Shown here in pieces: positions 1 to 64,000 of a stretch of 64,000 nucleotides of DNA; position 1 is the first letter of the stretch; each line of letters begins with the position of its first letter. A program made the position numbers and the translations under genes. The stretch is from Nitrosopumilaceae archaeon (GTDB lineage Archaea; Thermoproteota; Nitrososphaeria; Nitrososphaerales; Nitrosopumilaceae), in the NCBI GenBank assembly GCA_035631875.1, contig DASQHX010000013.1:124001-188000 (forward strand), given 5' to 3'. The notes beneath the pieces were generated by a model that saw only the letters and a list, made by a program, of their open reading frames with translations, did no database searches and had not been told where the DNA came from.

Positions 1-1006
1 CGTTCAAAATTGGATTAAAGATGGACTTGCAGACTGGGACATTACACGTGACATACACTGGGGGGTACCAATTCCGCTTCCTGAGGCAGAAGGTAAGGTG
101 TTTTATGGCTGGTTTGATAATCATCTTGCATACATTTCTTCTACAATGAAATTTCTTACTGATAAGGGAATAGACGGAAAACAATTTTGGAACTCGGCAG
201 ACATTTATCATTTTATTGGTAAAGATATTGTGTATCATCATTACCTGTTTTTGCCTGCAATGAGAATTGGTATAAAAAAAGAATACAAGTTACCAGACTA
301 TATCCCCACGAGAGGCCATCTGATGTTACAGGCAAAAAAGATATCAAAGAGCAGAAATTGGTACATCGGTCTTAAAGATTTTCTTAGTCTTTATCCTGCT
401 GATTATTTGAGATTTTATTTGACGTTGATTACGCCGCATAGTCAAGATGATCTTAATTTTGATTGGGAGGAATTTTCTGCAAGAATAAATTCTGAGCTAA
501 TTGGGAACCTTGGTAATTTTGTTAACCGTGCATTGGGTTTTACTCAAAAAAGTGTCAATGGCATAGTACCACAAACAGAAGAATTTGATTCTGCTGATAC
601 TGATGCACAAAACAAAATCAAAAACCTAGTAAATGATATGACCATATTGATGGAACAAAACAATCTAGATAAGGCACTCAAAAGGATATTGGAGTTTTCT
701 GCCCACTTTAACCAATATTTTCAACAAAAAGAGCCGTGGAAAGGTGCAAGGGGGACAAACAACTGCATTTACCTTTCAGTAAACGCAGTTCGCAGCATTG
801 CAATCGCACTTTTTCCATTCCTTCCAGAATCATCGGAGAAAATATGGATGCAACTTAATCTTACTGGTAAGGTCTTCGAACAAAAATGGAATTCCATCTC
901 AGACTTGGCAGTATCCACTAATCATAAAATTGGAGTCTCATATCCTATTTTCAAAAAAGTGGAGATGTCTGATATTGAAAAATATAAAGCTAAACTTGGT
1001 GCATAA
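1..1006 (+). CDS. metG: Methionyl-tRNA synthetase, C-terminal part (5' end outside window)
   Basis: Charges tRNA-Met with methionine in the cytoplasm. The frame is open from base 2 to the window edge, so the N-terminal Rossmann half with the HIGH motif lies outside. Visible are the class I segment WDITRDIHWGVPIP, the connection to the anticodon domain, and a KMSKS-loop variant KISKS encoded near 333-347, followed by the helical anticodon-binding domain. The gene ends TAATG, overlapping the next start by one base, so the two are probably co-transcribed. The isoleucine in KISKS is a conservative change. The call rests on family motifs and is secure. Confidence 0.95.
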   Translation, partial: VQNWIKDGLADWDITRDIHWGVPIPLPEAEGKVFYGWFDNHLAYISSTMKFLTDKGIDGKQFWNSADIYHFIGKDIVYHHYLFLPAMRIGIKKEYKLPDYIPTRGHLMLQAKKISKSRNWYIGLKDFLSLYPADYLRFYLTLITPHSQDDLNFDWEEFSARINSELIGNLGNFVNRALGFTQKSVNGIVPQTEEFDSADTDAQNKIKNLVNDMTILMEQNNLDKALKRILEFSAHFNQYFQQKEPWKGARGTNNCIYLSVNAVRSIAIALFPFLPESSEKIWMQLNLTGKVFEQKWNSISDLAVSTNHKIGVSYPIFKKVEMSDIEKYKAKLGA

Positions 1007-2235
1007 TGGAATTTCTTGATTGGGTCTCACAAGATGGCAAGTTACTCCTAACTGCAAGAATAGTAAGAGCTTTTTCCTATGGGTTTCTTAGTATAATTCT
1101 TGCAATTTACCTGAAATTAATGGGATTTAATGAAATCTTCATTGGAATAGTTTTAACTGCAACACTAGTAAATAGTGTGATCTTTAACCTATTTGCAAGT
1201 TTTTACGCTGACAAGATTGGCAGAAAAAAAATTCTAATTATTTATGCAGTTTTGATGGCTATCTCTGGCGTAATCTTTCTTGTAACAAATAATTACGTTG
1301 CATTAATTGCATCTGCCCTTATTGGAACAATTAACGTAACTGGAACTGAAGTTGGTGCATTTTTGTCCATAGAGCAAGCAATACTGCCACAAACAGTTAA
1401 TGATAATAGAAAAAGAAACTCAATTTTTGCCATTTATAATATGGTTGGCACGTTTGCAATGTCTGCAGGAGTTTTGCTTTCAGGATTACCTCAATATATC
1501 CAAAAACTGTATGGATTAAATCAAGTAGAATCAATTAGAATACTTTTTCTTTTTTACAGTATATGCGCTATTATTGTAATAGGCATCTACCTTTTCCTAT
1601 CCAAGAAAATTGAGCTTGATCCAAGTATTGCTAAAACCGCATCAGTTCGCACCATCTCTCCAAAATCCAAGGGCATTGTAGCTAAACTGTCATCGCTTTT
1701 TGCAGTGGATTCCTTTGCAGGAGGCTTTGTAATTCAAAGCATAGTGTCATTTTGGTTCTTTACAAAATTTGGTGCAGACTTGACTACACTGTCTTACATC
1801 TTCTCTATTGCTGGTGCACTGACAGCCTTTTCATTTCTGTTTGCAACAAAAATTGCATCTAGGATTGGTTTGATAAATACGATGGTCTTTACCCATATTC
1901 CATCTAATATTTTGTTGATATTGCTAGCGTTTGCTCCTACATTTCCATTAGCAATTGGATTATACTTGGCAAGAATGAGTTTGTCTCAGATGGACGTTCC
2001 AGCTAGACAGTCATACATTGTAGCTGTAGTTAATGAAGATGAAAGAATAGCTGCCGCTGGTATTACTAATACTTCAAGAAACATAGCACAGGCAGTTAGT
2101 CCATCTCTTGCAGGTGCAATAATACAATCGTTATCACTTTCTGCACCATTTGTTGTAGGAGGTTTATTAAAAATTGTTTATGACATTGGTGTTTATGTGA
2201 GTTTTAGAAAAATAAAACCACCAGAAGAAAACTGA
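1006..2235 (+). CDS. Major facilitator superfamily transporter
   Basis: Predicted 409-residue inner membrane protein with about 12 hydrophobic helices. A typical MFS loop between helices 2 and 3, FYADKIGRKKILI, is seen near residue 67, and a second half begins near residue 230 after a basic loop. The substrate cannot be read from sequence; drug or small-solute export is a common role for this subfamily. The ATG shares one base with the metG stop, so translation is likely coupled. Confidence 0.8.
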   Translation: MEFLDWVSQDGKLLLTARIVRAFSYGFLSIILAIYLKLMGFNEIFIGIVLTATLVNSVIFNLFASFYADKIGRKKILIIYAVLMAISGVIFLVTNNYVALIASALIGTINVTGTEVGAFLSIEQAILPQTVNDNRKRNSIFAIYNMVGTFAMSAGVLLSGLPQYIQKLYGLNQVESIRILFLFYSICAIIVIGIYLFLSKKIELDPSIAKTASVRTISPKSKGIVAKLSSLFAVDSFAGGFVIQSIVSFWFFTKFGADLTTLSYIFSIAGALTAFSFLFATKIASRIGLINTMVFTHIPSNILLILLAFAPTFPLAIGLYLARMSLSQMDVPARQSYIVAVVNEDERIAAAGITNTSRNIAQAVSPSLAGAIIQSLSLSAPFVVGGLLKIVYDIGVYVSFRKIKPPEEN

Positions 2236-2244
2236 TTTTTATTT

Positions 2245-3117
2245 TTATAACTTGCTTATCCTTTCTATGAATGCAAGAATCCCAGTATAATCTAGTTCGC
2301 CCAAACCATTAGAAATTGCATTTTGATAAATCTCATTTGCCAATGTTGTCATTGGAAGAGATATACCAAGTTCTTTTGCAGTCGTGTTTATTGTATCAAG
2401 ATCCTTTTTCATCATTTTCAATGTAAAGCTAGGTTCAAAGTTACCATTTATCATCTTGGGACCTTTTAATACGCTCATGCCAGTTTTGAAATAAGTTGAG
2501 TTTAAAATATCAAGAAATAGTTTAGGATCAAGCCCAGCCCTTTTTGTTAATGTAATTCCTTCCGATAACGCCAAGGCCAGCATTGATATCTGCAAATTCA
2601 TAGCAAGCTTCATTGCATGCCCTGAGCCATTTTCGCCCAAATAGAATGTCTTGTTTCCAATATGATCAAAAACCTGTTTATATTTTTCATAGATTTCTTT
2701 TTTCCCACCTATCATGACTACAAGTTCGCCTTTTTCTGCAAGATTTGGTCCGCCCATGACTGGGGTATCAATCATTGATATTCCGTTTTCTAGAAATTTT
2801 TTTGCTATTTTTTTTGAAGAAATTGGGTTTATTGTACTCATGTCAGCAACTGTTAATCCCTCATGCTTTCCATATATTATGCCATTTTTATCAAATGAGA
2901 CAGATTCTACAGCATCAGAATCTTTTACAATTGTTATGACAAGATCGCAGCTTTGTGCCAGATCCTTAGGTGTATCTGCAACAATTGCTCCAAGGTTTTT
3001 TAGAGATTCTGTTTTGTCTCCTGTCCTATTGTAAACTATTACTTTGTGTCCTGTACCAAGTAACCTTTTGGCCACTGCTTTTCCAAGAAAACCAGTTCCA
3101 ATAATTCCTATTTTCAA
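2245..3117 (-). CDS. NAD(P)-dependent beta-hydroxyacid dehydrogenase (3-hydroxyisobutyrate dehydrogenase family)
   Basis: A 290-residue cytosolic oxidoreductase. The N-terminal Rossmann motif GIIGTGFLGKAVAKRL starts at residue 4. The substrate segment DTPVMGGPNLAEKGELVVM and the catalytic-lysine motif GSGHAMKLAMNL near residue 165 follow the family pattern, and the C-terminal all-alpha domain is complete. Members act on 3-hydroxyisobutyrate, tartronate semialdehyde or succinic semialdehyde, so the substrate here is open. In a thaumarchaeon, succinic semialdehyde (4-hydroxybutyrate branch) would be attractive, but this is only inference. Start is TTG at 3117. It converges on the MFS gene with a 9-base gap. 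Confidence 0.85.
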   Translation of the reverse strand: MKIGIIGTGFLGKAVAKRLLGTGHKVIVYNRTGDKTESLKNLGAIVADTPKDLAQSCDLVITIVKDSDAVESVSFDKNGIIYGKHEGLTVADMSTINPISSKKIAKKFLENGISMIDTPVMGGPNLAEKGELVVMIGGKKEIYEKYKQVFDHIGNKTFYLGENGSGHAMKLAMNLQISMLALALSEGITLTKRAGLDPKLFLDILNSTYFKTGMSVLKGPKMINGNFEPSFTLKMMKKDLDTINTTAKELGISLPMTTLANEIYQNAISNGLGELDYTGILAFIERISKL

Positions 3118-3162
3118 TAAATTATCATTTCGTATGACACTATTTTTTCTTATTGAATTGAT

Positions 3163-3684
3163 CTAAGATGTTAAAGCTTTGAATCTTTGATCCGAACGTA
3201 AACTTTCAAAATCAAGGTCACAGGCTGCTTTAATTCCATATTCTGAATCTATCATGATAGCTTGTTCTAATATGGTTAATGCTTCTTTAGAATTTTTTTG
3301 CAGTGCCTTACTGCAAGATTTATGATAAAGTACACTGGCATTTTGAGGATCTTTTTCTAGAATTTTATCATAAAATGTTATTGCTTGATCATATTTTTTT
3401 AAGTAATGAAGTGCTAGACCTTTGTTGATTAAGGCTATTTGGTGATTAGAGTTACTTTTTAAAACTTTGTCATAGCATATGATGGAATCATCATATTTTC
3501 CAAGTTTGCCTAATGCATTTCCTTTGTACACTAGAGCATTCATGTGTTCTGGTTCAACAGATAACACCTTGTCAAAATAAAATATTGCATCACGTGGATT
3601 TCCACGTTTTGCATGTGATACGCCTATGTTATACAAATATTCTAAATTTAGTTCTTCGTCAGATGAAAATGCGATCTTTGTCAT
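3163..3684 (-). CDS. Tetratricopeptide repeat protein
   Basis: A 173-residue soluble protein made almost wholly of TPR helices. Three clear 34-residue units carry the pattern NKGLALHYLKKYDQAITFYDKIL, and partial units lie at both ends. TPR proteins act as protein-protein adaptors; the partner cannot be inferred here. It has no signal peptide or catalytic domain. It sits in the same direction as the dehydrogenase, 45 bases upstream of it, so the two may be co-transcribed. Confidence 0.8.
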   Translation of the reverse strand: MTKIAFSSDEELNLEYLYNIGVSHAKRGNPRDAIFYFDKVLSVEPEHMNALVYKGNALGKLGKYDDSIICYDKVLKSNSNHQIALINKGLALHYLKKYDQAITFYDKILEKDPQNASVLYHKSCSKALQKNSKEALTILEQAIMIDSEYGIKAACDLDFESLRSDQRFKALTS

Positions 3685-3774
3685 GATATTCTAAAAGACT
3701 TCTATTTGATAAACTCTATTTCTTAGCAATTTTGTAGGATTTATAATTTGAGAACAATGAATACTCTGTAAGAT

Positions 3775-3894
3775 ATGAAAAAAATAAGGTCTTGTCCCAT
3801 CTGTCCTGCATGTGGTTCAAAAAAATTTGATCGATTAGAGGCCAAAGACACTGTTGTTAAATGCACAAAATGTGGTAAAGAACTAATAATATGA
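3775..3894 (+). CDS. Zinc-ribbon micro-protein, 39 aa
   Basis: Short ORF with ATG at 3775 and TGA at 3892. It encodes CPICPAC at residues 7-13 and CTKC at 30-33, that is CxxCxxC and CxxC knuckles of a rubredoxin-like or treble-clef zinc ribbon. Between the knuckles is a beta-hairpin-like charged stretch. Such minimal ribbons are common and poorly described in Nitrososphaerota. Function is unknown; nucleic-acid or protein binding is the usual guess. Regular cysteine spacing makes chance unlikely. Confidence 0.65.
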   Translation: MKKIRSCPICPACGSKKFDRLEAKDTVVKCTKCGKELII

Positions 3895-3931
3895 TCTATT
3901 TTTCTGGATCTAGTATTTGGACACATTTCAT

Positions 3932-4090
3932 TTAAAATGGTTTTATTGGTAGCTGATGTGGCTTACCGTCATCGAACCAACAACAATCACAAATTTGATT
4001 AGAATCTTTTCCTACCTGTTTTATACATATGGTTGCAGTTCCTTTGTGATCTTCTCTTGAATGTCCACAAGTTTTACAGTTATTGTCCAA
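3932..4090 (-). CDS. Zinc-binding micro-protein, about 52 aa
   Basis: Minus-strand ORF. The first usable start is TTG at 4090, after an upstream in-frame TAA. It encodes CKTCGHSREDHKG, then a lone Cys, then CDCCWFDDGKPH near the C-terminus. The pattern CxxCxH-x4-H with a distal CxCC suggests a structural zinc site. I do not recognise a named family. The start is uncertain. It lies in the ilvC upstream region, transcribed divergently. Confidence 0.45.
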   Translation of the reverse strand: MDNNCKTCGHSREDHKGTATICIKQVGKDSNQICDCCWFDDGKPHQLPIKPF

Positions 4091-4213
4091 CTTCCATATG
4101 TTTTACATGGAGGTATTTACATTACAGGAATCAGTTCCTTTTCACTTTTTACTATCTTACATTATTGTATTAGATTTGTACGATTATATTTGCAATAATT
4201 CAACCGTCAGGAA

Positions 4214-5212
4214 ATGGCAAAAACTTGGAAAGATGCAGATGTAAGTTTAGATCCCATAAAGAACCAAATCATTGCAATAATTGGCTATGGCATTCAAGGA
4301 CATGCGCAAGCAAACAACCTAAAAGATTCTGGTCTAAATGTTATAGTTGGATTACAAGAAGGTGGCTCTAGCTGGAAAAAGGCAAAAAATGATGGTCACG
4401 AAGTATTGTCTATTCCAAAAGCATGTGAAAAGGCTGACATTGTACACGTATTAATTCCTGACATGATTCAAGCCAAAATCTTTCGAGAACAAATTGAACC
4501 TAATCTGAACGTAGGAAATGCACTGTCATTTTCACATGGAGCCGCGATTCATTGGGAGTGGATAAAGGCACCAGGAGATGTTGATATAATTATGGTTGCA
4601 CCAAAAGGTCCTGGCTCCAAAGTTAGAGAGACCTATCTTGAAGGATTTGGTACGCCGTCTATAGTTGCAGTTTATCAAGATTATACTAAAATGGCTTGGG
4701 ACAGAACTTTGGCATTAGCAAAAGGAATCGGTAGCACAAGGGCAGGAATAATAGAAACAACATTCCAAGAAGAGGTAGAAACAGATTGGTTTGGTGAACA
4801 AGCTGATCTTTGTGGAGGATGCGCATCAATGGTAATGAATGCTTTTGAAATTCTAGTTGAGGCAGGTTATCAGCCAGAAATTGCATACTTTGAAGTTCTG
4901 CATGAATTGAAACTTATTGTTGATCTTATCCAAAGATATGGAATCAACGGAATGTGGCGAAGAGTAAGTGAGACTGCAAGATATGGTGGTTTGACAAGAG
5001 GGCCTATGGTAATGAATAAGGATGTAAAAGAAAACATGAAAAAAGTTCTCAAAATGATACAAGATGGAACATTCAATCAAGAATGGATAAGTGATTATCA
5101 GAAAAATGGCAAAAATTCATTTGACAGATACATGAAGCAAATAGATGCTCACCAAATAGAACAAGTGGGCAAGAAAATGCGTCAGATGATGTGGCCTGAT
5201 TCAACAGAATAA
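4214..5212 (+). CDS. ilvC: Ketol-acid reductoisomerase
   Basis: NADP(H)-dependent enzyme of branched-chain amino acid synthesis: it isomerises and reduces 2-acetolactate (or 2-aceto-2-hydroxybutyrate) to the dihydroxy acid. Length 332 is typical of class I KARI. The Rossmann motif GYGIQGHAQANNL is near residue 24, the conserved histidine lies in SFSHGAAIHW, and PKGPGSKVRETY is the metal/substrate segment. The knotted C-terminal domain with acidic metal ligands (FQEEVETDWFGEQ) is complete. ATG at 4214 follows AGGAA. The stop abuts the convergent mutase gene exactly. Confidence 0.97.
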   Translation: MAKTWKDADVSLDPIKNQIIAIIGYGIQGHAQANNLKDSGLNVIVGLQEGGSSWKKAKNDGHEVLSIPKACEKADIVHVLIPDMIQAKIFREQIEPNLNVGNALSFSHGAAIHWEWIKAPGDVDIIMVAPKGPGSKVRETYLEGFGTPSIVAVYQDYTKMAWDRTLALAKGIGSTRAGIIETTFQEEVETDWFGEQADLCGGCASMVMNAFEILVEAGYQPEIAYFEVLHELKLIVDLIQRYGINGMWRRVSETARYGGLTRGPMVMNKDVKENMKKVLKMIQDGTFNQEWISDYQKNGKNSFDRYMKQIDAHQIEQVGKKMRQMMWPDSTE

Positions 5213-5635
5213 CTAAATTTTTCTTAGCTTTGCAACGCCAGAATTGATATAATCTGTTACAGTAGAAAGTGGTGTACCAGGACCAAAGTTTCCTAAAACT
5301 CCAGCTTTTACAAGATCTGGTTTGTCATCTTCTGGTATGACTCCGCCGCCAATTACAAGAACATCCTTGATTCCTTTTTCTTGTAGTGCTTTGACTACTC
5401 TTGGAAACAATGTAAGATGTGCACCGTTTAGAAGGCTAAGGGCTACTACATCAACATCCTCATCTTCAACAATTTTGGCAATTCTTTCAGGAGTCGCAAA
5501 AAGACCAGAATAAATTACCTCCATTCCTGAATCTCTAAAGGCACGACATAAAACTAGTGCTCCTCTGTCATGACCATCTAGTCCTAATTTGGCAACAAGT
5601 ATTCTGATTCTTCTAGTAGTTGTCTTTTGTACCAC
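5213..5635 (-). CDS. mcmA2: Methylmalonyl-CoA mutase, B12-binding (small) subunit
   Basis: A 140-residue cobalamin-binding subunit. Archaeal mutases often split the bacterial enzyme into a catalytic and a B12-binding chain. The cobalamin motif D-G-H-D-R-G (DxHxxG) lies near residue 19 in KLGLDGHDRGALVLC. The downstream SLLNGAH and VIGGGVIPEDD loops also match the family; they form the nucleotide-loop pocket. It partners the large subunit at 8687-10282 and MeaB at 7768, about 2 kb away and on the other strand. Start is GTG at 5635. In this lineage the mutase carries methylmalonyl-CoA to succinyl-CoA in the 3HP/4HB cycle. Confidence 0.95.
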   Translation of the reverse strand: MVQKTTTRRIRILVAKLGLDGHDRGALVLCRAFRDSGMEVIYSGLFATPERIAKIVEDEDVDVVALSLLNGAHLTLFPRVVKALQEKGIKDVLVIGGGVIPEDDKPDLVKAGVLGNFGPGTPLSTVTDYINSGVAKLRKI

Positions 5636-5867
5636 AATTTTGAGGATACATCTGGGTTTTAAAATCTTTATTCAATCCCTTTTTCTTTTCCAGAGTTTGA
5701 CCCTGATAAAATCTAGAAGATTATCTGCCAATTTCATGGAATTATTTTGAGAAAAATGAGATTTGACGTAAAACCAAAAATACAAGGAATTAGGAACTCA
5801 AAATATATTCTAAATTGAACGACAATTTTAATAAAACTCAATTTACTTCCAATAATGGAAGATCATT

Positions 5868-5875
5868 TTTAAATA
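5868..5875 (+). promoter_or_regulatory. TATA box (TTTAAATA) of the 5913 surface-protein gene
   Basis: TTTAAATA matches the archaeal TATA consensus. Adding about 26 bases predicts transcription from near 5898, which leaves a leader of about 15 bases containing GGGGTTGAG before the proposed start at 5913. Confidence 0.5.
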
Positions 5876-5912
5876 AATGAAAATCACACTCCATGATACG
5901 GGGTTGAGTTAG

Positions 5913-6725
5913 ATAGAAAAAATTCGTTTATTGCCTTTATTCGCGATACTTGTTATTGCTTCAATGATGGTACCCTCAAATGTTGGCACGATACAACTTA
6001 CAAATGAGAACCTAAATTCATTCAAACTTGCAAACCTGCCATCAGCCTTTGCCAAGTATGTTATGATGGATCCTGTTCCACGTGCATTTGCTTCAATCTC
6101 ATACGAGATAAAACCCACAAATGTAAATGGAGATTGTGAACATATAGGCGGAACATGGAACGCTCCAACTTGTACTCTTGGTAGTGCACTGACTCTAAAT
6201 AGTGGAGACTCGTTGACAATAGATTCAGGTGCAGGATTAACAATCACAACCAGTGGTACGATTCATAACTCTGGCACCATTACCATCTTAGGTGTAATCA
6301 GTAACGATGGCACCATTAATAATATTTTTTCAATTGTCAATTTTTATATCTTCAATAACCCTGGTAAGATCATAAATACTGGTTTCATCGAAAATGCCCC
6401 ATCTGGGGGATTTGACAACTTTGGTCCCATCATTAACAATGGACATGTGCAGAATGATGGTACATTCACAAACCATTCGGGCATAACCATTAGTAATTAC
6501 GGTTTAATCTTCACCTCATATTTATTTTATAACGACGGCACCATTACGGATTATTGTGGCGGAACTTTTTCCGGTAACTTTTTTGGTAGTCCTGCTGTTA
6601 ATGGTTGTACTCCTCCGTCAATTCCAGAATTTCCATTTTCATTTAGTTTGGTAATTATTTTTGTTGCAGTAGCAGCAGTGTATATGGGTATAAGACAAAA
6701 GATGATACCAAACTTCAAGATTTAG
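5913..6725 (+). CDS. Secreted beta-repeat surface protein with PEF-type C-terminal anchor
   Basis: About 270 residues. A basic N-terminus and hydrophobic segment (RLLPLFAILVIASMM) form a signal peptide. The middle holds degenerate repeats such as SGTIHNSGTI and NNGHVQNDGTF, likely a beta-solenoid. The end reads PEFPF, a membrane helix, and basic residues, resembling thaumarchaeal PEFG-CTERM sorting tails. The first TTG in frame is at 5931, inside the signal peptide. The natural start may be ATA at 5913, just after a stop, because that restores the charged n-region (IEKIR). The repeats and the ITDYCGG segment resemble the central part of the protein at 20315-23950. Confidence 0.75.
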   Translation: MEKIRLLPLFAILVIASMMVPSNVGTIQLTNENLNSFKLANLPSAFAKYVMMDPVPRAFASISYEIKPTNVNGDCEHIGGTWNAPTCTLGSALTLNSGDSLTIDSGAGLTITTSGTIHNSGTITILGVISNDGTINNIFSIVNFYIFNNPGKIINTGFIENAPSGGFDNFGPIINNGHVQNDGTFTNHSGITISNYGLIFTSYLFYNDGTITDYCGGTFSGNFFGSPAVNGCTPPSIPEFPFSFSLVIIFVAVAAVYMGIRQKMIPNFKI

Positions 6726-6930
6726 AAACTATTTCCAACAAATCATAACGTACCATATTAGGTAGTTGTCGGGAGTTTTTCTTCGTAATGGGGGCTTTGC
6801 CTTTTTACTGATTGTAAATAAAAATAGTCTGTCTCTCAGGTTGTTGGTAAACGCTGAAGTTTAGTAATCGATTTGACGTTCTAATCTTTATTTGACAAAA
6901 ATACACTCAAATATTTTCAGAAAAGTGATT

Positions 6931-7230
6931 TTATGATACTGAGGTTTTTCTTTTGGACAGCAACTTTTTGATTTCTCTAGAATGTGATGCTATGGTTTGT
7001 TTGATTTCCAACTCTTCGCTTCTATCTGGTACTTTTTTACGCATTTGTAAATATGAGGTAAAAAACATGGCTTCTAGATAGCCAATATGCCAGCCATATT
7101 CAAAATCAAATTGGTTATCATATTCCCAATAGGTCTTGGATGCTGGATCTTTTGGATATTTACTTATGGCTTCCAATTCTGATTCTATGGTCTCTTTCAT
7201 CAATTTTCGAAACTGCTCATCTAATACCAA
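6931..7230 (-). CDS. Conserved-looking hypothetical protein, 99 aa
   Basis: Soluble, charged, helix-rich protein with no signal peptide. Starts are TTG at 7230 or an ATG ten codons on. The aromatic middle (YWEYDNQFDFEYGWHIGYL) followed by a basic C-terminal helix suggests a small helical bundle. I do not recognise the family. The spacer to the preceding surface gene (6726-6930) shows no gene. Confidence 0.55.
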   Translation of the reverse strand: MVLDEQFRKLMKETIESELEAISKYPKDPASKTYWEYDNQFDFEYGWHIGYLEAMFFTSYLQMRKKVPDRSEELEIKQTIASHSREIKKLLSKRKTSVS

Positions 7231-7285
7231 GTAAGTTTATTTTAGAATATGGCAAAATAAACCTACGCTAAGACACTGAAATTAT

Positions 7286-7690
7286 ATGAATAAAAAAATC
7301 ATTATCATAATTCCAATTGTAATTATTCTAGTATCGCTGTATGTTTTTAATGTAAATAAAATAGATGAGAAACGTTTGGCAAGTACATTTGAATTTTCTG
7401 CTATATATTTTGAGGATAGTCATGTTATCAAGATATCATATCTTGACAGATCAAATCAAACTAACACTGCCATTTTAGAAATAGAGGGTCTAAGCCAACC
7501 GTTTCAGAAAAAATACGATAATTCGTCATTTGTTGAAGACGTTCCAATTTCTTCCACTCCACAATATGGTTGGAAAACTATCCCTCTAACTTTATTAATA
7601 GATAATAAAGAATTTGGGAAGCTAATTTTAAAGACTGAAATTGTTCCATATGGACAACCGTCCCCAAAAGTGATATACAGTAGACCCTGA
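7286..7690 (+). CDS. Membrane-anchored hypothetical protein, 134 aa
   Basis: The N-terminus MNKKIIIIIPIVIILVSLYVF is a single uncleaved membrane anchor. A hydrophilic beta-rich domain of about 110 residues follows, predicted outside the cell. There are no cysteines or metal motifs. The family is not recognised. It ends 77 bases before meaB in the same direction. Confidence 0.55.
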   Translation: MNKKIIIIIPIVIILVSLYVFNVNKIDEKRLASTFEFSAIYFEDSHVIKISYLDRSNQTNTAILEIEGLSQPFQKKYDNSSFVEDVPISSTPQYGWKTIPLTLLIDNKEFGKLILKTEIVPYGQPSPKVIYSRP

Positions 7691-7767
7691 CAAAAAATTG
7701 ATTTCTGTTTATTTTTAATTTGAAACAAGAAGATTTTATTGTGGTAATACCCGTATTTCAGTTCTAC

Positions 7768-8682
7768 ATGGATATTGTATCTGAATTAAAACATGGTAAA
7801 CGCAGGGCCATCGCCAAGGCCATTTCAATTATTGAAAATGATGACAAGGCTGCAAAAGTACTAATAAAAAAAATCTTCAAAAATTCTGGAAAATCTATTA
7901 CTATAGGAATAACAGGACCAGCTGGTGCAGGAAAAAGTACTCTAATAGACAAGAGTGTTCTTGAATTAAAAAAACTTGGTTACAAGGCTGCAGTTCTTGC
8001 AATAGATCCAACTAGTCACATCACAGGTGGTGCCATACTAGGTGATAGAGTTAGAATGTCTGATTCTACTGATTCTGGAACCTATATCAGAAGCATGGCA
8101 TCAAGAGGTGCTACAGGAGCCATCTCCTCATCGCTACGAAACAGCATAAGAGTTCTAGAGTATGCTGGATTTGATATAATAATAATTGAAAGTGTTGGTG
8201 CAGGCCAAACCGAGATTGATATTTCAAAAATAGCAGACATTACAGTGGTGGTTTTTAATCCAAATACTGGTGATAGTATACAGACAATAAAAGCAGGATT
8301 GACTGAAATTGGTGACATTTATCTGATAAACAAAAGTGACTTGGCAGGGGCAAATCAGTTGTTCAACGCAGTTAGGGATTTCATTGGCATGTCAGAAAAA
8401 AATCCCACAATATTATTGACTTCAGCAAAATCAAGTAAAGGAATATCAGAATTTGCAAAAAAGCTAGAAGCACTTGTCATATCAAAGAAAAAAACCAAAA
8501 AAACACAGGAACAATCACGACTTGAAATAGAGCTTAGGGATATTGTTTTAAATAATGTTAAAAATAAAGTGAGCACCATGCTTGATTCTAGTAAAGAATA
8601 TACTAAATACCTAAAAAAAGTACAATCAAAGGCACTAGATCCATACGAAGCTGCAGGTAAAATTTCAAAACTATTCAAGTGA
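7768..8682 (+). CDS. meaB: Methylmalonyl-CoA mutase-associated G3E GTPase MeaB
   Basis: P-loop GTPase that gates cobalamin loading and protects methylmalonyl-CoA mutase. Walker A GPAGAGKSTL is near residue 50, and switch-like segments DPTSHITGGAILGDRVRM and ESVGAGQTEID follow. The guanine-specificity motif NKSD is near residue 190. The C-terminal dimerisation helices are complete. I chose ATG 7768 because the frame upstream, to a TTG at 7720, encodes a non-conserved stretch. The mutase large subunit starts 4 bases after the stop, a clear operon. Confidence 0.95.
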   Translation: MDIVSELKHGKRRAIAKAISIIENDDKAAKVLIKKIFKNSGKSITIGITGPAGAGKSTLIDKSVLELKKLGYKAAVLAIDPTSHITGGAILGDRVRMSDSTDSGTYIRSMASRGATGAISSSLRNSIRVLEYAGFDIIIIESVGAGQTEIDISKIADITVVVFNPNTGDSIQTIKAGLTEIGDIYLINKSDLAGANQLFNAVRDFIGMSEKNPTILLTSAKSSKGISEFAKKLEALVISKKKTKKTQEQSRLEIELRDIVLNNVKNKVSTMLDSSKEYTKYLKKVQSKALDPYEAAGKISKLFK

Positions 8683-8686
8683 TTTT

Positions 8687-10282
8687 ATGAAAGACAAGAA
8701 ATCTGATACACCAAAACAAGTAAAAACAGATTCTAACATTCCAGTAAAACCAGTTTATGATTCCAAAGTAAAACCAAGAAGCAAGAATGAGCAGCCAGGA
8801 AAATTTCCATACACGCGAGCTATTCACAAAGGAATGTATCGAGATAGATTATGGACCATGAGACAATATACTGGATTTGGAACTGCTGATCAGACAAATC
8901 AAAGATTCAAGTATTTACTAGAACGTGGTCAAACTGGATTAAGTATGGCATTTGATCTTCCTACCCAGATTGGCTATGATGCAGACGATCCTCACGCAGA
9001 GGGTGAAGTTGGAAAAGTTGGTGTCTCTATAACCTCGCTTAAAGACATGATGACTTGTTTTGGAGGGATACCTCTAGACAAAGTAAGTACATCTATGACA
9101 ATTAACGCAACAGCGTCAACTTTGCTTTCACTATACATCGCTACAGGGGAATCCCAAGGTGTTGCAAGCTCTGCCTTACGTGGGACAACCCAAAATGATA
9201 TTCTCAAAGAATACATTGCAAGAAATACCTACATCTATCCCCCACGCCAATCTATGAGACTAATTGGTGATATGATAGAATATTGCTCAAAAAAAGTTCA
9301 ACAATGGTATCCTATTTCAATTTCTGGATACCACATGAGGGAAGCTGGATGTAATGCAGTACAAGAAGTTGCATTTACAATTGCAAATGCTATACAATAC
9401 ATAGAAACATGTGTTCAAAGAGGATTAAAAATAGACGATTTTGCACCAAGGCTTTCGTTCTTTTTCTGCTGTACAAACGAGTTTCTTGAAGAAGTCGCTA
9501 AATTCAGAGTCGCAAGAAGAATTTATGCAAAAATACTAAAAGAAAGATTCCATGCACGTGATCCAAAATCAATGCATCTAAGATTTCACGTACAAACTAG
9601 TGGAGAGTCACTAACAGCACAACAACCAGATAATAATATTGTCCGTGTTGCAATACAATCAATGGCTGCAGTACTTGGTGGCGCACAATCTTTGCACACA
9701 AATTCAAAAGATGAGGCTCTTGCACTTCCTACAGAGGCAGCTGTCAAAATAGCATTACGAACTCAACAAATTGTTGCACATGAGAGCGGAATTACAAAGA
9801 CAGTTGATCCACTAGCAGGATCTTACTATGTTGAATCTCTTACTGACCAAATTGAGGATGAAGTAAACAAGTATTTGAAAAAAATTGATAGAATGGGAGG
9901 GTCTCTTGTAGGAATAGAGCGAGGATTTTTCCAATCAGAAATTAGACAAAATGCATATCGCTTAAAACAAGAAATTGACAAAGGCGAAAGAATTATTGTT
10001 GGCGTTAATAAATTTGCAGACGCAGTAGAAGCAAAACAAGATCTGCTAAGAATTGATAACAGCATTGAAGTAAAACAAACCAAGACTCTTAAGGAATTGA
10101 GAAGCATTAGAGATAACAAAAAAGTTGCAAACCTTCTTTCCAAAATGAAAAGTGTTTCTGAATCAGAGGATAATTTAATGCCACATATAATAAATGCTGT
10201 AAAAAGTTATGCGACACTAGGAGAAATAAGCAATACATTTAGAGAAGTTTTTGGAATCTATCAACCAAAGGAAACCTTCTAA
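8687..10282 (+). CDS. mcmA1: Methylmalonyl-CoA mutase, catalytic (large) subunit
   Basis: A 531-residue TIM-barrel chain that binds the CoA ester and, with the B12 subunit at 5213-5635, interconverts methylmalonyl-CoA and succinyl-CoA. Signature segments are TGLSMAFDLPTQIGYDADD, STSMTINATAS and RNTYIYPPRQSMRLI. The C-terminal B12 domain of fused bacterial enzymes is absent, as expected for the split form. It follows meaB by 4 bases and precedes the epimerase by 1 base, so the three are one operon. Confidence 0.97.
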   Translation: MKDKKSDTPKQVKTDSNIPVKPVYDSKVKPRSKNEQPGKFPYTRAIHKGMYRDRLWTMRQYTGFGTADQTNQRFKYLLERGQTGLSMAFDLPTQIGYDADDPHAEGEVGKVGVSITSLKDMMTCFGGIPLDKVSTSMTINATASTLLSLYIATGESQGVASSALRGTTQNDILKEYIARNTYIYPPRQSMRLIGDMIEYCSKKVQQWYPISISGYHMREAGCNAVQEVAFTIANAIQYIETCVQRGLKIDDFAPRLSFFFCCTNEFLEEVAKFRVARRIYAKILKERFHARDPKSMHLRFHVQTSGESLTAQQPDNNIVRVAIQSMAAVLGGAQSLHTNSKDEALALPTEAAVKIALRTQQIVAHESGITKTVDPLAGSYYVESLTDQIEDEVNKYLKKIDRMGGSLVGIERGFFQSEIRQNAYRLKQEIDKGERIIVGVNKFADAVEAKQDLLRIDNSIEVKQTKTLKELRSIRDNKKVANLLSKMKSVSESEDNLMPHIINAVKSYATLGEISNTFREVFGIYQPKETF

Positions 10283-10283
10283 G

Positions 10284-10679
10284 ATGAAAATAGACCATGT
10301 TGCAATTGCAGTAAATAATGTAGATGAAGCTGCAAAAGAATACCAACAAGCATTAGGAATAAAAGAAGTTGAATTTGAAACTGTAGAGACAGAAGGTGTC
10401 AGAGTTGCAATTTTACATCTAAAAGATTCTAGAATTGAACTGATGGAACCAACACGAGAAGACAGTCCTATTAAGAAATTTCTCACAAGTAGGGGTGAGG
10501 GTCTACATCATATCGCATTTGAAACAGATGGCATTGAAGGTGAAGTAACCCGGATGAAAGGATGTGGAGTGAGATTTCTTGGAGAAATAAGGCCTGGTTC
10601 AAGAGGTACTAAGGTTACTTTCATACATCCAAAATCACTGCATGGAGTTTTAGCAGAACTTTGTTCTCACTCAAAGTGA
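10284..10679 (+). CDS. mce: Methylmalonyl-CoA epimerase
   Basis: Small metal-dependent vicinal-oxygen-chelate enzyme of 131 residues that interconverts the (R) and (S) forms of methylmalonyl-CoA, feeding the mutase. The first metal histidine is in KIDHVAIAV, the second in GLHHIAFET, and the glutamate ligand is in the C-terminal VLAEL. ATG 10284 lies one base after the mutase stop. A TTG-type start 33 bases upstream would overlap the mutase gene and adds non-conserved residues. Confidence 0.95.
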   Translation: MKIDHVAIAVNNVDEAAKEYQQALGIKEVEFETVETEGVRVAILHLKDSRIELMEPTREDSPIKKFLTSRGEGLHHIAFETDGIEGEVTRMKGCGVRFLGEIRPGSRGTKVTFIHPKSLHGVLAELCSHSK

Positions 10680-10712
10680 GTATAGATAATTTGCTTTATA
10701 GAATAACTGGAT

Positions 10713-10946
10713 TTATTTTTTAATTAATCCATCAATTGCTTTCTTTAATTCAGCTATTTGTGCAAGCATTCTAAACATCTCATCTGCTTCTATTATGATG
10801 GAATATAGATTGAAAACTTGTTCATCGCTCATATTTGTTTTATCTGGTACGCTGTTGATAGGAGATAATTTTTCTTCAATTAGTGACCACATTTGATTAA
10901 CAATGATTTTGTCTTTTTGCAATTTATTTGAATTATTTGAGCTCAA
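10713..10946 (-). CDS. Small helical hypothetical protein, 77 aa
   Basis: Start is TTG at 10946. It is charged and largely helical, with a C-terminal amphipathic heptad-like segment (EMFRMLAQIAELKKAIDGL). There is no known domain. Its upstream region carries the repeated promoter element at 11030-11062, also found before a surface protein and a TrmB-type regulator, which suggests shared control. Confidence 0.55.
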   Translation of the reverse strand: MSSNNSNKLQKDKIIVNQMWSLIEEKLSPINSVPDKTNMSDEQVFNLYSIIIEADEMFRMLAQIAELKKAIDGLIKK

Positions 10947-11029
10947 GTTACTTACACCACGATCAACAATATGTTCAATTTCTTTATAGACACAGATACT
11001 TTTACTCCAATTTTATACACCTTTTAAAT

Positions 11030-11062
11030 TATAAAAGCCCCGTCTGCCAAAGTTGGAAATCA
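11030..11062 (-). promoter_or_regulatory. Shared promoter element, copy 1
   Basis: Read on the minus strand it is TGATTTCC, 3 bases, TTTGGCAGA, 5 bases, CTTTTATA. The last block is a TATA-like box. The same blocks with identical spacing recur at 41724-41756 (+) and 46164-46196 (-). Transcription would start near 11007, upstream of the 77-aa gene. Confidence 0.6.
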
Positions 11063-11134
11063 AAAACCTACTTGGAAAAACATGTTGTAAACTATGTAGA
11101 ATTTAGTTTATGAATTTTATTTTGCTAAAATTAA

Positions 11135-11689
11135 TTATTCCATTAATTTTAGAGTGTCAGATGCAGTGATTATGCCAATTATCTTGCTTTGCTTTGATAC
11201 CAAGATGCATTTTGAAAATCTGATAAGAGTAACTAGGGTTTTCACAGGAATCGCATAATCAACTATTGGAGGTCTTGGTTCCATGACTTCAGAAAGCCTG
11301 ATCTTCTTGCGCTGACTTTCATCACTATCTAACAAATGTTTAACAAGACCATCCTCTGTTATCAGACCTACTACCTCTGTTCCATCAAAGACTGGTATTT
11401 GACTAATTGAAAAATCCTGCATCTTCTTTATTGCATCATGCAGTGTGTCTGTAGTCCTTAGCTTTGCAATTTCTTTGCTACAAATATCTCCTGCTTTCAT
11501 TGAAGATTGGCTTTCAAGTGACCATAATACTTCGAATATTTTTCTTGCAGTAGAATAGCTTGGCTGACACCTTCCAGATTCTATTTGATTAATCATTGAG
11601 GTGCTCACTCCTGTGAGAGAGGCTAGTTTTTGTTGGGTAAGACCAATCTTTAGTCTGGCTGGTTTTATGGAATCAAGTCTAGGTAGCAT
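11135..11689 (-). CDS. XRE-type HTH regulator with two CBS domains
   Basis: A 184-residue transcription regulator. Residues about 10-60 form a Cro/C1-type helix-turn-helix (LTQQKLASLTGVSTSMINQI). Two CBS domains follow, near 65-120 (QIPVFDGTEVVGLITEDGL) and 125-182. CBS pairs usually sense adenine nucleotides or S-adenosyl compounds, so this protein probably couples energy state to DNA binding. This architecture is widespread in archaea, and the target genes are not evident. Confidence 0.88.
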   Translation of the reverse strand: MLPRLDSIKPARLKIGLTQQKLASLTGVSTSMINQIESGRCQPSYSTARKIFEVLWSLESQSSMKAGDICSKEIAKLRTTDTLHDAIKKMQDFSISQIPVFDGTEVVGLITEDGLVKHLLDSDESQRKKIRLSEVMEPRPPIVDYAIPVKTLVTLIRFSKCILVSKQSKIIGIITASDTLKLME

Positions 11690-11746
11690 TATAATAATTA
11701 TCTAAGATTGGATATTTCAGCATTCTTCAATCCTTAATAGTTTCAT

Positions 11747-12373
11747 TTGCTGAATTTATTCGTGTTAAGGGGAATTGGAATTGTAGCAATTCTTGTCATA
11801 GCTGCAATTGGTGTATACTATTTTGGACCTCAGATAATTTCACAAAAAATGAGTGATCCTCTACAACAGGCATTAAATCAAATGCAGACTGGTTTAACAT
11901 ATGATAAATTTGTAAACATGACTAATTCGCAAAGAGATGCACTTGTACAGAAAATGCCACAGCAAACAATTTCTCTCATAATGGATGACGCAAAAAAATT
12001 CCCAACTACAGTTTCTGAAAGCATGCAAAACATGATTTCAAAGATTTCATCAACCTCACAAAGTATAGTATTTTCAAAACAGGGCGAGTTTGTAGGAATA
12101 GATCATGATGCAAAAGGCAAAGCTGAAATAATTTCTGTTGGAAATATTGCATTTCTTAGGTTTGAAAATTTTCAGGTAACAAATGGACCTGATCTACATG
12201 TTTACATGACAATTAATGGTGATGCTACTACTGGAATTGATTTGGGCAAACTAAAAGGTAGTATTGGTGATCAAAACTATGACCTGCATGGAATTGACAC
12301 TAAAACATACGATACGGTGGTAATCTACAGCCAACCATTTCATGTTTACTTTGCAAAAGCCAAATTGTCATAA
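11747..12373 (+). CDS. Membrane-anchored DM13-domain protein
   Basis: A 208-residue exported protein. An N-terminal helix (GIGIVAILVIAAIGVYYFG) anchors it outside the membrane. Residues about 110-208 match the DM13 fold: the segment around FLRFENFQVTNGPDLHVYM is its hallmark, and DLHGIDTKTYDTVVIYSQPF is its C-terminal part. DM13 domains are proposed to serve extracellular redox reactions. Most have a conserved Cys, but none is seen here, so redox activity is doubtful. Start is TTG at 11747. Confidence 0.8.
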   Translation: MLNLFVLRGIGIVAILVIAAIGVYYFGPQIISQKMSDPLQQALNQMQTGLTYDKFVNMTNSQRDALVQKMPQQTISLIMDDAKKFPTTVSESMQNMISKISSTSQSIVFSKQGEFVGIDHDAKGKAEIISVGNIAFLRFENFQVTNGPDLHVYMTINGDATTGIDLGKLKGSIGDQNYDLHGIDTKTYDTVVIYSQPFHVYFAKAKLS

Positions 12374-12408
12374 CTAAATTTAATTATAAAAGGACACATT
12401 AAGAATCT

Positions 12409-12528
12409 GTGAGCTTTGGACTATGTCCGCTCTGCAAATTACATAGGAATCTTGTATTGACAGATTCAAATCAAGATGGTAGACAGATCTGGATTTGCGA
12501 AGATTGTTTTAGAATAAAAAATAGATAA
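12409..12528 (+). CDS. Zinc-ribbon micro-protein, 39 aa
   Basis: GTG at 12409, TAA at 12526. It encodes CPLC at residues 6-9 and CEDC at 30-33, two CxxC knuckles separated by a short hairpin, and ends with a basic tail (FRIKNR). It follows the DM13 gene by 35 bases in the same direction and abuts the convergent thioredoxin gene. The fold is inferred from cysteine spacing; the role is unknown. Confidence 0.6.
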   Translation: MSFGLCPLCKLHRNLVLTDSNQDGRQIWICEDCFRIKNR

Positions 12529-12533
12529 AATGT

Positions 12534-12893
12534 CTAAACTTTCTTTAAGGCATTTTCTATCATGTTTTTAAGAGACGCTTTTACGTTTGAGCTTACTCCT
12601 ACTTGCTGTGAAACAAGACTTCCATTGCTAAATACAGCTAAGGTAGGTATGCTAAAGACATTATACTTTGAGGCAAGCTCATTGTTTTGGTCTACGTTTA
12701 CCTTGACAAAACTTACCTTACCTGAATATTCCCTTGCAATATCTTCAACTATTGGAGCTACTGCTCTGCATGGTCCACACCATGGTGCCCAGAAATCAAC
12801 AAAGACAGGAATCTTGGATTTTATTATCTCGTCTTCCCATTGACTTGATGAGATCTCTTTTGTATTATCTTTGTTTTGTGTTTGGTTTTCTAT
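12534..12893 (-). CDS. trxA: Thioredoxin
   Basis: A thiol-disulfide oxidoreductase of about 119 residues with the active site WAPWCGPCRAVAP and the cis-proline loop FSIPTLAVF. The ORF extends up to 13007, but no ATG, GTG or TTG lies between a TTG near 12990 and the Trx core, and the extension runs through the promoter. A strong Shine-Dalgarno (GAGGTGAT, 12900-12907) is 6 bases from an in-frame ATA at 12891-12893, which I take as the start. It is divergent from the HxlR regulator, with a shared promoter and operator region. Confidence 0.9.
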   Translation of the reverse strand: MENQTQNKDNTKEISSSQWEDEIIKSKIPVFVDFWAPWCGPCRAVAPIVEDIAREYSGKVSFVKVNVDQNNELASKYNVFSIPTLAVFSNGSLVSQQVGVSSNVKASLKNMIENALKKV

Positions 12894-12913
12894 CTTTTTA
12901 TCACCTCTATTTT

Positions 12914-12945
12914 CTATACTAACTATACAAAGGTAAGTATATAAA
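12914..12945. promoter_or_regulatory. Divergent trx/hxlR promoter with operator-like half sites
   Basis: TATATAAA at 12938-12945 can serve as TATA box for the thioredoxin gene on the minus strand. At 12914-12929 lies CTATACTAACTATACA, two copies of CTATAC. Ten bases of its minus strand (TGTATAGTTA) recur in the palindrome before the TFB gene at 13488. The site falls at the predicted thioredoxin transcription start, a repressor position. Confidence 0.55.
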
Positions 12946-12987
12946 TTGGAAAGTGATAATAATGAAATCAAGTGAGGATATGGTAAG

Positions 12988-13398
12988 TTGAAAGAAGAAG
13001 AATGCAAGGTATTGCTAGATAGTATGAAAGCCTGCCCAATTGATAATACTTTTAAAATAATTGGAAAAAAATTTACTGTACATATTTTACGTAATATGAC
13101 ACAGCTTGATCAGAGCAGATTTAACGAATTCCTGGATTCAATTGAAGGAATAAACCCAAAAACACTTTCTGCAAGATTGCGTGAAATGGAAAAAAATGGA
13201 ATAATAGAAAGAAGTGTTTTTCCTGGAACACCAGTAAAAATTGAGTATACCATAACAAAAAAAGGAAAAGCACTAAAACCAATACTTGAACAGATGGCAG
13301 CCTTTTCTATGCAGTACTGCTCAAAGGAAGTGTTCAAAGATGGCAAGCCACGAACATACAAGCAGGTCTTTGAAAAACCGCCAGAGATTCTAAAATAG
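12988..13398 (+). CDS. HxlR-family winged-helix regulator
   Basis: A 136-residue DNA-binding protein. The core (CPIDNTFKIIGKKFTVHIL, LSARLREMEKNGIIER, and a wing ending near YTITKKGKAL) is typical of HxlR/YodB/HypR regulators, which often sense quinones, disulfide stress or formaldehyde by cysteine chemistry. Cysteines lie at positions 6, 16 and 111. Start is TTG at 12988 after GAGGAT. Being divergent from thioredoxin and next to TFB, it is probably a redox-responsive local regulator; this is inference. Confidence 0.88.
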   Translation: MKEEECKVLLDSMKACPIDNTFKIIGKKFTVHILRNMTQLDQSRFNEFLDSIEGINPKTLSARLREMEKNGIIERSVFPGTPVKIEYTITKKGKALKPILEQMAAFSMQYCSKEVFKDGKPRTYKQVFEKPPEILK

Positions 13399-13471
13399 AT
13401 TGTTCGTGTATCATATACCAACACAGAAACTTACTACATGTTAACTTGGTTTCGGTAATCTCACTTGACTG

Positions 13472-13504
13472 TTTAAATAGTTACAAGTGTATAGTTACTA
13501 TACA
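13472..13504 (+). promoter_or_regulatory. TFB promoter: TATA box plus 17-bp palindromic operator
   Basis: TTTAAATA (13472-13479) lies 26 bases before the ATG at 13506, implying a nearly leaderless transcript. The perfect palindrome TGTATAG-TTA-CTATACA (13488-13504) covers the predicted start of transcription and shares ten bases with the trx/hxlR site. It is a likely HxlR operator. Confidence 0.6.
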
Positions 13505-13505
13505 A

Positions 13506-14462
13506 ATGATAGTGAAAAATAAACCCAACAAGCAAGTGCTAGTACACGAGGAGTCAACCAAGTTTCCACAAATTTGTACTCATAATAATGGGATCCACGG
13601 ACCATTAATCACTGACAGTGTTCGTGGTGAGATTTTCTGTGGCAGCTGTGGATTTGTCCTAGCAGACAAAGTTGAAGATTCAGGCCCTGAACAGCATTCG
13701 TTTAGTTTGGAACAATACCATGAGAGAAGCAGAACTGGTGTAGGATCAGCTCTATCCATAGATGACAAGGGTTTGTCTACGGTAATTGGTTCTCAAGATA
13801 AAGATGCTGCAGGTAATTCAATATCATCATCCATGAAATATACTTTCAATAGACTGCGGACATGGGACAGTAGAAGCAAAACTGATTCAACTGAGCGAAG
13901 TCTACGATCAGCATTTGTGATTCTTAATACACTAAAATCAAAACTTGACCTCTCTGATACAATTGTAGAAAGGGCTGCTTATCTGTACAGAAAAGCACTG
14001 ACAAAAAAAATCACACAAGGCAGAACCATTGCAGGAATAATGTTGGCATCACTTTATGCTGCATGCAGAGAGACAAATGCACCAAGGACACTACAAGATA
14101 TTGCAAGTGCTGGAAACATTACAGTCAAAGATCTTTCTAGACATTACAGAACATTATTTAACGCACTAGGGCTACAACTGGAATCTTATGATTCAACTGA
14201 CTTTGTAACTAGAATATCAAGTACTGTGGGTCTAAACGAAAAAACAAAAAGAGGTGCGCTGGATATATTATTCAAAGCAAAAGAAAAAGGAATCACAGAT
14301 GGAAAAAACCCAATGTCACTTGCAGCCTCTGCGCTGTATCTTTCCTCTATAATTAATGAGGAGAGTGCTACTCAGAAAAAAATTGCAGATGCGTCTGGGA
14401 TTAGTAGTGTGACAATAAGAAATGTGGGAAAATTAATTAGAAAAAGCATAGGCATGGCATAA
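13506..14462 (+). CDS. tfb: Transcription initiation factor TFB (TFIIB homologue)
   Basis: A general transcription factor bridging TBP at the TATA box and RNA polymerase. Residues about 20-52 form the zinc ribbon; three ligands are clear (C24, C45, C48), while the usual second Cys is replaced by His (H26 or H31). Two cyclin-like repeats follow (about 125-215 and 220-315), for example AGIMLASLYAACRETNAPRTL and MSLAASALYLSSI. I chose ATG 13506 because the frame upstream, to a TTG at 13446, crosses the TATA box. Archaea of this group carry several TFB copies; this one may be conditionally expressed. Confidence 0.93.
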   Translation: MIVKNKPNKQVLVHEESTKFPQICTHNNGIHGPLITDSVRGEIFCGSCGFVLADKVEDSGPEQHSFSLEQYHERSRTGVGSALSIDDKGLSTVIGSQDKDAAGNSISSSMKYTFNRLRTWDSRSKTDSTERSLRSAFVILNTLKSKLDLSDTIVERAAYLYRKALTKKITQGRTIAGIMLASLYAACRETNAPRTLQDIASAGNITVKDLSRHYRTLFNALGLQLESYDSTDFVTRISSTVGLNEKTKRGALDILFKAKEKGITDGKNPMSLAASALYLSSIINEESATQKKIADASGISSVTIRNVGKLIRKSIGMA

Positions 14463-14488
14463 ATAAAAAACAAATCCATACTGGTATC

Positions 14489-17179
14489 TTATCGCTTCTT
14501 TTTTGATCTACTAGTTTTTGATTTATTTTTTTCTAATTTTTCTAAAAGTACAGCTTGTGCTGCCGCAAGAATTGCAATAGGAATTCTGTGTGATGAGGCA
14601 CTAACATAGCTAAGTCTGGCATTGTGGCAGAATTTAATTGAGTTTGGGTCTCCTCCATGCTCGCCACAGATCCCAATCTCAAGATTTGGCTTGATGCTTC
14701 TTCCCTTTGCTATGGCAATTTGCATCAAGCTTCCTACACCATTTACATCAAGGGATTGGAAGGGATTTTCAACAAGAATCTCTTTTTCTAGGTATTCTGG
14801 AAGGAATTTGCCTTCTGCATCTTCTCTGCTAAAGCTAAAAACTGCCTGCGACAAGTCATTTGTACCAAAACTAAAAAATTCTGCAGTTTTGGCCATCTCA
14901 TCTGCAGTAAGACATCCTCTTACAACTTCAAGCATTGTTCCAAAGTTTATCTTTAATTTTATTTTATATCTTGATTCCACATCAGATTTTATATAATCAT
15001 ATATTTTCTTAATTTGTTCCAGCTCTGTAACAATCCCAACCTGCGGTACCATTATTTGTGCACGTGCATCTACTTTATCTTTTACAAGCTCAGCAACTGC
15101 CTCGCAAACTGCTTTAATTTGCATCTCATAAATCTCAGGAAATGTAATACCTAGTCTGACGCCGCGATGACCCATCATGGGGTTGATTTCGGCAAGTTCT
15201 CTTGCACGATTAAAGATTTTTTTGGTAATCTCAATTTCACCAGAATTGTTTTGCCTTTCAAGCAAATGCATCTTGTTGATTAACTCTTCAATGTTTGGAA
15301 GAAACTCGTGTAATGGTGGATCTAATAATCGTATGGTGACATGATGTCCTTTCATTTCCTTTAGAATTTCTTTAAAATCGCTTTTTTGTAGAACCATTAA
15401 TTTTTCTAACACTACTTTTCTTTCCTCAACTGTTTGTGTCATTATCATATCAACAAAAAGGCCAAGTCTATCCTGAGCATTGAACATCCTTTCCGTTCTA
15501 CACAGACCTATTCCCTTTGCACCATACTCTCTTGCAAGTCTTGCTCCCTCGGGCGTATCTGCATTTGCTCTTATTCCTAACCTCTTTATCTTTTCTGACC
15601 AGCCTAGTATGGTTCTAAAATCCTCTGTAATTTTGGGCTCTATTGTTGGCACCTCACCCATGAAAACATGGCCATCACTACCATCTATTGTAATTACATC
15701 GCCTTCAAGTACTGTTTTACCTTCTACCTGGAATTTTTTTGACATATAATCTATCTTCATATCAGAACACCCAACAATGCATGGCTTGCCCATTCCACGT
15801 GCTACAACTGCAGCATGAGATGTCTTTCCACCCCTACTAGTGAGAATTCCAACTGATGCAAAAAATGCAGGAACATCCTCCGGCTTTGTCTCTTCTCTTA
15901 CAAGTATTACCTTGACTCCGCTCTCTCCCATTGTTACAGCTTTTTTTACATCAAACACCACTATTCCAGTGGCTGCACCTGGTGATGCTGCAATTCCTTT
16001 TACTATAGATGGATAACTTTTTGCTGCTACAGAATCAATAGTTTTGTGTAATAACTGGTCTAGTTGTTCTGGTTGTAGTCTAAGTATTGCTCTATCTTTT
16101 GAAATTAATTTCTCTTTTACCATGTCAACAGATGTTTTAATCATTCCAATTGCATTCATTTTTGCAGAACGTGTTTGTAACATGTAGAACTTGCCTTGTT
16201 CCATTGTAAACTCTAGATCCTGTGGTTCCTTGTAGTGTCTCTCAAGTTTCTCACATGTTTTTATGAGCTGTGCAAAAGTTTTTGGTAATTCTTTTGCTAA
16301 ATTATCTATTGGTTGTCCGGTTCGTATTCCTGCTACGACATCTTCTCCTTGTGCATTAACAAGATATTCTCCAAATATTTTTTTTGTCCCATCTCCAGGA
16401 TTTCGTGTAAACACAACTCCTGTGGCACTATCATTTCCCATGTTTCCAAAGACCATGGTAACAACATTTACTGCAGTCCCATTTGCGACATCCTTTGTAA
16501 TTTTGTATTTTTCTCGATATACTACTGCTCGTTCTCCCATCCAGCTTCTAAAAACAGCCTCAATTGCTAATTCTAACTGCTTGTATGGATCCTCTGGAAA
16601 TGGTTTTCTGGTATGATTTTCGCATATTGCCTTGTATTCCGTAACTATATTTTTGAGAGAATCCTCGTTAAGGTCGCTGTCTAATAGTACTCCTTGGGTG
16701 TGTTTTGCTTTCTCTAGAACTAGATTGAATTTTTCATCATTAATTCCAAAAACTACCTTTCCAAACAACTGGAGAAACCTACGATAAGAATCCCATGCAA
16801 ATCGTGGATTGTTACTTTTTTTTGCAAGACCAATCACCGTTTTATCGTTCAATCCCAGGTTTAGAATTGTATCCATCATTCCTGGCATGGAAATGGCAGC
16901 ACCTGATCTTACTGACACCAAAAGTGGATTTTCAATCAAACCAAATTTTTTATTGGTTTTCTTTTCTATTTTTGCAATATTTTTCTTGACATCACTCATT
17001 AGAGTGCGTGGCAATTTTTTGCCATTGGAATAATACCAATTGCAAACCTCTGTGGTAATTGTAAAACCTGGTGGCACTGGTAGGCCAAGCTTTGTCATCT
17101 CTGCTAAACCTGCCCCTTTTCCACCAAACAATTTTTTATTATTACCATCACCTTCGTTGAAAAAATAAACTGATTTCAT
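14489..17179 (-). CDS. ppdK: Pyruvate, phosphate dikinase
   Basis: An 896-residue cytosolic enzyme that makes phosphoenolpyruvate from pyruvate, ATP and phosphate. It is used by this phylum at the start of gluconeogenesis. The N-terminal nucleotide domain has GGKGAGLAEMTKLGLPVPPG. The phosphohistidine lies in GGKTSHAAVVARGMGKPC. The PEP/pyruvate barrel has GICGEHGGDPNSI with the catalytic Cys near the end. Length is normal and all three domains are intact. A basic tail (KNKSKTSRSKKKR) is appended. It converges with TFB, 26 bases apart. Confidence 0.97.
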   Translation of the reverse strand: MKSVYFFNEGDGNNKKLFGGKGAGLAEMTKLGLPVPPGFTITTEVCNWYYSNGKKLPRTLMSDVKKNIAKIEKKTNKKFGLIENPLLVSVRSGAAISMPGMMDTILNLGLNDKTVIGLAKKSNNPRFAWDSYRRFLQLFGKVVFGINDEKFNLVLEKAKHTQGVLLDSDLNEDSLKNIVTEYKAICENHTRKPFPEDPYKQLELAIEAVFRSWMGERAVVYREKYKITKDVANGTAVNVVTMVFGNMGNDSATGVVFTRNPGDGTKKIFGEYLVNAQGEDVVAGIRTGQPIDNLAKELPKTFAQLIKTCEKLERHYKEPQDLEFTMEQGKFYMLQTRSAKMNAIGMIKTSVDMVKEKLISKDRAILRLQPEQLDQLLHKTIDSVAAKSYPSIVKGIAASPGAATGIVVFDVKKAVTMGESGVKVILVREETKPEDVPAFFASVGILTSRGGKTSHAAVVARGMGKPCIVGCSDMKIDYMSKKFQVEGKTVLEGDVITIDGSDGHVFMGEVPTIEPKITEDFRTILGWSEKIKRLGIRANADTPEGARLAREYGAKGIGLCRTERMFNAQDRLGLFVDMIMTQTVEERKVVLEKLMVLQKSDFKEILKEMKGHHVTIRLLDPPLHEFLPNIEELINKMHLLERQNNSGEIEITKKIFNRARELAEINPMMGHRGVRLGITFPEIYEMQIKAVCEAVAELVKDKVDARAQIMVPQVGIVTELEQIKKIYDYIKSDVESRYKIKLKINFGTMLEVVRGCLTADEMAKTAEFFSFGTNDLSQAVFSFSREDAEGKFLPEYLEKEILVENPFQSLDVNGVGSLMQIAIAKGRSIKPNLEIGICGEHGGDPNSIKFCHNARLSYVSASSHRIPIAILAAAQAVLLEKLEKNKSKTSRSKKKR

Positions 17180-17492
17180 ATTATATACCTCGTAATTTAA
17201 TTATCTGGTGTAATATATGATGCTGTGATTCAATAAAGCCTGGCCTTTTTTGAAAGCATGATAAAGTTAAAAGTGACACAAAAGATGTATTCATACCATC
17301 TACGAAATTTTTCTATCCTTTTATAAAATTAAGGATGATATAGTCTTCTTTTCATGCCTAATGAAAAACTATAGGCAATACTAAGACTAAACATATACAA
17401 AAACACTTGGTTCAAATTCAATCCCAAATATTTTTGCAGGTTGGGTTGGAAAATCTTGAATAGTAAAACACCAACTGTAATCTTGTATAGGA
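17180..17492. other. Intergenic spacer without a recognised gene
   Basis: Between the ppdK start and the end of the surface gene. It must carry the ppdK promoter; a convincing TATA box is not clear. A weak inverted repeat (ATCCTT / AAGGAT, 17315-17336, 10-base loop) is the only structure noticed. No RNA gene is seen. Confidence 0.5.
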
Positions 17493-20219
17493 TTATGAAG
17501 TACTATAGTAAGCAGTCAAGATAACATTCTGTGTAGGTGTAATGGTGTAATAGCTGTTTGTTGTGCCGTCTTGCCAGTGATTGAACACGTTAGTACCATA
17601 GTTTCGTACATGGACAACATATGTGGTTCCAGATGTAACTGTGAATGATGCTGGTGTAAAAGTATCAGATATGATAGTACCGTTAGTATATCGAATTACA
17701 ACTGACATGCCAGTGATTGGGTTTCCGGATAAGTCTACTGATTTTACAGATATGGTTACCTGTGTTGTTGGAGCAATTGGTGTTGCACTTGCTTCATTTG
17801 ATGGTACAGATTCGCCAACAGAGTTCACAGCTGTTACCTTGTAGAAATATGTTATACCGTTTGTTAGCCCAGTATCGGTATAGGAAAGTGTAGAACCACT
17901 TACGGTGCCAATGGGTGTTGTACCCTCACCACCCGATGTTGTGCCACGGTAAATGTTGTATCCTGTTATTGCAGAGTCACCATTACTTGATGGCACAGTC
18001 CATGCTAGAGAGACTTGGGAGTTACCAGCAGTGGCTGTCAGTCCGGTTGGTGCACTAGATGCTGTGGCACTGGAAGATGTGGTTATAGAATATACATCAC
18101 CGCCATAAAATTTAGCAGAATCTGATGCAATCAGGGTATTGCTTGAATCATAGACCTTGATGGTGGCAGCCAAGGGGAAATGATACTGTCCAATATTTAG
18201 TGTGGCGGCTCCGCTTAAAACTTGACTTGTGGCAAGTACATTTCCAGTTGAATTTACAACATCAACTCTTGCAGCATTACTTGGCAAATGAGTCATGTTG
18301 ATATTTTCATCTAATGTTACATAATAGTCCTGAAACGTTCCAATAAACATTTGACTTGCAGATGATGTCTCTGGCTCAAGATATGCATTAAACGGTGCAG
18401 CCATCTTCAAGTTCATATTGTGATTTTCGTATACGTTGACTCCATCAAGGTACACTTTGAGATAGTTGCTGCCGTTTGTTATTATAGTACAGGCGCGTGT
18501 TAGTGGCTGGTTGGGACTATTATCCAGGTATAGCACACTAAATTTTGTGACCTGAGTGGTATTGCCTGTTGCATTGACCACATCCCAAACAGTTGCTTGA
18601 GTATTTGTAAGAGCAGCACATGTAACATAGTTTATGCTTCCATTATAGGTCTGTATGTACATACCATTATCGTAAAACTGACTTGGTGTAGTCCTAACAG
18701 GATCTGTTATGACTGCATGCCATAGTTGTGCGTTATGAGTTGGACTCTCAGCATAAAATCCAGCCCATTGTGTGTCAGCAGGTGCCTGTATCCCAATGTG
18801 AAGACCTTGATTGTCTCTAGAAAAGCTATATGGTGCATTTTCAGCAGGAGCATCTCCAAAATAAAACCAATATCCGTGATTGGCTTGAAGCTGTTGCTGT
18901 GTTTCTGTCTCATTTGTTAACGAATCACTTGCAACAAGACCAGACTGTACTTGGTTAATTGTACTATTTGTGGTTGCAGATGCGGTGTTTGATGGAGAAC
19001 TTGAACCAGCTGAATTTATTGCAGATACTCTGTAAGTGTAGGTTGTACTAGCCGCAAGTCCTGAATCAGAATATGTGGTTGCAGTAGAACCAGTGCTGGA
19101 AACAATGGTTGACCATGTAATTCCACCATCAGTTGATCTTTCTATCTTGTATCCAGTTATTGTAGCGCCTCCATCATTTGATGGAGCAGTCCAAGAGAGG
19201 GATACTTGTGCATTGCCTCCTGTTGCTTGTAGATTCTGCGGAGCAGATGTAACGGTTGGGCCTGGACCGTTAGTGGAATAGTAAGCAGTCAAGGTAACAC
19301 TTTGTGTTGGTGTGATGGTATAGTAGCTGTTTGTGGTACCATCACTCCAGTGATTAAACACAGTAGTCATGTAATCTCGTACATGGACTACATATGTGGT
19401 TCCAGATGTAACTGTAAAGGAGGCAGGTGTAAAGCCCTCTGCTATTGTGTTACCATTGGCATCACGAATTACAGTTGACATGCCAGTGATTGGGTTTCCA
19501 GACATGTCAACAGAGTTTACGGATATGGTTATCTGCGTGGTAGTACCACCACTAGTTGTAGCAGATGCAGTATTAGAATGAGAACTTGTACCTATTGCAT
19601 TTATTGCAGATACTCTGTACACGTATGTTGTACTAGCTGCAAGTCCAGTATCAGAATATATTGTTGATGTGTTGGCCGTATTTGATTGAATTGTAGACCA
19701 GGTGGTGCCGCCATTAACTGATCTCTCAATCTTGTAACCTGTTATTGCAGAGCCGCCGTTGTTTGATGGAGCAGTCCATGATAAGTTGATCTGTGATGAA
19801 GAGACATCTGTTGCTTTCAGTCCTGTTGGTGCACTGGGGGCAGTGTGTTGATGTGATGGTCTCTTGGGATCTAAGAAGAAAGTCATAGTTACCCCATTTA
19901 CAGAAGTAATTATGGTACCATTGTCAAAGATTTTGGTGCCTGCTACAGTAGTTGATATGCCTGTAGATGTGGTACTGTTAGGAAGTGGTACTCCTGGATT
20001 TCCACTAGAGATGGTTCCGTTTGTTTGGGTAGTATTGCTAGAAATTGTCGTACTTGTAGTACCAACTGTAGCAGAACCATTCAATAATGTACCATTTGTC
20101 AAACTAGTCAAGTTAGCTGTTAACGCATTTACAGAAACTAAACTTGTTGCTGAAGTCAGAATGATTAAAAAAATAGCAAGCATCCCAAATAATTGATAAG
20201 ATTTTTTTATCGATATCAT
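17493..20219 (-). CDS. Giant secreted fibronectin type III surface protein
   Basis: A 908-residue exported protein with signal peptide (LFGMLAIFLIILTSATSLV). It has a Thr/Ser/Asn-rich stretch (about 35-120), an FN3 domain (about 130-225), a mixed beta module ending NHWSDGTTNSYYTITPTQ (about 230-315), a second FN3 (about 325-420), a lectin/concanavalin-like region (about 430-700), a third FN3 (about 720-810) and a final copy of the beta module. There is no membrane anchor at the end. It probably acts in the cell envelope or in adhesion. The modules are near-copies of those in the next gene at DNA and protein level. Confidence 0.8.
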   Translation of the reverse strand: MISIKKSYQLFGMLAIFLIILTSATSLVSVNALTANLTSLTNGTLLNGSATVGTTSTTISSNTTQTNGTISSGNPGVPLPNSTTSTGISTTVAGTKIFDNGTIITSVNGVTMTFFLDPKRPSHQHTAPSAPTGLKATDVSSSQINLSWTAPSNNGGSAITGYKIERSVNGGTTWSTIQSNTANTSTIYSDTGLAASTTYVYRVSAINAIGTSSHSNTASATTSGGTTTQITISVNSVDMSGNPITGMSTVIRDANGNTIAEGFTPASFTVTSGTTYVVHVRDYMTTVFNHWSDGTTNSYYTITPTQSVTLTAYYSTNGPGPTVTSAPQNLQATGGNAQVSLSWTAPSNDGGATITGYKIERSTDGGITWSTIVSSTGSTATTYSDSGLAASTTYTYRVSAINSAGSSSPSNTASATTNSTINQVQSGLVASDSLTNETETQQQLQANHGYWFYFGDAPAENAPYSFSRDNQGLHIGIQAPADTQWAGFYAESPTHNAQLWHAVITDPVRTTPSQFYDNGMYIQTYNGSINYVTCAALTNTQATVWDVVNATGNTTQVTKFSVLYLDNSPNQPLTRACTIITNGSNYLKVYLDGVNVYENHNMNLKMAAPFNAYLEPETSSASQMFIGTFQDYYVTLDENINMTHLPSNAARVDVVNSTGNVLATSQVLSGAATLNIGQYHFPLAATIKVYDSSNTLIASDSAKFYGGDVYSITTSSSATASSAPTGLTATAGNSQVSLAWTVPSSNGDSAITGYNIYRGTTSGGEGTTPIGTVSGSTLSYTDTGLTNGITYFYKVTAVNSVGESVPSNEASATPIAPTTQVTISVKSVDLSGNPITGMSVVIRYTNGTIISDTFTPASFTVTSGTTYVVHVRNYGTNVFNHWQDGTTNSYYTITPTQNVILTAYYSTS

Positions 20220-20244
20220 GGAATTGTATTTAGAATAGAATCAT

Positions 20245-20292
20245 TACATATCTGACTATACGCATAATTTTCTTGAACATTAATACAGACGA
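20245..20292 (-). promoter_or_regulatory. Upstream element shared by the two giant surface genes, copy A
   Basis: TACATATCTGA (20245-20255) and AATACAGACGA (20282-20292), 26 bases apart as read on the plus strand, match 23953-24000 before the neighbouring gene with the same spacing. It starts 25 bases upstream of the ATG at 20219. Confidence 0.45.
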
Positions 20293-20314
20293 AAATTCTT
20301 GCCTGTGCCATCTT

Positions 20315-23300
20315 TTATGGCGTACTATAATACGCAGTCAAAACAACATTCTGTGTAGGTGTGATGGTGTAATAGCTGTTTGTACTTCCATCTTGCCAGT
20401 GATTAAATACAGTAGTCATGTAATCTCGCACATGTACTACATATGTGGTCCCAGATGTAACTGTAAATGATACAGGTGTAAAGCCCTCTGATATTGTGGT
20501 ACCATTTGTATAACGAATCACAGTTGACATGCCAGTGATTGGATTTCCAGACAAGTTGACTGATTTGACAGTTATGGTTACCTGAGTTGTGGTTGGAGGT
20601 GCAGAGCTAGTTGTTGCAGATGAAGTATTTGATGGAGAGCTTGTGCCAACTGAATTTATTGCAGACACTCTGTATGTGTATGTAGTGCTTGCTGTCAGTC
20701 CAGTATCAGAATATGTTGTTGATGTGTTTGCTGTATTTGATTGAATTGTAGACCATGTTGTTCCAGTATTATTTGATCTCTCAATCTTGTAGCCAGTTAT
20801 TGCAGATCCACCGTTATTACTTGGAGCTGTCCAGCTTAGATTGATCTGAGATGATGATACAGCTGTAGCTGCAAGACTAGTCGGTGGTTGTGGTGCAGTT
20901 GTACTGCAGCTGTACACTGCAGTCAGAACTTGGGGCGGGTTTGTAGCAGTGAAGAGACGGAACTTGAATGTGTTCGCAGTGTTATCTGACCAGTGATTAA
21001 ATGAACAGGTAGCATTGTTGTAAACATCCACTCCAAAAGTTTGTCCAGCTGGTAATCCAGAGAAGGTCACAGTTGTGTTTCCACTACCCAAACGACTTGA
21101 ACCTGTTTCACAGCTATTGCTACCATCAGCATTTGTTGACGTTCCTTGAGAGCAGAGTAATGTGTAAATTCCGTAGATTGGGTTGTTGTTCTGGGCTATG
21201 GACTGGACTGTCACTCCAGCTCCTCCTGATGGTGTGGCACTTGCTTCATTTGATGGTGAGGATTCACCGACAGAGTTTACTGCTGTTACCTTGTAGAAAT
21301 ATGTCTGACCGTTAGTTACTGTACCATCTGTATAAGAGAGAACATTTCCAGTTGTTGCAAGAAATGTTTCTGTTCCAGAACTAGTTGACCTGTATATTTT
21401 ATAATTTGTAATTGCTGAACCGCCATTAGATGATGGGATATTCCATGATAGAGTAACTTGTGAATTGCCACTTGTTGCCTGCAGATTCTGTGGTGCAGAT
21501 GGAGCAGTTGTGGTTGTGGTACCTGTAGAATAGTATGCTGTTAAAGTGGTGTTTTGTGTAGGTGTGATGGTATAGTAGCTGTTTGTGGTACCATCATTCC
21601 AGTGATTGAACACGTTAGTGCCATAATTTCGTACATGCACTACATACGTGGTTCCAGATTTAACCGTAAAGAATGCAGGTGTAAAAGTATCAGATATGGT
21701 AGTGCCGTTAGTATATCGAATTACTGTTGACATGCCAGTGATTGGGTTTCCAGACAGGTCAACTGATTTGACTATAAGAGAAAGTTGTGTACTAGCTGTT
21801 GTTGCAGATGAAGTATTTGATGGAGAACTTGTGCCAACTGAATTGATTGCAGAGACGCGATAGGTGTAGGTTGTATTTGGAGCAAGTCCAGTGTCATTGT
21901 ATGTTGTAGCTGTAGAACCAGTATTGGATACAATAGTTGACCATGTAGTACCAGTATTATTTGATCTCTCTATCATATAACCAGTAATTGCAGAGCCGCC
22001 GTTGTTTGATGGAGCAGTCCATGATATGGTAATCTGGCTTGACGAGATTGCTTTTGCTGTTAGGCCAGTTGGTGCAGCGGGAGCAGTGCATAAATTCTGA
22101 ACTGGGTTACCAGTTAGTGTACCCGAGTTGTTAAATTTAGATCCACAATAATCGCTAATGGTGCCGTTGTTGTTAATGTAAGCGCCACTGTTGTTGTTAA
22201 TGTAAGCGTCACTGTAGTTGTTAATGATTCCATCATTGTTAATGCTACCACCACTGTTGTTGTTAATGGTACTGATGCCACAAATATTGCAATAGTTGCT
22301 GTTTTGGTTGTTAATGGTGCCACCACTATTGTTGTTGATGGTGCCGCTGTTGTTGATGGTGCCGTAAACGTAGTTGGTAATGGTTCCATCATTGTTAATG
22401 CTACCACCACTGTTGTTGTTAATGGTACTTTCGGCGTCTAGAATGGTAGCGCCGCCTTTATTGTTAATGGTACCGCCGTTGTTGTTAATGGTACCGCCAC
22501 CAGGGCCGGGGTTTTGATTGCGAATGGAAGCATAGTTGTTAATGATACCGGTGTTGTTAATGGTAGCGTCACCGTCAATGGTACCACCACTGTTGTTGTT
22601 AATGGTACCACTGTTGGTGATGAACCCACCCTTCGTCCAAATGGAGCCACCGTTGTTAATGATACCGCCATTATTGTCAATGGTGCCTCCAGAGTTGTTA
22701 ATTTCACTGCCTCTGTTGTTGATAATAGTGCCGTCATTAGTAAGAGTACTGCCCACAGTGTAAATGGTACCTGTGTTGTTGAGAACTATGCCAGGATTAA
22801 TTATTATAATATTTCCCCAACCTTGAGTACCAAAACCAGATGTAGTACAAGTTGAAGTAACGGAATTCCAAGTTCCGGAAAATGGAGCTGCGTTACAAGA
22901 GGCCTGATCTGCCAAGACGTAGGATGTGCTAGAGGAACTGCCGTCTATTACAGAGACAGTGCCACTGTTCCCGTTAGCGACATAAATCTTGTTGGTATTT
23001 GTGTTTACGCCGATACCTTCAGGAAAAGATCCTACCGGTATTGTTTTTAGAACAGTGTTACTTGTTCCATTTATTATAGAGACGTTATTGTTACCAAGAT
23101 TAGCTACATAGATCTTGTTTGTACTAGGATTGGCTGCCATATCTTCCGGGTTTTGTCCTACTGGGATTGAACCTACAACAGTGTCAGATCTTCCATCAAT
23201 TACAGATACGTCACTATCATAATAGTTAGCAACATAGATCTTGTTTGTGTTTGGAATTATAGCAATGCCATCAGGGAAATATCCTACTGCAATGGTATTT

Positions 23301-23950
23301 GCAACACTGTTGCTTGAACCGTTAATGACAAAGACGGTATGGGTAGCACATTCACTTGGACCCGGGTTACATACTTGAAGACCAGCAGACACGTAAATCT
23401 TGTTTGTAGATGGATTTACTGCTAAATACATAGGAAGATAATTTCCTAGTGATATCGTATTTGTAACCTTATTAGTTGACCCGTCTATCACAAATACACT
23501 ATTGCTGCCCCTGTTAGTGACGTAAATCTTGTTTGTGTTTGTATTTACTGCTACACCCCAAGGTTGACCTCCTAATGGTATTGTACTTACAACACTATTG
23601 GTTGCTCCATCAATTACTACTAGACCACTACTGTCTGTTAGGTAGATCTGGTTTGTGATAGGATTTACTGCTAACCTAAAGGGATTACTTGCTCCTATTG
23701 TATTCACAACTTTATCAGTTGAACCATTAATTACAGAGACTGTGCCGCTGCCATAGTTAGCAACATAGATCTTGTTTGTATTGGAATTAACGTCAACACC
23801 ATAAGGATTACTGCCCACTTGTATCGTATCCACATAAGTATCTGCAAATGCATTGTGTACAATCATTCCGATTGAGACTAAAGCAAAAACAAGTATTAGC
23901 CAACGACTAGTTCCACTATTCAGTACATACAATGAATAAATTATAAACAC
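20315..23950 (-). CDS. Giant secreted protein: YVTN beta-propeller, beta-solenoid repeats and FN3 modules
   Basis: A 1211-residue exported protein. Residues about 15-36 are the signal peptide (WLILVFALVSIGMIVHNAFA). About 40-345 are seven-bladed-propeller YVTN repeats (NTNKIYVANYGSGTVSVI), typical of archaeal surface-layer proteins. About 385-630 are short Asn/Gly repeats (INNNSGGTINN), a likely solenoid. Then come three FN3 domains, two copies of the DGTTNSYYTITPTQ module, and a Cys-containing module. GTG 23950 is the outermost start; TTG 23932 gives a more usual signal peptide and a promoter distance like that of the neighbour gene. Structural or adhesive role inferred. Confidence 0.82.
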   Translation of the reverse strand: MFIIYSLYVLNSGTSRWLILVFALVSIGMIVHNAFADTYVDTIQVGSNPYGVDVNSNTNKIYVANYGSGTVSVINGSTDKVVNTIGASNPFRLAVNPITNQIYLTDSSGLVVIDGATNSVVSTIPLGGQPWGVAVNTNTNKIYVTNRGSNSVFVIDGSTNKVTNTISLGNYLPMYLAVNPSTNKIYVSAGLQVCNPGPSECATHTVFVINGSSNSVANTIAVGYFPDGIAIIPNTNKIYVANYYDSDVSVIDGRSDTVVGSIPVGQNPEDMAANPSTNKIYVANLGNNNVSIINGTSNTVLKTIPVGSFPEGIGVNTNTNKIYVANGNSGTVSVIDGSSSSTSYVLADQASCNAAPFSGTWNSVTSTCTTSGFGTQGWGNIIIINPGIVLNNTGTIYTVGSTLTNDGTIINNRGSEINNSGGTIDNNGGIINNGGSIWTKGGFITNSGTINNNSGGTIDGDATINNTGIINNYASIRNQNPGPGGGTINNNGGTINNKGGATILDAESTINNNSGGSINNDGTITNYVYGTINNSGTINNNSGGTINNQNSNYCNICGISTINNNSGGSINNDGIINNYSDAYINNNSGAYINNNGTISDYCGSKFNNSGTLTGNPVQNLCTAPAAPTGLTAKAISSSQITISWTAPSNNGGSAITGYMIERSNNTGTTWSTIVSNTGSTATTYNDTGLAPNTTYTYRVSAINSVGTSSPSNTSSATTASTQLSLIVKSVDLSGNPITGMSTVIRYTNGTTISDTFTPAFFTVKSGTTYVVHVRNYGTNVFNHWNDGTTNSYYTITPTQNTTLTAYYSTGTTTTTAPSAPQNLQATSGNSQVTLSWNIPSSNGGSAITNYKIYRSTSSGTETFLATTGNVLSYTDGTVTNGQTYFYKVTAVNSVGESSPSNEASATPSGGAGVTVQSIAQNNNPIYGIYTLLCSQGTSTNADGSNSCETGSSRLGSGNTTVTFSGLPAGQTFGVDVYNNATCSFNHWSDNTANTFKFRLFTATNPPQVLTAVYSCSTTAPQPPTSLAATAVSSSQINLSWTAPSNNGGSAITGYKIERSNNTGTTWSTIQSNTANTSTTYSDTGLTASTTYTYRVSAINSVGTSSPSNTSSATTSSAPPTTTQVTITVKSVNLSGNPITGMSTVIRYTNGTTISEGFTPVSFTVTSGTTYVVHVRDYMTTVFNHWQDGSTNSYYTITPTQNVVLTAYYSTP
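22110..22770 (-). repeat. Short tandem coding repeats (Asn-Asn-Gly-Thr-Ile type)
   Basis: Within the 1211-aa surface gene, about 660 bases are built from degenerate repeats. The commonest plus-strand form is TGTTGTTAATGGTACC-like, giving NNN(S/G)GTI units. Because the repeat unit avoids stops, long open frames appear on all frames here; those are shadows. Confidence 0.8.
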
Positions 23951-23952
23951 AA

Positions 23953-24000
23953 TACATATCTGAATATGCTGAGAATATTCTATAAGATCAATACAGATGA
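23953..24000 (-). promoter_or_regulatory. Upstream element shared by the two giant surface genes, copy B
   Basis: TACATATCTGA at 23953-23963 and AATACAGATGA at 23990-24000 match copy A (20245-20292) with the same 26-base gap. It supports parallel regulation or duplication of the two genes together with their promoters. Confidence 0.45.
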
Positions 24001-24052
24001 TTATTCCCAGTTGTGTAATCTCTACAGATTACGACCTACTCTGGTTTGATTA

Positions 24053-24724
24053 TCAACCTTTCTTGTTTTTTGAAATGGCTAATGCAAACTCTTCTATTAT
24101 ATAATTCCAGTTTTTTGCCTTGATAATACCACTTGCTACTAGAATTCCCTTTGCTCCAAGTTGCATGGCTTTTGTAACGTCTTTGCCTGACACTATTCCT
24201 GCACCACACAATAATTTTGTAGAATTTTTTGCCTGTTTTACTGCCATGACTGATTTTGTAATTACATCAGGTTTTTCTTTTGAAACAGCCTTACCCGTCC
24301 CTATTAATTCTGGTGGCTCTATGGCAATATAATCTGGATTTAGTTTGGCGTATTTTTTTGCCTCATTTACATCCTTGACACAAACTATTGAAATCATGTC
24401 TAGTTTTTTGAGCCTTGATACTAATTCTGTGATCTCTTTTTCAGAAATACGGTGTTCACTATGATTGATTAGCGAACCACTCACATTTGATTTTTTGATA
24501 ATCTCTGGAACTATGAATCCTGTTGTACTTCCTGTACTTGCATCATCCACATGCTGAGCTAAAACAGGAATGGAAATCTTTGCAATTTCAGATAAAAGGT
24601 GTTGTGGTGGTACAACTGCAATTTTTATTTTGTATTTTTTTGAAATTTTTTCTGCTATTTTAGCTAGTTTAGAGGCATTTGCACCTGATACTTCTTCATA
24701 GTTTTTGAAATTTATGATAAACAA
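24053..24724 (-). CDS. tpiA: Triosephosphate isomerase (archaeal type)
   Basis: Interconverts dihydroxyacetone phosphate and glyceraldehyde 3-phosphate. Length 223 matches the short archaeal form. Active-site lysine is in FIINFKNYEE, the histidine in LINHSEHR, and the catalytic glutamate in IAIEPPELIGTG. The phosphate loop VSGKDVTKA and GILVASGII closes the barrel. Start is TTG at 24724. It stands alone between surface protein genes. Confidence 0.95.
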   Translation of the reverse strand: MFIINFKNYEEVSGANASKLAKIAEKISKKYKIKIAVVPPQHLLSEIAKISIPVLAQHVDDASTGSTTGFIVPEIIKKSNVSGSLINHSEHRISEKEITELVSRLKKLDMISIVCVKDVNEAKKYAKLNPDYIAIEPPELIGTGKAVSKEKPDVITKSVMAVKQAKNSTKLLCGAGIVSGKDVTKAMQLGAKGILVASGIIKAKNWNYIIEEFALAISKNKKG

Positions 24725-24816
24725 ACTATTGATGTCTGTGTTTGCCTGAATATATAGATTGAAATCAAAAATATTGATTCTAAAATTATGAATAATTCAA
24801 ATGTCAAATCATTTTA

Positions 24817-25440
24817 TTAAAATGAAAATCTAGATTTTCTTGTTATTACTACAACGCCAATAATTGACATTGCAATAATCATACCTGCAACTGGGCCAAA
24901 TTCTGGAACTGCATTTTGTGCTGTACCTTGAAAGAGTAACACCTCGCCCTTTGTACCAGTCCAAGTCGATGGATCTGTTCCAGGTAATCCGATTCCATTT
25001 AGTGTTATGCTGATATCTATAGGATTAGAAGATGCCAAATTATTGGTCACTTGCATGTCATTGCCAGTATGTGTATGCCCTGCAATATTGGAGAATATCT
25101 CATTTCCGTCTTGTGTTACTGATATTGCATAGTTTTGATGTTTGATTGGATTTCCTTGAGCATCTGTGAATGTCAATGTTATTGAGAGTGGCTGTCCGCT
25201 TGAAGGGGGATTTGGTGTATAAGTTACTATGACTTGCTCTGAACCATCCTTTGTTGTAGCTTTCATCATGGACATGACAGGCATGTTTCCTACAGAAGTA
25301 ACTCCCATGTTGCCTAGGTGTACTGTACTGTTATTACTTGAACCATATTCTTGATATTGTCCAAAAACTGATGGAGCTAATGAAAGTGTAGCAACTAGTG
25401 ATAAAACACCAAATAATGTGCATATTGATTTTGATTTCAT
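24817..25440 (-). CDS. Secreted protein with PEFG-type sorting tail
   Basis: 207 residues. A signal peptide (MKSKSICTLFGVLSLVATLSL) is followed by an Ig-like beta domain (VIVTYTPNPPSSGQPLSITL onwards) carrying several histidines (HQNYAIS, GHTHTGN). The end has PEFGPVAG, a membrane helix and RKSR, the thaumarchaeal PEFG-CTERM pattern, which implies processing and attachment at the membrane. The His-rich segment could bind metal; that is a guess. Confidence 0.75.
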   Translation of the reverse strand: MKSKSICTLFGVLSLVATLSLAPSVFGQYQEYGSSNNSTVHLGNMGVTSVGNMPVMSMMKATTKDGSEQVIVTYTPNPPSSGQPLSITLTFTDAQGNPIKHQNYAISVTQDGNEIFSNIAGHTHTGNDMQVTNNLASSNPIDISITLNGIGLPGTDPSTWTGTKGEVLLFQGTAQNAVPEFGPVAGMIIAMSIIGVVVITRKSRFSF

Positions 25441-25553
25441 GTGTTAGTTATTCTTGATGGCACGAACTAGTATATCAATTTCATCTTTGATGATTGTTGG
25501 TTTTGTAAATAAATTCAAAAACTTTCTTATAGAATATTATATAATTACATTAC

Positions 25554-25853
25554 ATGCCACTTTCAAATAATATCATTATTAGTTTAAACGAGATCACTAC
25601 ATCAGTTTCAAGTAAAAAACATCTAAAACCTGAGGATGAAACCATGATAAAAGGAATATTTCAAAACATGCTTGAAAGTGGGAGTATTTTTAACATTGAT
25701 GAGATTAAGAGCTGGTTTGCTCTTGAAGGCTCTTGGCATGATAAATCAACAGTTGAACGTATTCTAAATATTGCACATTATCAGCAAGCAAAGTATGATG
25801 CAAATAATAAATTAAAATTCATGTCAGATGATTGTAGCTGCAATAAATCTTAA
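25554..25853 (+). CDS. Hypothetical protein, 99 aa
   Basis: Soluble, helix-rich, ATG at 25554. The segment EIKSWFALEGSWHDKSTVERI resembles a winged-helix-like core, and the end has CSC within DDCSCNKS. Family not recognised. It has its own promoter region and is convergent with rpl40e. Confidence 0.5.
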   Translation: MPLSNNIIISLNEITTSVSSKKHLKPEDETMIKGIFQNMLESGSIFNIDEIKSWFALEGSWHDKSTVERILNIAHYQQAKYDANNKLKFMSDDCSCNKS

Positions 25854-25882
25854 GTTTATAAATTAAAAATTGGATTAAAATC

Positions 25883-26050
25883 TTACTTTTTAATTCCAAG
25901 CGTTCTATTTTTGAGACGCAAGTATGTGTTGTGACACTTGCGGCATCTTGATGCCCCGATTGGATTTTTTGCACCACATGCAAAACAGACCTTAAAGTGG
26001 AGCCTTGCTTTTTGCGCAATTTGTTTTTTTAGTGGATCTGTTATTGGCAT
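25883..26050 (-). CDS. rpl40e: 50S ribosomal protein L40e
   Basis: 55-residue zinc ribosomal protein. It has the basic N-terminal helix KKQIAQKARLHFKV, then CFAC and CRKC knuckles (Cys 22, 25, 36, 39), then a basic tail ending LGIKK. These match archaeal and eukaryotic L40e, which lacks the ubiquitin fusion in archaea. ATG at 26050; it is 22 bases downstream of sucD in the same direction. Confidence 0.95.
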   Translation of the reverse strand: MPITDPLKKQIAQKARLHFKVCFACGAKNPIGASRCRKCHNTYLRLKNRTLGIKK

Positions 26051-26072
26051 TTTCTCTTCCTACTGTGTGACA

Positions 26073-26996
26073 CTATTTGATTCTACCTTTTATGTCAAGC
26101 TTTCCAGCTAATAGCATTGATACTTCGGCTGGTCTTTTTGCTACTGGAACGTTTGCTTTAGCATACATGGATACTTTGGATTCTGCAGAACCATAATTTC
26201 CGTAAATTATTGCACCAGCATGACCCATTCTTTTTTCCTTTGGTGCGGCCCTTCCTGCAATATATGCAACTACAGGCTTGTCAAACTTGGTATCAATGAT
26301 GTGCTGTGCAAGCATTTCCTCGGCATCACCTCCAATTTCTCCAACAACTACAACACCGTCAATGTTAGCTCCATTTCTAATTCTCTCAAATGCCTCTATT
26401 ACCGGTGTTCCGTTGATTGGATCGCCTCCAATTCCAAGGCATACACTTTGCCCAAAGTTTGCAAGGGATAGATTGTATGATACTTCGTACATCAAAGTTC
26501 CACTTCTTGATAAAACTGCAATTCTGCCTGGTTTGAAAGGAGATGCAGGCATGATTCCTATCTTCATAACACCTGGAATTATTATTCCAGGTGTGTTTGG
26601 ACCAATTACTATTGCATCTTTTTTCTTGGCAAGCTCAATTGTCTTCATGGAATCTCTTACTGGTACATGCTCTGGAATGGCAATAAGTAATTTGATGCCA
26701 GCTTCTAGTGCTTCAACTGCAGCTTCCAAAAAGAATTTTGCTGGAACAAAGACTACAGAAATTTTAGCGCCAGTTGCATCAACTGCTTCTTTTACTGTAT
26801 TGTAAATTGGTGTTTGCTCAAACTTTTGACCGCCTTTGCCTGGTGTTACTCCAGCTACAATGTTTGTTCCATACGCAAGCATCTGCTGTGTATGAAATGA
26901 TCCAAATTTACCAGTTATGCCCTGTATGATTACTGGCTTTTTCTTGTAATCCGAATCCCCTTCCTTTCCTATTAAAAGTTCAAAAAGATCAACCAA
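26073..26996 (-). CDS. sucD: Succinyl-CoA synthetase (or related acyl-CoA synthetase), alpha subunit
   Basis: 307 residues. CoA-binding Rossmann domain (VIIQGITGKFGSFHTQQML), then the ligase domain with the phosphohistidine in MGHAGAIIYG near residue 258. With SucC it makes or cleaves succinyl-CoA using ADP/GDP and phosphate. Start is TTG at 26996, overlapping sucC by 8 bases. In this phylum SucCD belongs to the TCA segment connected to the 3HP/4HB cycle; another acyl-CoA substrate cannot be excluded. Confidence 0.93.
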   Translation of the reverse strand: MVDLFELLIGKEGDSDYKKKPVIIQGITGKFGSFHTQQMLAYGTNIVAGVTPGKGGQKFEQTPIYNTVKEAVDATGAKISVVFVPAKFFLEAAVEALEAGIKLLIAIPEHVPVRDSMKTIELAKKKDAIVIGPNTPGIIIPGVMKIGIMPASPFKPGRIAVLSRSGTLMYEVSYNLSLANFGQSVCLGIGGDPINGTPVIEAFERIRNGANIDGVVVVGEIGGDAEEMLAQHIIDTKFDKPVVAYIAGRAAPKEKRMGHAGAIIYGNYGSAESKVSMYAKANVPVAKRPAEVSMLLAGKLDIKGRIK

Positions 26997-28101
26997 TTTT
27001 ATTTACCTCTATTACTGCGGCATTTATTGCTTCTTCAACTGTATCAAACATCTTTGTTCTAGAACCTTTTAGCATTTCTTTTGACTTGTCAGCTTCTGCA
27101 CCTGACATTCTTGCAAAGACTGGAACATCTAATATTTTGTCTTCATATGCTTTGATAAATGCAGTTGCAACTGTTGTGGTTTTTACAATTCCTCCATAAA
27201 GATTTACCAAGATTCCTTTTACTTTTTTCATTTTACTAATCAAAGTGAGTGCTTCGTAAACAGTATCTGTTGTTGCACCTCCACCTACATCCAAAAAGCA
27301 AGCTGGTTTTCCACCATGGTCTGATAACATGTCTAGTGATGACATGACCAATCCAGCGCCGTTTCCTACAACTGCTATATTTCCATCTAATTCCACTAGT
27401 GAAAAGCCACTTTTTTCTGCACGCTCTTCAAGATCAGAGACTTCTTGGAACCTGCGTAACTCATCGTGTCTGAACATGGCGTTATCATCAATTATGACCT
27501 TGCCATCTAGTGCTACTACTGAACCATCACCTAGTATTGCAAGTGGATTTATCTCTGCCAACTCTGCTTCTTTTTCTGTAGTAATTTTAGATAATTTTTG
27601 TAATATGTCTACAAAGTCTGATGCTGTCTTTTCTTTTAGACCCATCAACTGTGCCACTTCTTGAGCAGTTTTTGTATCAACATCTCCCAAGCCAACTTCT
27701 TTTATGATTTGATTTTTTACTGATTCAATTTCTACACCACCTTCTGCTGATGCAATTATGGTGTAACACCTTTTTCCTCTGTTTAAAAATAATGAAAGAT
27801 AAAGTTCTTTTTTAATATCGGCCATTTTTTCAAGCAGTATTGCTTTTGTCTTTTCACCTTTGACTACTTTTTGCATAATTTCTGGATACTTTAACTCAAA
27901 CTCGTCTGCGTTTTGACATTTTTGTATTGCTCCAGCCTTTCCTCTTCCGCCAACTGCCATTTGAGCTTTGATCACAAATGGAAAACCAAGTGTGGCTGCA
28001 TCTTTTCTTCCCTGATCGATATTAGTTGATGTCAGTCCTTTTGGAATTGGAATTCCATATTCTGCAAACAATGTTTTTGCTTGATATTCTAGTAACCGCA
28101 T
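26989..28101 (-). CDS. sucC: Succinyl-CoA synthetase (or related acyl-CoA synthetase), beta subunit
   Basis: 370 residues. An ATP-grasp domain (EYQAKTLFAEYGIPIPKG at the start, VIKAQMAVGGRGKAGAI as the ATP loop) and the C-terminal ligase domain (GAGLVMSSLDM, LDVGGGATTDTVYEA) are complete. It sits upstream of sucD with an 8-base overlap, so the subunits are translated together. ATG 28101. Confidence 0.95.
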   Translation of the reverse strand: MRLLEYQAKTLFAEYGIPIPKGLTSTNIDQGRKDAATLGFPFVIKAQMAVGGRGKAGAIQKCQNADEFELKYPEIMQKVVKGEKTKAILLEKMADIKKELYLSLFLNRGKRCYTIIASAEGGVEIESVKNQIIKEVGLGDVDTKTAQEVAQLMGLKEKTASDFVDILQKLSKITTEKEAELAEINPLAILGDGSVVALDGKVIIDDNAMFRHDELRRFQEVSDLEERAEKSGFSLVELDGNIAVVGNGAGLVMSSLDMLSDHGGKPACFLDVGGGATTDTVYEALTLISKMKKVKGILVNLYGGIVKTTTVATAFIKAYEDKILDVPVFARMSGAEADKSKEMLKGSRTKMFDTVEEAINAAVIEVNKIG

Positions 28102-28159
28102 GCAAACTTTTCTTTTTTATGGTCTTTATATTCTGTTGGGTATTTTCTTTAGATGATTA

Positions 28160-28657
28160 TTACAGGACTTGAATCTTTGTTGAAACCACAATTGTTGACA
28201 GTATTGAAATTGCAAGTACTAGTGCTGCAATAGGGCCAAATTCTGGAACAGCAGACGATGGCTGAGACGGCCTAACGTTTAATTCGCCTACCATCCACTT
28301 GTCGATTTTGTCAGAATATTTGTATGTTCCAGCATTATAGAAAGTAAAAGAATATGTCTTTCCTGGTGCAATAGTACCGCTATCAAATATAGTTCCTATT
28401 TGGTTTGCATATGGCAGACCATTTACTATGGTGTGATCAACATTGTCATTATTTGTCCATGTCACGGTATCGCCAGGCGAAATATTTAGTATGCTTGGAG
28501 TAAAGCAGGTGGCTGTCTCTGAGCAATAGTCACTAGGACCTGAGCCTGGAATGATGCTTACTTGAAATGTATCTGCAAAGACTGGTGGAATCATTGCAGT
28601 GATTCCAAGAGTTATGATAGATACAAAAATAATGCAATATTGATTTACGTACAACAT
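28160..28657 (-). CDS. Cupredoxin-fold secreted protein lacking copper ligands, PEFG tail
   Basis: 165 residues: signal peptide (about 1-28), plastocyanin-like domain (about 30-128) and PEFG tail (139-165). Thaumarchaea use such blue copper proteins as electron carriers. The first His of the copper site is kept (DHTIVNG, H75), and Met122 is kept. The usual Cys and second His of the YxCxxHPWM loop are Asp116 and Asp119 (YKYSDKIDKWM), so type 1 copper binding is unlikely. Two other cysteines (C45, C51) may form a disulfide. Probably a structural or differently metallated paralogue. Confidence 0.8.
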   Translation of the reverse strand: MLYVNQYCIIFVSIITLGITAMIPPVFADTFQVSIIPGSGPSDYCSETATCFTPSILNISPGDTVTWTNNDNVDHTIVNGLPYANQIGTIFDSGTIAPGKTYSFTFYNAGTYKYSDKIDKWMVGELNVRPSQPSSAVPEFGPIAALVLAISILSTIVVSTKIQVL

Positions 28658-28733
28658 TTGGAGTAACTGTAAATTGTGATGGTATTATATGACTTTGATC
28701 ATGCGTAAATACTTGTAAAACAATTACGATCAA

Positions 28734-29054
28734 ATGACAACTAAAAAGACAGAAGAAATCTCAAGAGTAGAAAAGATGACAAAACAAGAAATGGCTAAAA
28801 TAATAAAAACTGCCAAAAAAGAAGCAGACTCTTCTGGAAAAGAAATAGACAAGCAAGCACTTCAGGCCTTTGATACTTATTGGAAATCTATTGCCAATAT
28901 GACTATGTCTCAAATTGACATGGCAGCAAATTTTGCAAAAATGTATCTACAATATAGGCTTGCTACAATAGATTCGTATGATAGAGTAGCTCATATAATG
29001 ATGGATAGTTACGCAAAAGCTTGGAACCAGCTCTACTCAGATAATAAAAAATAA
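28734..29054 (+). CDS. Helical hypothetical protein, 106 aa (phasin-like size)
   Basis: Soluble, almost entirely helical. It has a charged N-terminal region and an amphipathic C-terminal half (SQIDMAANFAKMYLQYRLATI). Length and helix pattern recall phasin-type proteins, but there is no polyhydroxyalkanoate gene here to support that. ATG 28734, divergent from the cupredoxin gene. Family unknown. Confidence 0.5.
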   Translation: MTTKKTEEISRVEKMTKQEMAKIIKTAKKEADSSGKEIDKQALQAFDTYWKSIANMTMSQIDMAANFAKMYLQYRLATIDSYDRVAHIMMDSYAKAWNQLYSDNKK

Positions 29055-29114
29055 TCATACTAATTACAGAGCCAATTAGCTTCTGATTTTTACATAAAAT
29101 GTATTATCTGTTAG

Positions 29115-29444
29115 TTACTTTAACTGGTCTTCAAGAAAATCAACACACCGCTGTAAGAGATCTTTGCTTTGTCTCATCAACCAATCTGGAAATTCATCTA
29201 TTGGAAAAACCAACTGTTGTTGAACACTTGGCACAATTCCTCCTCCCGATGTTATGACCTGAATGACCACATATCCTTCAGTTAATGTACAGATGGTTTC
29301 TTGGTATGACTCTCCTTCTTCCTCCATTGTGTTTCGGTATAATACTATGGGAGTTTTGGTTTTGGCAACATGTAATGAGCCTTTTTTGAGAAGCTCAGAA
29401 AAATGGTTTAAGAGCCATCCATCTAGGGTGCTTTGCTTTACCAT
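29115..29444 (-). CDS. Hypothetical protein, 109 aa
   Basis: Soluble alpha/beta protein with no signal peptide. A central beta stretch (TICTLTEGYVVIQVITSGGG) and a C-terminal helix (RQSKDLLQRCVDFLEDQL) are visible. No catalytic motif is recognised. ATG 29444. Confidence 0.5.
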   Translation of the reverse strand: MVKQSTLDGWLLNHFSELLKKGSLHVAKTKTPIVLYRNTMEEEGESYQETICTLTEGYVVIQVITSGGGIVPSVQQQLVFPIDEFPDWLMRQSKDLLQRCVDFLEDQLK

Positions 29445-29477
29445 GAAATTTAGTTCTAAATAGATCTTAAAATCAGT

Positions 29478-29930
29478 TTATTCGCTTATTCCCTTCACAA
29501 AAGCAATAATCTCTTTATCATATTCAAATTCCTTTAGCCTTGATTTGATTGAACTGATAATGGAATTGTGTATATTTCCACCATGTCGCATTAATACCCC
29601 TTTCAAATACTCGGGATGATCATAACAATCTTGCAAGGTACTATTTTGCATTGAAGCAAGTTGATTGATAACTGTAGCATAGGTACCTTTTCCCATGTTA
29701 ACCAATACGTTTTCTATAATGGATGTGACTAGTGTTTTTTTCATTAAACGGTAACGGATTTGATCGTCGGAATTATTATTACTACCATAGGAATAATTTG
29801 AGATGTTCAAAAAATATCGCTCGTCTGACTCCTCTGTTATTCCAAAACAATCTATCAAAGGGTGTATTGTAAATAACGATACTAATGATACAACCATAAA
29901 AGTTACATTTTGTAAATTCAGTGTTTTCAT
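29478..29930 (-). CDS. Exported protein with NitrOD5-like C-terminal domain
   Basis: 150 residues. A hydrophobic N-terminus (VTFMVVSLVSLFTIHPL) is a signal or anchor. The C-terminal part (about 65-148) contains LQDCYDHPEYLKGVLMRHGG and a final helical stretch. This matches the pattern of the 97-aa protein at 44926-45219 (SDCMEQPEYLKDVLNQTFG). I think it is the small thaumarchaeal domain annotated NitrOD5 in some genomes, but this is from memory. Export of this domain is odd if it is a signalling output module. Confidence 0.55.
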   Translation of the reverse strand: MKTLNLQNVTFMVVSLVSLFTIHPLIDCFGITEESDERYFLNISNYSYGSNNNSDDQIRYRLMKKTLVTSIIENVLVNMGKGTYATVINQLASMQNSTLQDCYDHPEYLKGVLMRHGGNIHNSIISSIKSRLKEFEYDKEIIAFVKGISE

Positions 29931-30043
29931 ATTATTTATAATAATATTATATTTTTCAAGTTAATAAAGTATCATCAGTATTCATTATTACTTCAGATCT
30001 TTATATCTGATATTTGGGTTTTTTAAGATTTATTAGATTGTTC

Positions 30044-30148
30044 TTAGATATGTTGTAGTTTTTTACAAGCTGGGCATCTAGGACCATAATCTCGATCTTT
30101 GCTTATGATGATTTTATGACATCCTAGGCAATAGTAATAATTGGTCAT
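30044..30148 (-). CDS. Zinc-ribbon micro-protein, 34 aa
   Basis: ATG at 30148, six bases after the ileS stop, and in the same direction. It encodes CLGC (residues 7-10) and CPAC (25-28) with a short loop between (KIIISKDRDYGPR), a minimal rubredoxin-like ribbon. Its place directly behind ileS suggests co-transcription. Function unknown. Confidence 0.6.
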   Translation of the reverse strand: MTNYYYCLGCHKIIISKDRDYGPRCPACKKLQHI

Positions 30149-30154
30149 TTTGTT

Positions 30155-33100
30155 TTACTCAACTGAGATACGTATCTTTTGTCCATCAATGTCATCTTCT
30201 TTGTAGATTTTGGCCTTGTCGGAGAAATCTATTCGTTTTACTCTAACTAAAAATGCAAGATCACCTTGTTTTTCCTTTATCATCTCAAGTGATTCTTCAT
30301 CAAGATCCAAAATGTATGCTGCCTCCAAGACATCAGTTGGATTGTAACCCCGTTCTTTTCTTAAAACCTGTAGTCTTCTTGCCACATCTCTTACCATTCC
30401 ACGTGCCATCATATCCCTATTTCTTGATGTGGATATGAAAACAATAAGAGACTCGTGACGTGCCATGGCATATTTGTCCTGTTCTACAAAATCAATTACA
30501 AAATCTTCTTTATCTAATACTAGATTATTTCCGCCAAGATCAAAAATATACGAACCCTTTTTCAACAAATCATTTATGATTTGCTGTGGAGAAGTGGTTT
30601 CAAATTTTGATAACAATTTACCCATGTCCTGTTTTGCTTTTGGCCCAATCTTCTTTCGGTCAAATTCTATTTTTGGAGTGATGGGAAGATTGGATTTTAA
30701 TAAATTAGCAACAAGCTCAAGGCCTTCACTTTTTTCCAATTCTATTATTTTATATTTTTCAACATTTAGTTGTGATAATAATAGATTAGATAATGATTCA
30801 AGTTTTTTTTGTTGAGATGGTTCAACACAAATTATTGCCTCGTTTAATGGCCATCGGCGCTTTAGCTTGCCCTTCATTCTTGCTGCAGCTGAAATTGAAA
30901 TGACCTCTTTTAGCAGATCAAACGATTCTTCCACCGAATCATCTACAAGAGACTTTTGTGGTACGGGCCAATTCTCTAGTAGGATGCTCTTTTTTTCCCC
31001 AAATGACGAATACAGATATTCTGTTGTAAATGGGCAAATTGGGTGCAACAGGACATTAAATGTTTTGAGAATCTCTGAGAGTGTTGCGTATATTGCTAGT
31101 CTTCTCTCATGTTGAGAATCATCTTCAGTCCAAAGATCCTCTCGTGTGATTGGTATGTACACTTGGCTGACAGAGTTTATGATAAAATCATCTAATGCCT
31201 TTGCCGCCTCGTGAAATTTGCATTTGTCTTGCAGTTCTTTGACTTTGGTGATAAGTTTTTGAAGTTTTGATAAAATCCAAATCTCTGGTGATTTTAAAAG
31301 ATGTTTGTTTTTTGCCCATTCTAGTGTGTGGGATTTATCAAACCTGTCATATTCACTATTTTGTTTAAAGTAAATGTGAAGGTGATATAACGTGCTTAGA
31401 ATTTGGTATGGTCTTGATACAAGCTCATCTGTGCTAAAGTTGAGCGGCTCAATTGGGCTAGACTTCCAAATAAAATACAGTCTTATCAAATCAACTGGAT
31501 ATTTTGTCATAAGCTCAATTGCATCCAAGACATTTCCCTGACTCTTACTCATCTTGTTTCCATTTTTGTCCAAGACATGCCCCTGGAACAAAAACGACTT
31601 GAAAGGGGAAACTGGTTTATCGTTATAGATTACATTTTCCATCAATAGTGTGTATGCCCATCCTCTTGTCTGGTCAATTCCCTCTGTAAGAAATGCGGCA
31701 GGAATGTATTCTGCATACTCTGCATCTGAAAGTGATGCATATGGTGCTGCACCGCTGTTATGCCATGTATCCAAAACAAATTGCTCTCTTTCCATCTTTG
31801 CATCGCATTTTTTGCATTTGATTGTTATTTTATCTATCCAAGGTCTGTGAAGCTCAAAGTTTGCCCCGTCTGGAAGATCAGATGCCTCACTAACTATCTC
31901 ATTTCTTGAAAAAAACCACTTGTGGTTTCCACAATTCTTACACGTCCATCTGGGAAGTGGGCATCCCCATATTCTCTCACGTGATATGCACCATGGGTGC
32001 TTGTCTTTTATTATCTCAAGGAATCTGTTTTTTGGAGGATCAAAAAAGTATTCTACATTCTCAGCTGCCTTGATTGCCTTGTCATCCAATCTGTCTAAAA
32101 AATAAAAAAAGCCTCTTCGTGCAAGCCACAAAAGCTTGTGTTGGGATCTCCAACATAATGGATACTGATGTTTTATCTTGCCAATTTTTACTAGAGCACC
32201 TTTTTCACGCAAGGAATTGACAATTTTTTCATCTGCATCTCTGACAAATAATCCTGAATATGTACCAGCGTCCTTTGTAAATTTGGCTTCATCATTAATT
32301 GGGTTAAATATTGGAATTGATCTTTTTGTTGCAATCTCAAAATCTTCCTCACCGTTTGCAGGAGAAAGGTGCACCAGTCCACTTCCTGTTTGTATGTCAA
32401 CAAAACTTTCTGCCACTGATATGTGAAATTTTTCTAGCGCAGATTTTTCCTTCAGTCCGGGTATTTCATCTAAGAGTGGATGGATGTATTTTTTACCCTC
32501 CATCTCAGAGCCCTTTACTGTCTTTACAACTGTATACTCTTCAATTTTGGCTTCTTTCATAAATTCTTCTAGTCTTTTTTCACCAACAAGCCAAGTTTCG
32601 GCTCCAACTTTTACGTGCACATAATTTTCATCAGGGCTTAGTCCAACCATTGTATCAGTAACCAAAGTAAATGGCATTGTAGTCCATACAATCAAAAACA
32701 GATCCTCGCCTCTCATCTTTACCTTGTAGTAAAGTGACGGATCTTGAACTGTGTCATACCCTTGATTTACCTCTGCATGACTAAGTGATGTCTGGCAGCT
32801 TGGACAGTATGCAACAATTTTATAATCTTCTGAAAGTATGCCAATCTCATTTGCCTTTTTAAGATACTTCCATTCGCGTTCAATGTATTCGTCCTTGTAT
32901 GTCCAGTATGCCTTTTCTTGATTAAACGACATGCCCATTAGCTTGTCTGCCTCTACCCACTTTTCATTAAACTTGAATACAATTTTTTTGCACTCTGATA
33001 CAATTTTTTCAATTCCTGCAGATTCTATTACTTCGGACTTGCTTCCTGAAATGCCAAGCTCCTTTTCTGCTTGTAATTCTACTGGTAGTCCTTGCGTATC

Positions 33101-33349
33101 CCACCCTGCATTGAAGATCACCTTGTTTCCACATAGTGTCATGTATCTATACCACAAGTCTTTGATTACACGGCCTCTCAAGTGACCTGCATGCGGAGTG
33201 CCATTCATGGTTGGTGGTCCCTCAATAAATGCAATTTTTTTAGTCTTGTTAGGAGATTCGAAAATTAATTTTTGCAAATCCAATGAAGAAAATTTATTTC
33301 TAATTTGTTCCTCTATTTGTTTTGCATTAAATTCATGGGATATCTCCAT
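30155..33349 (-). CDS. ileS: Isoleucyl-tRNA synthetase
   Basis: 1064-residue class I synthetase with editing domain. HIGH appears as GTPHAGHLRGR near residue 48. The CP1 editing region runs about 190-400. KMSKS is intact in KNGNKMSKSQGN near residue 600. The anticodon-binding helical domain and C-terminal extension follow. A C-x2-C pair (WTCKNCGNHKW) and CKKC near residues 470-510 indicate a zinc insertion in the catalytic region. Archaeal/eukaryotic-type length. Confidence 0.96.
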   Translation of the reverse strand: MEISHEFNAKQIEEQIRNKFSSLDLQKLIFESPNKTKKIAFIEGPPTMNGTPHAGHLRGRVIKDLWYRYMTLCGNKVIFNAGWDTQGLPVELQAEKELGISGSKSEVIESAGIEKIVSECKKIVFKFNEKWVEADKLMGMSFNQEKAYWTYKDEYIEREWKYLKKANEIGILSEDYKIVAYCPSCQTSLSHAEVNQGYDTVQDPSLYYKVKMRGEDLFLIVWTTMPFTLVTDTMVGLSPDENYVHVKVGAETWLVGEKRLEEFMKEAKIEEYTVVKTVKGSEMEGKKYIHPLLDEIPGLKEKSALEKFHISVAESFVDIQTGSGLVHLSPANGEEDFEIATKRSIPIFNPINDEAKFTKDAGTYSGLFVRDADEKIVNSLREKGALVKIGKIKHQYPLCWRSQHKLLWLARRGFFYFLDRLDDKAIKAAENVEYFFDPPKNRFLEIIKDKHPWCISRERIWGCPLPRWTCKNCGNHKWFFSRNEIVSEASDLPDGANFELHRPWIDKITIKCKKCDAKMEREQFVLDTWHNSGAAPYASLSDAEYAEYIPAAFLTEGIDQTRGWAYTLLMENVIYNDKPVSPFKSFLFQGHVLDKNGNKMSKSQGNVLDAIELMTKYPVDLIRLYFIWKSSPIEPLNFSTDELVSRPYQILSTLYHLHIYFKQNSEYDRFDKSHTLEWAKNKHLLKSPEIWILSKLQKLITKVKELQDKCKFHEAAKALDDFIINSVSQVYIPITREDLWTEDDSQHERRLAIYATLSEILKTFNVLLHPICPFTTEYLYSSFGEKKSILLENWPVPQKSLVDDSVEESFDLLKEVISISAAARMKGKLKRRWPLNEAIICVEPSQQKKLESLSNLLLSQLNVEKYKIIELEKSEGLELVANLLKSNLPITPKIEFDRKKIGPKAKQDMGKLLSKFETTSPQQIINDLLKKGSYIFDLGGNNLVLDKEDFVIDFVEQDKYAMARHESLIVFISTSRNRDMMARGMVRDVARRLQVLRKERGYNPTDVLEAAYILDLDEESLEMIKEKQGDLAFLVRVKRIDFSDKAKIYKEDDIDGQKIRISVE

Positions 33350-33388
33350 TTACAGAACTGGTAAATTCTTTGACATTATAAAGCTAAA

Positions 33389-34570
33389 CTAATTGGAATC
33401 TAGCTTTGAATCTACTTTGATGTGTATTTTTTCACCACTATGATTGTGGCTGTTGTACATCATCTTTGTCTTGAATCCTTTTTTGTGTAGATATCCATCA
33501 AGTAATAAAGCCCAGGGAAGTGAATGTCCGCTGTTTAGCTTTGATTCTATTATGATGTGATTTCCCTGAGGTTCATAATGTGCTTGTCCTGAACATGTAA
33601 TTTGTAAAGTAGAGTCAACAAGAGCAATGATTTCATCAATTGTTTTTGCTTCCAAATCCACACCGTTTTTCTCAAGAAATTCAAGCATGTCAATTTCTTT
33701 GTTTTTAGATTGTAGTATGGAATTTAGTACAAAGCCAAGCCCGTTCTCATTTATGGCTTGAATTACCTTCAGGGTCTCTTGGGCATCAATTTTTGTCATG
33801 TCTGAAAGATTGTTTACTTTGATGGCATTCTTCCAAGTTTGTTCAAATGTTTTGGCCTGATTTGTTCCCAAGACCTCGGTTGACAAAAATATCGCACCTT
33901 TGCCATTATTACTATTTATCATAAGAATTTCAGAATCGTCAAACATGATTGAATTTTGTGAAACATCTGCGCACTTTATCTTGACATCATCAGGAATTGT
34001 TCTAAATGTCTCCGATCCTACGAGATTTGGTGGAATTATTATTTTTATATCTATATTTTTTCTAATCGCATGTATGAGGGATTCTTTGCATTGTGAAAAA
34101 AGATTCAATCCCCACGAATCAACTATTGCATGAATCGAAGTCTTAGAGCCTTCAATCATTGTTTCAAGTTGCTTGAAGACATAGTTTGGGGTAAGATGGA
34201 AATATCGTTTTTCTTCTGAACCTCTTGCCTTTTTACTGTCTTCACTGACCTCTTTTAGTTTGGTTACAAGATTGTTCATGCCATTTACTTTGTTTATGTG
34301 CTCTTGTACCAGTTCATCAAAGGCATCTTCAGGAGCTATTCCGGTGCACATGATTGGTTTAGTTTTTGATATTATTGCAATCTTTTTCTTTTCTAATTTT
34401 AGTAATGTAGGATAGACTTTTGTTCTTGGTAAATTGGAATAGTATGCAAGCTCTGCTGCAGAAATTGTTCCCTTTGTGATTAGAGTTACATAAGCTTGAG
34501 CTTCGTATTTGCTTAGACCAAATTCTTCTAGGCTGACTGCCAAGTCCTGTCCTTTTACCATTGCCACCAA
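33389..34570 (-). CDS. TrmB-family transcription regulator
   Basis: 393 residues. The N-terminal winged helix (LEEFGLSKYEAQAYVTLI, LPRTKVYPTLLKLEKKKI) is the TrmB-type HTH. A phospholipase D-like effector domain follows (IHAIVDSWGLNLFSQCKESL to EQTWKNAI). The C-terminal about 120 residues add a further alpha/beta domain ending in a basic beta region. TrmB proteins typically respond to sugars, but in thaumarchaea the ligand is unknown. It lies 39 bases upstream of ileS in the same direction. Confidence 0.83.
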   Translation of the reverse strand: MVAMVKGQDLAVSLEEFGLSKYEAQAYVTLITKGTISAAELAYYSNLPRTKVYPTLLKLEKKKIAIISKTKPIMCTGIAPEDAFDELVQEHINKVNGMNNLVTKLKEVSEDSKKARGSEEKRYFHLTPNYVFKQLETMIEGSKTSIHAIVDSWGLNLFSQCKESLIHAIRKNIDIKIIIPPNLVGSETFRTIPDDVKIKCADVSQNSIMFDDSEILMINSNNGKGAIFLSTEVLGTNQAKTFEQTWKNAIKVNNLSDMTKIDAQETLKVIQAINENGLGFVLNSILQSKNKEIDMLEFLEKNGVDLEAKTIDEIIALVDSTLQITCSGQAHYEPQGNHIIIESKLNSGHSLPWALLLDGYLHKKGFKTKMMYNSHNHSGEKIHIKVDSKLDSN

Positions 34571-34710
34571 TTTGCTAGTTACAAGGTAAAGTCAATAGCT
34601 AAATTCATTGAACAAAGATTGGAAAAAATACTGAGCTGTATCCGTGACAGGTGTTACTGTAGTGACATCATTCCATGTAACAAGCATTTGATATAGAAAA
34701 AGTATGGCCA

Positions 34711-35283
34711 TTGTTTGGTATGATAACAGAATCTAAATGGATAATAAATGACGAGACAAAAAATCAGATAACGCGGGCAAGTACTTTAAAGCCAAGACTT
34801 GATTATGCGGCAGAATTAATTGATGGAATATTAGACACACTTAATCAAAAAAAGTTTGATCTTAACAAAAAAAACTTGAAACTTTATGAAAAAACTAGAG
34901 AAAACAAGCATACTATGACTGAATTTGAAACACATCTACATTTTGAATCTGAAATTTCATGTGCTGTGGAATCTCTAAGACAAGTAAGACGATGCATTGA
35001 TTCGGTTTTTGGGCTTGGAAATATCATATTGGTTTTAGCGCCTACCATATCGTTAGTGAGAACCGTACGTTCACAGATGCTTGGAGTGTTTCCAGCATCT
35101 GATTCTCAATTTGGTGAACTGTCCTTGGTACTAGGTGGATTGATAATAGATACAGGACAACTCACTAGTGCTAATCTTGACTTTGAGATGGCAAATAAAG
35201 AATCCACAAGACTCTTAGATGAAGCGAAGTTGATTGCTGACTCTAAAATTTACAAGCAGTTTCCTCAAGTAGATTTGTCGTAA
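34711..35283 (+). CDS. cdvB: ESCRT-III-like division protein (CdvB family)
   Basis: 190 residues (ATG 34720 is an alternative start). Long helices begin LKPRLDYAAELIDGILDTLN, and a second half has LVLAPTISLVRTVRSQMLG and ends with DEAKLIADSKIYKQFPQVD. This is the pattern of archaeal Snf7/CdvB proteins, which polymerise at the division neck. It is followed 13 bases on by a helical gene and then by the Vps4-like ATPase CdvC, which supports the call. Thaumarchaea carry several CdvB copies; this is a short one without a winged-helix tail. Confidence 0.78.
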   Translation: MFGMITESKWIINDETKNQITRASTLKPRLDYAAELIDGILDTLNQKKFDLNKKNLKLYEKTRENKHTMTEFETHLHFESEISCAVESLRQVRRCIDSVFGLGNIILVLAPTISLVRTVRSQMLGVFPASDSQFGELSLVLGGLIIDTGQLTSANLDFEMANKESTRLLDEAKLIADSKIYKQFPQVDLS

Positions 35284-35296
35284 GCAAGTGCTGCTC

Positions 35297-35851
35297 ATGC
35301 TTAATTTTTCCAAAAACGGATCCTCAGAGGATATTGCTGTGCCTCTTGACAAGATAAGAAATATCTCATCTAAGATAGAGGAAAAAATTGCCCAAAAAGC
35401 TCCTGATAAAGATGATAAATTTATTGAATCACTCTCAGTTGAAGAGCTAAAAGACCTGCGACAGGTAATGATGGCAGCAGAATACCTTCTTTCAAAATAT
35501 CAAGATAAAAAAGAACTAAAGGCATTTTTGGAGGACTTTATTGGAATAATACTACACGCGACAAATTCTGTAAATATAATGCGCGATGATCTTACAGACC
35601 TCCTCATATCTGCAGAAATGGCATTTAACCAGATACAGACTCTACACGAGGAAGTTACCCAGAACCTCTCTTTGGACAGGTTCACTCAGACTCGTCTAGA
35701 TGATTATCATACTATCATGCCACAAGCAGTTGCACAGGCCAAAGTAGAGGAAGCTAAAGTGGAACCAGTTCCTAGTCCAATTAATTTAACAAATACTACT
35801 AGACGAATTTACACACATGATTACCTAACAAATACCGCAGTTGAGATTTAG
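35297..35851 (+). CDS. Helical protein of the Cdv operon with a possible MIM2-like tail
   Basis: 184 residues from ATG 35297 (GTG 35288 possible). All-helical: SVEELKDLRQVMMAAEYLL and HATNSVNIMRDDLTDLLIS are typical of an ESCRT-like or adaptor bundle. The C-terminus has a proline-bearing stretch KVEPVPSPINL that resembles MIT-interacting motif 2 of ESCRT-III proteins. That would let it bind the MIT domain of CdvC, encoded 12 bases downstream. I do not recognise a named family; co-function with Cdv is inferred from the operon. Confidence 0.65.
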   Translation: MLNFSKNGSSEDIAVPLDKIRNISSKIEEKIAQKAPDKDDKFIESLSVEELKDLRQVMMAAEYLLSKYQDKKELKAFLEDFIGIILHATNSVNIMRDDLTDLLISAEMAFNQIQTLHEEVTQNLSLDRFTQTRLDDYHTIMPQAVAQAKVEEAKVEPVPSPINLTNTTRRIYTHDYLTNTAVEI

Positions 35852-35862
35852 GTATCAATAAG

Positions 35863-37050
35863 ATGAGTCTAGCGCCGCAAGAATTAGAAAATAGTGCAAG
35901 TAGATTTGCTTCCGAGGCAATCAAGCTTGATTCTCAGGGGGCACGCGGAATGGCAATATCCAATTATCAGAGAGCAATTGAATCTCTTGTAAAACTCACT
36001 CAACTATATCCCGATAACAAGTTAAACCGAGTTTACAGCGAACGCATTGCTGCATACCAGAATAGAATAAAGGCATTACAAATGACCAACGTAGAACTTG
36101 AACCTGCAGTTGACCCAAAAGCTACACCAGAACAACAAAAACAGTCTCTTGCAAAAAATGAATTTGATGATCTGGTGATGAAAGAAAAGCCTAACGTAAG
36201 TTGGGCTGAAGTTGTAGGATTGGATGACGCAAAAGATGCATTACGTGAATCTATTGTTTATCCAGCCAAAAGACCTGATCTCTTTCCATTGGGATGGCCA
36301 AGAGGAATTCTTCTTTATGGACCACCAGGATGTGGAAAGACAATTCTTGCTGCTGCAACTGCAAGTGAAGTTGATGGTTATTTCATAAATGTAGATGCCG
36401 CATCAATGATGAGCAAATGGCTTGGTGAAGCAGAAAAAAATGTTTCAAAGTTATTTAACATGGCTCGTGGTTATGCAGAAAAAGAAGGGCTGCCAGTGAT
36501 TTTGTTTATAGACGAAGTGGATTCGTTATTAGGAAGTAGAAACAGCGAAGTAGGAGGAGAAGTTCGAGTCAAAAACCAATTTCTAACAGAGATGGATGGA
36601 ATCAACGGTAAAGGAAAAGACCTAAAACTATACGTAATTGGAGCAACAAACAAACCATGGAGTCTTGACTGGCCATTTCTTCGAAGATTCACAAAAAGAG
36701 TCTATGTATCACTTCCAAGCCTTGAAGCTAGAGTAAAACTCTTTGATCTTTATACCTCGCCACTTAAAAAAGAGGATAAAGTAAAATCTACTGATCTTGC
36801 AAAGCTTGCAGACGGATATAGTGCAAGTGACATTAAAGACATTTGCCAATCTGCTCAGCTAATGGTGGTAAATGACTTGTTCCATCAGGCAAACTATTCT
36901 CCAGAACCAGTAGTAGGAGAACCAAAGATGCAACCACGTGAGCTTACACTAGTTGATTTCAAAGAAATCCTAACAAGAAGAAAACCAAGTGTGAGTATGG
37001 AAATGATCCGAGCATACTACAAGTGGAGCGAACAGTTCCGAGCACTATAA
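35863..37050 (+). CDS. cdvC: Vps4-type AAA ATPase CdvC
   Basis: 395-residue ATPase that remodels ESCRT-III filaments in division. Residues about 1-75 are the three-helix MIT domain (ASRFASEAIKLDSQGARGMA). The AAA domain has Walker A LLYGPPGCGKTILAA, Walker B VILFIDEVDSLLG, and the sensor/arginine-finger region GATNKPWSLDWPFLRRFTKR. A C-terminal helix completes the Vps4 fold. It is the third gene of a tight three-gene operon (gaps of 13 and 11 bases). cdvA is not visible in the window. Confidence 0.95.
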   Translation: MSLAPQELENSASRFASEAIKLDSQGARGMAISNYQRAIESLVKLTQLYPDNKLNRVYSERIAAYQNRIKALQMTNVELEPAVDPKATPEQQKQSLAKNEFDDLVMKEKPNVSWAEVVGLDDAKDALRESIVYPAKRPDLFPLGWPRGILLYGPPGCGKTILAAATASEVDGYFINVDAASMMSKWLGEAEKNVSKLFNMARGYAEKEGLPVILFIDEVDSLLGSRNSEVGGEVRVKNQFLTEMDGINGKGKDLKLYVIGATNKPWSLDWPFLRRFTKRVYVSLPSLEARVKLFDLYTSPLKKEDKVKSTDLAKLADGYSASDIKDICQSAQLMVVNDLFHQANYSPEPVVGEPKMQPRELTLVDFKEILTRRKPSVSMEMIRAYYKWSEQFRAL

Positions 37051-37114
37051 AGAATTTTTTCGCTTTAACACAAAACTTAAATCTCCAAAATAATTCACAT
37101 CACGAGGGTTTCAA

Positions 37115-38269
37115 ATTCCAACAAAAAAAGCCAAACATGTAAACAAGTTTGGTAAACTCATCTTAGAAGATGGTACCGTTTTTAGCGGGATGGGTTTTGG
37201 TTATCCTTCTACGACTGTTGGCGAAGCAGTGTTCAATACAGGCATGGCTGGCTATACCGAAGCATTAACAGATCCTTCGTACAGCGGTCAAATTCTCACA
37301 CTCACCTATCCTCTAATTGGCAATTATGGTGTACCTGACCAATCAGCAAAAGATGAGGATGGAATTAAAAAATACTTTGAGTCTGACAAAATTCAGGTAC
37401 GAGGTTTGGTTGTTCATGAATTATCCCTTAGCGCAAGTCACTGGAATATTTCAATGACACTTGACGAATGGCTATATGATGAAAAAATTCCAGGAATTTC
37501 AGGAATTGATACAAGGGCGTTGACTCGAAAATTGCGTACTAGTGGAGTCATGATGGCAGCACTTGCAGTTTCTGAAACCGAAATTGATGAAAATGAACTA
37601 AAGAAAAAACTTGCAGCGGCAAAAAATTACAATTCTGAAGAGTTTATGGATGCTGTATCAACAAAAGAGCCACAAATTTATGGAAATGAGAAAGAAACAG
37701 TGGTAATAGTTGATACTGGAGTAAAAAACGCAATCTTACGAAATGTAAGAAAGCTTGGATACAAAGTCATCAAAGTACCATGGAATTACTCCATTGAAAA
37801 AATTCTTTCCTATGATCCAAAGGGTGTTGTTATATCAAATGGACCTGGTGACCCGCAAAAATGTGCTGAAACAATGAAAACTGCCAAGGCACTAATTGAT
37901 AAAAATATTCCAACTTTAGGAATATGTCTTGGTGCGCAGATATTGGGAATTGCAGGAGGTGCAGACACTTTCAAATTAAAGTATGGTCATCGTGGACAAA
38001 ATAAATCATGTCTTGATTTAGATAACAACCAAGTTTATGTAACAAGTCAAAATCATGGATATGGAATAGATCCTGATTCACTCAAAAAAACAAATTTCAA
38101 ATTATGGTTTACTAATACTGATGATAAAACAGTAGAAGGAATAAAACATAAAGAAAAAAAATGCATTGCTGTACAATTTCATCCAGAAGCATCACCTGGA
38201 CCTTTTGATTGCATGTTTGTATTTGAAGAGCTAAAACGCCTGATGGGGGAGGAAAATGCCAAAAGATGA
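37115..38269 (+). CDS. carA: Carbamoyl-phosphate synthase, small (glutaminase) subunit
   Basis: Supplies ammonia from glutamine to CarB for arginine and pyrimidine synthesis. The amidotransferase triad region has GICLGAQILG (nucleophile Cys), and the His/Glu are in VQFHPEASPGP. N-terminal CarA domain is complete only if translation begins upstream of ATG 37190: the conserved FGKLILEDGTVFSG lies before it. No ATG, GTG or TTG exists between the in-frame stop at 37091 and 37190; ATT at 37115, six bases after GAGGG, is the best start. It overlaps carB by 14 bases. Confidence 0.95.
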   Translation: MPTKKAKHVNKFGKLILEDGTVFSGMGFGYPSTTVGEAVFNTGMAGYTEALTDPSYSGQILTLTYPLIGNYGVPDQSAKDEDGIKKYFESDKIQVRGLVVHELSLSASHWNISMTLDEWLYDEKIPGISGIDTRALTRKLRTSGVMMAALAVSETEIDENELKKKLAAAKNYNSEEFMDAVSTKEPQIYGNEKETVVIVDTGVKNAILRNVRKLGYKVIKVPWNYSIEKILSYDPKGVVISNGPGDPQKCAETMKTAKALIDKNIPTLGICLGAQILGIAGGADTFKLKYGHRGQNKSCLDLDNNQVYVTSQNHGYGIDPDSLKKTNFKLWFTNTDDKTVEGIKHKEKKCIAVQFHPEASPGPFDCMFVFEELKRLMGEENAKR

Positions 38270-41200
38270 GTCACTGAAAAAAATTCTAGTTCTTGGCAGT
38301 GGGGCAATTAAAATCGGAGAAGCAGGCGAAAGTCAATAAAGTGACCGCAAATTCGACTACTCCGGTAGCCAGTGCCTCAAGGCCATAAGGGAAGATGGGA
38401 TAAAGAGCATACTTGTCAATCCAAACATTGCAACAATACAGACTGATACTAGATTTGTTGACAAGGTGTATTCCATTCCTGTAAATCCACAGTATGTGGA
38501 ATCTATCATAGAAACAGAAAGACCAGATGGTCTGATGCTGGGATTTGGTGGACAGACTGCACTAAACTGTGGAGTAAAACTAGATGAATTTGGCGTATTG
38601 AAAAAATACGGAGTCAAAGTTCTTGGAACCCAGATAAAAGGAATCCAGGCAACCGAAGACAGACAACTTTTCAAAGATGCAATGATAGAGTGTGGAGTTC
38701 CTGTACTGAAAAGTAAAACTGTTTACAACTTTGATGAAGCAAAAAAGATTGCATCAGAGCTTGGATATCCTGTAATCATACGAGTTGCATATACCTTAGG
38801 TGGAAAAGGTGGCGGAGTTGCGCACAATGAAATTGAATTGCATGAAATTGTGAGCCGAGGTCTTAATGCAAGCTTGGTCGGTCAGGTATTAATTGAAGAA
38901 TATGTAGGTCATTGGAAACAAATCGAATATGAAGTGATGGCGGACCATTCTGGAAACAATGTCATTGTATGCAACATGGAAAACGTGCTTTCAATGAGGG
39001 TGCATACTGGCGACAATGTCGTGGTTGCTCCATCACAGACACTTGACAACTATGAATATCAATTACTAAGGTCTGCCGCACTACGCGCTGCAAAACATGT
39101 TGGCATAGTTGGAGAATGTAACATACAGTTTGCACTAGATCCAAAATCAGATAAATACGTGGCAATTGAGATGAATCCCAGACTCTCACGCTCTTCAGCA
39201 CTTGCAAGCAAGGCAACAGGTTATCCAATTGCATACATGGCAGCAAAAATTGTAATGGGCTACTCACTTCCAGAGCTGGTCAATCGCATAACAAAAACTA
39301 CGACTGCATGTTTTGAGCCATCACTTGATTATATTGTATGCAAACATCCACGATGGGATTTTAGCAAGTTTGAGCTTGCAAATCGAAATCTTGGGCCCAC
39401 AATGAAGTCTGTTGGGGAAGTCATGGCAATTGGCAGGTGCTTTGAAGAATCACTACAAAAATCAATAAGGATGCTTGAAATTGGAAACGACGGTCTTGTT
39501 GCAAACCGTTCAGCTGATAAAACATATGAAGTTGAAGAACTAGAAAATAAATTACAAAATCCTGATGATCACATATTATACCATGTTGCAGAAGCACTAA
39601 AGCAAGGAATTTCAGTTGAGCGAATATACAAACTTTCAGCCATAGACCCATGGTTTATTGAAAAAATACAAAACATAATTCAAACAGAAAAGAAACTAAA
39701 AGAATCAAAACTAGAGCCAAATCTTTTACAGAAAGCAAAGCAATTTGGTTTTTCAGACAAACAAATTGGACGACTAGTTGGAAAAGATGATCTTGATATC
39801 CGTAAAATGAGAAAAGAATTAGGAATCATACCTGTTGTAAAACAAATAGATACACTTGCAGCAGAGTGGCCTGCAAAAACAAACTATCTGTATTTGACAT
39901 ATGGTGGAACTACAAACGATTTTGATGTTGATAAAAACCAAGAAAAAATTGCAGTCTTGGGTGCAGGCCCATATCGCATAGGAAGCAGTGTAGAGTTTGA
40001 CTGGGGTACAGTAAACATGGTTTGGGGTCTTAAAGAGAACGGAGTAAAGGAAGTGGTTGTAATTAACTGCAACCCTGAGACAGTCTCTACTGATTATGAC
40101 ATTTGTGACAGACTGTATTTTGAGGAGCTAACACTTGAGAGGGTATTAGATATTGCAGATTTTGAAAAACTAACTGGTGTTGTTACAGCAGTAGGAGGCC
40201 AGACTGCAAATAACCTTACTCCAAAGCTTGCAAAAAATGGAATCAAAATAATAGGTACTTCATCAGAGGATATTGACAGGGCAGAAAACCGTTCAAGCTT
40301 TAGCAAAGTCTTAGACGAACTTCATATATCACAGCCTCCATGGAAGGCATTTTCAAGTCTTGCTGATGCCAAAAAATTTGCAATTAACGTAGGATATCCA
40401 GTATTGGTCAGGCCATCATATGTCCTAAGTGGGGCTGCAATGAAAGTTGTCTGGTCGCACGAGCAACTAAAAAGATACTTGGAAGAGGCAGCAAATGTTT
40501 CGCCAGACTATCCTGTCGTCATTACAAAATTCATGCTAAACTCACTTGAGGCTGAAGTAGATGGAGTTTCTGATGGCAAAAACGTAGTGATTGGCGCTAT
40601 AGTAGAACACATTGAAGGTGCAGGTGTACACTCTGGAGATTCTATGATGTGTATTCCACCATGGAGTCTAAGTAACAAAATAATTGAAACCATAACAGAC
40701 TATACAAACAAGATTGCCATTGCCTTTAAAATAAAAGGGCCATTTAATTTGCAATTTCTCATCCATTCAAATCAAGTGTATGTCATTGAGCTAAACATAC
40801 GTGCATCACGCTCCATGCCGTTTGTTTCAAAATTTGTCAAGATGAATCTTATCAGCCTTGCATCACGCGCAGTTCTTGGAAAAACATTACCACCAGTGCC
40901 AAAAGACAAATGGCGAAAAACACATTCGTATGGAATCAAAGTACCGCAATTCTCATTTATGCAGCTAGAAGGGGCTGATATCATACTGGGAGTTGAGATG
41001 CAATCAACTGGAGAGGCTGCATGCTTTGGAGACAGCTTTTATGATGCGCTATCAAAGGGATTGATATCTGTAGGATACTCTTTACCAAATGAAGGTGCTG
41101 TTTTAATTACTGCTGGTGGTTCTGAAAACAAGGAAAAACTCTTGCGAACCTCCATGCTGTTAAAAAATCTAGGCTACAAAATCTATGCAACAGAGCACAC

Positions 41201-41519
41201 TGCTGAATTTTTAGCAGAAAAACATGTAGGAAATGAGATAGTCTACAAAATTAGTGAACCTGAAAGAAAACCAAACATTGCTGACTTGCTTTATGAACGC
41301 AAGATTAACTTTATAGTAAATGTGCCAAGTACATCAACTCTGGAAAAATATGTTGGGATGCTTTATGACGAATTTCAAATTAGACGAAAGGCAGTAGAGC
41401 TTGGAATCCCAGTACTAACTACAACTGAGCTTGCAGACTCTTTTGCAAAAACACTTGAATGGCTGCAGCACAACGAAACCACAAAAAAACCATTAGAGCC
41501 ATACGATAGTTTAGAATAA
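38256..41519 (+). CDS. carB: Carbamoyl-phosphate synthase, large subunit, interrupted by a 21-base insert with in-frame stop
   Basis: Makes carbamoyl phosphate from bicarbonate, two ATP and CarA-derived ammonia. ATG 38256 follows GGGGGAGG and overlaps carA. The first 25 codons (ILVLGSGAIKIGEAGE) are followed by seven extra codons (S-Q-stop-S-D-R-K, 38331-38351), then FDYSGSQCLKAIRE continues in the same frame. In E. coli this motif reads EFDYSG without a gap. Without the insert the protein would be 1080 residues, the family length; both ATP-grasp halves and the C-terminal MGS-like domain are intact. A downstream GTG (38466) would remove the first nucleotide-fold strand. See the insert entry. 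Confidence 0.92.
38313..38366 (+). other. Candidate bulge-helix-bulge-like mRNA hairpin around a 21-nt insert (38331-38351)
   Basis: The outer stem pairs 38313-38319 with 38360-38366 (seven pairs, one G-U) and continues irregularly (38321-58, 38322-57, 38323-55, 38324-53). The middle helix pairs G38326, C38327, G38328 with C38348, G38347, C38346, next to a G-A mismatch (38325/38349). The inner stem GUCA (38332-38335) pairs with UGAC (38342-38345). Bulges are 38329-38331 and 38350-38352. Cutting after the second base of each bulge removes exactly 38331-38351. The G-A mismatch and bulged outer stem make it a relaxed motif. Confidence 0.45.
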
Positions 41520-41572
41520 ATTAAATCAATTTGTTTTAAGTTCTAGAAGGATGATTAGGATAAAAAAGATGA

Positions 41573-41641
41573 AAACTGTAGAAGAAAATCTTCTGGGTTG
41601 GGTCTGGAAGGGGTTTGTCCTACAGTTTCTATACTAGTATA
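41573..41641. other. Structured intergenic element (inverted repeats, G-rich core)
   Basis: AAACTGTAG (41573-41581) and CTACAGTTT (41620-41628) form a perfect 9-bp stem. Inside are a 6-bp hairpin AGAAGA/TCTTCT (41580-41594) and a G-rich run GGGTTGGGTCTGGAAGGGG (41595-41613). A 12-bp palindrome TATACTAGTATA follows at 41630-41641. On the minus strand the stem is followed by a T-run (41561-41566), a terminator look. It may be a carB 3' element, a small RNA, or a terminator. Confidence 0.4.
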
Positions 41642-41723
41642 ATCTCATAGGGAGATAACTCCTAGTATGTTATTATTTACTACAAACACCCCATGGAATG
41701 TGTTTTAGGCACAAAAATAACTG

Positions 41724-41756
41724 CTATTTCCATTTTTGGCAGAAGTATCTTTTATA
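41724..41756 (+). promoter_or_regulatory. Shared promoter element, copy 2
   Basis: CTATTTCC, 3 bases, TTTGGCAGA, 5 bases, CTTTTATA. Identical block spacing to copies at 11030-11062 and 46164-46196. The TATA-like end predicts transcription from about 41778, about 20 bases before the proposed start of the surface gene. Confidence 0.6.
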
Positions 41757-41796
41757 GAAAAAAATGAAATCACTTTACAAGGGTTGGTGAAGGGGT

Positions 41797-44100
41797 ATAT
41801 TAAAGAAAATATTAACGATTAGTATTGTTATACTAGTTATAATTAATTTTACTCAAGCATCAGCTCTACTAAGTAATTCTGTTCCATTAAACACAATAGG
41901 TACTGGCATATCTTTAGGATCAACTACACTATCAACAGTAACGCCCACAAAAACCACTGCAACAATTTCTACTATCACATCTACTAATGTGGTGCCATCA
42001 ATACAATCATCTATAACTTCACCGCCAACTACATCTCCTAAAACATCAACCGTAACTACACCAACAACAACTCTGACTACAACTGCTCCTGCTCCAACTG
42101 TTACTGCTCCAGCTCCAACTGTTACTGCTCCAGCTCCAACACCATCTCTAATTATCCCGACTCTAAGTGTATCAACTGTAACTGCACTAATCCCAACCGC
42201 ACCAACACCAACTGTAACTACACCAATTCCAGCTGTAACTGCACCAATTCCAGCTGTAACTGCACCATCTGTGACTATTCCATCTCTAACTATACCAACT
42301 CTAAGTGTACCAATTGTAACTGCATTAATACCAGCTGTATCTACACCAACCATAACACCACAAGCTGTACTTTCACCAGATCCAGCTGTAACTACACCAA
42401 CACCAATTCCAACTACACCAACTGTAACTGCACCAGTTCAGACTCTACAAACTATACTTCCACCAACTCCATCTTCAACTATTCCAACTGTACTTCCAAC
42501 TATGCCCACTCTAATTGCCCCAGCTCCAACAATTCTAGATCCTATCATAACACAGCCTTTGAGTACAATTCCATCTGTATCAATAACACCAATCCTACCA
42601 AGCACTTCATCAACTACACTACAGAACGGATCAACTCCTTCGATTTTATCTTCAATAACCACTACCCCTGTTCCAATGTCTTCACCGCTTCTTTCCGCTC
42701 TGTCTACAACACCTGTTCTTACAACATTGTCCAATACTACAATGCCTTTAACACAATCTTTGACACTAACTAACACAACATCATCTGCAGTAACAGAATT
42801 GGTTCCATCTGCAGCAACAGGACTGACATCAGGATTGACTCAAACACTATCCAACACTACATCATCTGCAGTGACATCTATCGTTGGCAATCTCACCAGT
42901 AAAATTAACAACGTAACTCAGCTGCCTCAAATTATCATTGCAGAAAAATCAAATGTTACTGCTGTCAATGCAGCAATAATTTCCCAATCATCAGTATTAT
43001 TGAATAAATCATTTGCCCCGTTAGCAAGTGGAATAACAATAGTTAATGCCATTGGTTTGCCAAACTATACTCTTCCAAATTCTACCTCAGTTGTAGCAGT
43101 AATACCCACTGTAGTTACAACTGTAAACCAAACATCAGGCCAATTTGTAGCCACACCTCCACTATCTAAGATAATTCCAGGTCAAGAAATGATAATTCCA
43201 GTTGCAGACTCCTTGATTCCAAGCTTTGGTGGACTAAAGGAAATACATGTGCAATCCTCTCCTACAGCAAACTCTACTGGTGGAATTGCTCCGTCTGAAT
43301 GGTTTGTTGCAGAGGTTGACAACAAAATTCCTTCTTCAATCAACGCTAGCGCCATATCTGATACTCCGATTCTTTTCCTTAGTGTACAATATCCATTTGA
43401 ACAAACCGGTATTGGGTTTAACTGGGGAAATCCACAAAACCATGCCAAACCACCTACACTAACTCTTGTAGTAAACAAGACAAATTCTGACTTTATACAA
43501 AATGATTCTGCTGGCTGTCCGATGATTGATGCATATACACTTAGTTTAGGTTCATGGACTAGTAATGGTCTTGGTGAAATATCCTCTACATCAATTAGTC
43601 CAACTCAATGTCAAGTAACAATACAATCTCAACATCTCTCCAAATTTGTATTTTCCATGAGACACATTAGCACTATAAAAAATACTGACACTGGAGGGTT
43701 TGGCATAGGAACAGTCGTAAGGAATATTCCTGGCATTGCTGTGGCAGAGGCTACCAATGGTAATGGTACTGTAGCAAATAATTTTGTACAAACTACTTCC
43801 ACCAAAACTGTAGGTGCTTCCACCAAGACAGGTACTTCACAAGGTTTTAGCAATATATCTTGCAGTAAAGGGACAGAATATGCATTCATGACGGGACAGT
43901 ATTATAGTGGAAGTGTTTCGTATAAAGCAATCTTTGTAAAAATGATATTGCTTGACAGTACAGGCCATATCTTGGCTACGGGAAATGGTGTCATTTCAGA
44001 TGTTAACGCACAAACAACAACAAGCTTTGATGCTATAGCAAGGTATGATGGCAGTTTTGCATCATGTCAAGCTCAAATTGATTCGTCAATAAAAAAATAG
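41797..44100 (+). CDS. Secreted Thr/Pro-rich mucin-like surface protein
   Basis: About 767 residues. The open frame starts after TGA 41788. It encodes a typical signal peptide (KKILTISIVILVIINFTQASA), but no ATG/GTG/TTG occurs before GTG 41989, which is past it. ATA 41797, six bases after GGTGA, is the likely start. Residues about 30-370 are low-complexity Thr/Pro/Ala/Val/Ile repeats (APTVTAPAPTVTAPAPT), probably O-glycosylated. The remainder is a globular beta-rich domain. There is no C-terminal anchor. The promoter element at 41724 precedes it. Likely cell-envelope function. Confidence 0.75.
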   Translation: MLKKILTISIVILVIINFTQASALLSNSVPLNTIGTGISLGSTTLSTVTPTKTTATISTITSTNVVPSIQSSITSPPTTSPKTSTVTTPTTTLTTTAPAPTVTAPAPTVTAPAPTPSLIIPTLSVSTVTALIPTAPTPTVTTPIPAVTAPIPAVTAPSVTIPSLTIPTLSVPIVTALIPAVSTPTITPQAVLSPDPAVTTPTPIPTTPTVTAPVQTLQTILPPTPSSTIPTVLPTMPTLIAPAPTILDPIITQPLSTIPSVSITPILPSTSSTTLQNGSTPSILSSITTTPVPMSSPLLSALSTTPVLTTLSNTTMPLTQSLTLTNTTSSAVTELVPSAATGLTSGLTQTLSNTTSSAVTSIVGNLTSKINNVTQLPQIIIAEKSNVTAVNAAIISQSSVLLNKSFAPLASGITIVNAIGLPNYTLPNSTSVVAVIPTVVTTVNQTSGQFVATPPLSKIIPGQEMIIPVADSLIPSFGGLKEIHVQSSPTANSTGGIAPSEWFVAEVDNKIPSSINASAISDTPILFLSVQYPFEQTGIGFNWGNPQNHAKPPTLTLVVNKTNSDFIQNDSAGCPMIDAYTLSLGSWTSNGLGEISSTSISPTQCQVTIQSQHLSKFVFSMRHISTIKNTDTGGFGIGTVVRNIPGIAVAEATNGNGTVANNFVQTTSTKTVGASTKTGTSQGFSNISCSKGTEYAFMTGQYYSGSVSYKAIFVKMILLDSTGHILATGNGVISDVNAQTTTSFDAIARYDGSFASCQAQIDSSIKK

Positions 44101-44117
44101 TTCAAGATGTTTGAATT

Positions 44118-44924
44118 TTATTTAAGATCATCAACTTTACCAAACGATTTCATTTTTGGTAGGGTAAACAACTTGACCTGACTGTAGATTCCAAATGCAA
44201 ATAAAATATAGGCCCATAGATACAAGATATTGACAGGATTTCCACTATGAACAGAATTATCCGTATCTAAGAATAAAAATCCTGAATCGGCTATTATATT
44301 GAGTATGATTGCAATGCAGCAAAGTGACCACAACAAATTCACTTTACCTTTTAGGAACAAGGCCACTCCCAATACTGCTGGAAACAAAATCATGGCATCA
44401 GATAATGGATAAAGTGCTGCCCATAATATGTCAGATAAACTTGCTGTTGGATTGTACGAGTACATTGCATATATTGTTGGTACAAAGAAGATCATGGTAG
44501 CAAGAGATGCATTCCAAATCATTTTCTTAGATATGGCTATACGAAATGGTTTTAGATAGTAAATCATAAATGCAAACAAAAATGGATAGCCTGCAAGATA
44601 CAGCCAATCAGTTTCAACAGGAAACGGCACAAGATGAAAGACAAGTTCTGCTCGTAGCCATACCACTTCGCCAGCAAACCAGAACGAGACAAAAGTCACA
44701 AACAAAAGATATGCCCTTCCAGTCTCACCTTTTCCTTTAAATCTAATTGCAATAATTATGGACAGAACCAACAGCCCGCCAGATGCTGGTACATAAAGCA
44801 AGTCTGTTGTAATGGTTGCAGCCTGACTACCAGCAAGATTTGAGGCTATCACAACTATTACTACGGCAAGTAAGCAAAATAAGAGAAACTTGTTACTCTT
44901 TATCTCATCAAGATTTGTCTGCAT
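44118..44924 (-). CDS. Multi-pass membrane protein, about eight helices
   Basis: 268 residues with about eight hydrophobic segments (FLLFCLLAVVIVVIASNL, LLFVTFVSFWFAGEVVWL and others) and a short charged C-terminal tail. The conserved-looking DAMILFPAVLGVALF and IADSGFLFLDTDN segments resemble 7TM-type sensory or unknown archaeal membrane proteins. No enzyme domain is attached. It starts one base after the NitrOD5-like gene, so they form an operon and may work together in signalling. Confidence 0.6.
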   Translation of the reverse strand: MQTNLDEIKSNKFLLFCLLAVVIVVIASNLAGSQAATITTDLLYVPASGGLLVLSIIIAIRFKGKGETGRAYLLFVTFVSFWFAGEVVWLRAELVFHLVPFPVETDWLYLAGYPFLFAFMIYYLKPFRIAISKKMIWNASLATMIFFVPTIYAMYSYNPTASLSDILWAALYPLSDAMILFPAVLGVALFLKGKVNLLWSLCCIAIILNIIADSGFLFLDTDNSVHSGNPVNILYLWAYILFAFGIYSQVKLFTLPKMKSFGKVDDLK

Positions 44925-44925
44925 T

Positions 44926-45219
44926 CTACTTTGCCAATACTTTGAGGAATTCGCCTATGGATCTTTCCTGGCCAAATTCGCCTAGGTTTTTCTTGATCTT
45001 TGATATTACAACAATATCTGCATGACCAAATGTTTGATTTAATACGTCTTTCAAATATTCTGGTTGTTCCATGCAATCAGAAATAGAACACTTGTATTTT
45101 TTAAGTAACTCATTTGCAACAATCACGTTCCATGGCTGCCCTGCTTCGTTTAGTGCATCCTCTACTGCCATGGCAAATAACGCCTTTTTGTCTGTTAATA
45201 TTGCATTTTCATCTAACAT
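44926..45219 (-). CDS. NitrOD5-like small protein, 97 aa
   Basis: Soluble helical protein. Core ALFAMAVEDALNEAGQPWNV, then CSISDCMEQPEYLKDVLNQT, then a final helical part (SKIKKNLGEFG). It shares the D-C-x3-PEYLK-x-VL pattern with the exported protein at 29478-29930. I believe this is the thaumarchaeal domain called NitrOD5, of unknown mechanism, often linked to signalling. It is between a TrmB-type regulator and a membrane protein in the same direction. Confidence 0.6.
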   Translation of the reverse strand: MLDENAILTDKKALFAMAVEDALNEAGQPWNVIVANELLKKYKCSISDCMEQPEYLKDVLNQTFGHADIVVISKIKKNLGEFGQERSIGEFLKVLAK

Positions 45220-45279
45220 TTTGAAACTCTCCTAGTTTGTAAATTGCATTATGATTGCGTAAATCAAATAAATTTTGTT

Positions 45280-46134
45280 TCAACTGACAACCTCCCCTTT
45301 AATCCAAGAATTATCAAATAACTTGTACACAGAATCCACAAGTGCCTTGGAATCTGACCATATTGCAAATATGTCGTCTGAAGGATTGGTTGTATTTCTC
45401 AAAAGCATGAGAATCTCTTCATTGTCCTTTATCACAAAGCATTGGTCATCTTTGGGACTTTCTTGCAATAACCTTATTTTTTTTGTGTCTATCGTTTTTG
45501 CAAAGGTGGGAATAGCTTTGGTAAGAGAGATTACTATCTTTACATCAAGAGCTGAGTTTGATAATGTATCAAATACTTCAGAGTGAACTAACTTTGAGAG
45601 GTCTTTTATTGATCCCAAAACTAGAATTTCTTTTTTAGCAGAGCTTACCATGTTCAAAAGCTTGCTAAATATTTGAGATTGCCCCTGAAGTGTGTGCATT
45701 TTTTCACTAATCTCTTCATTTATCTCAAGAGCCGAACTAGGAATTTGTTTCCACAAATCAAAAAGTTCTTCTGCTTGTTTTGACAATGTATTGATTTTTT
45801 CTTTTTCTGCATTGATCATTGACAAAATTGCTTGTTCAAGAGGCAGGGGGATAAACTCTGCTGGTGAACCGTGGGTTTCCTTAACTATTCTGCGTTCTTG
45901 TAAACCGCCAAGAATAAAATAAGTCTCTGTTCTAGGAAATCTCAAAGTTTTGACAATTTCAGCAGCAGGTTTAGGTCCTACTTTGGCCAAGTAAATGTAA
46001 ACCTTAGCTTGGTTTTGAGTCAAGCCAAATTTTAAAAGCACATTTTGTATTTTTTCAAGACATGTTCGTTGTTGGTAAAGAGATGAACCAGGTTCAGATT
46101 CAAAAATAGTCAAGATCTTCTCTTGTATTGACAA
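45280..46134 (-). CDS. TrmB-family HTH regulator
   Basis: 284 residues. N-terminal winged helix (LLKFGLTQNQAKVYIYLAKV, RTETYFILGGLQERRI), then a coiled linker (residues about 105-145) and a PLD-like effector domain (KEILVLGSIKDLSKL to VYKLFDNSW). Shorter than the TrmB protein at 33389. Start is TTG at 46134, 30 bases after the TATA-like end of the shared promoter element (46164-46196). Because one copy of that element sits in its own promoter, it is a candidate for the regulator that binds it. Confidence 0.8.
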   Translation of the reverse strand: MSIQEKILTIFESEPGSSLYQQRTCLEKIQNVLLKFGLTQNQAKVYIYLAKVGPKPAAEIVKTLRFPRTETYFILGGLQERRIVKETHGSPAEFIPLPLEQAILSMINAEKEKINTLSKQAEELFDLWKQIPSSALEINEEISEKMHTLQGQSQIFSKLLNMVSSAKKEILVLGSIKDLSKLVHSEVFDTLSNSALDVKIVISLTKAIPTFAKTIDTKKIRLLQESPKDDQCFVIKDNEEILMLLRNTTNPSDDIFAIWSDSKALVDSVYKLFDNSWIKGEVVS

Positions 46135-46163
46135 TTCTAATCATGTTTTATTTCATTTTTTCC

Positions 46164-46196
46164 TATAAAAGATAGTTCTGCCAAAAACGGAAATCA
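46164..46196 (-). promoter_or_regulatory. Shared promoter element, copy 3
   Basis: On the minus strand: TGATTTCC, 3 bases, TTTGGCAGA, 5 bases, CTTTTATA, matching copies 1 and 2. The TATA-like block ends 30 bases from the TrmB start codon, which implies a nearly leaderless mRNA. Confidence 0.6.
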
Positions 46197-46293
46197 GCCA
46201 GTAATTTTTCTATAAATGGATATCAAAAAATAAACCACAAGGTATGTAGAAAAACTTGGTAAATATTTCAGAACTATGAATATATTTTTGCCA

Positions 46294-46674
46294 TTACCTG
46301 CGATATAGACCAAGGCCTTCTAGTGTACTAAGAAGGGTGTCAAGTTGAACTGGTTTTTTTAGACAGAATTTAGCTCCCTTTTTTAACAGTTTATGGATGT
46401 CATCGCTGTCAACAGAAGAAGCAGTAAAGATGATGATGTTTTGATCTTGAATCTTTCCTGATTTTGCAAGTGACTCAACAATATCATGTCCGCTAAATTT
46501 TGGCATTGCTAAATCTAAAAGGACAACATCAAACTTGTGTTGCAGTATCATGTCCAATCCTTTTTTGCCATCACTGCAGGCAGCACATTTGTAACCTTCA
46601 ATCTCCAAAAATTCTGACAACATTTGTGTTATCTCCTTGCTGTCATCTATGATTAGTGCCTCTATTTTCTTCAT
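46294..46674 (-). CDS. Single-domain response regulator (CheY-like)
   Basis: 126 residues from ATG 46674. Acidic pocket in ALIIDDSKE, phospho-acceptor Asp in VVLLDLAMPK, switch Thr in IIIFTASS and Lys in CLKKPVQ. No output domain. In thaumarchaea such stand-alone receivers relay signals from orphan histidine kinases; no kinase is nearby. A 19-bp palindrome sits just upstream of the start. Confidence 0.9.
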   Translation of the reverse strand: MKKIEALIIDDSKEITQMLSEFLEIEGYKCAACSDGKKGLDMILQHKFDVVLLDLAMPKFSGHDIVESLAKSGKIQDQNIIIFTASSVDSDDIHKLLKKGAKFCLKKPVQLDTLLSTLEGLGLYRR

Positions 46675-46680
46675 GGTTGT

Positions 46681-46699
46681 TTTGTATGATTCATACAAA
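46681..46699. promoter_or_regulatory. 19-bp perfect palindrome before response regulator gene
   Basis: TTTGTATGA-T-TCATACAAA, arms of nine bases around one central base, ends 7 bases upstream of ATG 46674. Position and symmetry suggest an operator for a dimeric regulator. Confidence 0.5.
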
Positions 46700-46805
46700 T
46701 AAGATCTTTGATTGTAAATTCGTCTATCTAGTTGACCTTAATTGACAAAAACTGCAACAATTCCTCACGTTTGAGAATCTTTTGGTATTTTGTGATTTAT
46801 GCCAG

Positions 46806-47558
46806 TTGAAAACCACATTTCTACTAATAGCGATTATTGCTATCGTACTTTCTAGTACATTTGTTCCATATTCTAGTGCAAGCGTAGTAGTTGCTACAAC
46901 ACTTCAATATGACGTTACAGCATCATCATCAGGGGATAGTAAAGTTTGCGGAGATCATATCTGTGGTCCTGGAGAACAATGGAAATTGAAGGCGGAACTT
47001 AATGCCCTTCAGCATAAGAATTCAGGAAGTAATATGACTACAACTACACCAACACCGACTACACCAACACCGACTACACCAATTACGCTAAACACGACAA
47101 TGTGGATAAATCATTTAGGATTCTTGCAAGGTGACCCAAGTGTGCATTTATCATTTAATGAAAATAATTCTAAAGTCGGTAGTAACATGAGCGGTCTTGT
47201 GATTGAGTCAAATACCATAGGAAATGTGGCATCTGATGGTGGCGATAAAGTAATAACAACAGGCCTACAAGTACCCCCGCATTATTCTATCACTAATGTG
47301 ATCGTCTGTTATGCAGACTCTAACAATACAAGAAGCTTTATTGATCAAATAAGACTAGATCAACAGAGTCCTTCAAGCACAGCACTCGTACTAAATGATA
47401 CACATATGACAAATACGAGACACGACTGTATGACAAGCCAATCAACACTGGTTAATCCAAGCAAAGGCGAGGTAATGCTTGATTTGCGATTAAACTTTGG
47501 AGACACCTCTGATAAGATTGTAATAAGAGAAGCAGGTTTAGTTCTAATACCAAGTTAG
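46806..47558 (+). CDS. Secreted protein with Thr/Pro linker
   Basis: About 250 residues. The signal peptide (LLIAIIAIVLSSTFVPYSSAS) follows a TTG at 46806, preferred over TTG 46782 because it directly gives a basic n-region. Short CGDHICGPGEQW near residue 55 (two Cys), then a Thr/Pro repeat (TPTPTTPTPT), then a beta-rich domain of about 150 residues. No anchor. Family not recognised; the C-terminal domain may be a carbohydrate- or surface-associated module. Confidence 0.6.
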   Translation: MKTTFLLIAIIAIVLSSTFVPYSSASVVVATTLQYDVTASSSGDSKVCGDHICGPGEQWKLKAELNALQHKNSGSNMTTTTPTPTTPTPTTPITLNTTMWINHLGFLQGDPSVHLSFNENNSKVGSNMSGLVIESNTIGNVASDGGDKVITTGLQVPPHYSITNVIVCYADSNNTRSFIDQIRLDQQSPSSTALVLNDTHMTNTRHDCMTSQSTLVNPSKGEVMLDLRLNFGDTSDKIVIREAGLVLIPS

Positions 47559-47608
47559 TTTTCTACCAAATCTTTTAGGTGTCAAGTCTCTGATGGTAGA
47601 AACCATTT

Positions 47609-48358
47609 TCAAATTACATTCTCAAGCATAGATTCGTTTCCTATTATAGAACCATCAAGTGTTACAATTTTTGCAGACTGGAAATTTTTAATTGATTGAA
47701 GAATTGGCGAGATTGATTTTTTGTAATATTTTTTATACGTGGCATAAAAATATTTGTTAAAGGCAGGAAGAATAATTATTTCTAGAGTTCCTTTTGATGA
47801 TGGAAAAAGCTGGTTTTTTTCTGCTCTAATTGAGACCCATACTCTCTGACCATCTACGACAGAACCTTCCTGAAAAAACACTGGATGTACATGACCCATG
47901 ACTATCTTGTTTACCTGGGATAGATTTTCTGAAGGCATGGTATGTCCATGGGTCAAAAGCGTATCCCCAACTACAAGTCCTGAAGAGCTTACAAGTGTGA
48001 TTCCTTCTGGAAGTAATTTTTGTATATTGGAATCATGATTGCCTGGAATTAGGATAGTTTCAATTTTTTTTCCAATCTCAAAAAATAACGGAACTGCTTG
48101 CCACTCTATTTTTGAGATAAAATCAATGCCTGATTTTACGTCGCCTAGTAAAACCAACACATCTGGTTTTTCATATTCTATTATGGATAAAAGAGAGTCT
48201 ACTGTCTCTTGGACCAGTTCTTTTGGTTCCACATGGATTTCATTAGACAAAAACGTGTTCTCAAAACCAATGTGTAAATCTGTTACAACAAGATAACGCT
48301 TTTTTTCCTCTTCTAGAATCAAAGCAGGCTGTGATTGAATTGGTCTTGTCTGAACCAT
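47609..48358 (-). CDS. Calcineurin-like metallophosphoesterase
   Basis: About 249 residues. All metal motifs are present: VTDLHIGFE (D-x-H), VLLGDVKSG (GD), LIPGNHDSN (GNHD), LTHGHTM and MGHVHPVF (GHxH). This is the archaeal phosphoesterase group that often lies near a helicase and is annotated as SbcD-like or ICC-like; the substrate (nucleic acid or cyclic nucleotide) is not determinable. Convergent with the secreted protein gene. ATG 48358. Confidence 0.9.
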   Translation of the reverse strand: MVQTRPIQSQPALILEEEKKRYLVVTDLHIGFENTFLSNEIHVEPKELVQETVDSLLSIIEYEKPDVLVLLGDVKSGIDFISKIEWQAVPLFFEIGKKIETILIPGNHDSNIQKLLPEGITLVSSSGLVVGDTLLTHGHTMPSENLSQVNKIVMGHVHPVFFQEGSVVDGQRVWVSIRAEKNQLFPSSKGTLEIIILPAFNKYFYATYKKYYKKSISPILQSIKNFQSAKIVTLDGSIIGNESMLENVI

Positions 48359-48393
48359 CAAAGATATACGAACCAGTTTTGAATTAAATCCTT

Positions 48394-48699
48394 GTGAAAA
48401 AAGATTCTGCCAACCTTGACGCGGTCATATCAGGAAGAGGTGTCAAGCTTCACTACTTTGAGCCAAGTAATAGAAAAATCTGGACAGTAGTTGGAAAAGA
48501 TAACGAGCATTGGCTTGACTCGGATTTGGGATTCTGCTCTTGTGAGGATTATTATTTTAATGCCATGGAAAATAACGGAGAATGCTATCACCTAAAATCA
48601 GTAAGAATTGCCAAACAAGAAAATAAAGTTGAAGTTATAAAATTTTCAGATTCAGAGTTTGAAAGTTTTATTACAGCACTTGTTTCTGATCTAATGTAG
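48394..48699 (+). CDS. SWIM zinc-finger protein
   Basis: 101 residues, GTG 48394. The metal motif is CSCEDYYFNAMENNGECYHL, C-x-C-x15-C-x-H, the SWIM pattern (Shu2/Rad55-interacting or transposase associated in other organisms). SWIM domains bind DNA or protein. It ends in a 9-base overlap with the convergent gene at 48691. Being next to a metallophosphoesterase, a role in DNA transactions is possible. Confidence 0.78.
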   Translation: MKKDSANLDAVISGRGVKLHYFEPSNRKIWTVVGKDNEHWLDSDLGFCSCEDYYFNAMENNGECYHLKSVRIAKQENKVEVIKFSDSEFESFITALVSDLM

Positions 48700-49020
48700 T
48701 TTTATTTGGAAAAGATCTTCTTTAGAAACTCCTTTCCATAATCCGACCATTCCTTCTGCTGGAACTGGATCTACCTTGGTTATCTTTTGTATTTTGATGT
48801 GATCTGGGTTTGGTGGCATCCATAGCATTGCCATGTAATCTCCAACATTTCCAACCTTGTCAGGTTTTGCAGAAATTATCTTGTCTTTGGCAAAACCATT
48901 TGTAACTAGTGCATTTGTTGCAACCGATTCAAGGTCCCTTCTTCCATGTACAAAAAGATAAACTGACTTTTGTGCATCAATTTGACTCATGGTACCAGTT
49001 TCAAATGCAGCTTTAATCAA
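48691..49020 (-). CDS. Hypothetical protein, about 100 aa
   Basis: Alternative ATG starts at 49020 and 48990. Soluble alpha/beta protein; the central segment (FVHGRRDLESVATNALVTNG) looks like a small nucleotide-like fold, but no motif is diagnostic. The C-terminus overlaps the SWIM gene end by 9 bases. Confidence 0.5.
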   Translation of the reverse strand: MIKAAFETGTMSQIDAQKSVYLFVHGRRDLESVATNALVTNGFAKDKIISAKPDKVGNVGDYMAMLWMPPNPDHIKIQKITKVDPVPAEGMVGLWKGVSKEDLFQIKLH

Positions 49021-49120
49021 TATTTCTAAAACGCAAAACTAACTAGTTAACCAGAAACAATAGAAGAATCTTCTTGAACAATTTTACAAATTCTTTATCT
49101 CTAACCTTCATATGATTTAC

Positions 49121-49199
49121 CATGGAACTGTAGGTATGGTCTACACGTCTTATTTCCATAAACGTTCCATGACTCCGCAGGGATTAACCCTGCAGTTCC
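49121..49199. ncRNA. Candidate structured RNA with mutually exclusive stems
   Basis: CATGGAAC (49121-49128) pairs perfectly with GTTCCATG (49164-49171). GCAGGG (49177-49182) pairs with CCCTGC (49188-49193). The alternative stem GGAACTGTAGG (49124-49134) with CCTGCAGTTCC (49189-49199) competes with both. A T-rich stretch follows at 49201-49206. On the plus strand this is a leader- or terminator-like switch; on the minus strand it would lie in the leader of the 48691-49020 gene. No known RNA family is recognised. Confidence 0.35.
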
Positions 49200-49262
49200 C
49201 TATTTTTCATCTATAATTTATTTTTGAAAATTTGAGGTGCAAACAAAGAGAAAAATGACATT
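49200..49262. other. Rest of 49021-49557 spacer
   Basis: The spacer of 537 bases before purD holds the structured element at 49121-49199 and a possible micro-ORF at 49263-49385. The remainder (49021-49120, 49200-49262, 49386-49557) shows no gene; an AGAAGA-A-TCTTCT inverted repeat lies near 49063. Confidence 0.4.
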
Positions 49263-49385
49263 TTATTGCTTTTGACTTGAAAGTTGTTTGTTCTTTTCTT
49301 CAAGTTTTTTAATATATTCTCTTAGGCGATTTATAGTTTCTTGATTACTTTCATCATGCGACTTTTTATCATGTAAATGAGCCAA
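49263..49385 (-). CDS. Possible coiled-coil micro-protein, 40 aa
   Basis: TTG at 49385, TAA at 49263. The encoded peptide has a regular charged heptad (INRLREYIKKLEEKNKQLSS). Small coiled-coil ORFs are frequent in this phylum, but there is no further support. An upstream ATT would extend it by two codons. Confidence 0.3.
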   Translation of the reverse strand: MAHLHDKKSHDESNQETINRLREYIKKLEEKNKQLSSQKQ

Positions 49386-49557
49386 GTCAATTCCATATTG
49401 TTATAGATCTATAAAACAATGTATTCCCATTTTTGGAAATGACTGGCAAGTTAATGAAATTCATTAACCAAAGGTAACGCCTGAACAAAACAACCAAAAG
49501 GTAACAGTTCCATAAAACCAATCTTGGAATATATACGAGAAAATTATAGAAAATACA

Positions 49558-50817
49558 TTGACTGATGTTTTAGTTGTTGGTTCTGGTGGAAGAGAACATG
49601 CACTTGGCTGGAAACTGTCTCAAAGCAACAAAGTGAGCAAAGTTTACTATGCTCCAGGTAATGGCGGAACATCAAACAACGTATCCATATCAGTAGATGA
49701 CATTGATGGATTGGCAAAATTTGCATCAGAGAATAATTGTCTGACAGTTGTAGGGCCTGAGACTCCGCTTTCTATGGGTATAGTAGATGAATTTACAAAA
49801 AAAGGTTTGAGGATATTTGGACCAACAAAAAAAGCTGCACAGCTTGAATCAAGCAAAGTATGGGCAAAAAACTTTATGAAAAAACATGACATCCTTACTG
49901 CACAATTTGAGATTTTTGATGATGCAAAAAAAGCTAAAGAATATGCAAAATCAGTTGATTATAATCTTGTAGTAAAAGCAGATGGTCTTGCAGCAGGAAA
50001 GGGCGTGATTGTTTGTAATGATTATACCGAAACAGTATCTGCAATTGATAAAATACTAGTAGAGAAAAGCTTTGGTACTGCGGGTTCAAAAATAATTTTA
50101 GAAGAAAGAATTGACGGAATAGAGGCATCATACATTGCGCTCTCTGATGGTATGGTGGCAATTCCAATGGCCACAAGTCAGGATCATAAAAGAATATTCA
50201 ACAATGACAAAGGTCCAAACACTGGAGGGATGGGTGCATATTCTCCAACTCCTGTTATAGATGATTCCATGGCAGAACAAATTCAAAAAGATATCATCAA
50301 CATGACTGTGCAATCCATGAAAAACGATGGTATTGTTTTCAAGGGATTTTTGTACGCTGGAATTATGCTAAAAGATGATACGCCATATGTTTTGGAATAT
50401 AACGCAAGAATGGGCGATCCAGAATGTCAACCCATCATGATGAGAATGGAGTCAGACTTGTATGATTACATCAATGCAAGCATTGATGGAACCTTGTCAC
50501 AACTGCCGCCTATATCATGGAAGAAACAAAGTGCTGTTTGTGTTGTACTAGCATCAAAAGGATATCCTGATTCATACCCAAAAAATGAGGAAATACTGGG
50601 TCTTGACACGCAAGACAACAACTCGATAGTATTTCATTCAGGCACCATACGCGATAGCAATAGAGTTCTGACTAGCGGAGGCAGGGTACTTGGAGTAACT
50701 GCACTTGGGGGTTCATTACAAACTGCAATATCTAATGCATATTTGCGAGTAAAAGAAATATCTTGGCCTTCCAAATACTATAGAACTGATATAGGAAAAA
50801 AGGGCCTCATGTCTTAA
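49558..50817 (+). CDS. purD: Phosphoribosylamine-glycine ligase
   Basis: ATP-grasp enzyme of purine synthesis joining glycine to phosphoribosylamine. 419 residues. N-terminal VVGSGGREHALGWKL, ATP-binding NLVVKADGLAAGKGV, metal/substrate segment EYNARMGDPECQPIMMRM, and a complete C-terminal domain. Start TTG at 49558. purN and the folate genes lie 8-10 kb away. Confidence 0.96.
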   Translation: MTDVLVVGSGGREHALGWKLSQSNKVSKVYYAPGNGGTSNNVSISVDDIDGLAKFASENNCLTVVGPETPLSMGIVDEFTKKGLRIFGPTKKAAQLESSKVWAKNFMKKHDILTAQFEIFDDAKKAKEYAKSVDYNLVVKADGLAAGKGVIVCNDYTETVSAIDKILVEKSFGTAGSKIILEERIDGIEASYIALSDGMVAIPMATSQDHKRIFNNDKGPNTGGMGAYSPTPVIDDSMAEQIQKDIINMTVQSMKNDGIVFKGFLYAGIMLKDDTPYVLEYNARMGDPECQPIMMRMESDLYDYINASIDGTLSQLPPISWKKQSAVCVVLASKGYPDSYPKNEEILGLDTQDNNSIVFHSGTIRDSNRVLTSGGRVLGVTALGGSLQTAISNAYLRVKEISWPSKYYRTDIGKKGLMS

Positions 50818-50963
50818 TTGAAATATTTTTGTCCTATAGTGTTAAACTGGTAATTCAAATCCCTTAGTGGGTTTTCAATTATCGTCATATGACCATCAAA
50901 GATCACAAATATTGAATTTGTTAAATAACGAATTATAATCATAAAATTATGCTTAAATATTTT

Positions 50964-51470
50964 TTATCTACGTGTTTTTTGCAAAAAACTTCTTTGTCTA
51001 AGAAAACGCAAGAGTGCAACATCATCTTGGCGTTTTATTTGTGATGATATTATTGAGCTTGTAAGCTTTGCAGTGATAGGCTCAAAACGAGTCATGACTT
51101 CTTCTCTTAAGCTTTGCAAGTCGGTTTCCATTACCTTGAAAAAATATTCCTGATCCCCAATTGTAGAATATGCTTCTATAACACGTGGTTCTTTTAGAAT
51201 ATAACTATGCATTTTTTTAACATCCTCCTCGCCAAGTCCAGTCTCTGCTCCAACGTATGCAGAGATCCCAATTCCAAGTCTTGACCAGTCTAGCTCTACC
51301 TTGTGTATGAAGACTCCCTTTTCTTTCATGACGCTTACTCTTTTTGCTATCGTACGCTGATCAACTTTGAGAATCTCTGCTAATTTCTTGAATTGTATGC
51401 TTGCATCCTTTGCCATGTATTCCAGTATCATTAGATCTAACTCGTCAGGCACAAAGACTGGTTCCTTCAT
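50964..51470 (-). CDS. Lrp/AsnC-family regulator
   Basis: 168 residues. HTH (LEYMAKDASIQFKKLAEILK, AKRVSVMKEKGVFIHKV) and an RAM-like ligand domain (VIEAYSTIGDQEYFFKVME). Divergent from kdp; the 183-base gap contains a 19-bp palindrome beginning 9 bases upstream of its ATG. It is the best local candidate to control kdp, but no direct evidence exists. No KdpD/KdpE pair is present. Confidence 0.88.
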   Translation of the reverse strand: MKEPVFVPDELDLMILEYMAKDASIQFKKLAEILKVDQRTIAKRVSVMKEKGVFIHKVELDWSRLGIGISAYVGAETGLGEEDVKKMHSYILKEPRVIEAYSTIGDQEYFFKVMETDLQSLREEVMTRFEPITAKLTSSIISSQIKRQDDVALLRFLRQRSFLQKTRR

Positions 51471-51478
51471 ACAAATCT

Positions 51479-51497
51479 TATGATATTTAATATCATA
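51479..51497. promoter_or_regulatory. 19-bp AT-rich palindrome between AsnC regulator and kdp
   Basis: TATGATATT-T-AATATCATA is perfect over nine bases each side. It lies immediately upstream of the AsnC ATG at 51470, where it could give autoregulation. Lrp-type sites are AT-rich palindromes of this size. Confidence 0.55.
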
Positions 51498-51570
51498 TTA
51501 ATATTTTTATCATGTTATCTAATGGCATGAAAATCTATATACATGTATCTTGATGTAGGTCTAGATTAAC

Positions 51571-51654
51571 ATGGTCACAGATGCAAATTCAGCATGTTTA
51601 GCAAACGCACTAGCGATGCTTGTACCAATCATGTATTCTAAACAAAGGACATAG
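51571..51654 (+). CDS. Possible upstream micro-ORF coupled to kdpA, 27 aa
   Basis: ATG 51571 to TAG 51652-51654; the last base is the first of the kdpA GTG (TAGTG). A TATA-like TATATACA lies about 30 bases before. The peptide (MVTDANSACLANALAMLVPI at its start) is only mildly hydrophobic, unlike KdpF. It may be a leader that couples kdpA translation. Uncertain. Confidence 0.3.
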   Translation: MVTDANSACLANALAMLVPIMYSKQRT

Positions 51655-53270
51655 TGACATTTGTGGACATTGTAATACTATTAGCTGTACTGGTAGGTTC
51701 TCTTGGATTGTCTGTAATTTTTGGACGATATATGGCAAGAATGATCATCTTCGAGGCAAGACCTCTTGAAAAGACATTAGGTAGAATAGAGGGTGGATTT
51801 TACAAAATAATTGGCGTAGACAAATACGAACAGATGACGTGGAAGCAGTATGTTCTAGCCCTAGTAGTGACTAATGTTATTGCAGCTGCCTTTGTTATGG
51901 CAATATTTCTCTATCAGAATAGTCTTCCTTTATCACCAAAACCTGGCCTATCATTTGATCTGGCATTCATGCAAGCAGCATCATTTATCACAAATACTGA
52001 TCTTCAACACTATGCTGGTGATCAGCAACTATCGATCTTCTCACAAATGATTGCACTCATCTTTGTAATGTTTGTAGCCCCAGCATCAGGAATTGCCGCC
52101 TTGTTTGCGTTTGTCAGAGGTTTTATTAGAAAGAATTTTGGTCTTGGAAACTTTTATGTTGATTTTACTAGAATAATCCTAACACTTCTACTACCAGTCG
52201 CATTTTTGTCAGCATTGTTATTGTTGTTCCTAGGAGTTCCACAGACGCTTGATTCAACAATCACGACAGGTACATTACAAGGTGGCAATCAAACAATTAC
52301 CATAGGACCTGTTGCCGCACAAGAATCAATAAAGGATCTTGGAAGCAACGGTGGCGGATTCTTTGGAGCAAACTCTGCTCATCCCTTTGAAAATCCAACT
52401 GGTATTTCAAATGTATTTGAAACTATCTTAATGCTTGTCATACCATTATCAGCACCTATAGCATATGCTCATTTGATAGGAAAGGGAAGGGGAGTCTCAA
52501 TACTTGTTGCCATGTTAATTGGTTTTGGAGTGATGCTTATTCTTGGTCTCACACAGATAAGCGGTCCCTCTGGTCTTGAAACAAGATTTGGAAACTTTGG
52601 TAGTGTTCTTTTTAATGAAGCTTCAATAGCAACAAACACTGGCTCTGCAGCTTCAGCTCTTACAGGAATGTCACCAAATGCAGTGATTGGACTTTTCTTG
52701 AGTATGTTCATTCAAGCAATTCCGGGAGCTGATGGTACTGGGATGATGATGATGATCATCTTTGTCATACTTACTCTCTTTCTAGTTGGGCTGATGGTAG
52801 GAAAAACACCTGAATTTTTGAGCATGAAGATTAATCCAAGGGATGTCAGACTGGCAGCATTTGTATTTCTGATACATCCTGCATTAATACTCATTCCAAC
52901 CGTTATCGCATACAGTACTGGCGATGCGCAAAGTGTTGTTGGCGGTCAAGTTACTCCTATGACATTTACACAAGTTTTGTATGAATTTACATCTGCTTCA
53001 GCAAACAACGGTTCTGATTATCTTGGTACTTCGGCAAACACACCATTTTGGAACTGGTCTACTGCATTTGTCATGCTAATTGGGCGTTATGCACCAATAG
53101 TGCTGATGCTGGCAATTGCAGGCTCGTTTACCACAAGAGATAGAAAGGAAGTTGTTGAACCAATCAAAACTTCGGGACTTCTTTTTGTTGGCGTATTGTC
53201 AGTTATGGTATTCATATTGACAGCTCTTACATTCTTTCCGTTCTTGGCCATGGGACCATTTTCAATTTAG
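51654..53270 (+). CDS. kdpA: Potassium-transporting ATPase, channel subunit KdpA
   Basis: 538 residues, about ten membrane helices; the K+-selective channel of the KdpABC pump. The four filter regions are visible: FITNTDLQHYAGDQ, SNGGGFFGANSAHPFENPT, FNEASIATNTGSAAS and TSASANNGSDYLGT. Start GTG at 51654. Forms a tight operon with kdpB (8 bases) and kdpC (7 bases). Kdp serves high-affinity K+ uptake; in thaumarchaea it is described from acidophilic Nitrosotalea, which may use it for pH or osmotic balance. Confidence 0.96.
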   Translation: MTFVDIVILLAVLVGSLGLSVIFGRYMARMIIFEARPLEKTLGRIEGGFYKIIGVDKYEQMTWKQYVLALVVTNVIAAAFVMAIFLYQNSLPLSPKPGLSFDLAFMQAASFITNTDLQHYAGDQQLSIFSQMIALIFVMFVAPASGIAALFAFVRGFIRKNFGLGNFYVDFTRIILTLLLPVAFLSALLLLFLGVPQTLDSTITTGTLQGGNQTITIGPVAAQESIKDLGSNGGGFFGANSAHPFENPTGISNVFETILMLVIPLSAPIAYAHLIGKGRGVSILVAMLIGFGVMLILGLTQISGPSGLETRFGNFGSVLFNEASIATNTGSAASALTGMSPNAVIGLFLSMFIQAIPGADGTGMMMMIIFVILTLFLVGLMVGKTPEFLSMKINPRDVRLAAFVFLIHPALILIPTVIAYSTGDAQSVVGGQVTPMTFTQVLYEFTSASANNGSDYLGTSANTPFWNWSTAFVMLIGRYAPIVLMLAIAGSFTTRDRKEVVEPIKTSGLLFVGVLSVMVFILTALTFFPFLAMGPFSI

Positions 53271-53278
53271 GTGATGAA

Positions 53279-55402
53279 ATGATGGTGGCAAAAATAAGAC
53301 AATCATTACTTGACGCAAGAATACTCCAGGACTCAGTAACAAAGCTCAATCCAATCTATCTTGCCAAAAAAAGTCCAGTAATGTTTGCAGTCGAAGTTGG
53401 ATTCTTCTTGGTATTTGGAATTGCTTTATTGCAAAATGCATCTTCAGAATTTGTAAATGAAAACCGTGTATTCTATATCGAATCAGCAATAATTCTAATC
53501 GTCACAGTTTGGTTTGCGACGTATTCTGAATCTCTCTCGGAAGCTCAAGCAAGAGCAAAGGTTGATTCCCTTAGGAGTCTTGAAAAAGAAGTTCAGGCAA
53601 AAAAGATGGTTGATGGAAAAGAGGTCATAGTGTCTTCTATCAGCCTCAAACCAGGAGACAGGGTTCGGGTTTACGCAGGTGAGATAATTCCAAGAGATGG
53701 CATTATAGCAGATGGGAAGGCATTCATAGATGAATCCATGATGACTGGAGAATCAGATCCTGTCTTCAAGGAAAAGGACAATCCAGTACTTGGAGGAACC
53801 AAAGTTGCAAATGACAAAATAATAGTTGAGATCACTGCAGAGGCTGGCAAGAGCTTTCTTGATGAGATGGTAGGATTAATTGAAAGTGCAACCAGACCAA
53901 AGACAAAAAACGAAATTGCTCTAACCATATTACTTGCAGGTCTTTCATTAATTTTCATAACTGTGGTTGGTACGATGCTGTTCTTTGGATATTATCTAGG
54001 ATACCGTATGGATATCTCTGTACTTTTCGCATTGCTTGTGGCACTCATGCCAACTACCATAGGAGCACTGATGCCTGCAATAGGTATAGCCGGAATTAAC
54101 AGGTTAGCAAGGGATAACATTGTAGTCAAATCAGGAAAAGGAGTAGAAGCTGCAGGAGACTGTGATGTTCTGATCCTGGACAAGACTGGAACAATTACTG
54201 AAGGTGCACGTCGAGCTATTGCATTTGTTCCGATGGAAAAGTTTACAGAAAGAGACATTGTTGAAGCTGCTTATGCAGCATCTTTTAACGACGCTACACA
54301 TGAAGGAAAAACCATAATTGAACTTGCAAATGAGAAAAAAATTGAACCTTCGTTTATGATGGAAGTTCTGGCAGCAAGGCCTATTGATTTTAGTTCAGAA
54401 ACACGTTTTAGTGGTATTGAGTTATCACCAAAGAAAAAAACATTTGCAACACAAGATTCGATTTCAAAAACATCTGGTGAAACAAAAACTAGAGTTTCAG
54501 CCAGAGTAGAAGAGCTGGAGGAGTCCAACACCCAAGTAAGAATCCTAAAAGGTGCTGTTGAAGCTATCTTGAAGATTGCTCAAAATGTAAACGAACCAGA
54601 ATTGCGATGGAAAGCACAGGAAATATCAAAGACTGGGGGCACTCCACTTGCTGTTGCAATAAATGATGAGATAATAGGACTTGTCTCACTTAAGGACAAT
54701 CTAAAAAAAGATATTCGAGAAAAGCTTGACGAAGTTCATGTGTCTGGCATAAGCACAGTTATGATCACAGGAGATAATCTTCTTACAGCTCAAATGATAG
54801 CAAAGGAAGCAAATATTGATCAAGTCATAGCTGAAGCCAAGCCCACCGACAAGCTAAACAGAGTAGTAGAAGAACAAGTAAAGGGTCATGTTGTAGGAAT
54901 GATTGGTGATGGTACCAACGATGCACCAGCACTTGCCAAAGCAGACATAGGACTTGCAATGCATCGTGGAACAGCAGCTGCAAGAGAGGCAGCCAACATG
55001 GTTGACCTTGATTCTGATCCTTCAAAGATACTCAATGTGGTAAAGCTTGGAAAGCAATTACTTATGACACGAGGCGCAATCACCACATTTTCCATTGCAA
55101 ATGATGTTGCAAAATATTTTGCAATTCTTCCTGCAATGTTCTCCAAGGTAAATCCAAAGATGGAATTACTTAATTTAATGCAGCTTCACAGTCCTGAAAG
55201 TGCCGTTTTATCTACGTTGATATTTAATGCAATAATAATTCCCATACTAATTCCATTATCGCTCAGAGGTGTCAAATACAAGCCAGAAGCCCCGCAGAGG
55301 ACATTTGTAAAAAATATGCTCATATACGGAGTGGGAGGAGTTCTTCTTCCATTTGCAGGAATAAAGGCAATCGACTTGGTAGTGTCAGTGTTTTGGAGAT
55401 GA
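53279..55402 (+). CDS. kdpB: Potassium-transporting ATPase, ATP-hydrolysing subunit KdpB
   Basis: 707-residue P-type ATPase. Actuator loop MMTGESDPV, phosphorylation site LILDKTGTITEGAR, hinge MIGDGTNDAPALAKADIGLAM. Membrane helices are complete and carry the extended N-terminal KdpB arrangement. Two ATGs (53279, 53282) follow AGGTGAT. A 30-residue Ser/Thr/Lys-rich insertion (around QDSISKTSGETKTRVSARVE) is present in the nucleotide-binding domain, longer than in E. coli. Confidence 0.96.
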   Translation: MMVAKIRQSLLDARILQDSVTKLNPIYLAKKSPVMFAVEVGFFLVFGIALLQNASSEFVNENRVFYIESAIILIVTVWFATYSESLSEAQARAKVDSLRSLEKEVQAKKMVDGKEVIVSSISLKPGDRVRVYAGEIIPRDGIIADGKAFIDESMMTGESDPVFKEKDNPVLGGTKVANDKIIVEITAEAGKSFLDEMVGLIESATRPKTKNEIALTILLAGLSLIFITVVGTMLFFGYYLGYRMDISVLFALLVALMPTTIGALMPAIGIAGINRLARDNIVVKSGKGVEAAGDCDVLILDKTGTITEGARRAIAFVPMEKFTERDIVEAAYAASFNDATHEGKTIIELANEKKIEPSFMMEVLAARPIDFSSETRFSGIELSPKKKTFATQDSISKTSGETKTRVSARVEELEESNTQVRILKGAVEAILKIAQNVNEPELRWKAQEISKTGGTPLAVAINDEIIGLVSLKDNLKKDIREKLDEVHVSGISTVMITGDNLLTAQMIAKEANIDQVIAEAKPTDKLNRVVEEQVKGHVVGMIGDGTNDAPALAKADIGLAMHRGTAAAREAANMVDLDSDPSKILNVVKLGKQLLMTRGAITTFSIANDVAKYFAILPAMFSKVNPKMELLNLMQLHSPESAVLSTLIFNAIIIPILIPLSLRGVKYKPEAPQRTFVKNMLIYGVGGVLLPFAGIKAIDLVVSVFWR

Positions 55403-55409
55403 CATAGAT

Positions 55410-55892
55410 ATGAGAACACTAAAGAGCAAAGTATTTTCTCCGTCGATAAGGGTCGTCATACTGATGATCATTACAACCGGAATTGCATATCCTTTACTTG
55501 TTACAGCTATAGGTCAGACAGTACTTCCATCCCAATCAAATGGTAGCCAGATTATTCTCAATGGTAAAGTGGTTGGCTCAGAGCTCATCGCTCAAAGCTT
55601 TGATTCTCCAAAGTTTTTCCATCCTAGAAATTCTACTGATTCAGGATCAGGTGTAGATCCAGACATTACCCCAAACAGTGCTATTTCCCAGATACCTGCA
55701 ATAAGCAGTGCAACTGGAATACCTGTTAATGCGTTAAAGACACTAGTTGATCTTGATATTGCAAGAAACAAGGAAACAAACGCTCTAGTATTTGCACCAG
55801 ACTACGTCAACGCATTGAATCTCAATATAGAACTGGTAAAACAATATCCAGAAGTATATGCACAAGAGATTTCAGCAAAGGGGGGAACTTGA
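55410..55892 (+). CDS. kdpC: Potassium-transporting ATPase, KdpC subunit
   Basis: 160 residues. One N-terminal membrane helix (VVILMIITTGIAYPLLVTAI) and an extracytoplasmic domain with the typical RNSTDSGSGVDPDITPNSA and VDLDIARNKETNALVF segments. It stabilises the KdpA-KdpB complex. Follows kdpB by seven bases. Confidence 0.95.
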   Translation: MRTLKSKVFSPSIRVVILMIITTGIAYPLLVTAIGQTVLPSQSNGSQIILNGKVVGSELIAQSFDSPKFFHPRNSTDSGSGVDPDITPNSAISQIPAISSATGIPVNALKTLVDLDIARNKETNALVFAPDYVNALNLNIELVKQYPEVYAQEISAKGGT

Positions 55893-55893
55893 C

Positions 55894-55980
55894 ATGGATG
55901 GCATCTTGATAACATTTGTTATGTCACTTGCAATAGCTGGAGGAGTATTGATGTATTCCCTGTTACGAGCTGAAAAATAA
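55894..55980 (+). CDS. kdpF: KdpF-like membrane peptide, 28 aa
   Basis: ATG one base after the kdpC stop. A single hydrophobic helix (LITFVMSLAIAGGVLMYSLL) ends in LLRAEK, much like the end of bacterial KdpF (ALLRPE/INAE). KdpF normally precedes kdpA and stabilises the complex; here it comes after kdpC. Size and tail support the call, but at this length similarity alone is weak. Confidence 0.65.
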   Translation: MDGILITFVMSLAIAGGVLMYSLLRAEK

Positions 55981-55981
55981 A

Positions 55982-56299
55982 ATGGCTGTAGAAGGCTACG
56001 AAACTATCGTACTTGCTGGAATGATGATGTTACTAGTTTGGTATGTCAGTTTACCATACGATAATGTTTTGTTTAATGTATGGGATAACACAGCAAACAA
56101 AGACCCAAGAGGTAATCATGATCTTCAATATCCATTACATACGACTGGAACAATAGTGCAACAAGTGGATAATCTTTTCAACATAGGTTACATCATAGAA
56201 GGAATCGCTAAAACAATAGTGTATTTTGCGGTTCCAGCTACAATTCTTTTCAAGATGTTCATAACTGTAAAAAGGGAATTGCGATTCAATTTTACTTGA
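55982..56299 (+). CDS. Membrane protein at the end of the kdp operon, 105 aa
   Basis: ATG one base after the kdpF-like stop. An N-terminal helix (ETIVLAGMMMLLVWYVSLPY) and a C-terminal helix (TIVYFAVPATILFKMFITV), with a polar loop of about 45 residues rich in Asp/Asn/His (WDNTANKDPRGNHDLQYP) between. Not a KdpA/B/C/D/E/F protein known to me. Its position suggests a role with the Kdp pump, such as an accessory or regulatory subunit. Confidence 0.6.
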   Translation: MAVEGYETIVLAGMMMLLVWYVSLPYDNVLFNVWDNTANKDPRGNHDLQYPLHTTGTIVQQVDNLFNIGYIIEGIAKTIVYFAVPATILFKMFITVKRELRFNFT

Positions 56300-56465
56300 A
56301 TCTATTGGATTTATGAACTTGCTCTATATGATAGAACAAAATATTTATTGTTAAATATCGAAATGTGATGTTATTAATCATGTTATATACGGTGCTGTTA
56401 AGTTATTGTCGCCTTTTCTCTCTGTTAAGTCTCATCACCTTTGAAGGGTTCCGTCAAGTTGTCGT

Positions 56466-56488
56466 CGGTTTTTCTCAGTCAAAAACCG
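56466..56488. terminator. Inverted repeat between kdp operon end and response regulator
   Basis: CGGTTTTT (56466-56473) and AAAAACCG (56481-56488) with a 7-base loop. It lies between the converging kdp tail gene and the response regulator. Could be a bidirectional terminator; archaeal terminators more often rely on T-runs only. Confidence 0.35.
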
Positions 56489-56492
56489 TCGG

Positions 56493-56879
56493 TTATAAAC
56501 GAGGATTGATTTTTACCTCTTTCATTAGATATTCCATTAGATGTGTACCTGAAATCGGTTTTTTTATAAAATGTCTTTGATCTAATTCAGGAAATGCTTT
56601 GGTAAATTCGTGACGATATTCTTCATAGGCTGTAAGGAAAAATATATTGGAATTGTCATCTTTTTTCATTAACTCTCGATATAATTGAAATCCATTCATT
56701 TTTGGCATTCGAATATCGAGGATGATTAGATCGTAAAAATTTGGTTTGAAATCTTCTAAGGCTTTTTGAGGATCAATATAGGTATCAGTCTGAAACCCTC
56801 TACCTTCCAAAAATTTCTTAATGGAATTTGCAATATCGGATTCGTCATCTACAATGAGAACTTTCAAAGTCTTGTTCAT
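56493..56879 (-). CDS. Single-domain response regulator (CheY-like)
   Basis: About 128 residues from ATG 56879 (an upstream start would add four). Acidic pair VLIVDDESD, phospho-acceptor in DLIILDIRMPK, Thr in FFLTAYEEY and Lys in FIKKPI. No output domain. Its position beyond the kdp tail is convergent, so it is not a KdpE. A cognate kinase is not in the window. Confidence 0.88.
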   Translation of the reverse strand: MNKTLKVLIVDDESDIANSIKKFLEGRGFQTDTYIDPQKALEDFKPNFYDLIILDIRMPKMNGFQLYRELMKKDDNSNIFFLTAYEEYRHEFTKAFPELDQRHFIKKPISGTHLMEYLMKEVKINPRL

Positions 56880-56936
56880 TGACCACCCCAACCATTTTGC
56901 ATATTAGTATTATGTAAGATTCTTCTATAACTTTTT

Positions 56937-57112
56937 CTAATTGATGATTAGCCTGTCAAATATCTTTAATTTTCGTTCTACAATCATTACCCATTCATAG
57001 CTTAATCCAATACAATCAGGATCAAGACAATCCAATTCCTTTCTACACAAAGGACAAAGATGATCCTTCTTTAATCCTCTAACGACCTTTTCTCTGACTC
57101 TAATCTCACCAT
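56937..57112 (-). pseudogene. Small zinc-binding protein gene, possibly frameshifted
   Basis: The minus strand encodes DHLCPLCRKELDCLDPDC then a helical tail (EWVMIVERKLKIFDRLI), a Cys4 motif. This frame has no ATG/GTG/TTG start. A coiled-coil frame just upstream (ATG 57112; MVRLESEKRSLED then stop) would join it if one A were added to the AAAA run near 57090. Either a recent frameshift, a sequencing error, or slippage. If intact it would be about 57 residues. Confidence 0.4.
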
Positions 57113-57165
57113 TCTATCTCTCTGTGCCTCAAGTTGTGCCTTTAAATTAGAAAAATTTTTACCAA

Positions 57166-57732
57166 TTAAGGGTTTTGTGTCCTGATTACCTTGTCTTCAG
57201 TAACTATGAAATTCATTTTAATATCATGCTCATCACGAGGAAATGATCTGATTACCTGTTTTGCATATGATAGAGCAATTGTTGTGGATCTTTTTCCATG
57301 CAGATATCTGTCATAGTACCCAAATCCGTATCCTAGTCTGAATCCATCTTTTGATAGTGCAATTGCAGGAACAATTACGACATCTAAATTTTTTACCATA
57401 TCACACTTGTCTTTTGGCTCCATGACAGAAAAATTTCCTGGCTCTAGTTCTGAAAAATTTGAAATCTTTTTGAATATGAGATCGTTTTTTATAACCTTTG
57501 GTAATGCCAATTCTTTTCCTGCATTTAGTATTTCTTGGAGTATGTCCTGTGTACGAACCTCACTTCCAATTGAATAATACGCTCCAATTGTTTTTGCGTT
57601 TCTATACAACTCTATCTTTCTTAGGTTGTCTTGAATTTCCTTGCTTGTAATTTTGATAAAATCAGGAGATAATCCGTCACGTGCATCTAATAGCTGCTTT
57701 CGCAGTCTTGCTTTTTCAACGACTTGAGACAA
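57166..57732 (-). CDS. 5-formyltetrahydrofolate cyclo-ligase
   Basis: 188 residues. Converts 5-formyl-THF to methenyl-THF with ATP. The ATP segment RKQLLDARDGLSPDF lies near the start, and the substrate loop DGFRLGYGFGYYDRYL is diagnostic. It overlaps folD by 17 bases, so the two are translated together and supply one-carbon units for purine synthesis (PurN is 1.3 kb away). Start ambiguous by a few codons. Confidence 0.92.
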   Translation of the reverse strand: MSQVVEKARLRKQLLDARDGLSPDFIKITSKEIQDNLRKIELYRNAKTIGAYYSIGSEVRTQDILQEILNAGKELALPKVIKNDLIFKKISNFSELEPGNFSVMEPKDKCDMVKNLDVVIVPAIALSKDGFRLGYGFGYYDRYLHGKRSTTIALSYAKQVIRSFPRDEHDIKMNFIVTEDKVIRTQNP

Positions 57733-58585
57733 ATTCTTTACTAATTGAAGCAGCAGTGACAGTGTTCTTTAAAAGCATCGCTATTGTCATGGGCCCAACT
57801 CCCCCTGGAACAGGAGTTGCAAATGATGCTTTTTTGATGACATTTTCGTAGTCTACATCACCTACAAGCTTTCCGTCTTTTCTGCTTGTTCCAACATCAA
57901 TTACAATGGCACCATCTGGTACCATGTCTGCAGTTAGTGTAAATTTTGACCTGTCCCCTATTGCGGTAATTATGATATCTGCAGAAAGACAGTGTTGTTT
58001 TAGGTTTTTTGTTTTGGAATGACACGTGGTAACTGTGGCATTTTTTTCAAGCATCAAATGGTATAGTGGCTTTCCAACAAGATGGCTTCGATTTATGATT
58101 ACGACATTTTTGCCTGATAGTTCGATTTTGTAATAATCAAATAATTCCATTATTCCTGAAGGTGTACATGGCTTTAGAATTGCTCTTCCTGATGCCATCA
58201 ATCCAACATTATATGGTGTCAGACCGTCCACATCCTTTATTGGAGAGATTCGTGATGTGGTAGAAAATTCGTCTAATTGTTTTGGTAGGGGAAGCTGGAC
58301 TAAAATTCCATGCACTGCATTATCCTTGTTTAGTAAATCAATTAATGAATTCATCTCTTGCTGGGAAAATGATTCTGGCAATCTGTGATCTTTGGTTTCA
58401 ATTCCTACCTCTGAGCATGCCTTTTGTTTATTGGAAACATATGTCATCGAAGCTGGATTTTCTCCCACCAATACTGTTGCAAGACATGGTGTGACTCCTT
58501 CTTCTCTTAGTACTTCGGCAGCTATTCTTACTCTATCTTTGACAGAATTTGCTACTGCAATGCCGTCTATTTTTTGCCCAGTCAA
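57716..58585 (-). CDS. folD: Methylenetetrahydrofolate dehydrogenase/cyclohydrolase
   Basis: 289 residues, TTG 58585. Bifunctional: oxidises methylene-THF to methenyl-THF and hydrolyses it to 10-formyl-THF. The catalytic YVSNKQKACSEVGI (Lys), HGILVQLPLPKQLD, and NAD(P) fold INRSHLVGKPLYHLM are seen, with PVPGGVGPMTIAMLLKNT near the end. First gene of a two-gene operon with the cyclo-ligase. The product 10-formyl-THF is the PurN substrate. Confidence 0.96.
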   Translation of the reverse strand: MTGQKIDGIAVANSVKDRVRIAAEVLREEGVTPCLATVLVGENPASMTYVSNKQKACSEVGIETKDHRLPESFSQQEMNSLIDLLNKDNAVHGILVQLPLPKQLDEFSTTSRISPIKDVDGLTPYNVGLMASGRAILKPCTPSGIMELFDYYKIELSGKNVVIINRSHLVGKPLYHLMLEKNATVTTCHSKTKNLKQHCLSADIIITAIGDRSKFTLTADMVPDGAIVIDVGTSRKDGKLVGDVDYENVIKKASFATPVPGGVGPMTIAMLLKNTVTAASISKEFVSSR

Positions 58586-58722
58586 ACTAGCTTTAGGTAC
58601 GTTTTAGGATATTTAATCCTTGGAACGTTAATTCTCTGAACTGTTGAAATTTTCCCTGTATACCATTTATTTCCATTTATTTACGCCTGATTAGATTGAT
58701 TAATGGAATCAGAAAACATAGT

Positions 58723-59046
58723 ATGTTGAAAATCCAGTTTGACACAAACCAATTCCTAAAAGATATCTCAAAAGGCAAATCATATTTTCACACATTTATC
58801 AACAAAGAAAATCTGGCAGCAGGAATCATACTATTAAAGCCTGGAGATAAAGACACCCAAGGGCCACATGACAGCGATGAAATTTATTATATTATACGCG
58901 GAGACGGCTTTCTAAATATTGATGGAAAAGACCATTCCATATCAGAAGGAATGTCATACTATGTTGCAAAAAACATACAACACAAATTTCATGGAAACAA
59001 AAAAGAGCTAGTTGTATTGTATTTTTTTGGCGGGCCAGATTCCTAG
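58723..59046 (+). CDS. Cupin-domain protein
   Basis: 107 residues from ATG 58723. Single cupin beta-barrel: motif 1 GPHDSDEIYYIIRGDGFLNI keeps one His and the Glu typical of the metal site; motif 2 ends with HKFHGNKKELVVLYFF (His). It probably binds a metal and a small molecule; substrate unknown. It converges on purN with a 4-base overlap. Confidence 0.85.
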   Translation: MLKIQFDTNQFLKDISKGKSYFHTFINKENLAAGIILLKPGDKDTQGPHDSDEIYYIIRGDGFLNIDGKDHSISEGMSYYVAKNIQHKFHGNKKELVVLYFFGGPDS

Positions 59047-59660
59047 GAAATTACTGTCTTTCTTCCCTTTACTCTAATTCTTTTTTCTGCAAAAAGCTTG
59101 ACTGCCTTTGGATAGATCTTGTGCTCTTTGGCAAGAATCTTCTCTGAAAGACTTTTTTCAGTATCGCTATCTTTTACCTTGACTATACTTTGTAAAATGA
59201 TTGGCCCAGTATCAACTCCTTCATCTACAAAATGAACTGTACAGCCAGAATACTTGACACCATATTCTACTGCCTGTTTTTGTGAATGCAATCCTGGAAA
59301 CGAAGGCAATACTGCAGGATGTATGTTCATTATTTTTCCTTTAAAATGCCTGATAAACTCTGGACTCAATATTCTCATAAATCCTGCAAGACAGACAAGA
59401 CCATTTCTTGGAGTAACACCATATTTTTCTAAGACTGCAACAATTTTTGTGTCATACTCCCAATTTGCGCCTGTGATTCCAGTACTCTCTATTATCTCAG
59501 TTTTCACACCAAGTTGTTTTGCAATTTTTATTCCCTTTGCATCTGGTTTATTTGATATTACAACTGCAGGTTTTATTGGAATTTTACCTTTCTTGACTGA
59601 TTTTAGAATAGCTTCCATGTTGCTGCCCCGGCCAGAAATCAATATGCCAAGATTTATCAT
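59043..59660 (-). CDS. purN: Phosphoribosylglycinamide formyltransferase
   Basis: 205 residues. Transfers a formyl group from 10-formyl-THF to GAR in purine synthesis. Motifs: ISGRGSNMEAIL, MNIHPAVLPSFPGLH (catalytic Asn-His) and GCTVHFVDEGVDTGPII (catalytic Asp). Complete, ATG 59660. Confidence 0.95.
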   Translation of the reverse strand: MINLGILISGRGSNMEAILKSVKKGKIPIKPAVVISNKPDAKGIKIAKQLGVKTEIIESTGITGANWEYDTKIVAVLEKYGVTPRNGLVCLAGFMRILSPEFIRHFKGKIMNIHPAVLPSFPGLHSQKQAVEYGVKYSGCTVHFVDEGVDTGPIILQSIVKVKDSDTEKSLSEKILAKEHKIYPKAVKLFAEKRIRVKGRKTVIS

Positions 59661-59796
59661 GGTATGACTATTTCATATTGTAAATAAACACTTTACTAAT
59701 CGTATATTAAAAATTTGAATTAATTGGATTTCTTTACACATGTGTAGCTCAATCAGATGAGTTTGTAGAGAAAAAAAATTAAAGAAAGTAGTGTAC

Positions 59797-60042
59797 TTAC
59801 TTTCTAATCTTTAGCCCTATTTTTGCAGCTAGTCCCCATGAAAGTAAAGTGAAACCAATTGGAAACACTCCACTTGTTAGGACTGACGAAATACCCTGTA
59901 TTGATATTCCGTTGTTGCTGTATGCGGCTAGGGCTATTGGCAATGCTGCCAAGCCAATGACAGTCACTTTCTTTTGGACCGTCAAGGCGCCGTGTTGGTT
60001 TTGTAGTTCTGTTGTCATGTTTATCTGATTCCTAAACGACAT
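59797..60042 (-). CDS. Small membrane protein, about 81 aa
   Basis: A basic/polar N-terminus (start could be ATG 60042 or the ATG at residue 9) followed by two hydrophobic stretches (VTVIGLAALPIALAAY and FTLLSWGLAAKIGL) and a basic tail KIRK. Two-helix membrane hairpin. No family recognised. Divergent from the AsnC regulator, so it is a possible target of it. Confidence 0.55.
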   Translation of the reverse strand: MSFRNQINMTTELQNQHGALTVQKKVTVIGLAALPIALAAYSNNGISIQGISSVLTSGVFPIGFTLLSWGLAAKIGLKIRK

Positions 60043-60076
60043 GCATCTATTTAGAATCGGCCTAACTTTTGATTAC

Positions 60077-60130
60077 ACTTTGGTTCTGTTGTTGAACTTT
60101 TTGACAACTTTGGTTCAAGTTTTGAACTTT
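60077..60130 (+). repeat. Two 24-bp direct repeats at 30-bp period
   Basis: ACTTTGGTTC-5 bases-TTGAACTTT occurs at 60077-60100 and again at 60107-60130. Each unit contains GTTC/GAAC inverted halves. The 30-bp period equals three helical turns, as expected for cooperative binding on one face. Located just before the AsnC regulator and after the divergent membrane gene. Confidence 0.6.
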
Positions 60131-60164
60131 GATGCCTATTTTGAAATTTTTCGCTGATTATTTC

Positions 60165-60731
60165 ATGGATGATCTGGATAGGCTAATTTTGAATTTGTTA
60201 ATATCAAACGGCAGAATCTCGGCACGAAATATTGTTAAGATATTAGAAGAAAAAGGAGTCAAAATCTCTGAGAGAGGAGTAGGAAAGAGAATGGCAAAAC
60301 TAGAGCAGGACAAGGTTATTCTTGGTTATACAACAATGGTAGATCTTCAAAAGGTCAACATGGCAACCACGCGTCTTGTTACTGTAAAATTCACATCCCC
60401 TAGAGACTTTTTACAAAGAATGGAGGCAATGAAGAAATATCTTACAGAATCTCCATTTTGTGATTTCTCTGCTAGAACAAATGGAGACATTGACTGGATG
60501 GAGATAAAATTCTTCAATAACCATGAACAGGCAAAAAAAGAAGAAGACTTGTACCGTTCTTGGTTTGGTGATATAATTGAGGATTACAAATCATATGATC
60601 TGGATATTCAAAAGTGGGGATGGCAGATATTTGATGAATCAAATTTTGATAGATTCATACAACAAGCAATAACAAATGAGCAACCTGTTCTTGCCCCAAG
60701 TCCACCGCCTACTTCAAAAATATACCGTTAA
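60165..60731 (+). CDS. Lrp/AsnC-type HTH regulator
   Basis: 188 residues from ATG 60165, where the HTH begins (MDDLDRLILNLLISNGRIS; ATG 60132 is possible). HTH second half KISERGVGKRMAKLEQDKVI. The rest is an unusual ligand domain, richer in charged residues than a standard RAM domain (FCDFSARTNGDIDWMEIKFF). Divergent promoter region has the tandem 24-bp repeats at 60077-60130, a likely autoregulatory site. Confidence 0.82.
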   Translation: MDDLDRLILNLLISNGRISARNIVKILEEKGVKISERGVGKRMAKLEQDKVILGYTTMVDLQKVNMATTRLVTVKFTSPRDFLQRMEAMKKYLTESPFCDFSARTNGDIDWMEIKFFNNHEQAKKEEDLYRSWFGDIIEDYKSYDLDIQKWGWQIFDESNFDRFIQQAITNEQPVLAPSPPPTSKIYR

Positions 60732-60848
60732 AGATAGTTTTTAGCTCAGATTAAGATCCATAATTGAATTAGAAACTAAAAATTTGATTATGTATAATGT
60801 GGTTGCAGATCAATCTAGCAATTTATATCTGATTGATTTGTCTGAAAT

Positions 60849-61832
60849 TTGGATTTGGCTCAAACTGTCAAAATGACATCAAATGGTATAGTATCAGTAC
60901 AAAACGGAACAAAAATACATCTTGATCCAAAGCGAGCAACAAGTGATGGAATAGCATTTGTCTCCCATGCACATATGGATCATCTGCATAATCAAAATGG
61001 AGGCCTGCTTTTAACAACCAGACAGACAAGCGAGATTGCAAAGCTTCGAGGATATAATATTGAAAACTATATCGAAGAGTATGAGGATTTTTCCATGGTG
61101 GACACAGGCCATATCCTGGGTGCACGAGGCCTTGCATTTGGTGATGTGTTTTACACTGGTGATATCTGCACCAGAGATAGAGGTTTTATGAAAGGAGCCA
61201 AGGTGCCAAAATGCAAGACGCTAATCACAGAGTGCACATTTGGGCTACCAGAATTTACCTTTCCTGGAATTGATGAGACAGTCAAAAAGGTAAACGGTAT
61301 AATATCTGAAATGTACTCTAAAGGAAAGCCAGTCATCTTACTAGGGTATGAGCTTGGAAAGGCGCAGATTCTATCATATTTGTTTGGTCACTGGGAACCA
61401 TTTTACCATGATTCCATAAAACGCGTAAATGACTTGTATAAAAATTTTGGAATAGACCTAAATGATTCTGTTGGACACACAGAAGCTGAAAAAAATGGAC
61501 TACTTGACAAAACCCCCTGGGTTATGATTGCGCCAAACTTGGGTGCAAAAAACCAGTTCATACAAGACATGAAATCAAAGTATGATGCAATAACAATTGG
61601 CTTTAGCGGCTGGGCTCAATCTAACAGATTTTCATTTGCAAGACAGCATGATTATTCCATCACTCTTAGTGATCATTGTGATTACAATGAACTTGTAGAG
61701 TTGGTAAAAAGATGCAGCCCAGAAAAAATCTACACCATACATGGCTTTGTTGAAGAGTTTGCAAGTGATTTATCCAAGATGGGCTTTGATGCACAACCTC
61801 TAAAAGAAAATTCACTTGACGAATTTCTCTAA
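60849..61832 (+). CDS. Metallo-beta-lactamase-fold RNA exonuclease-like protein
   Basis: 327 residues. Zinc motif SHAHMDHLH near residue 38, GHILGARGLAFG with the next His, FYTGDICTRD with the bridging Asp, and a final His in TIHGFVEEFA. Resembles the beta-CASP/mRNA 3'-processing exonuclease-like group (YSH1-related) in archaea. Substrate not proven. TTG 60849 is suggested by a TATA box at 60822-60829; ATG 60873 is possible. It overlaps convergent uvrC by 4 bases. Confidence 0.83.
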   Translation: MDLAQTVKMTSNGIVSVQNGTKIHLDPKRATSDGIAFVSHAHMDHLHNQNGGLLLTTRQTSEIAKLRGYNIENYIEEYEDFSMVDTGHILGARGLAFGDVFYTGDICTRDRGFMKGAKVPKCKTLITECTFGLPEFTFPGIDETVKKVNGIISEMYSKGKPVILLGYELGKAQILSYLFGHWEPFYHDSIKRVNDLYKNFGIDLNDSVGHTEAEKNGLLDKTPWVMIAPNLGAKNQFIQDMKSKYDAITIGFSGWAQSNRFSFARQHDYSITLSDHCDYNELVELVKRCSPEKIYTIHGFVEEFASDLSKMGFDAQPLKENSLDEFL

Positions 61833-63409
61833 TTTAATTTTCGTAATGATCTATTATACGCAACACCAAATCGATGTGCTTCATCTCTAGCATACTGTAA
61901 AATTTTTAATGCATGATTGTTTTTTGGAATGACTAGCGGCTCTTTTATTTTTGGAATGTATACTTCTTCATTTTCTTTTGCAAGTGAAATACAAGGAAGT
62001 ACAGTACTGATACTTTTTAGAGCATCCAAAGCCGCACGCAACTGTCCCTTGCCACCATCTATTAACACCAAGTCTGGCATCACTGATTTTTCTTTTCGCA
62101 ATCTGATATAGCGTCTTTTTATCACCTCATTTATCATGGCATAATCGTCTCTTCCTTGAACGGTTTTTATCTTAAATTTCCTATATCCTGACTTGTCTGG
62201 CCTTCCATCAACAAATCGTGACATGGAGCCAACTGCATAGTCTGCACCATGGTTTGAAATATCAAAGCATTCTATTATTTTTGGAATGTTTTGCAGGTGG
62301 ATTTTTTCCTGTAACTCTACTAGTGCAGGGTCAGAGTCTTTTGATTGGTATAGTGTAATGTTTTTCATGATGAGTTTTATCATCTCCTTTCTTTTGCCAG
62401 ATGACGGAACCATAATGTTTACCTTAAAGCCAGAGGTTCTTGAAAGAACCTCTTCTAGAATGTCTTTTTTTTCTGGAAGCTCACTTGTTATGACAAATTT
62501 TGGAATTGGGTTTGTGGAATAGTATTGAGATAAAAATGACGAAAAGGAATTGTCCCCAATGATATCAAAAGAAAATCTGTTCCTATCACGAATCACGCCG
62601 TTTGTCTGCCTAAAGCTCATGACATGTGCGGTTTGATCTTTAATTTTTATTCCAAAATATTCCTCATCATAGTTTTTTGTTGATTCCATCTTCTGTCTTG
62701 TTTGCAAGTTTTGCAGTCTCTGCATTGTATCATGAATCTCTTTTGCCCTTTCATAGTGCTGGTGTGATGATGCTTCCTTCATTTCATCTTCAAGTTTTTT
62801 GCTAAAATCTTCTAGCTTTTGTTTGCCTTTGAGTATTGATTCTAGTTCTTCAATGTGATTTCCATATTTTTCACGCGCTTTTTTGAATTCACATGGAGCT
62901 TCACAGTTTCCCATGTGATATTCAAGACATGCCTCTTTTGGCAATCTCTTACAGATTCTCACTTTGAATGCCTTGCGCAAAAGACCAATTGAGAGCATTT
63001 TTGAGCTGCCTGATGTAAAAGGGCCAAATACCTTGCCTGAGCCAAGAAATTCTCCGGTTCTTGTTCTTCTTGCCACCATAAGACGTGGAAATTCCTCGTT
63101 TGTAATTCTAAGATAGGTGTATCGCTGCTGGTCTTTTAGCTCAATGTTGTAAATTGGCCTGTATCGTTTTATCATGTTGGCTTCAAGCAAAAATGCTTCA
63201 CTTTCATTATCAGTTAATACAAACTCTATATCTGATATTTTTTCAACAAGCTTTTGTGTCTTGTAGTTTTGGTTTTTAAGAAAATATGATCTTACACGAT
63301 TTCGAAGATTTTTTGCCTTTCCAATGTAGATTATCTTATCTGATTTGTCTTTCATTATGTATATTCCAGACTGGGAAGGAATTGTTATCTTGGAATGATC
63401 AAATTTCAT
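61829..63409 (-). CDS. uvrC: Excinuclease ABC subunit C
   Basis: 526 residues; makes the two incisions of nucleotide excision repair. GIY-YIG nuclease ([20 protein letters not shown]), cysteine cluster [23 protein letters not shown] motif ([19 protein letters not shown]), and RNase H-like endonuclease domain ([28 protein letters not shown]). The C-terminal helix-hairpin-helix domain of bacterial UvrC is absent; the protein ends just after the nuclease. Overlaps uvrA by 11 bases, so the two are in one operon. Bacterial-type UvrABC occurs in many thaumarchaea, probably by ancient transfer. Confidence 0.95.
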
Positions 63410-64000
63410 GTCTTAGAACTCTGCTCAAATATTGTCCAGTGTAACTATGCGAATTGTCTGCAACCTGTTCTGGTGTACCAAATGCAATTACTTTGCCACC
63501 TTTATCGCCTCCTTCTGGACCAAGATCAATTATCCAATCAGAATTTTTTATCACATCCATGTTGTGCTCTATTATGATTACGGTATTGCCAAGATTTACC
63601 AATCTGTTTAGGACATCAAGTAATTTTTGTACATCAGAAAAATGAAGTCCTGTTGTAGGCTCGTCTAAAATGTATATGGTCTTGCCAGTATATCTTTTTG
63701 AAAGCTCTGCTGCAAGCTTTACTCTTTGTGCTTCTCCACCAGATAATGTGGTTGCGGCTTGGCCAAGCTTGATGTATCCTAGTCCAACATCTGCAACTGT
63801 CTGCAGTTTTCGCTTAATTGCTGGTATGTTATTAAAAAATTCTAAAGCTTCTTCTACTGTCATGGATAAAATATCAGAAATGTTTTTTCCTTTATACAAA
63901 ACTGATAGTGTTTCAGAGTTGTATCTTTTTCCTTTGCATTCATCACAAATCACATACACATCTGACAAAAATTGCATCTCGATTTTCTTAACACCATCTC
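63399..64000 (-). CDS. uvrA: Excinuclease ABC subunit A, C-terminal part (5' end outside window)
   Basis: The frame is open to the window edge (about 200 residues visible). The zinc-finger end [13 protein letters not shown] signature [15 protein letters not shown], Walker [14 protein letters not shown] and the final His loop ([12 protein letters not shown]) are present. UvrA scans DNA and loads UvrB before UvrC cuts. The gene ends in an 11-base overlap with uvrC. N-terminal ATPase half lies outside. Confidence 0.96.

Follow-up and report, generated by a model that had tools for sequence, protein, structure and literature searches.

The window, the whole 64,000-nt stretch of DNA analysed here, contains carA and carB, with the end of carA (38269) overlapping the carB ATG at 38256. 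Translation of carB from 38256 gives MPKDESLKKILVLGSGAIKIGEAGESQ-stop-SDRKFDYSGSQ... and thereafter a single open frame to 41519, so that the junction region reads ...GSGAIKIGEAGE-SQ-stop-SDRK-FDYSGSQ.... The interruption is a 21-nt insert at 38331-38351 with an in-frame TAA at 38337-38339, exactly as claimed by the original prediction, which was made from the sequence alone. No start codon (ATG, GTG or TTG) is present between the stop in the insert and FDYSG. The first start downstream of that stop is GTG 38466, and initiation there would lose the conserved N-terminal motif of carB (the FDYSG...NPN segment). The parts of the gene, as interpreted below, are as follows.

38256-38330, + strand: carB exon 1, codons 1-25, MPKDESLKKILVLGSGAIKIGEAGE; matches PDB carbamoyl-phosphate synthase chains when joined to exon 2.
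38331-38351, + strand: predicted 21-nt intron AGTCAATAAAGTGACCGCAAA, phase 0, between Glu25 and Phe26; homologous inserts in dereplicated carB genes, covariance model.
38352-41519, + strand: carB exon 2, FDYSG... to stop; open frame with third-position-biased divergence.

When joined, the carB exons align without a gap at the junction to solved carbamoyl-phosphate synthases (PDB chains). The nearest named relatives of the source genome are Nitrosotalea and MAGs labelled 'Nitrosopumilales' and 'Thaumarchaeota'. Full-score carB is present in a single copy, with no second full-score CarB in the source genome. Differences from one relative (L003) at codon positions 1, 2 and 3 number 22, 6 and 160, respectively, and this third-position-biased divergence shows that carB downstream of the insert is under purifying selection. 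The claim that carB is otherwise intact rather than decaying thus held, both by this measure and by the recurrence of the insert in relatives.

Recurrence and length of the insert in related genomes

In a first survey, in which the insert-free N-terminus was compared with 60 relatives, many had the same in-frame TAA, others had no insert, and others showed a break of frame at that place. The comparison of close relatives called for by the original prediction was then made on 145 dereplicated carB genes from related genomes, one of which was assigned as intronless by direct reading of its sequence: the same site is interrupted in 101/145 and cleanly empty in 44/145. Since the identical site recurs in many independent assemblies, the insert is far beyond chance. 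Its position is constant, at the codon junction Glu25/Phe26 in all intron-bearing carB read, and intronless carB has a continuous ORF that reads GGN GAR TTY GAY without a scar. Intron-bearing named records include Nitrosotalea bavarica, Nitrosotenuis chungbukensis and Nitrosopumilus salaria, and the intron is absent from many Nitrosopumilus and Nitrosopelagicus records. The sequence, its conservation and this distribution are shown directly.

Most genomes have an insert of 20, 21 or 22 nt, and the deeper relatives have one of 23-28, 30, 33 or 40 nt. Length is not divisible by three in 36 of the 69 distinct intron cores, and an in-frame stop is found in all of the phase-keeping remainder (33/33). 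The stress laid by the original prediction on exactly 21 bases, in phase, consequently failed; that length is accidental and is not conserved among relatives. Two introns, of 40 nt (L219, genome G156) and 33 nt (L207, genome G165), have an enlarged inner part and come from a single genus, the other members of which have 21 nt or none, indicating that the interior of the intron can expand. One draft genome (G367) has two different intron-bearing carB contigs (L040 and L101), which probably represent two populations in one bin.

A covariance model found only one match in the source genome (38325-38352, 41 bits) and never more than one per genome in 40 relatives, the places compared falling in carB. 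The carB intron is therefore not mobile. A group I, group II or mobile intron was also considered and rejected; the insert is only 20-40 nt, the covariance model found no dispersed copies, and no Rfam family was matched within the window.

Predicted RNA fold and splicing enzymes

The RNA spanning the insert and its flanks is predicted to fold into the following elements.

38313-38319, + strand: outer helix, exon 1 strand ATCGGAG; pairs with 38360-38366 in the minimum-energy fold.
38325-38328, + strand: central helix, exon strand GGCG; pairs with 38346-38349.
38329-38331, + strand: 5′ bulge AA^A; predicted cut between 38330 and 38331; a 3-nt bulge in every distinct sequence checked.
38332-38345, + strand: inner hairpin, GTCA (38332-38335) with TGAC (38342-38345), loop ATAAAG; covariation and minimum-energy fold.
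38346-38349, + strand: central helix, intron strand CGCA; in the window copy three pairs and one G-A, where CGCC, CGTC or CGCT with four pairs is usual.
38350-38352, + strand: 3′ splice site AA^T; predicted cut between 38351 and 38352; geometry relaxed, with a larger internal loop in the fold.
38360-38366, + strand: outer helix, exon 2 strand CTCCGGT; minimum-energy fold and comparison of the 5-bp core.

Across 67 distinct intron-bearing sequences, exon GGCG pairs with CG(C/T)(C/T/A) near the 3′ end of the insert. All four pairs form in 61/67; in the other 6/67, to which the window copy belongs, three pairs form and the first position is G-A instead of G-C or G-U. The 3-nt bulge that follows is mostly A(A/G)A and leads into an inner helix of at least 4 bp. 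Excision from between the second and third bulge bases to A(A/G)^T would give GGY GAR TTY GAY in all 67 sequences, and GEFDYSG is back in frame after the predicted excision in every distinct version checked; deep relatives beyond this set, with lengths up to 40 nt, also fit. Folded alone, the window RNA forms the same helices in its minimum-energy structure, with a modest free-energy z-score of -1.7.

Inner-helix pairs vary on both sides (UA/CG/UG, CG/UA/AU and AU/GC/UA), with two-sided covariation at three of the four pairs of the hairpin. A two-sided change of the central helix is seen in a deep relative (L082), where the exon codon is GGT for GGC and the intron partner matches it (GGTG/CACC). 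For 23 aligned sequences the covariation score was 0.436, compared with 0.241 ± 0.020 in shuffles, cells changed on both sides numbered 23 rather than 6.2 ± 3.1, and 97.8% of cells were paired in the fitted register as opposed to at most 54% in slid versions. These shuffles were not corrected for relatedness, and the structure tested was derived from the same sequences. With the reservation that the statistics ignore relatedness, the covariation is shown and the fold is maintained by compensatory change.

The exons carry a corresponding signature. The Gly24 codon is GGC in 66/67 intron-bearing sequences versus 1/35 intronless ones (Fisher p about 1e-24, uncorrected for relatedness), and the 5-bp core of the exon-exon outer helix (CGGAG/CTCCG), which depends on third codon positions, is complete in 78/79 intron-bearing versus 7/45 intronless genes. 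These differences are not explained by protein coding and show that the carB exons are constrained by the RNA fold.

The reading frame alone permits three cut registers, of which the bulge-helix-bulge (BHB) geometry alone picks one. The 5′ splice site lies in a 3-nt bulge, as the class requires, and the predicted cut after its second nucleotide agrees with the reading frame. The strict hBHBh′ test failed; the 3′ site AA^T is not in a second 3-nt bulge and lies instead in an internal loop, ahead of an outer helix of 5-7 bp, that keeps the central helix apart from the outer one. Only membership of the strict type is ruled out by this, relaxed forms being counted as accepted members of the class (PMC2738675, PMC4090602). 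A canonical BHB, in which the 5′ end of the intron and exon 2 would form the central helix, was also tried and rejected, no pairing being found in any of the three frame-allowed registers.

The source genome encodes two EndA-type proteins (PF01974, 108 and 79 bits; 178 and 189 aa) and RtcB (591 bits). The higher-scoring EndA matches solved tRNA-splicing endonucleases and keeps a GPGIDHAP segment, which the other does not have. An α2β2 EndA, associated with relaxed BHB sites, has been reported from Thaumarchaeota (PMC4090602), and the two genes agree with such an enzyme. Several tRNA genes of the source genome match the tRNA model over 93-120 nt, which is consistent with introns, and ARAGORN left candidates unresolved.

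The conserved and covarying splice structure, the restoration of frame and the presence of splicing enzymes support reading the carB insert as an EndA-spliced pre-mRNA intron of the tRNA type with a relaxed BHB. This interpretation is held with high confidence; the presence of the enzymes is shown, and cleavage and ligation are inferred without RNA or protein data. In the proposed mechanism, exon 1, the 21-nt insert and exon 2 of the transcript would fold into the relaxed BHB, a two-subunit EndA (α and β) would cleave the 5′ bulge behind its second nucleotide (AA^A) and the 3′ side at AA^T, and RtcB would ligate the exons to give ...GGC GAA TTC GAC... (GEFD) and a normal CarB. An unspliced message would yield a 27-residue peptide only.

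Alternative explanations

Stop-codon readthrough, or a reassigned TAA, would produce a CarB with seven extra residues, and it is favoured by the insert of the source genome being in phase and the frame being otherwise open. It can nevertheless be set aside almost completely, because many relatives have inserts of frame-shifting length (20, 22, 23, 25, 26, 28 and 40 nt) and the in-phase ones hold stops. The insert would also disrupt GEFDYSG, which is gap-free in solved carbamoyl-phosphate synthases, and it is exactly absent from 44 of the carB genes compared. Translational bypassing, in which the ribosome would take off at Glu25 and land at Phe26, skipping the hairpin without RNA cleavage, could account for a short hairpin-forming gap of variable length with exact continuity of the protein. 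However, the take-off codon GAR finds no match in the triplets that precede the landing site (CAA, TAA, AAA or CAG, for example), the exon-intron central helix, exon-exon outer helix and 3-nt bulge together have the geometry of an EndA substrate, and EndA and RtcB are encoded in the genome; bypassing is thus considered improbable.

An in-frame stop in one draft assembly has at first the look of a sequencing or assembly error or of a decayed pseudogene, yet the feature recurs in many independent isolates and MAGs, the sequence downstream is under purifying selection, and the genome has a single full-length CarB, leaving this explanation next to no room. Production of CarB in two separate polypeptides, or by initiation farther downstream, draws on the existence of a 27-residue 5′ ORF and of a frame that is open from GTG 38466 onward. 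Initiation at 38466 would, however, delete FDYSG...NPN, which is conserved at the protein level in relatives and under purifying selection, and the coding sequence of exon 1 is itself conserved; this alternative is also regarded as highly improbable. As for the options raised by the original prediction, a removable mRNA micro-intron is supported by the covarying structure, frame restoration and enzymes (splicing itself being inferred), readthrough failed on the frame-shifting lengths in relatives, and the view that sequencing error was less likely held, error being rejected by recurrence. Intronless relatives have one continuous ORF, which speaks against a downstream start.

Known introns, evolution and the upstream region of carA

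The closest parallel to the predicted EndA-spliced carB intron is the cbf5 intron of Crenarchaeota (Desulfurococcales and Sulfolobales; Watanabe 2002, Yokobori 2009, PMC2738675), likewise a short EndA-type intron within a coding sequence. Those introns are 16-44 nt long, are cut between the second and third bulge residues, and lie at the codon of the catalytic aspartate with a mostly unconventional BHB and a history of gain and loss; cbf5 of Cenarchaeum and Nitrosopumilus is intronless (PMC2738675). Both cases share a highly conserved motif as insertion site, a mostly unconventional BHB, and ancestral presence with losses. They differ in that carB is a metabolic gene of the Nitrososphaeria lineage with an independent site, and in that splicing has been experimentally shown for cbf5 and is inferred for carB. 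Relaxed (HBh′) pre-tRNA introns have the same 4-bp central helix, 3-nt bulge and inner helix, and are cleaved by two-subunit EndA, the kind of enzyme predicted to act on carB. The carB intron differs in residing in an mRNA, in having helices whose exon strands consist of constrained codons, and in an exon-exon outer helix that occupies the place of the pre-tRNA anticodon stem. In Haloferax volcanii, EndA processes the mRNA of HVO_1309 and removal of its BHB intron is seemingly needed for efficient expression (PMC7714728); unlike that of carB, this intron lies in a 5′ UTR rather than a coding sequence, and in Euryarchaeota.

A 2020 paper gave crenarchaeal cbf5 as the only other reported archaeal mRNA BHB intron besides its own 5′-UTR intron (PMC7714728). 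No EndA-type archaeal intron in a coding sequence other than that of crenarchaeal cbf5, and no earlier report of a carB intron, was found in the open-access literature searched; many journals lie outside it and priority is unproven. The carB intron represents a new gene and lineage for an already known class of EndA-type mRNA intron.

The intron was found in families f1, f8, f3, f5, f10, f11 and f12, of which we take f1 to be Nitrosopumilaceae and f8 to be Nitrososphaeraceae-like genomes, and its presence in these families suggests an old gain with repeated clean loss. When a CarB tree is made from sequence 3′ of the intron, presence or absence of the intron requires no fewer than 12 changes along it, compared with 38 for shuffled labels; this is a quick tree in which deep forks remain open. 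From distribution and tree it is inferred that the carB intron is old and mainly vertically inherited, with several clean losses, for example in marine Nitrosopumilus and Nitrosopelagicus. A single early gain is likewise an inference, resting on the same quick tree. In the intron-bearing genus g44, one carB (L205, genome G169) is intronless and still has GGC at the junction; this resembles a clean loss of recent date and offers a natural control. In a genome from another order (L229, G082), carB has the intron and the CarB is placed inside family f10 in the tree, representing gene transfer or a misbinned contig.

If carB is spliced as inferred, archaeal mRNA splicing is not limited to cbf5 and coding introns are not a crenarchaeal oddity; carB would be a second ancient coding-sequence case, in an essential gene of central biosynthesis from archaea that are abundant (ammonia-oxidising archaea and relatives). 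Gene finders probably mis-call carB in many genomes, as a truncated start or a pseudogene, and more introns of this kind may be concealed in what look like frameshifts. How mRNA introns persist or are lost beside coupled translation becomes directly testable, with relatives that have no intron serving as controls. A bolder reading, which we consider doubtful and in which regulation is purely inferred, is that gating of carB expression is what maintains the intron. Translation of the unspliced message would stop or shift frame soon after codon 25, and the balance between translation and EndA/RtcB splicing would set the supply of carbamoyl phosphate. Were this true, archaea would have a coding-sequence intron with a regulatory role, which lines that do not need such control (marine Nitrosopumilus and Nitrosopelagicus) would have lost.

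Upstream, an in-frame TAA and an internal Met at 37190 bracket a stretch of carA in which no ATG, GTG or TTG occurs. An ATT at 37115 comes after GAGGG (37104-37108), which resembles a ribosome-binding site. In some 40 Nitrosopumilaceae loci there is again a GAGGGT with AT(T/A) and a K-rich start close behind it, an arrangement that suggests that carA has a conserved start codon of non-standard type (AUU/AUA). A box (AAAACTTAA, 37068-37085) lying about 30 nt before the ribosome-binding site is conserved in many relatives and could be the carA promoter, which would leave a very short leader.
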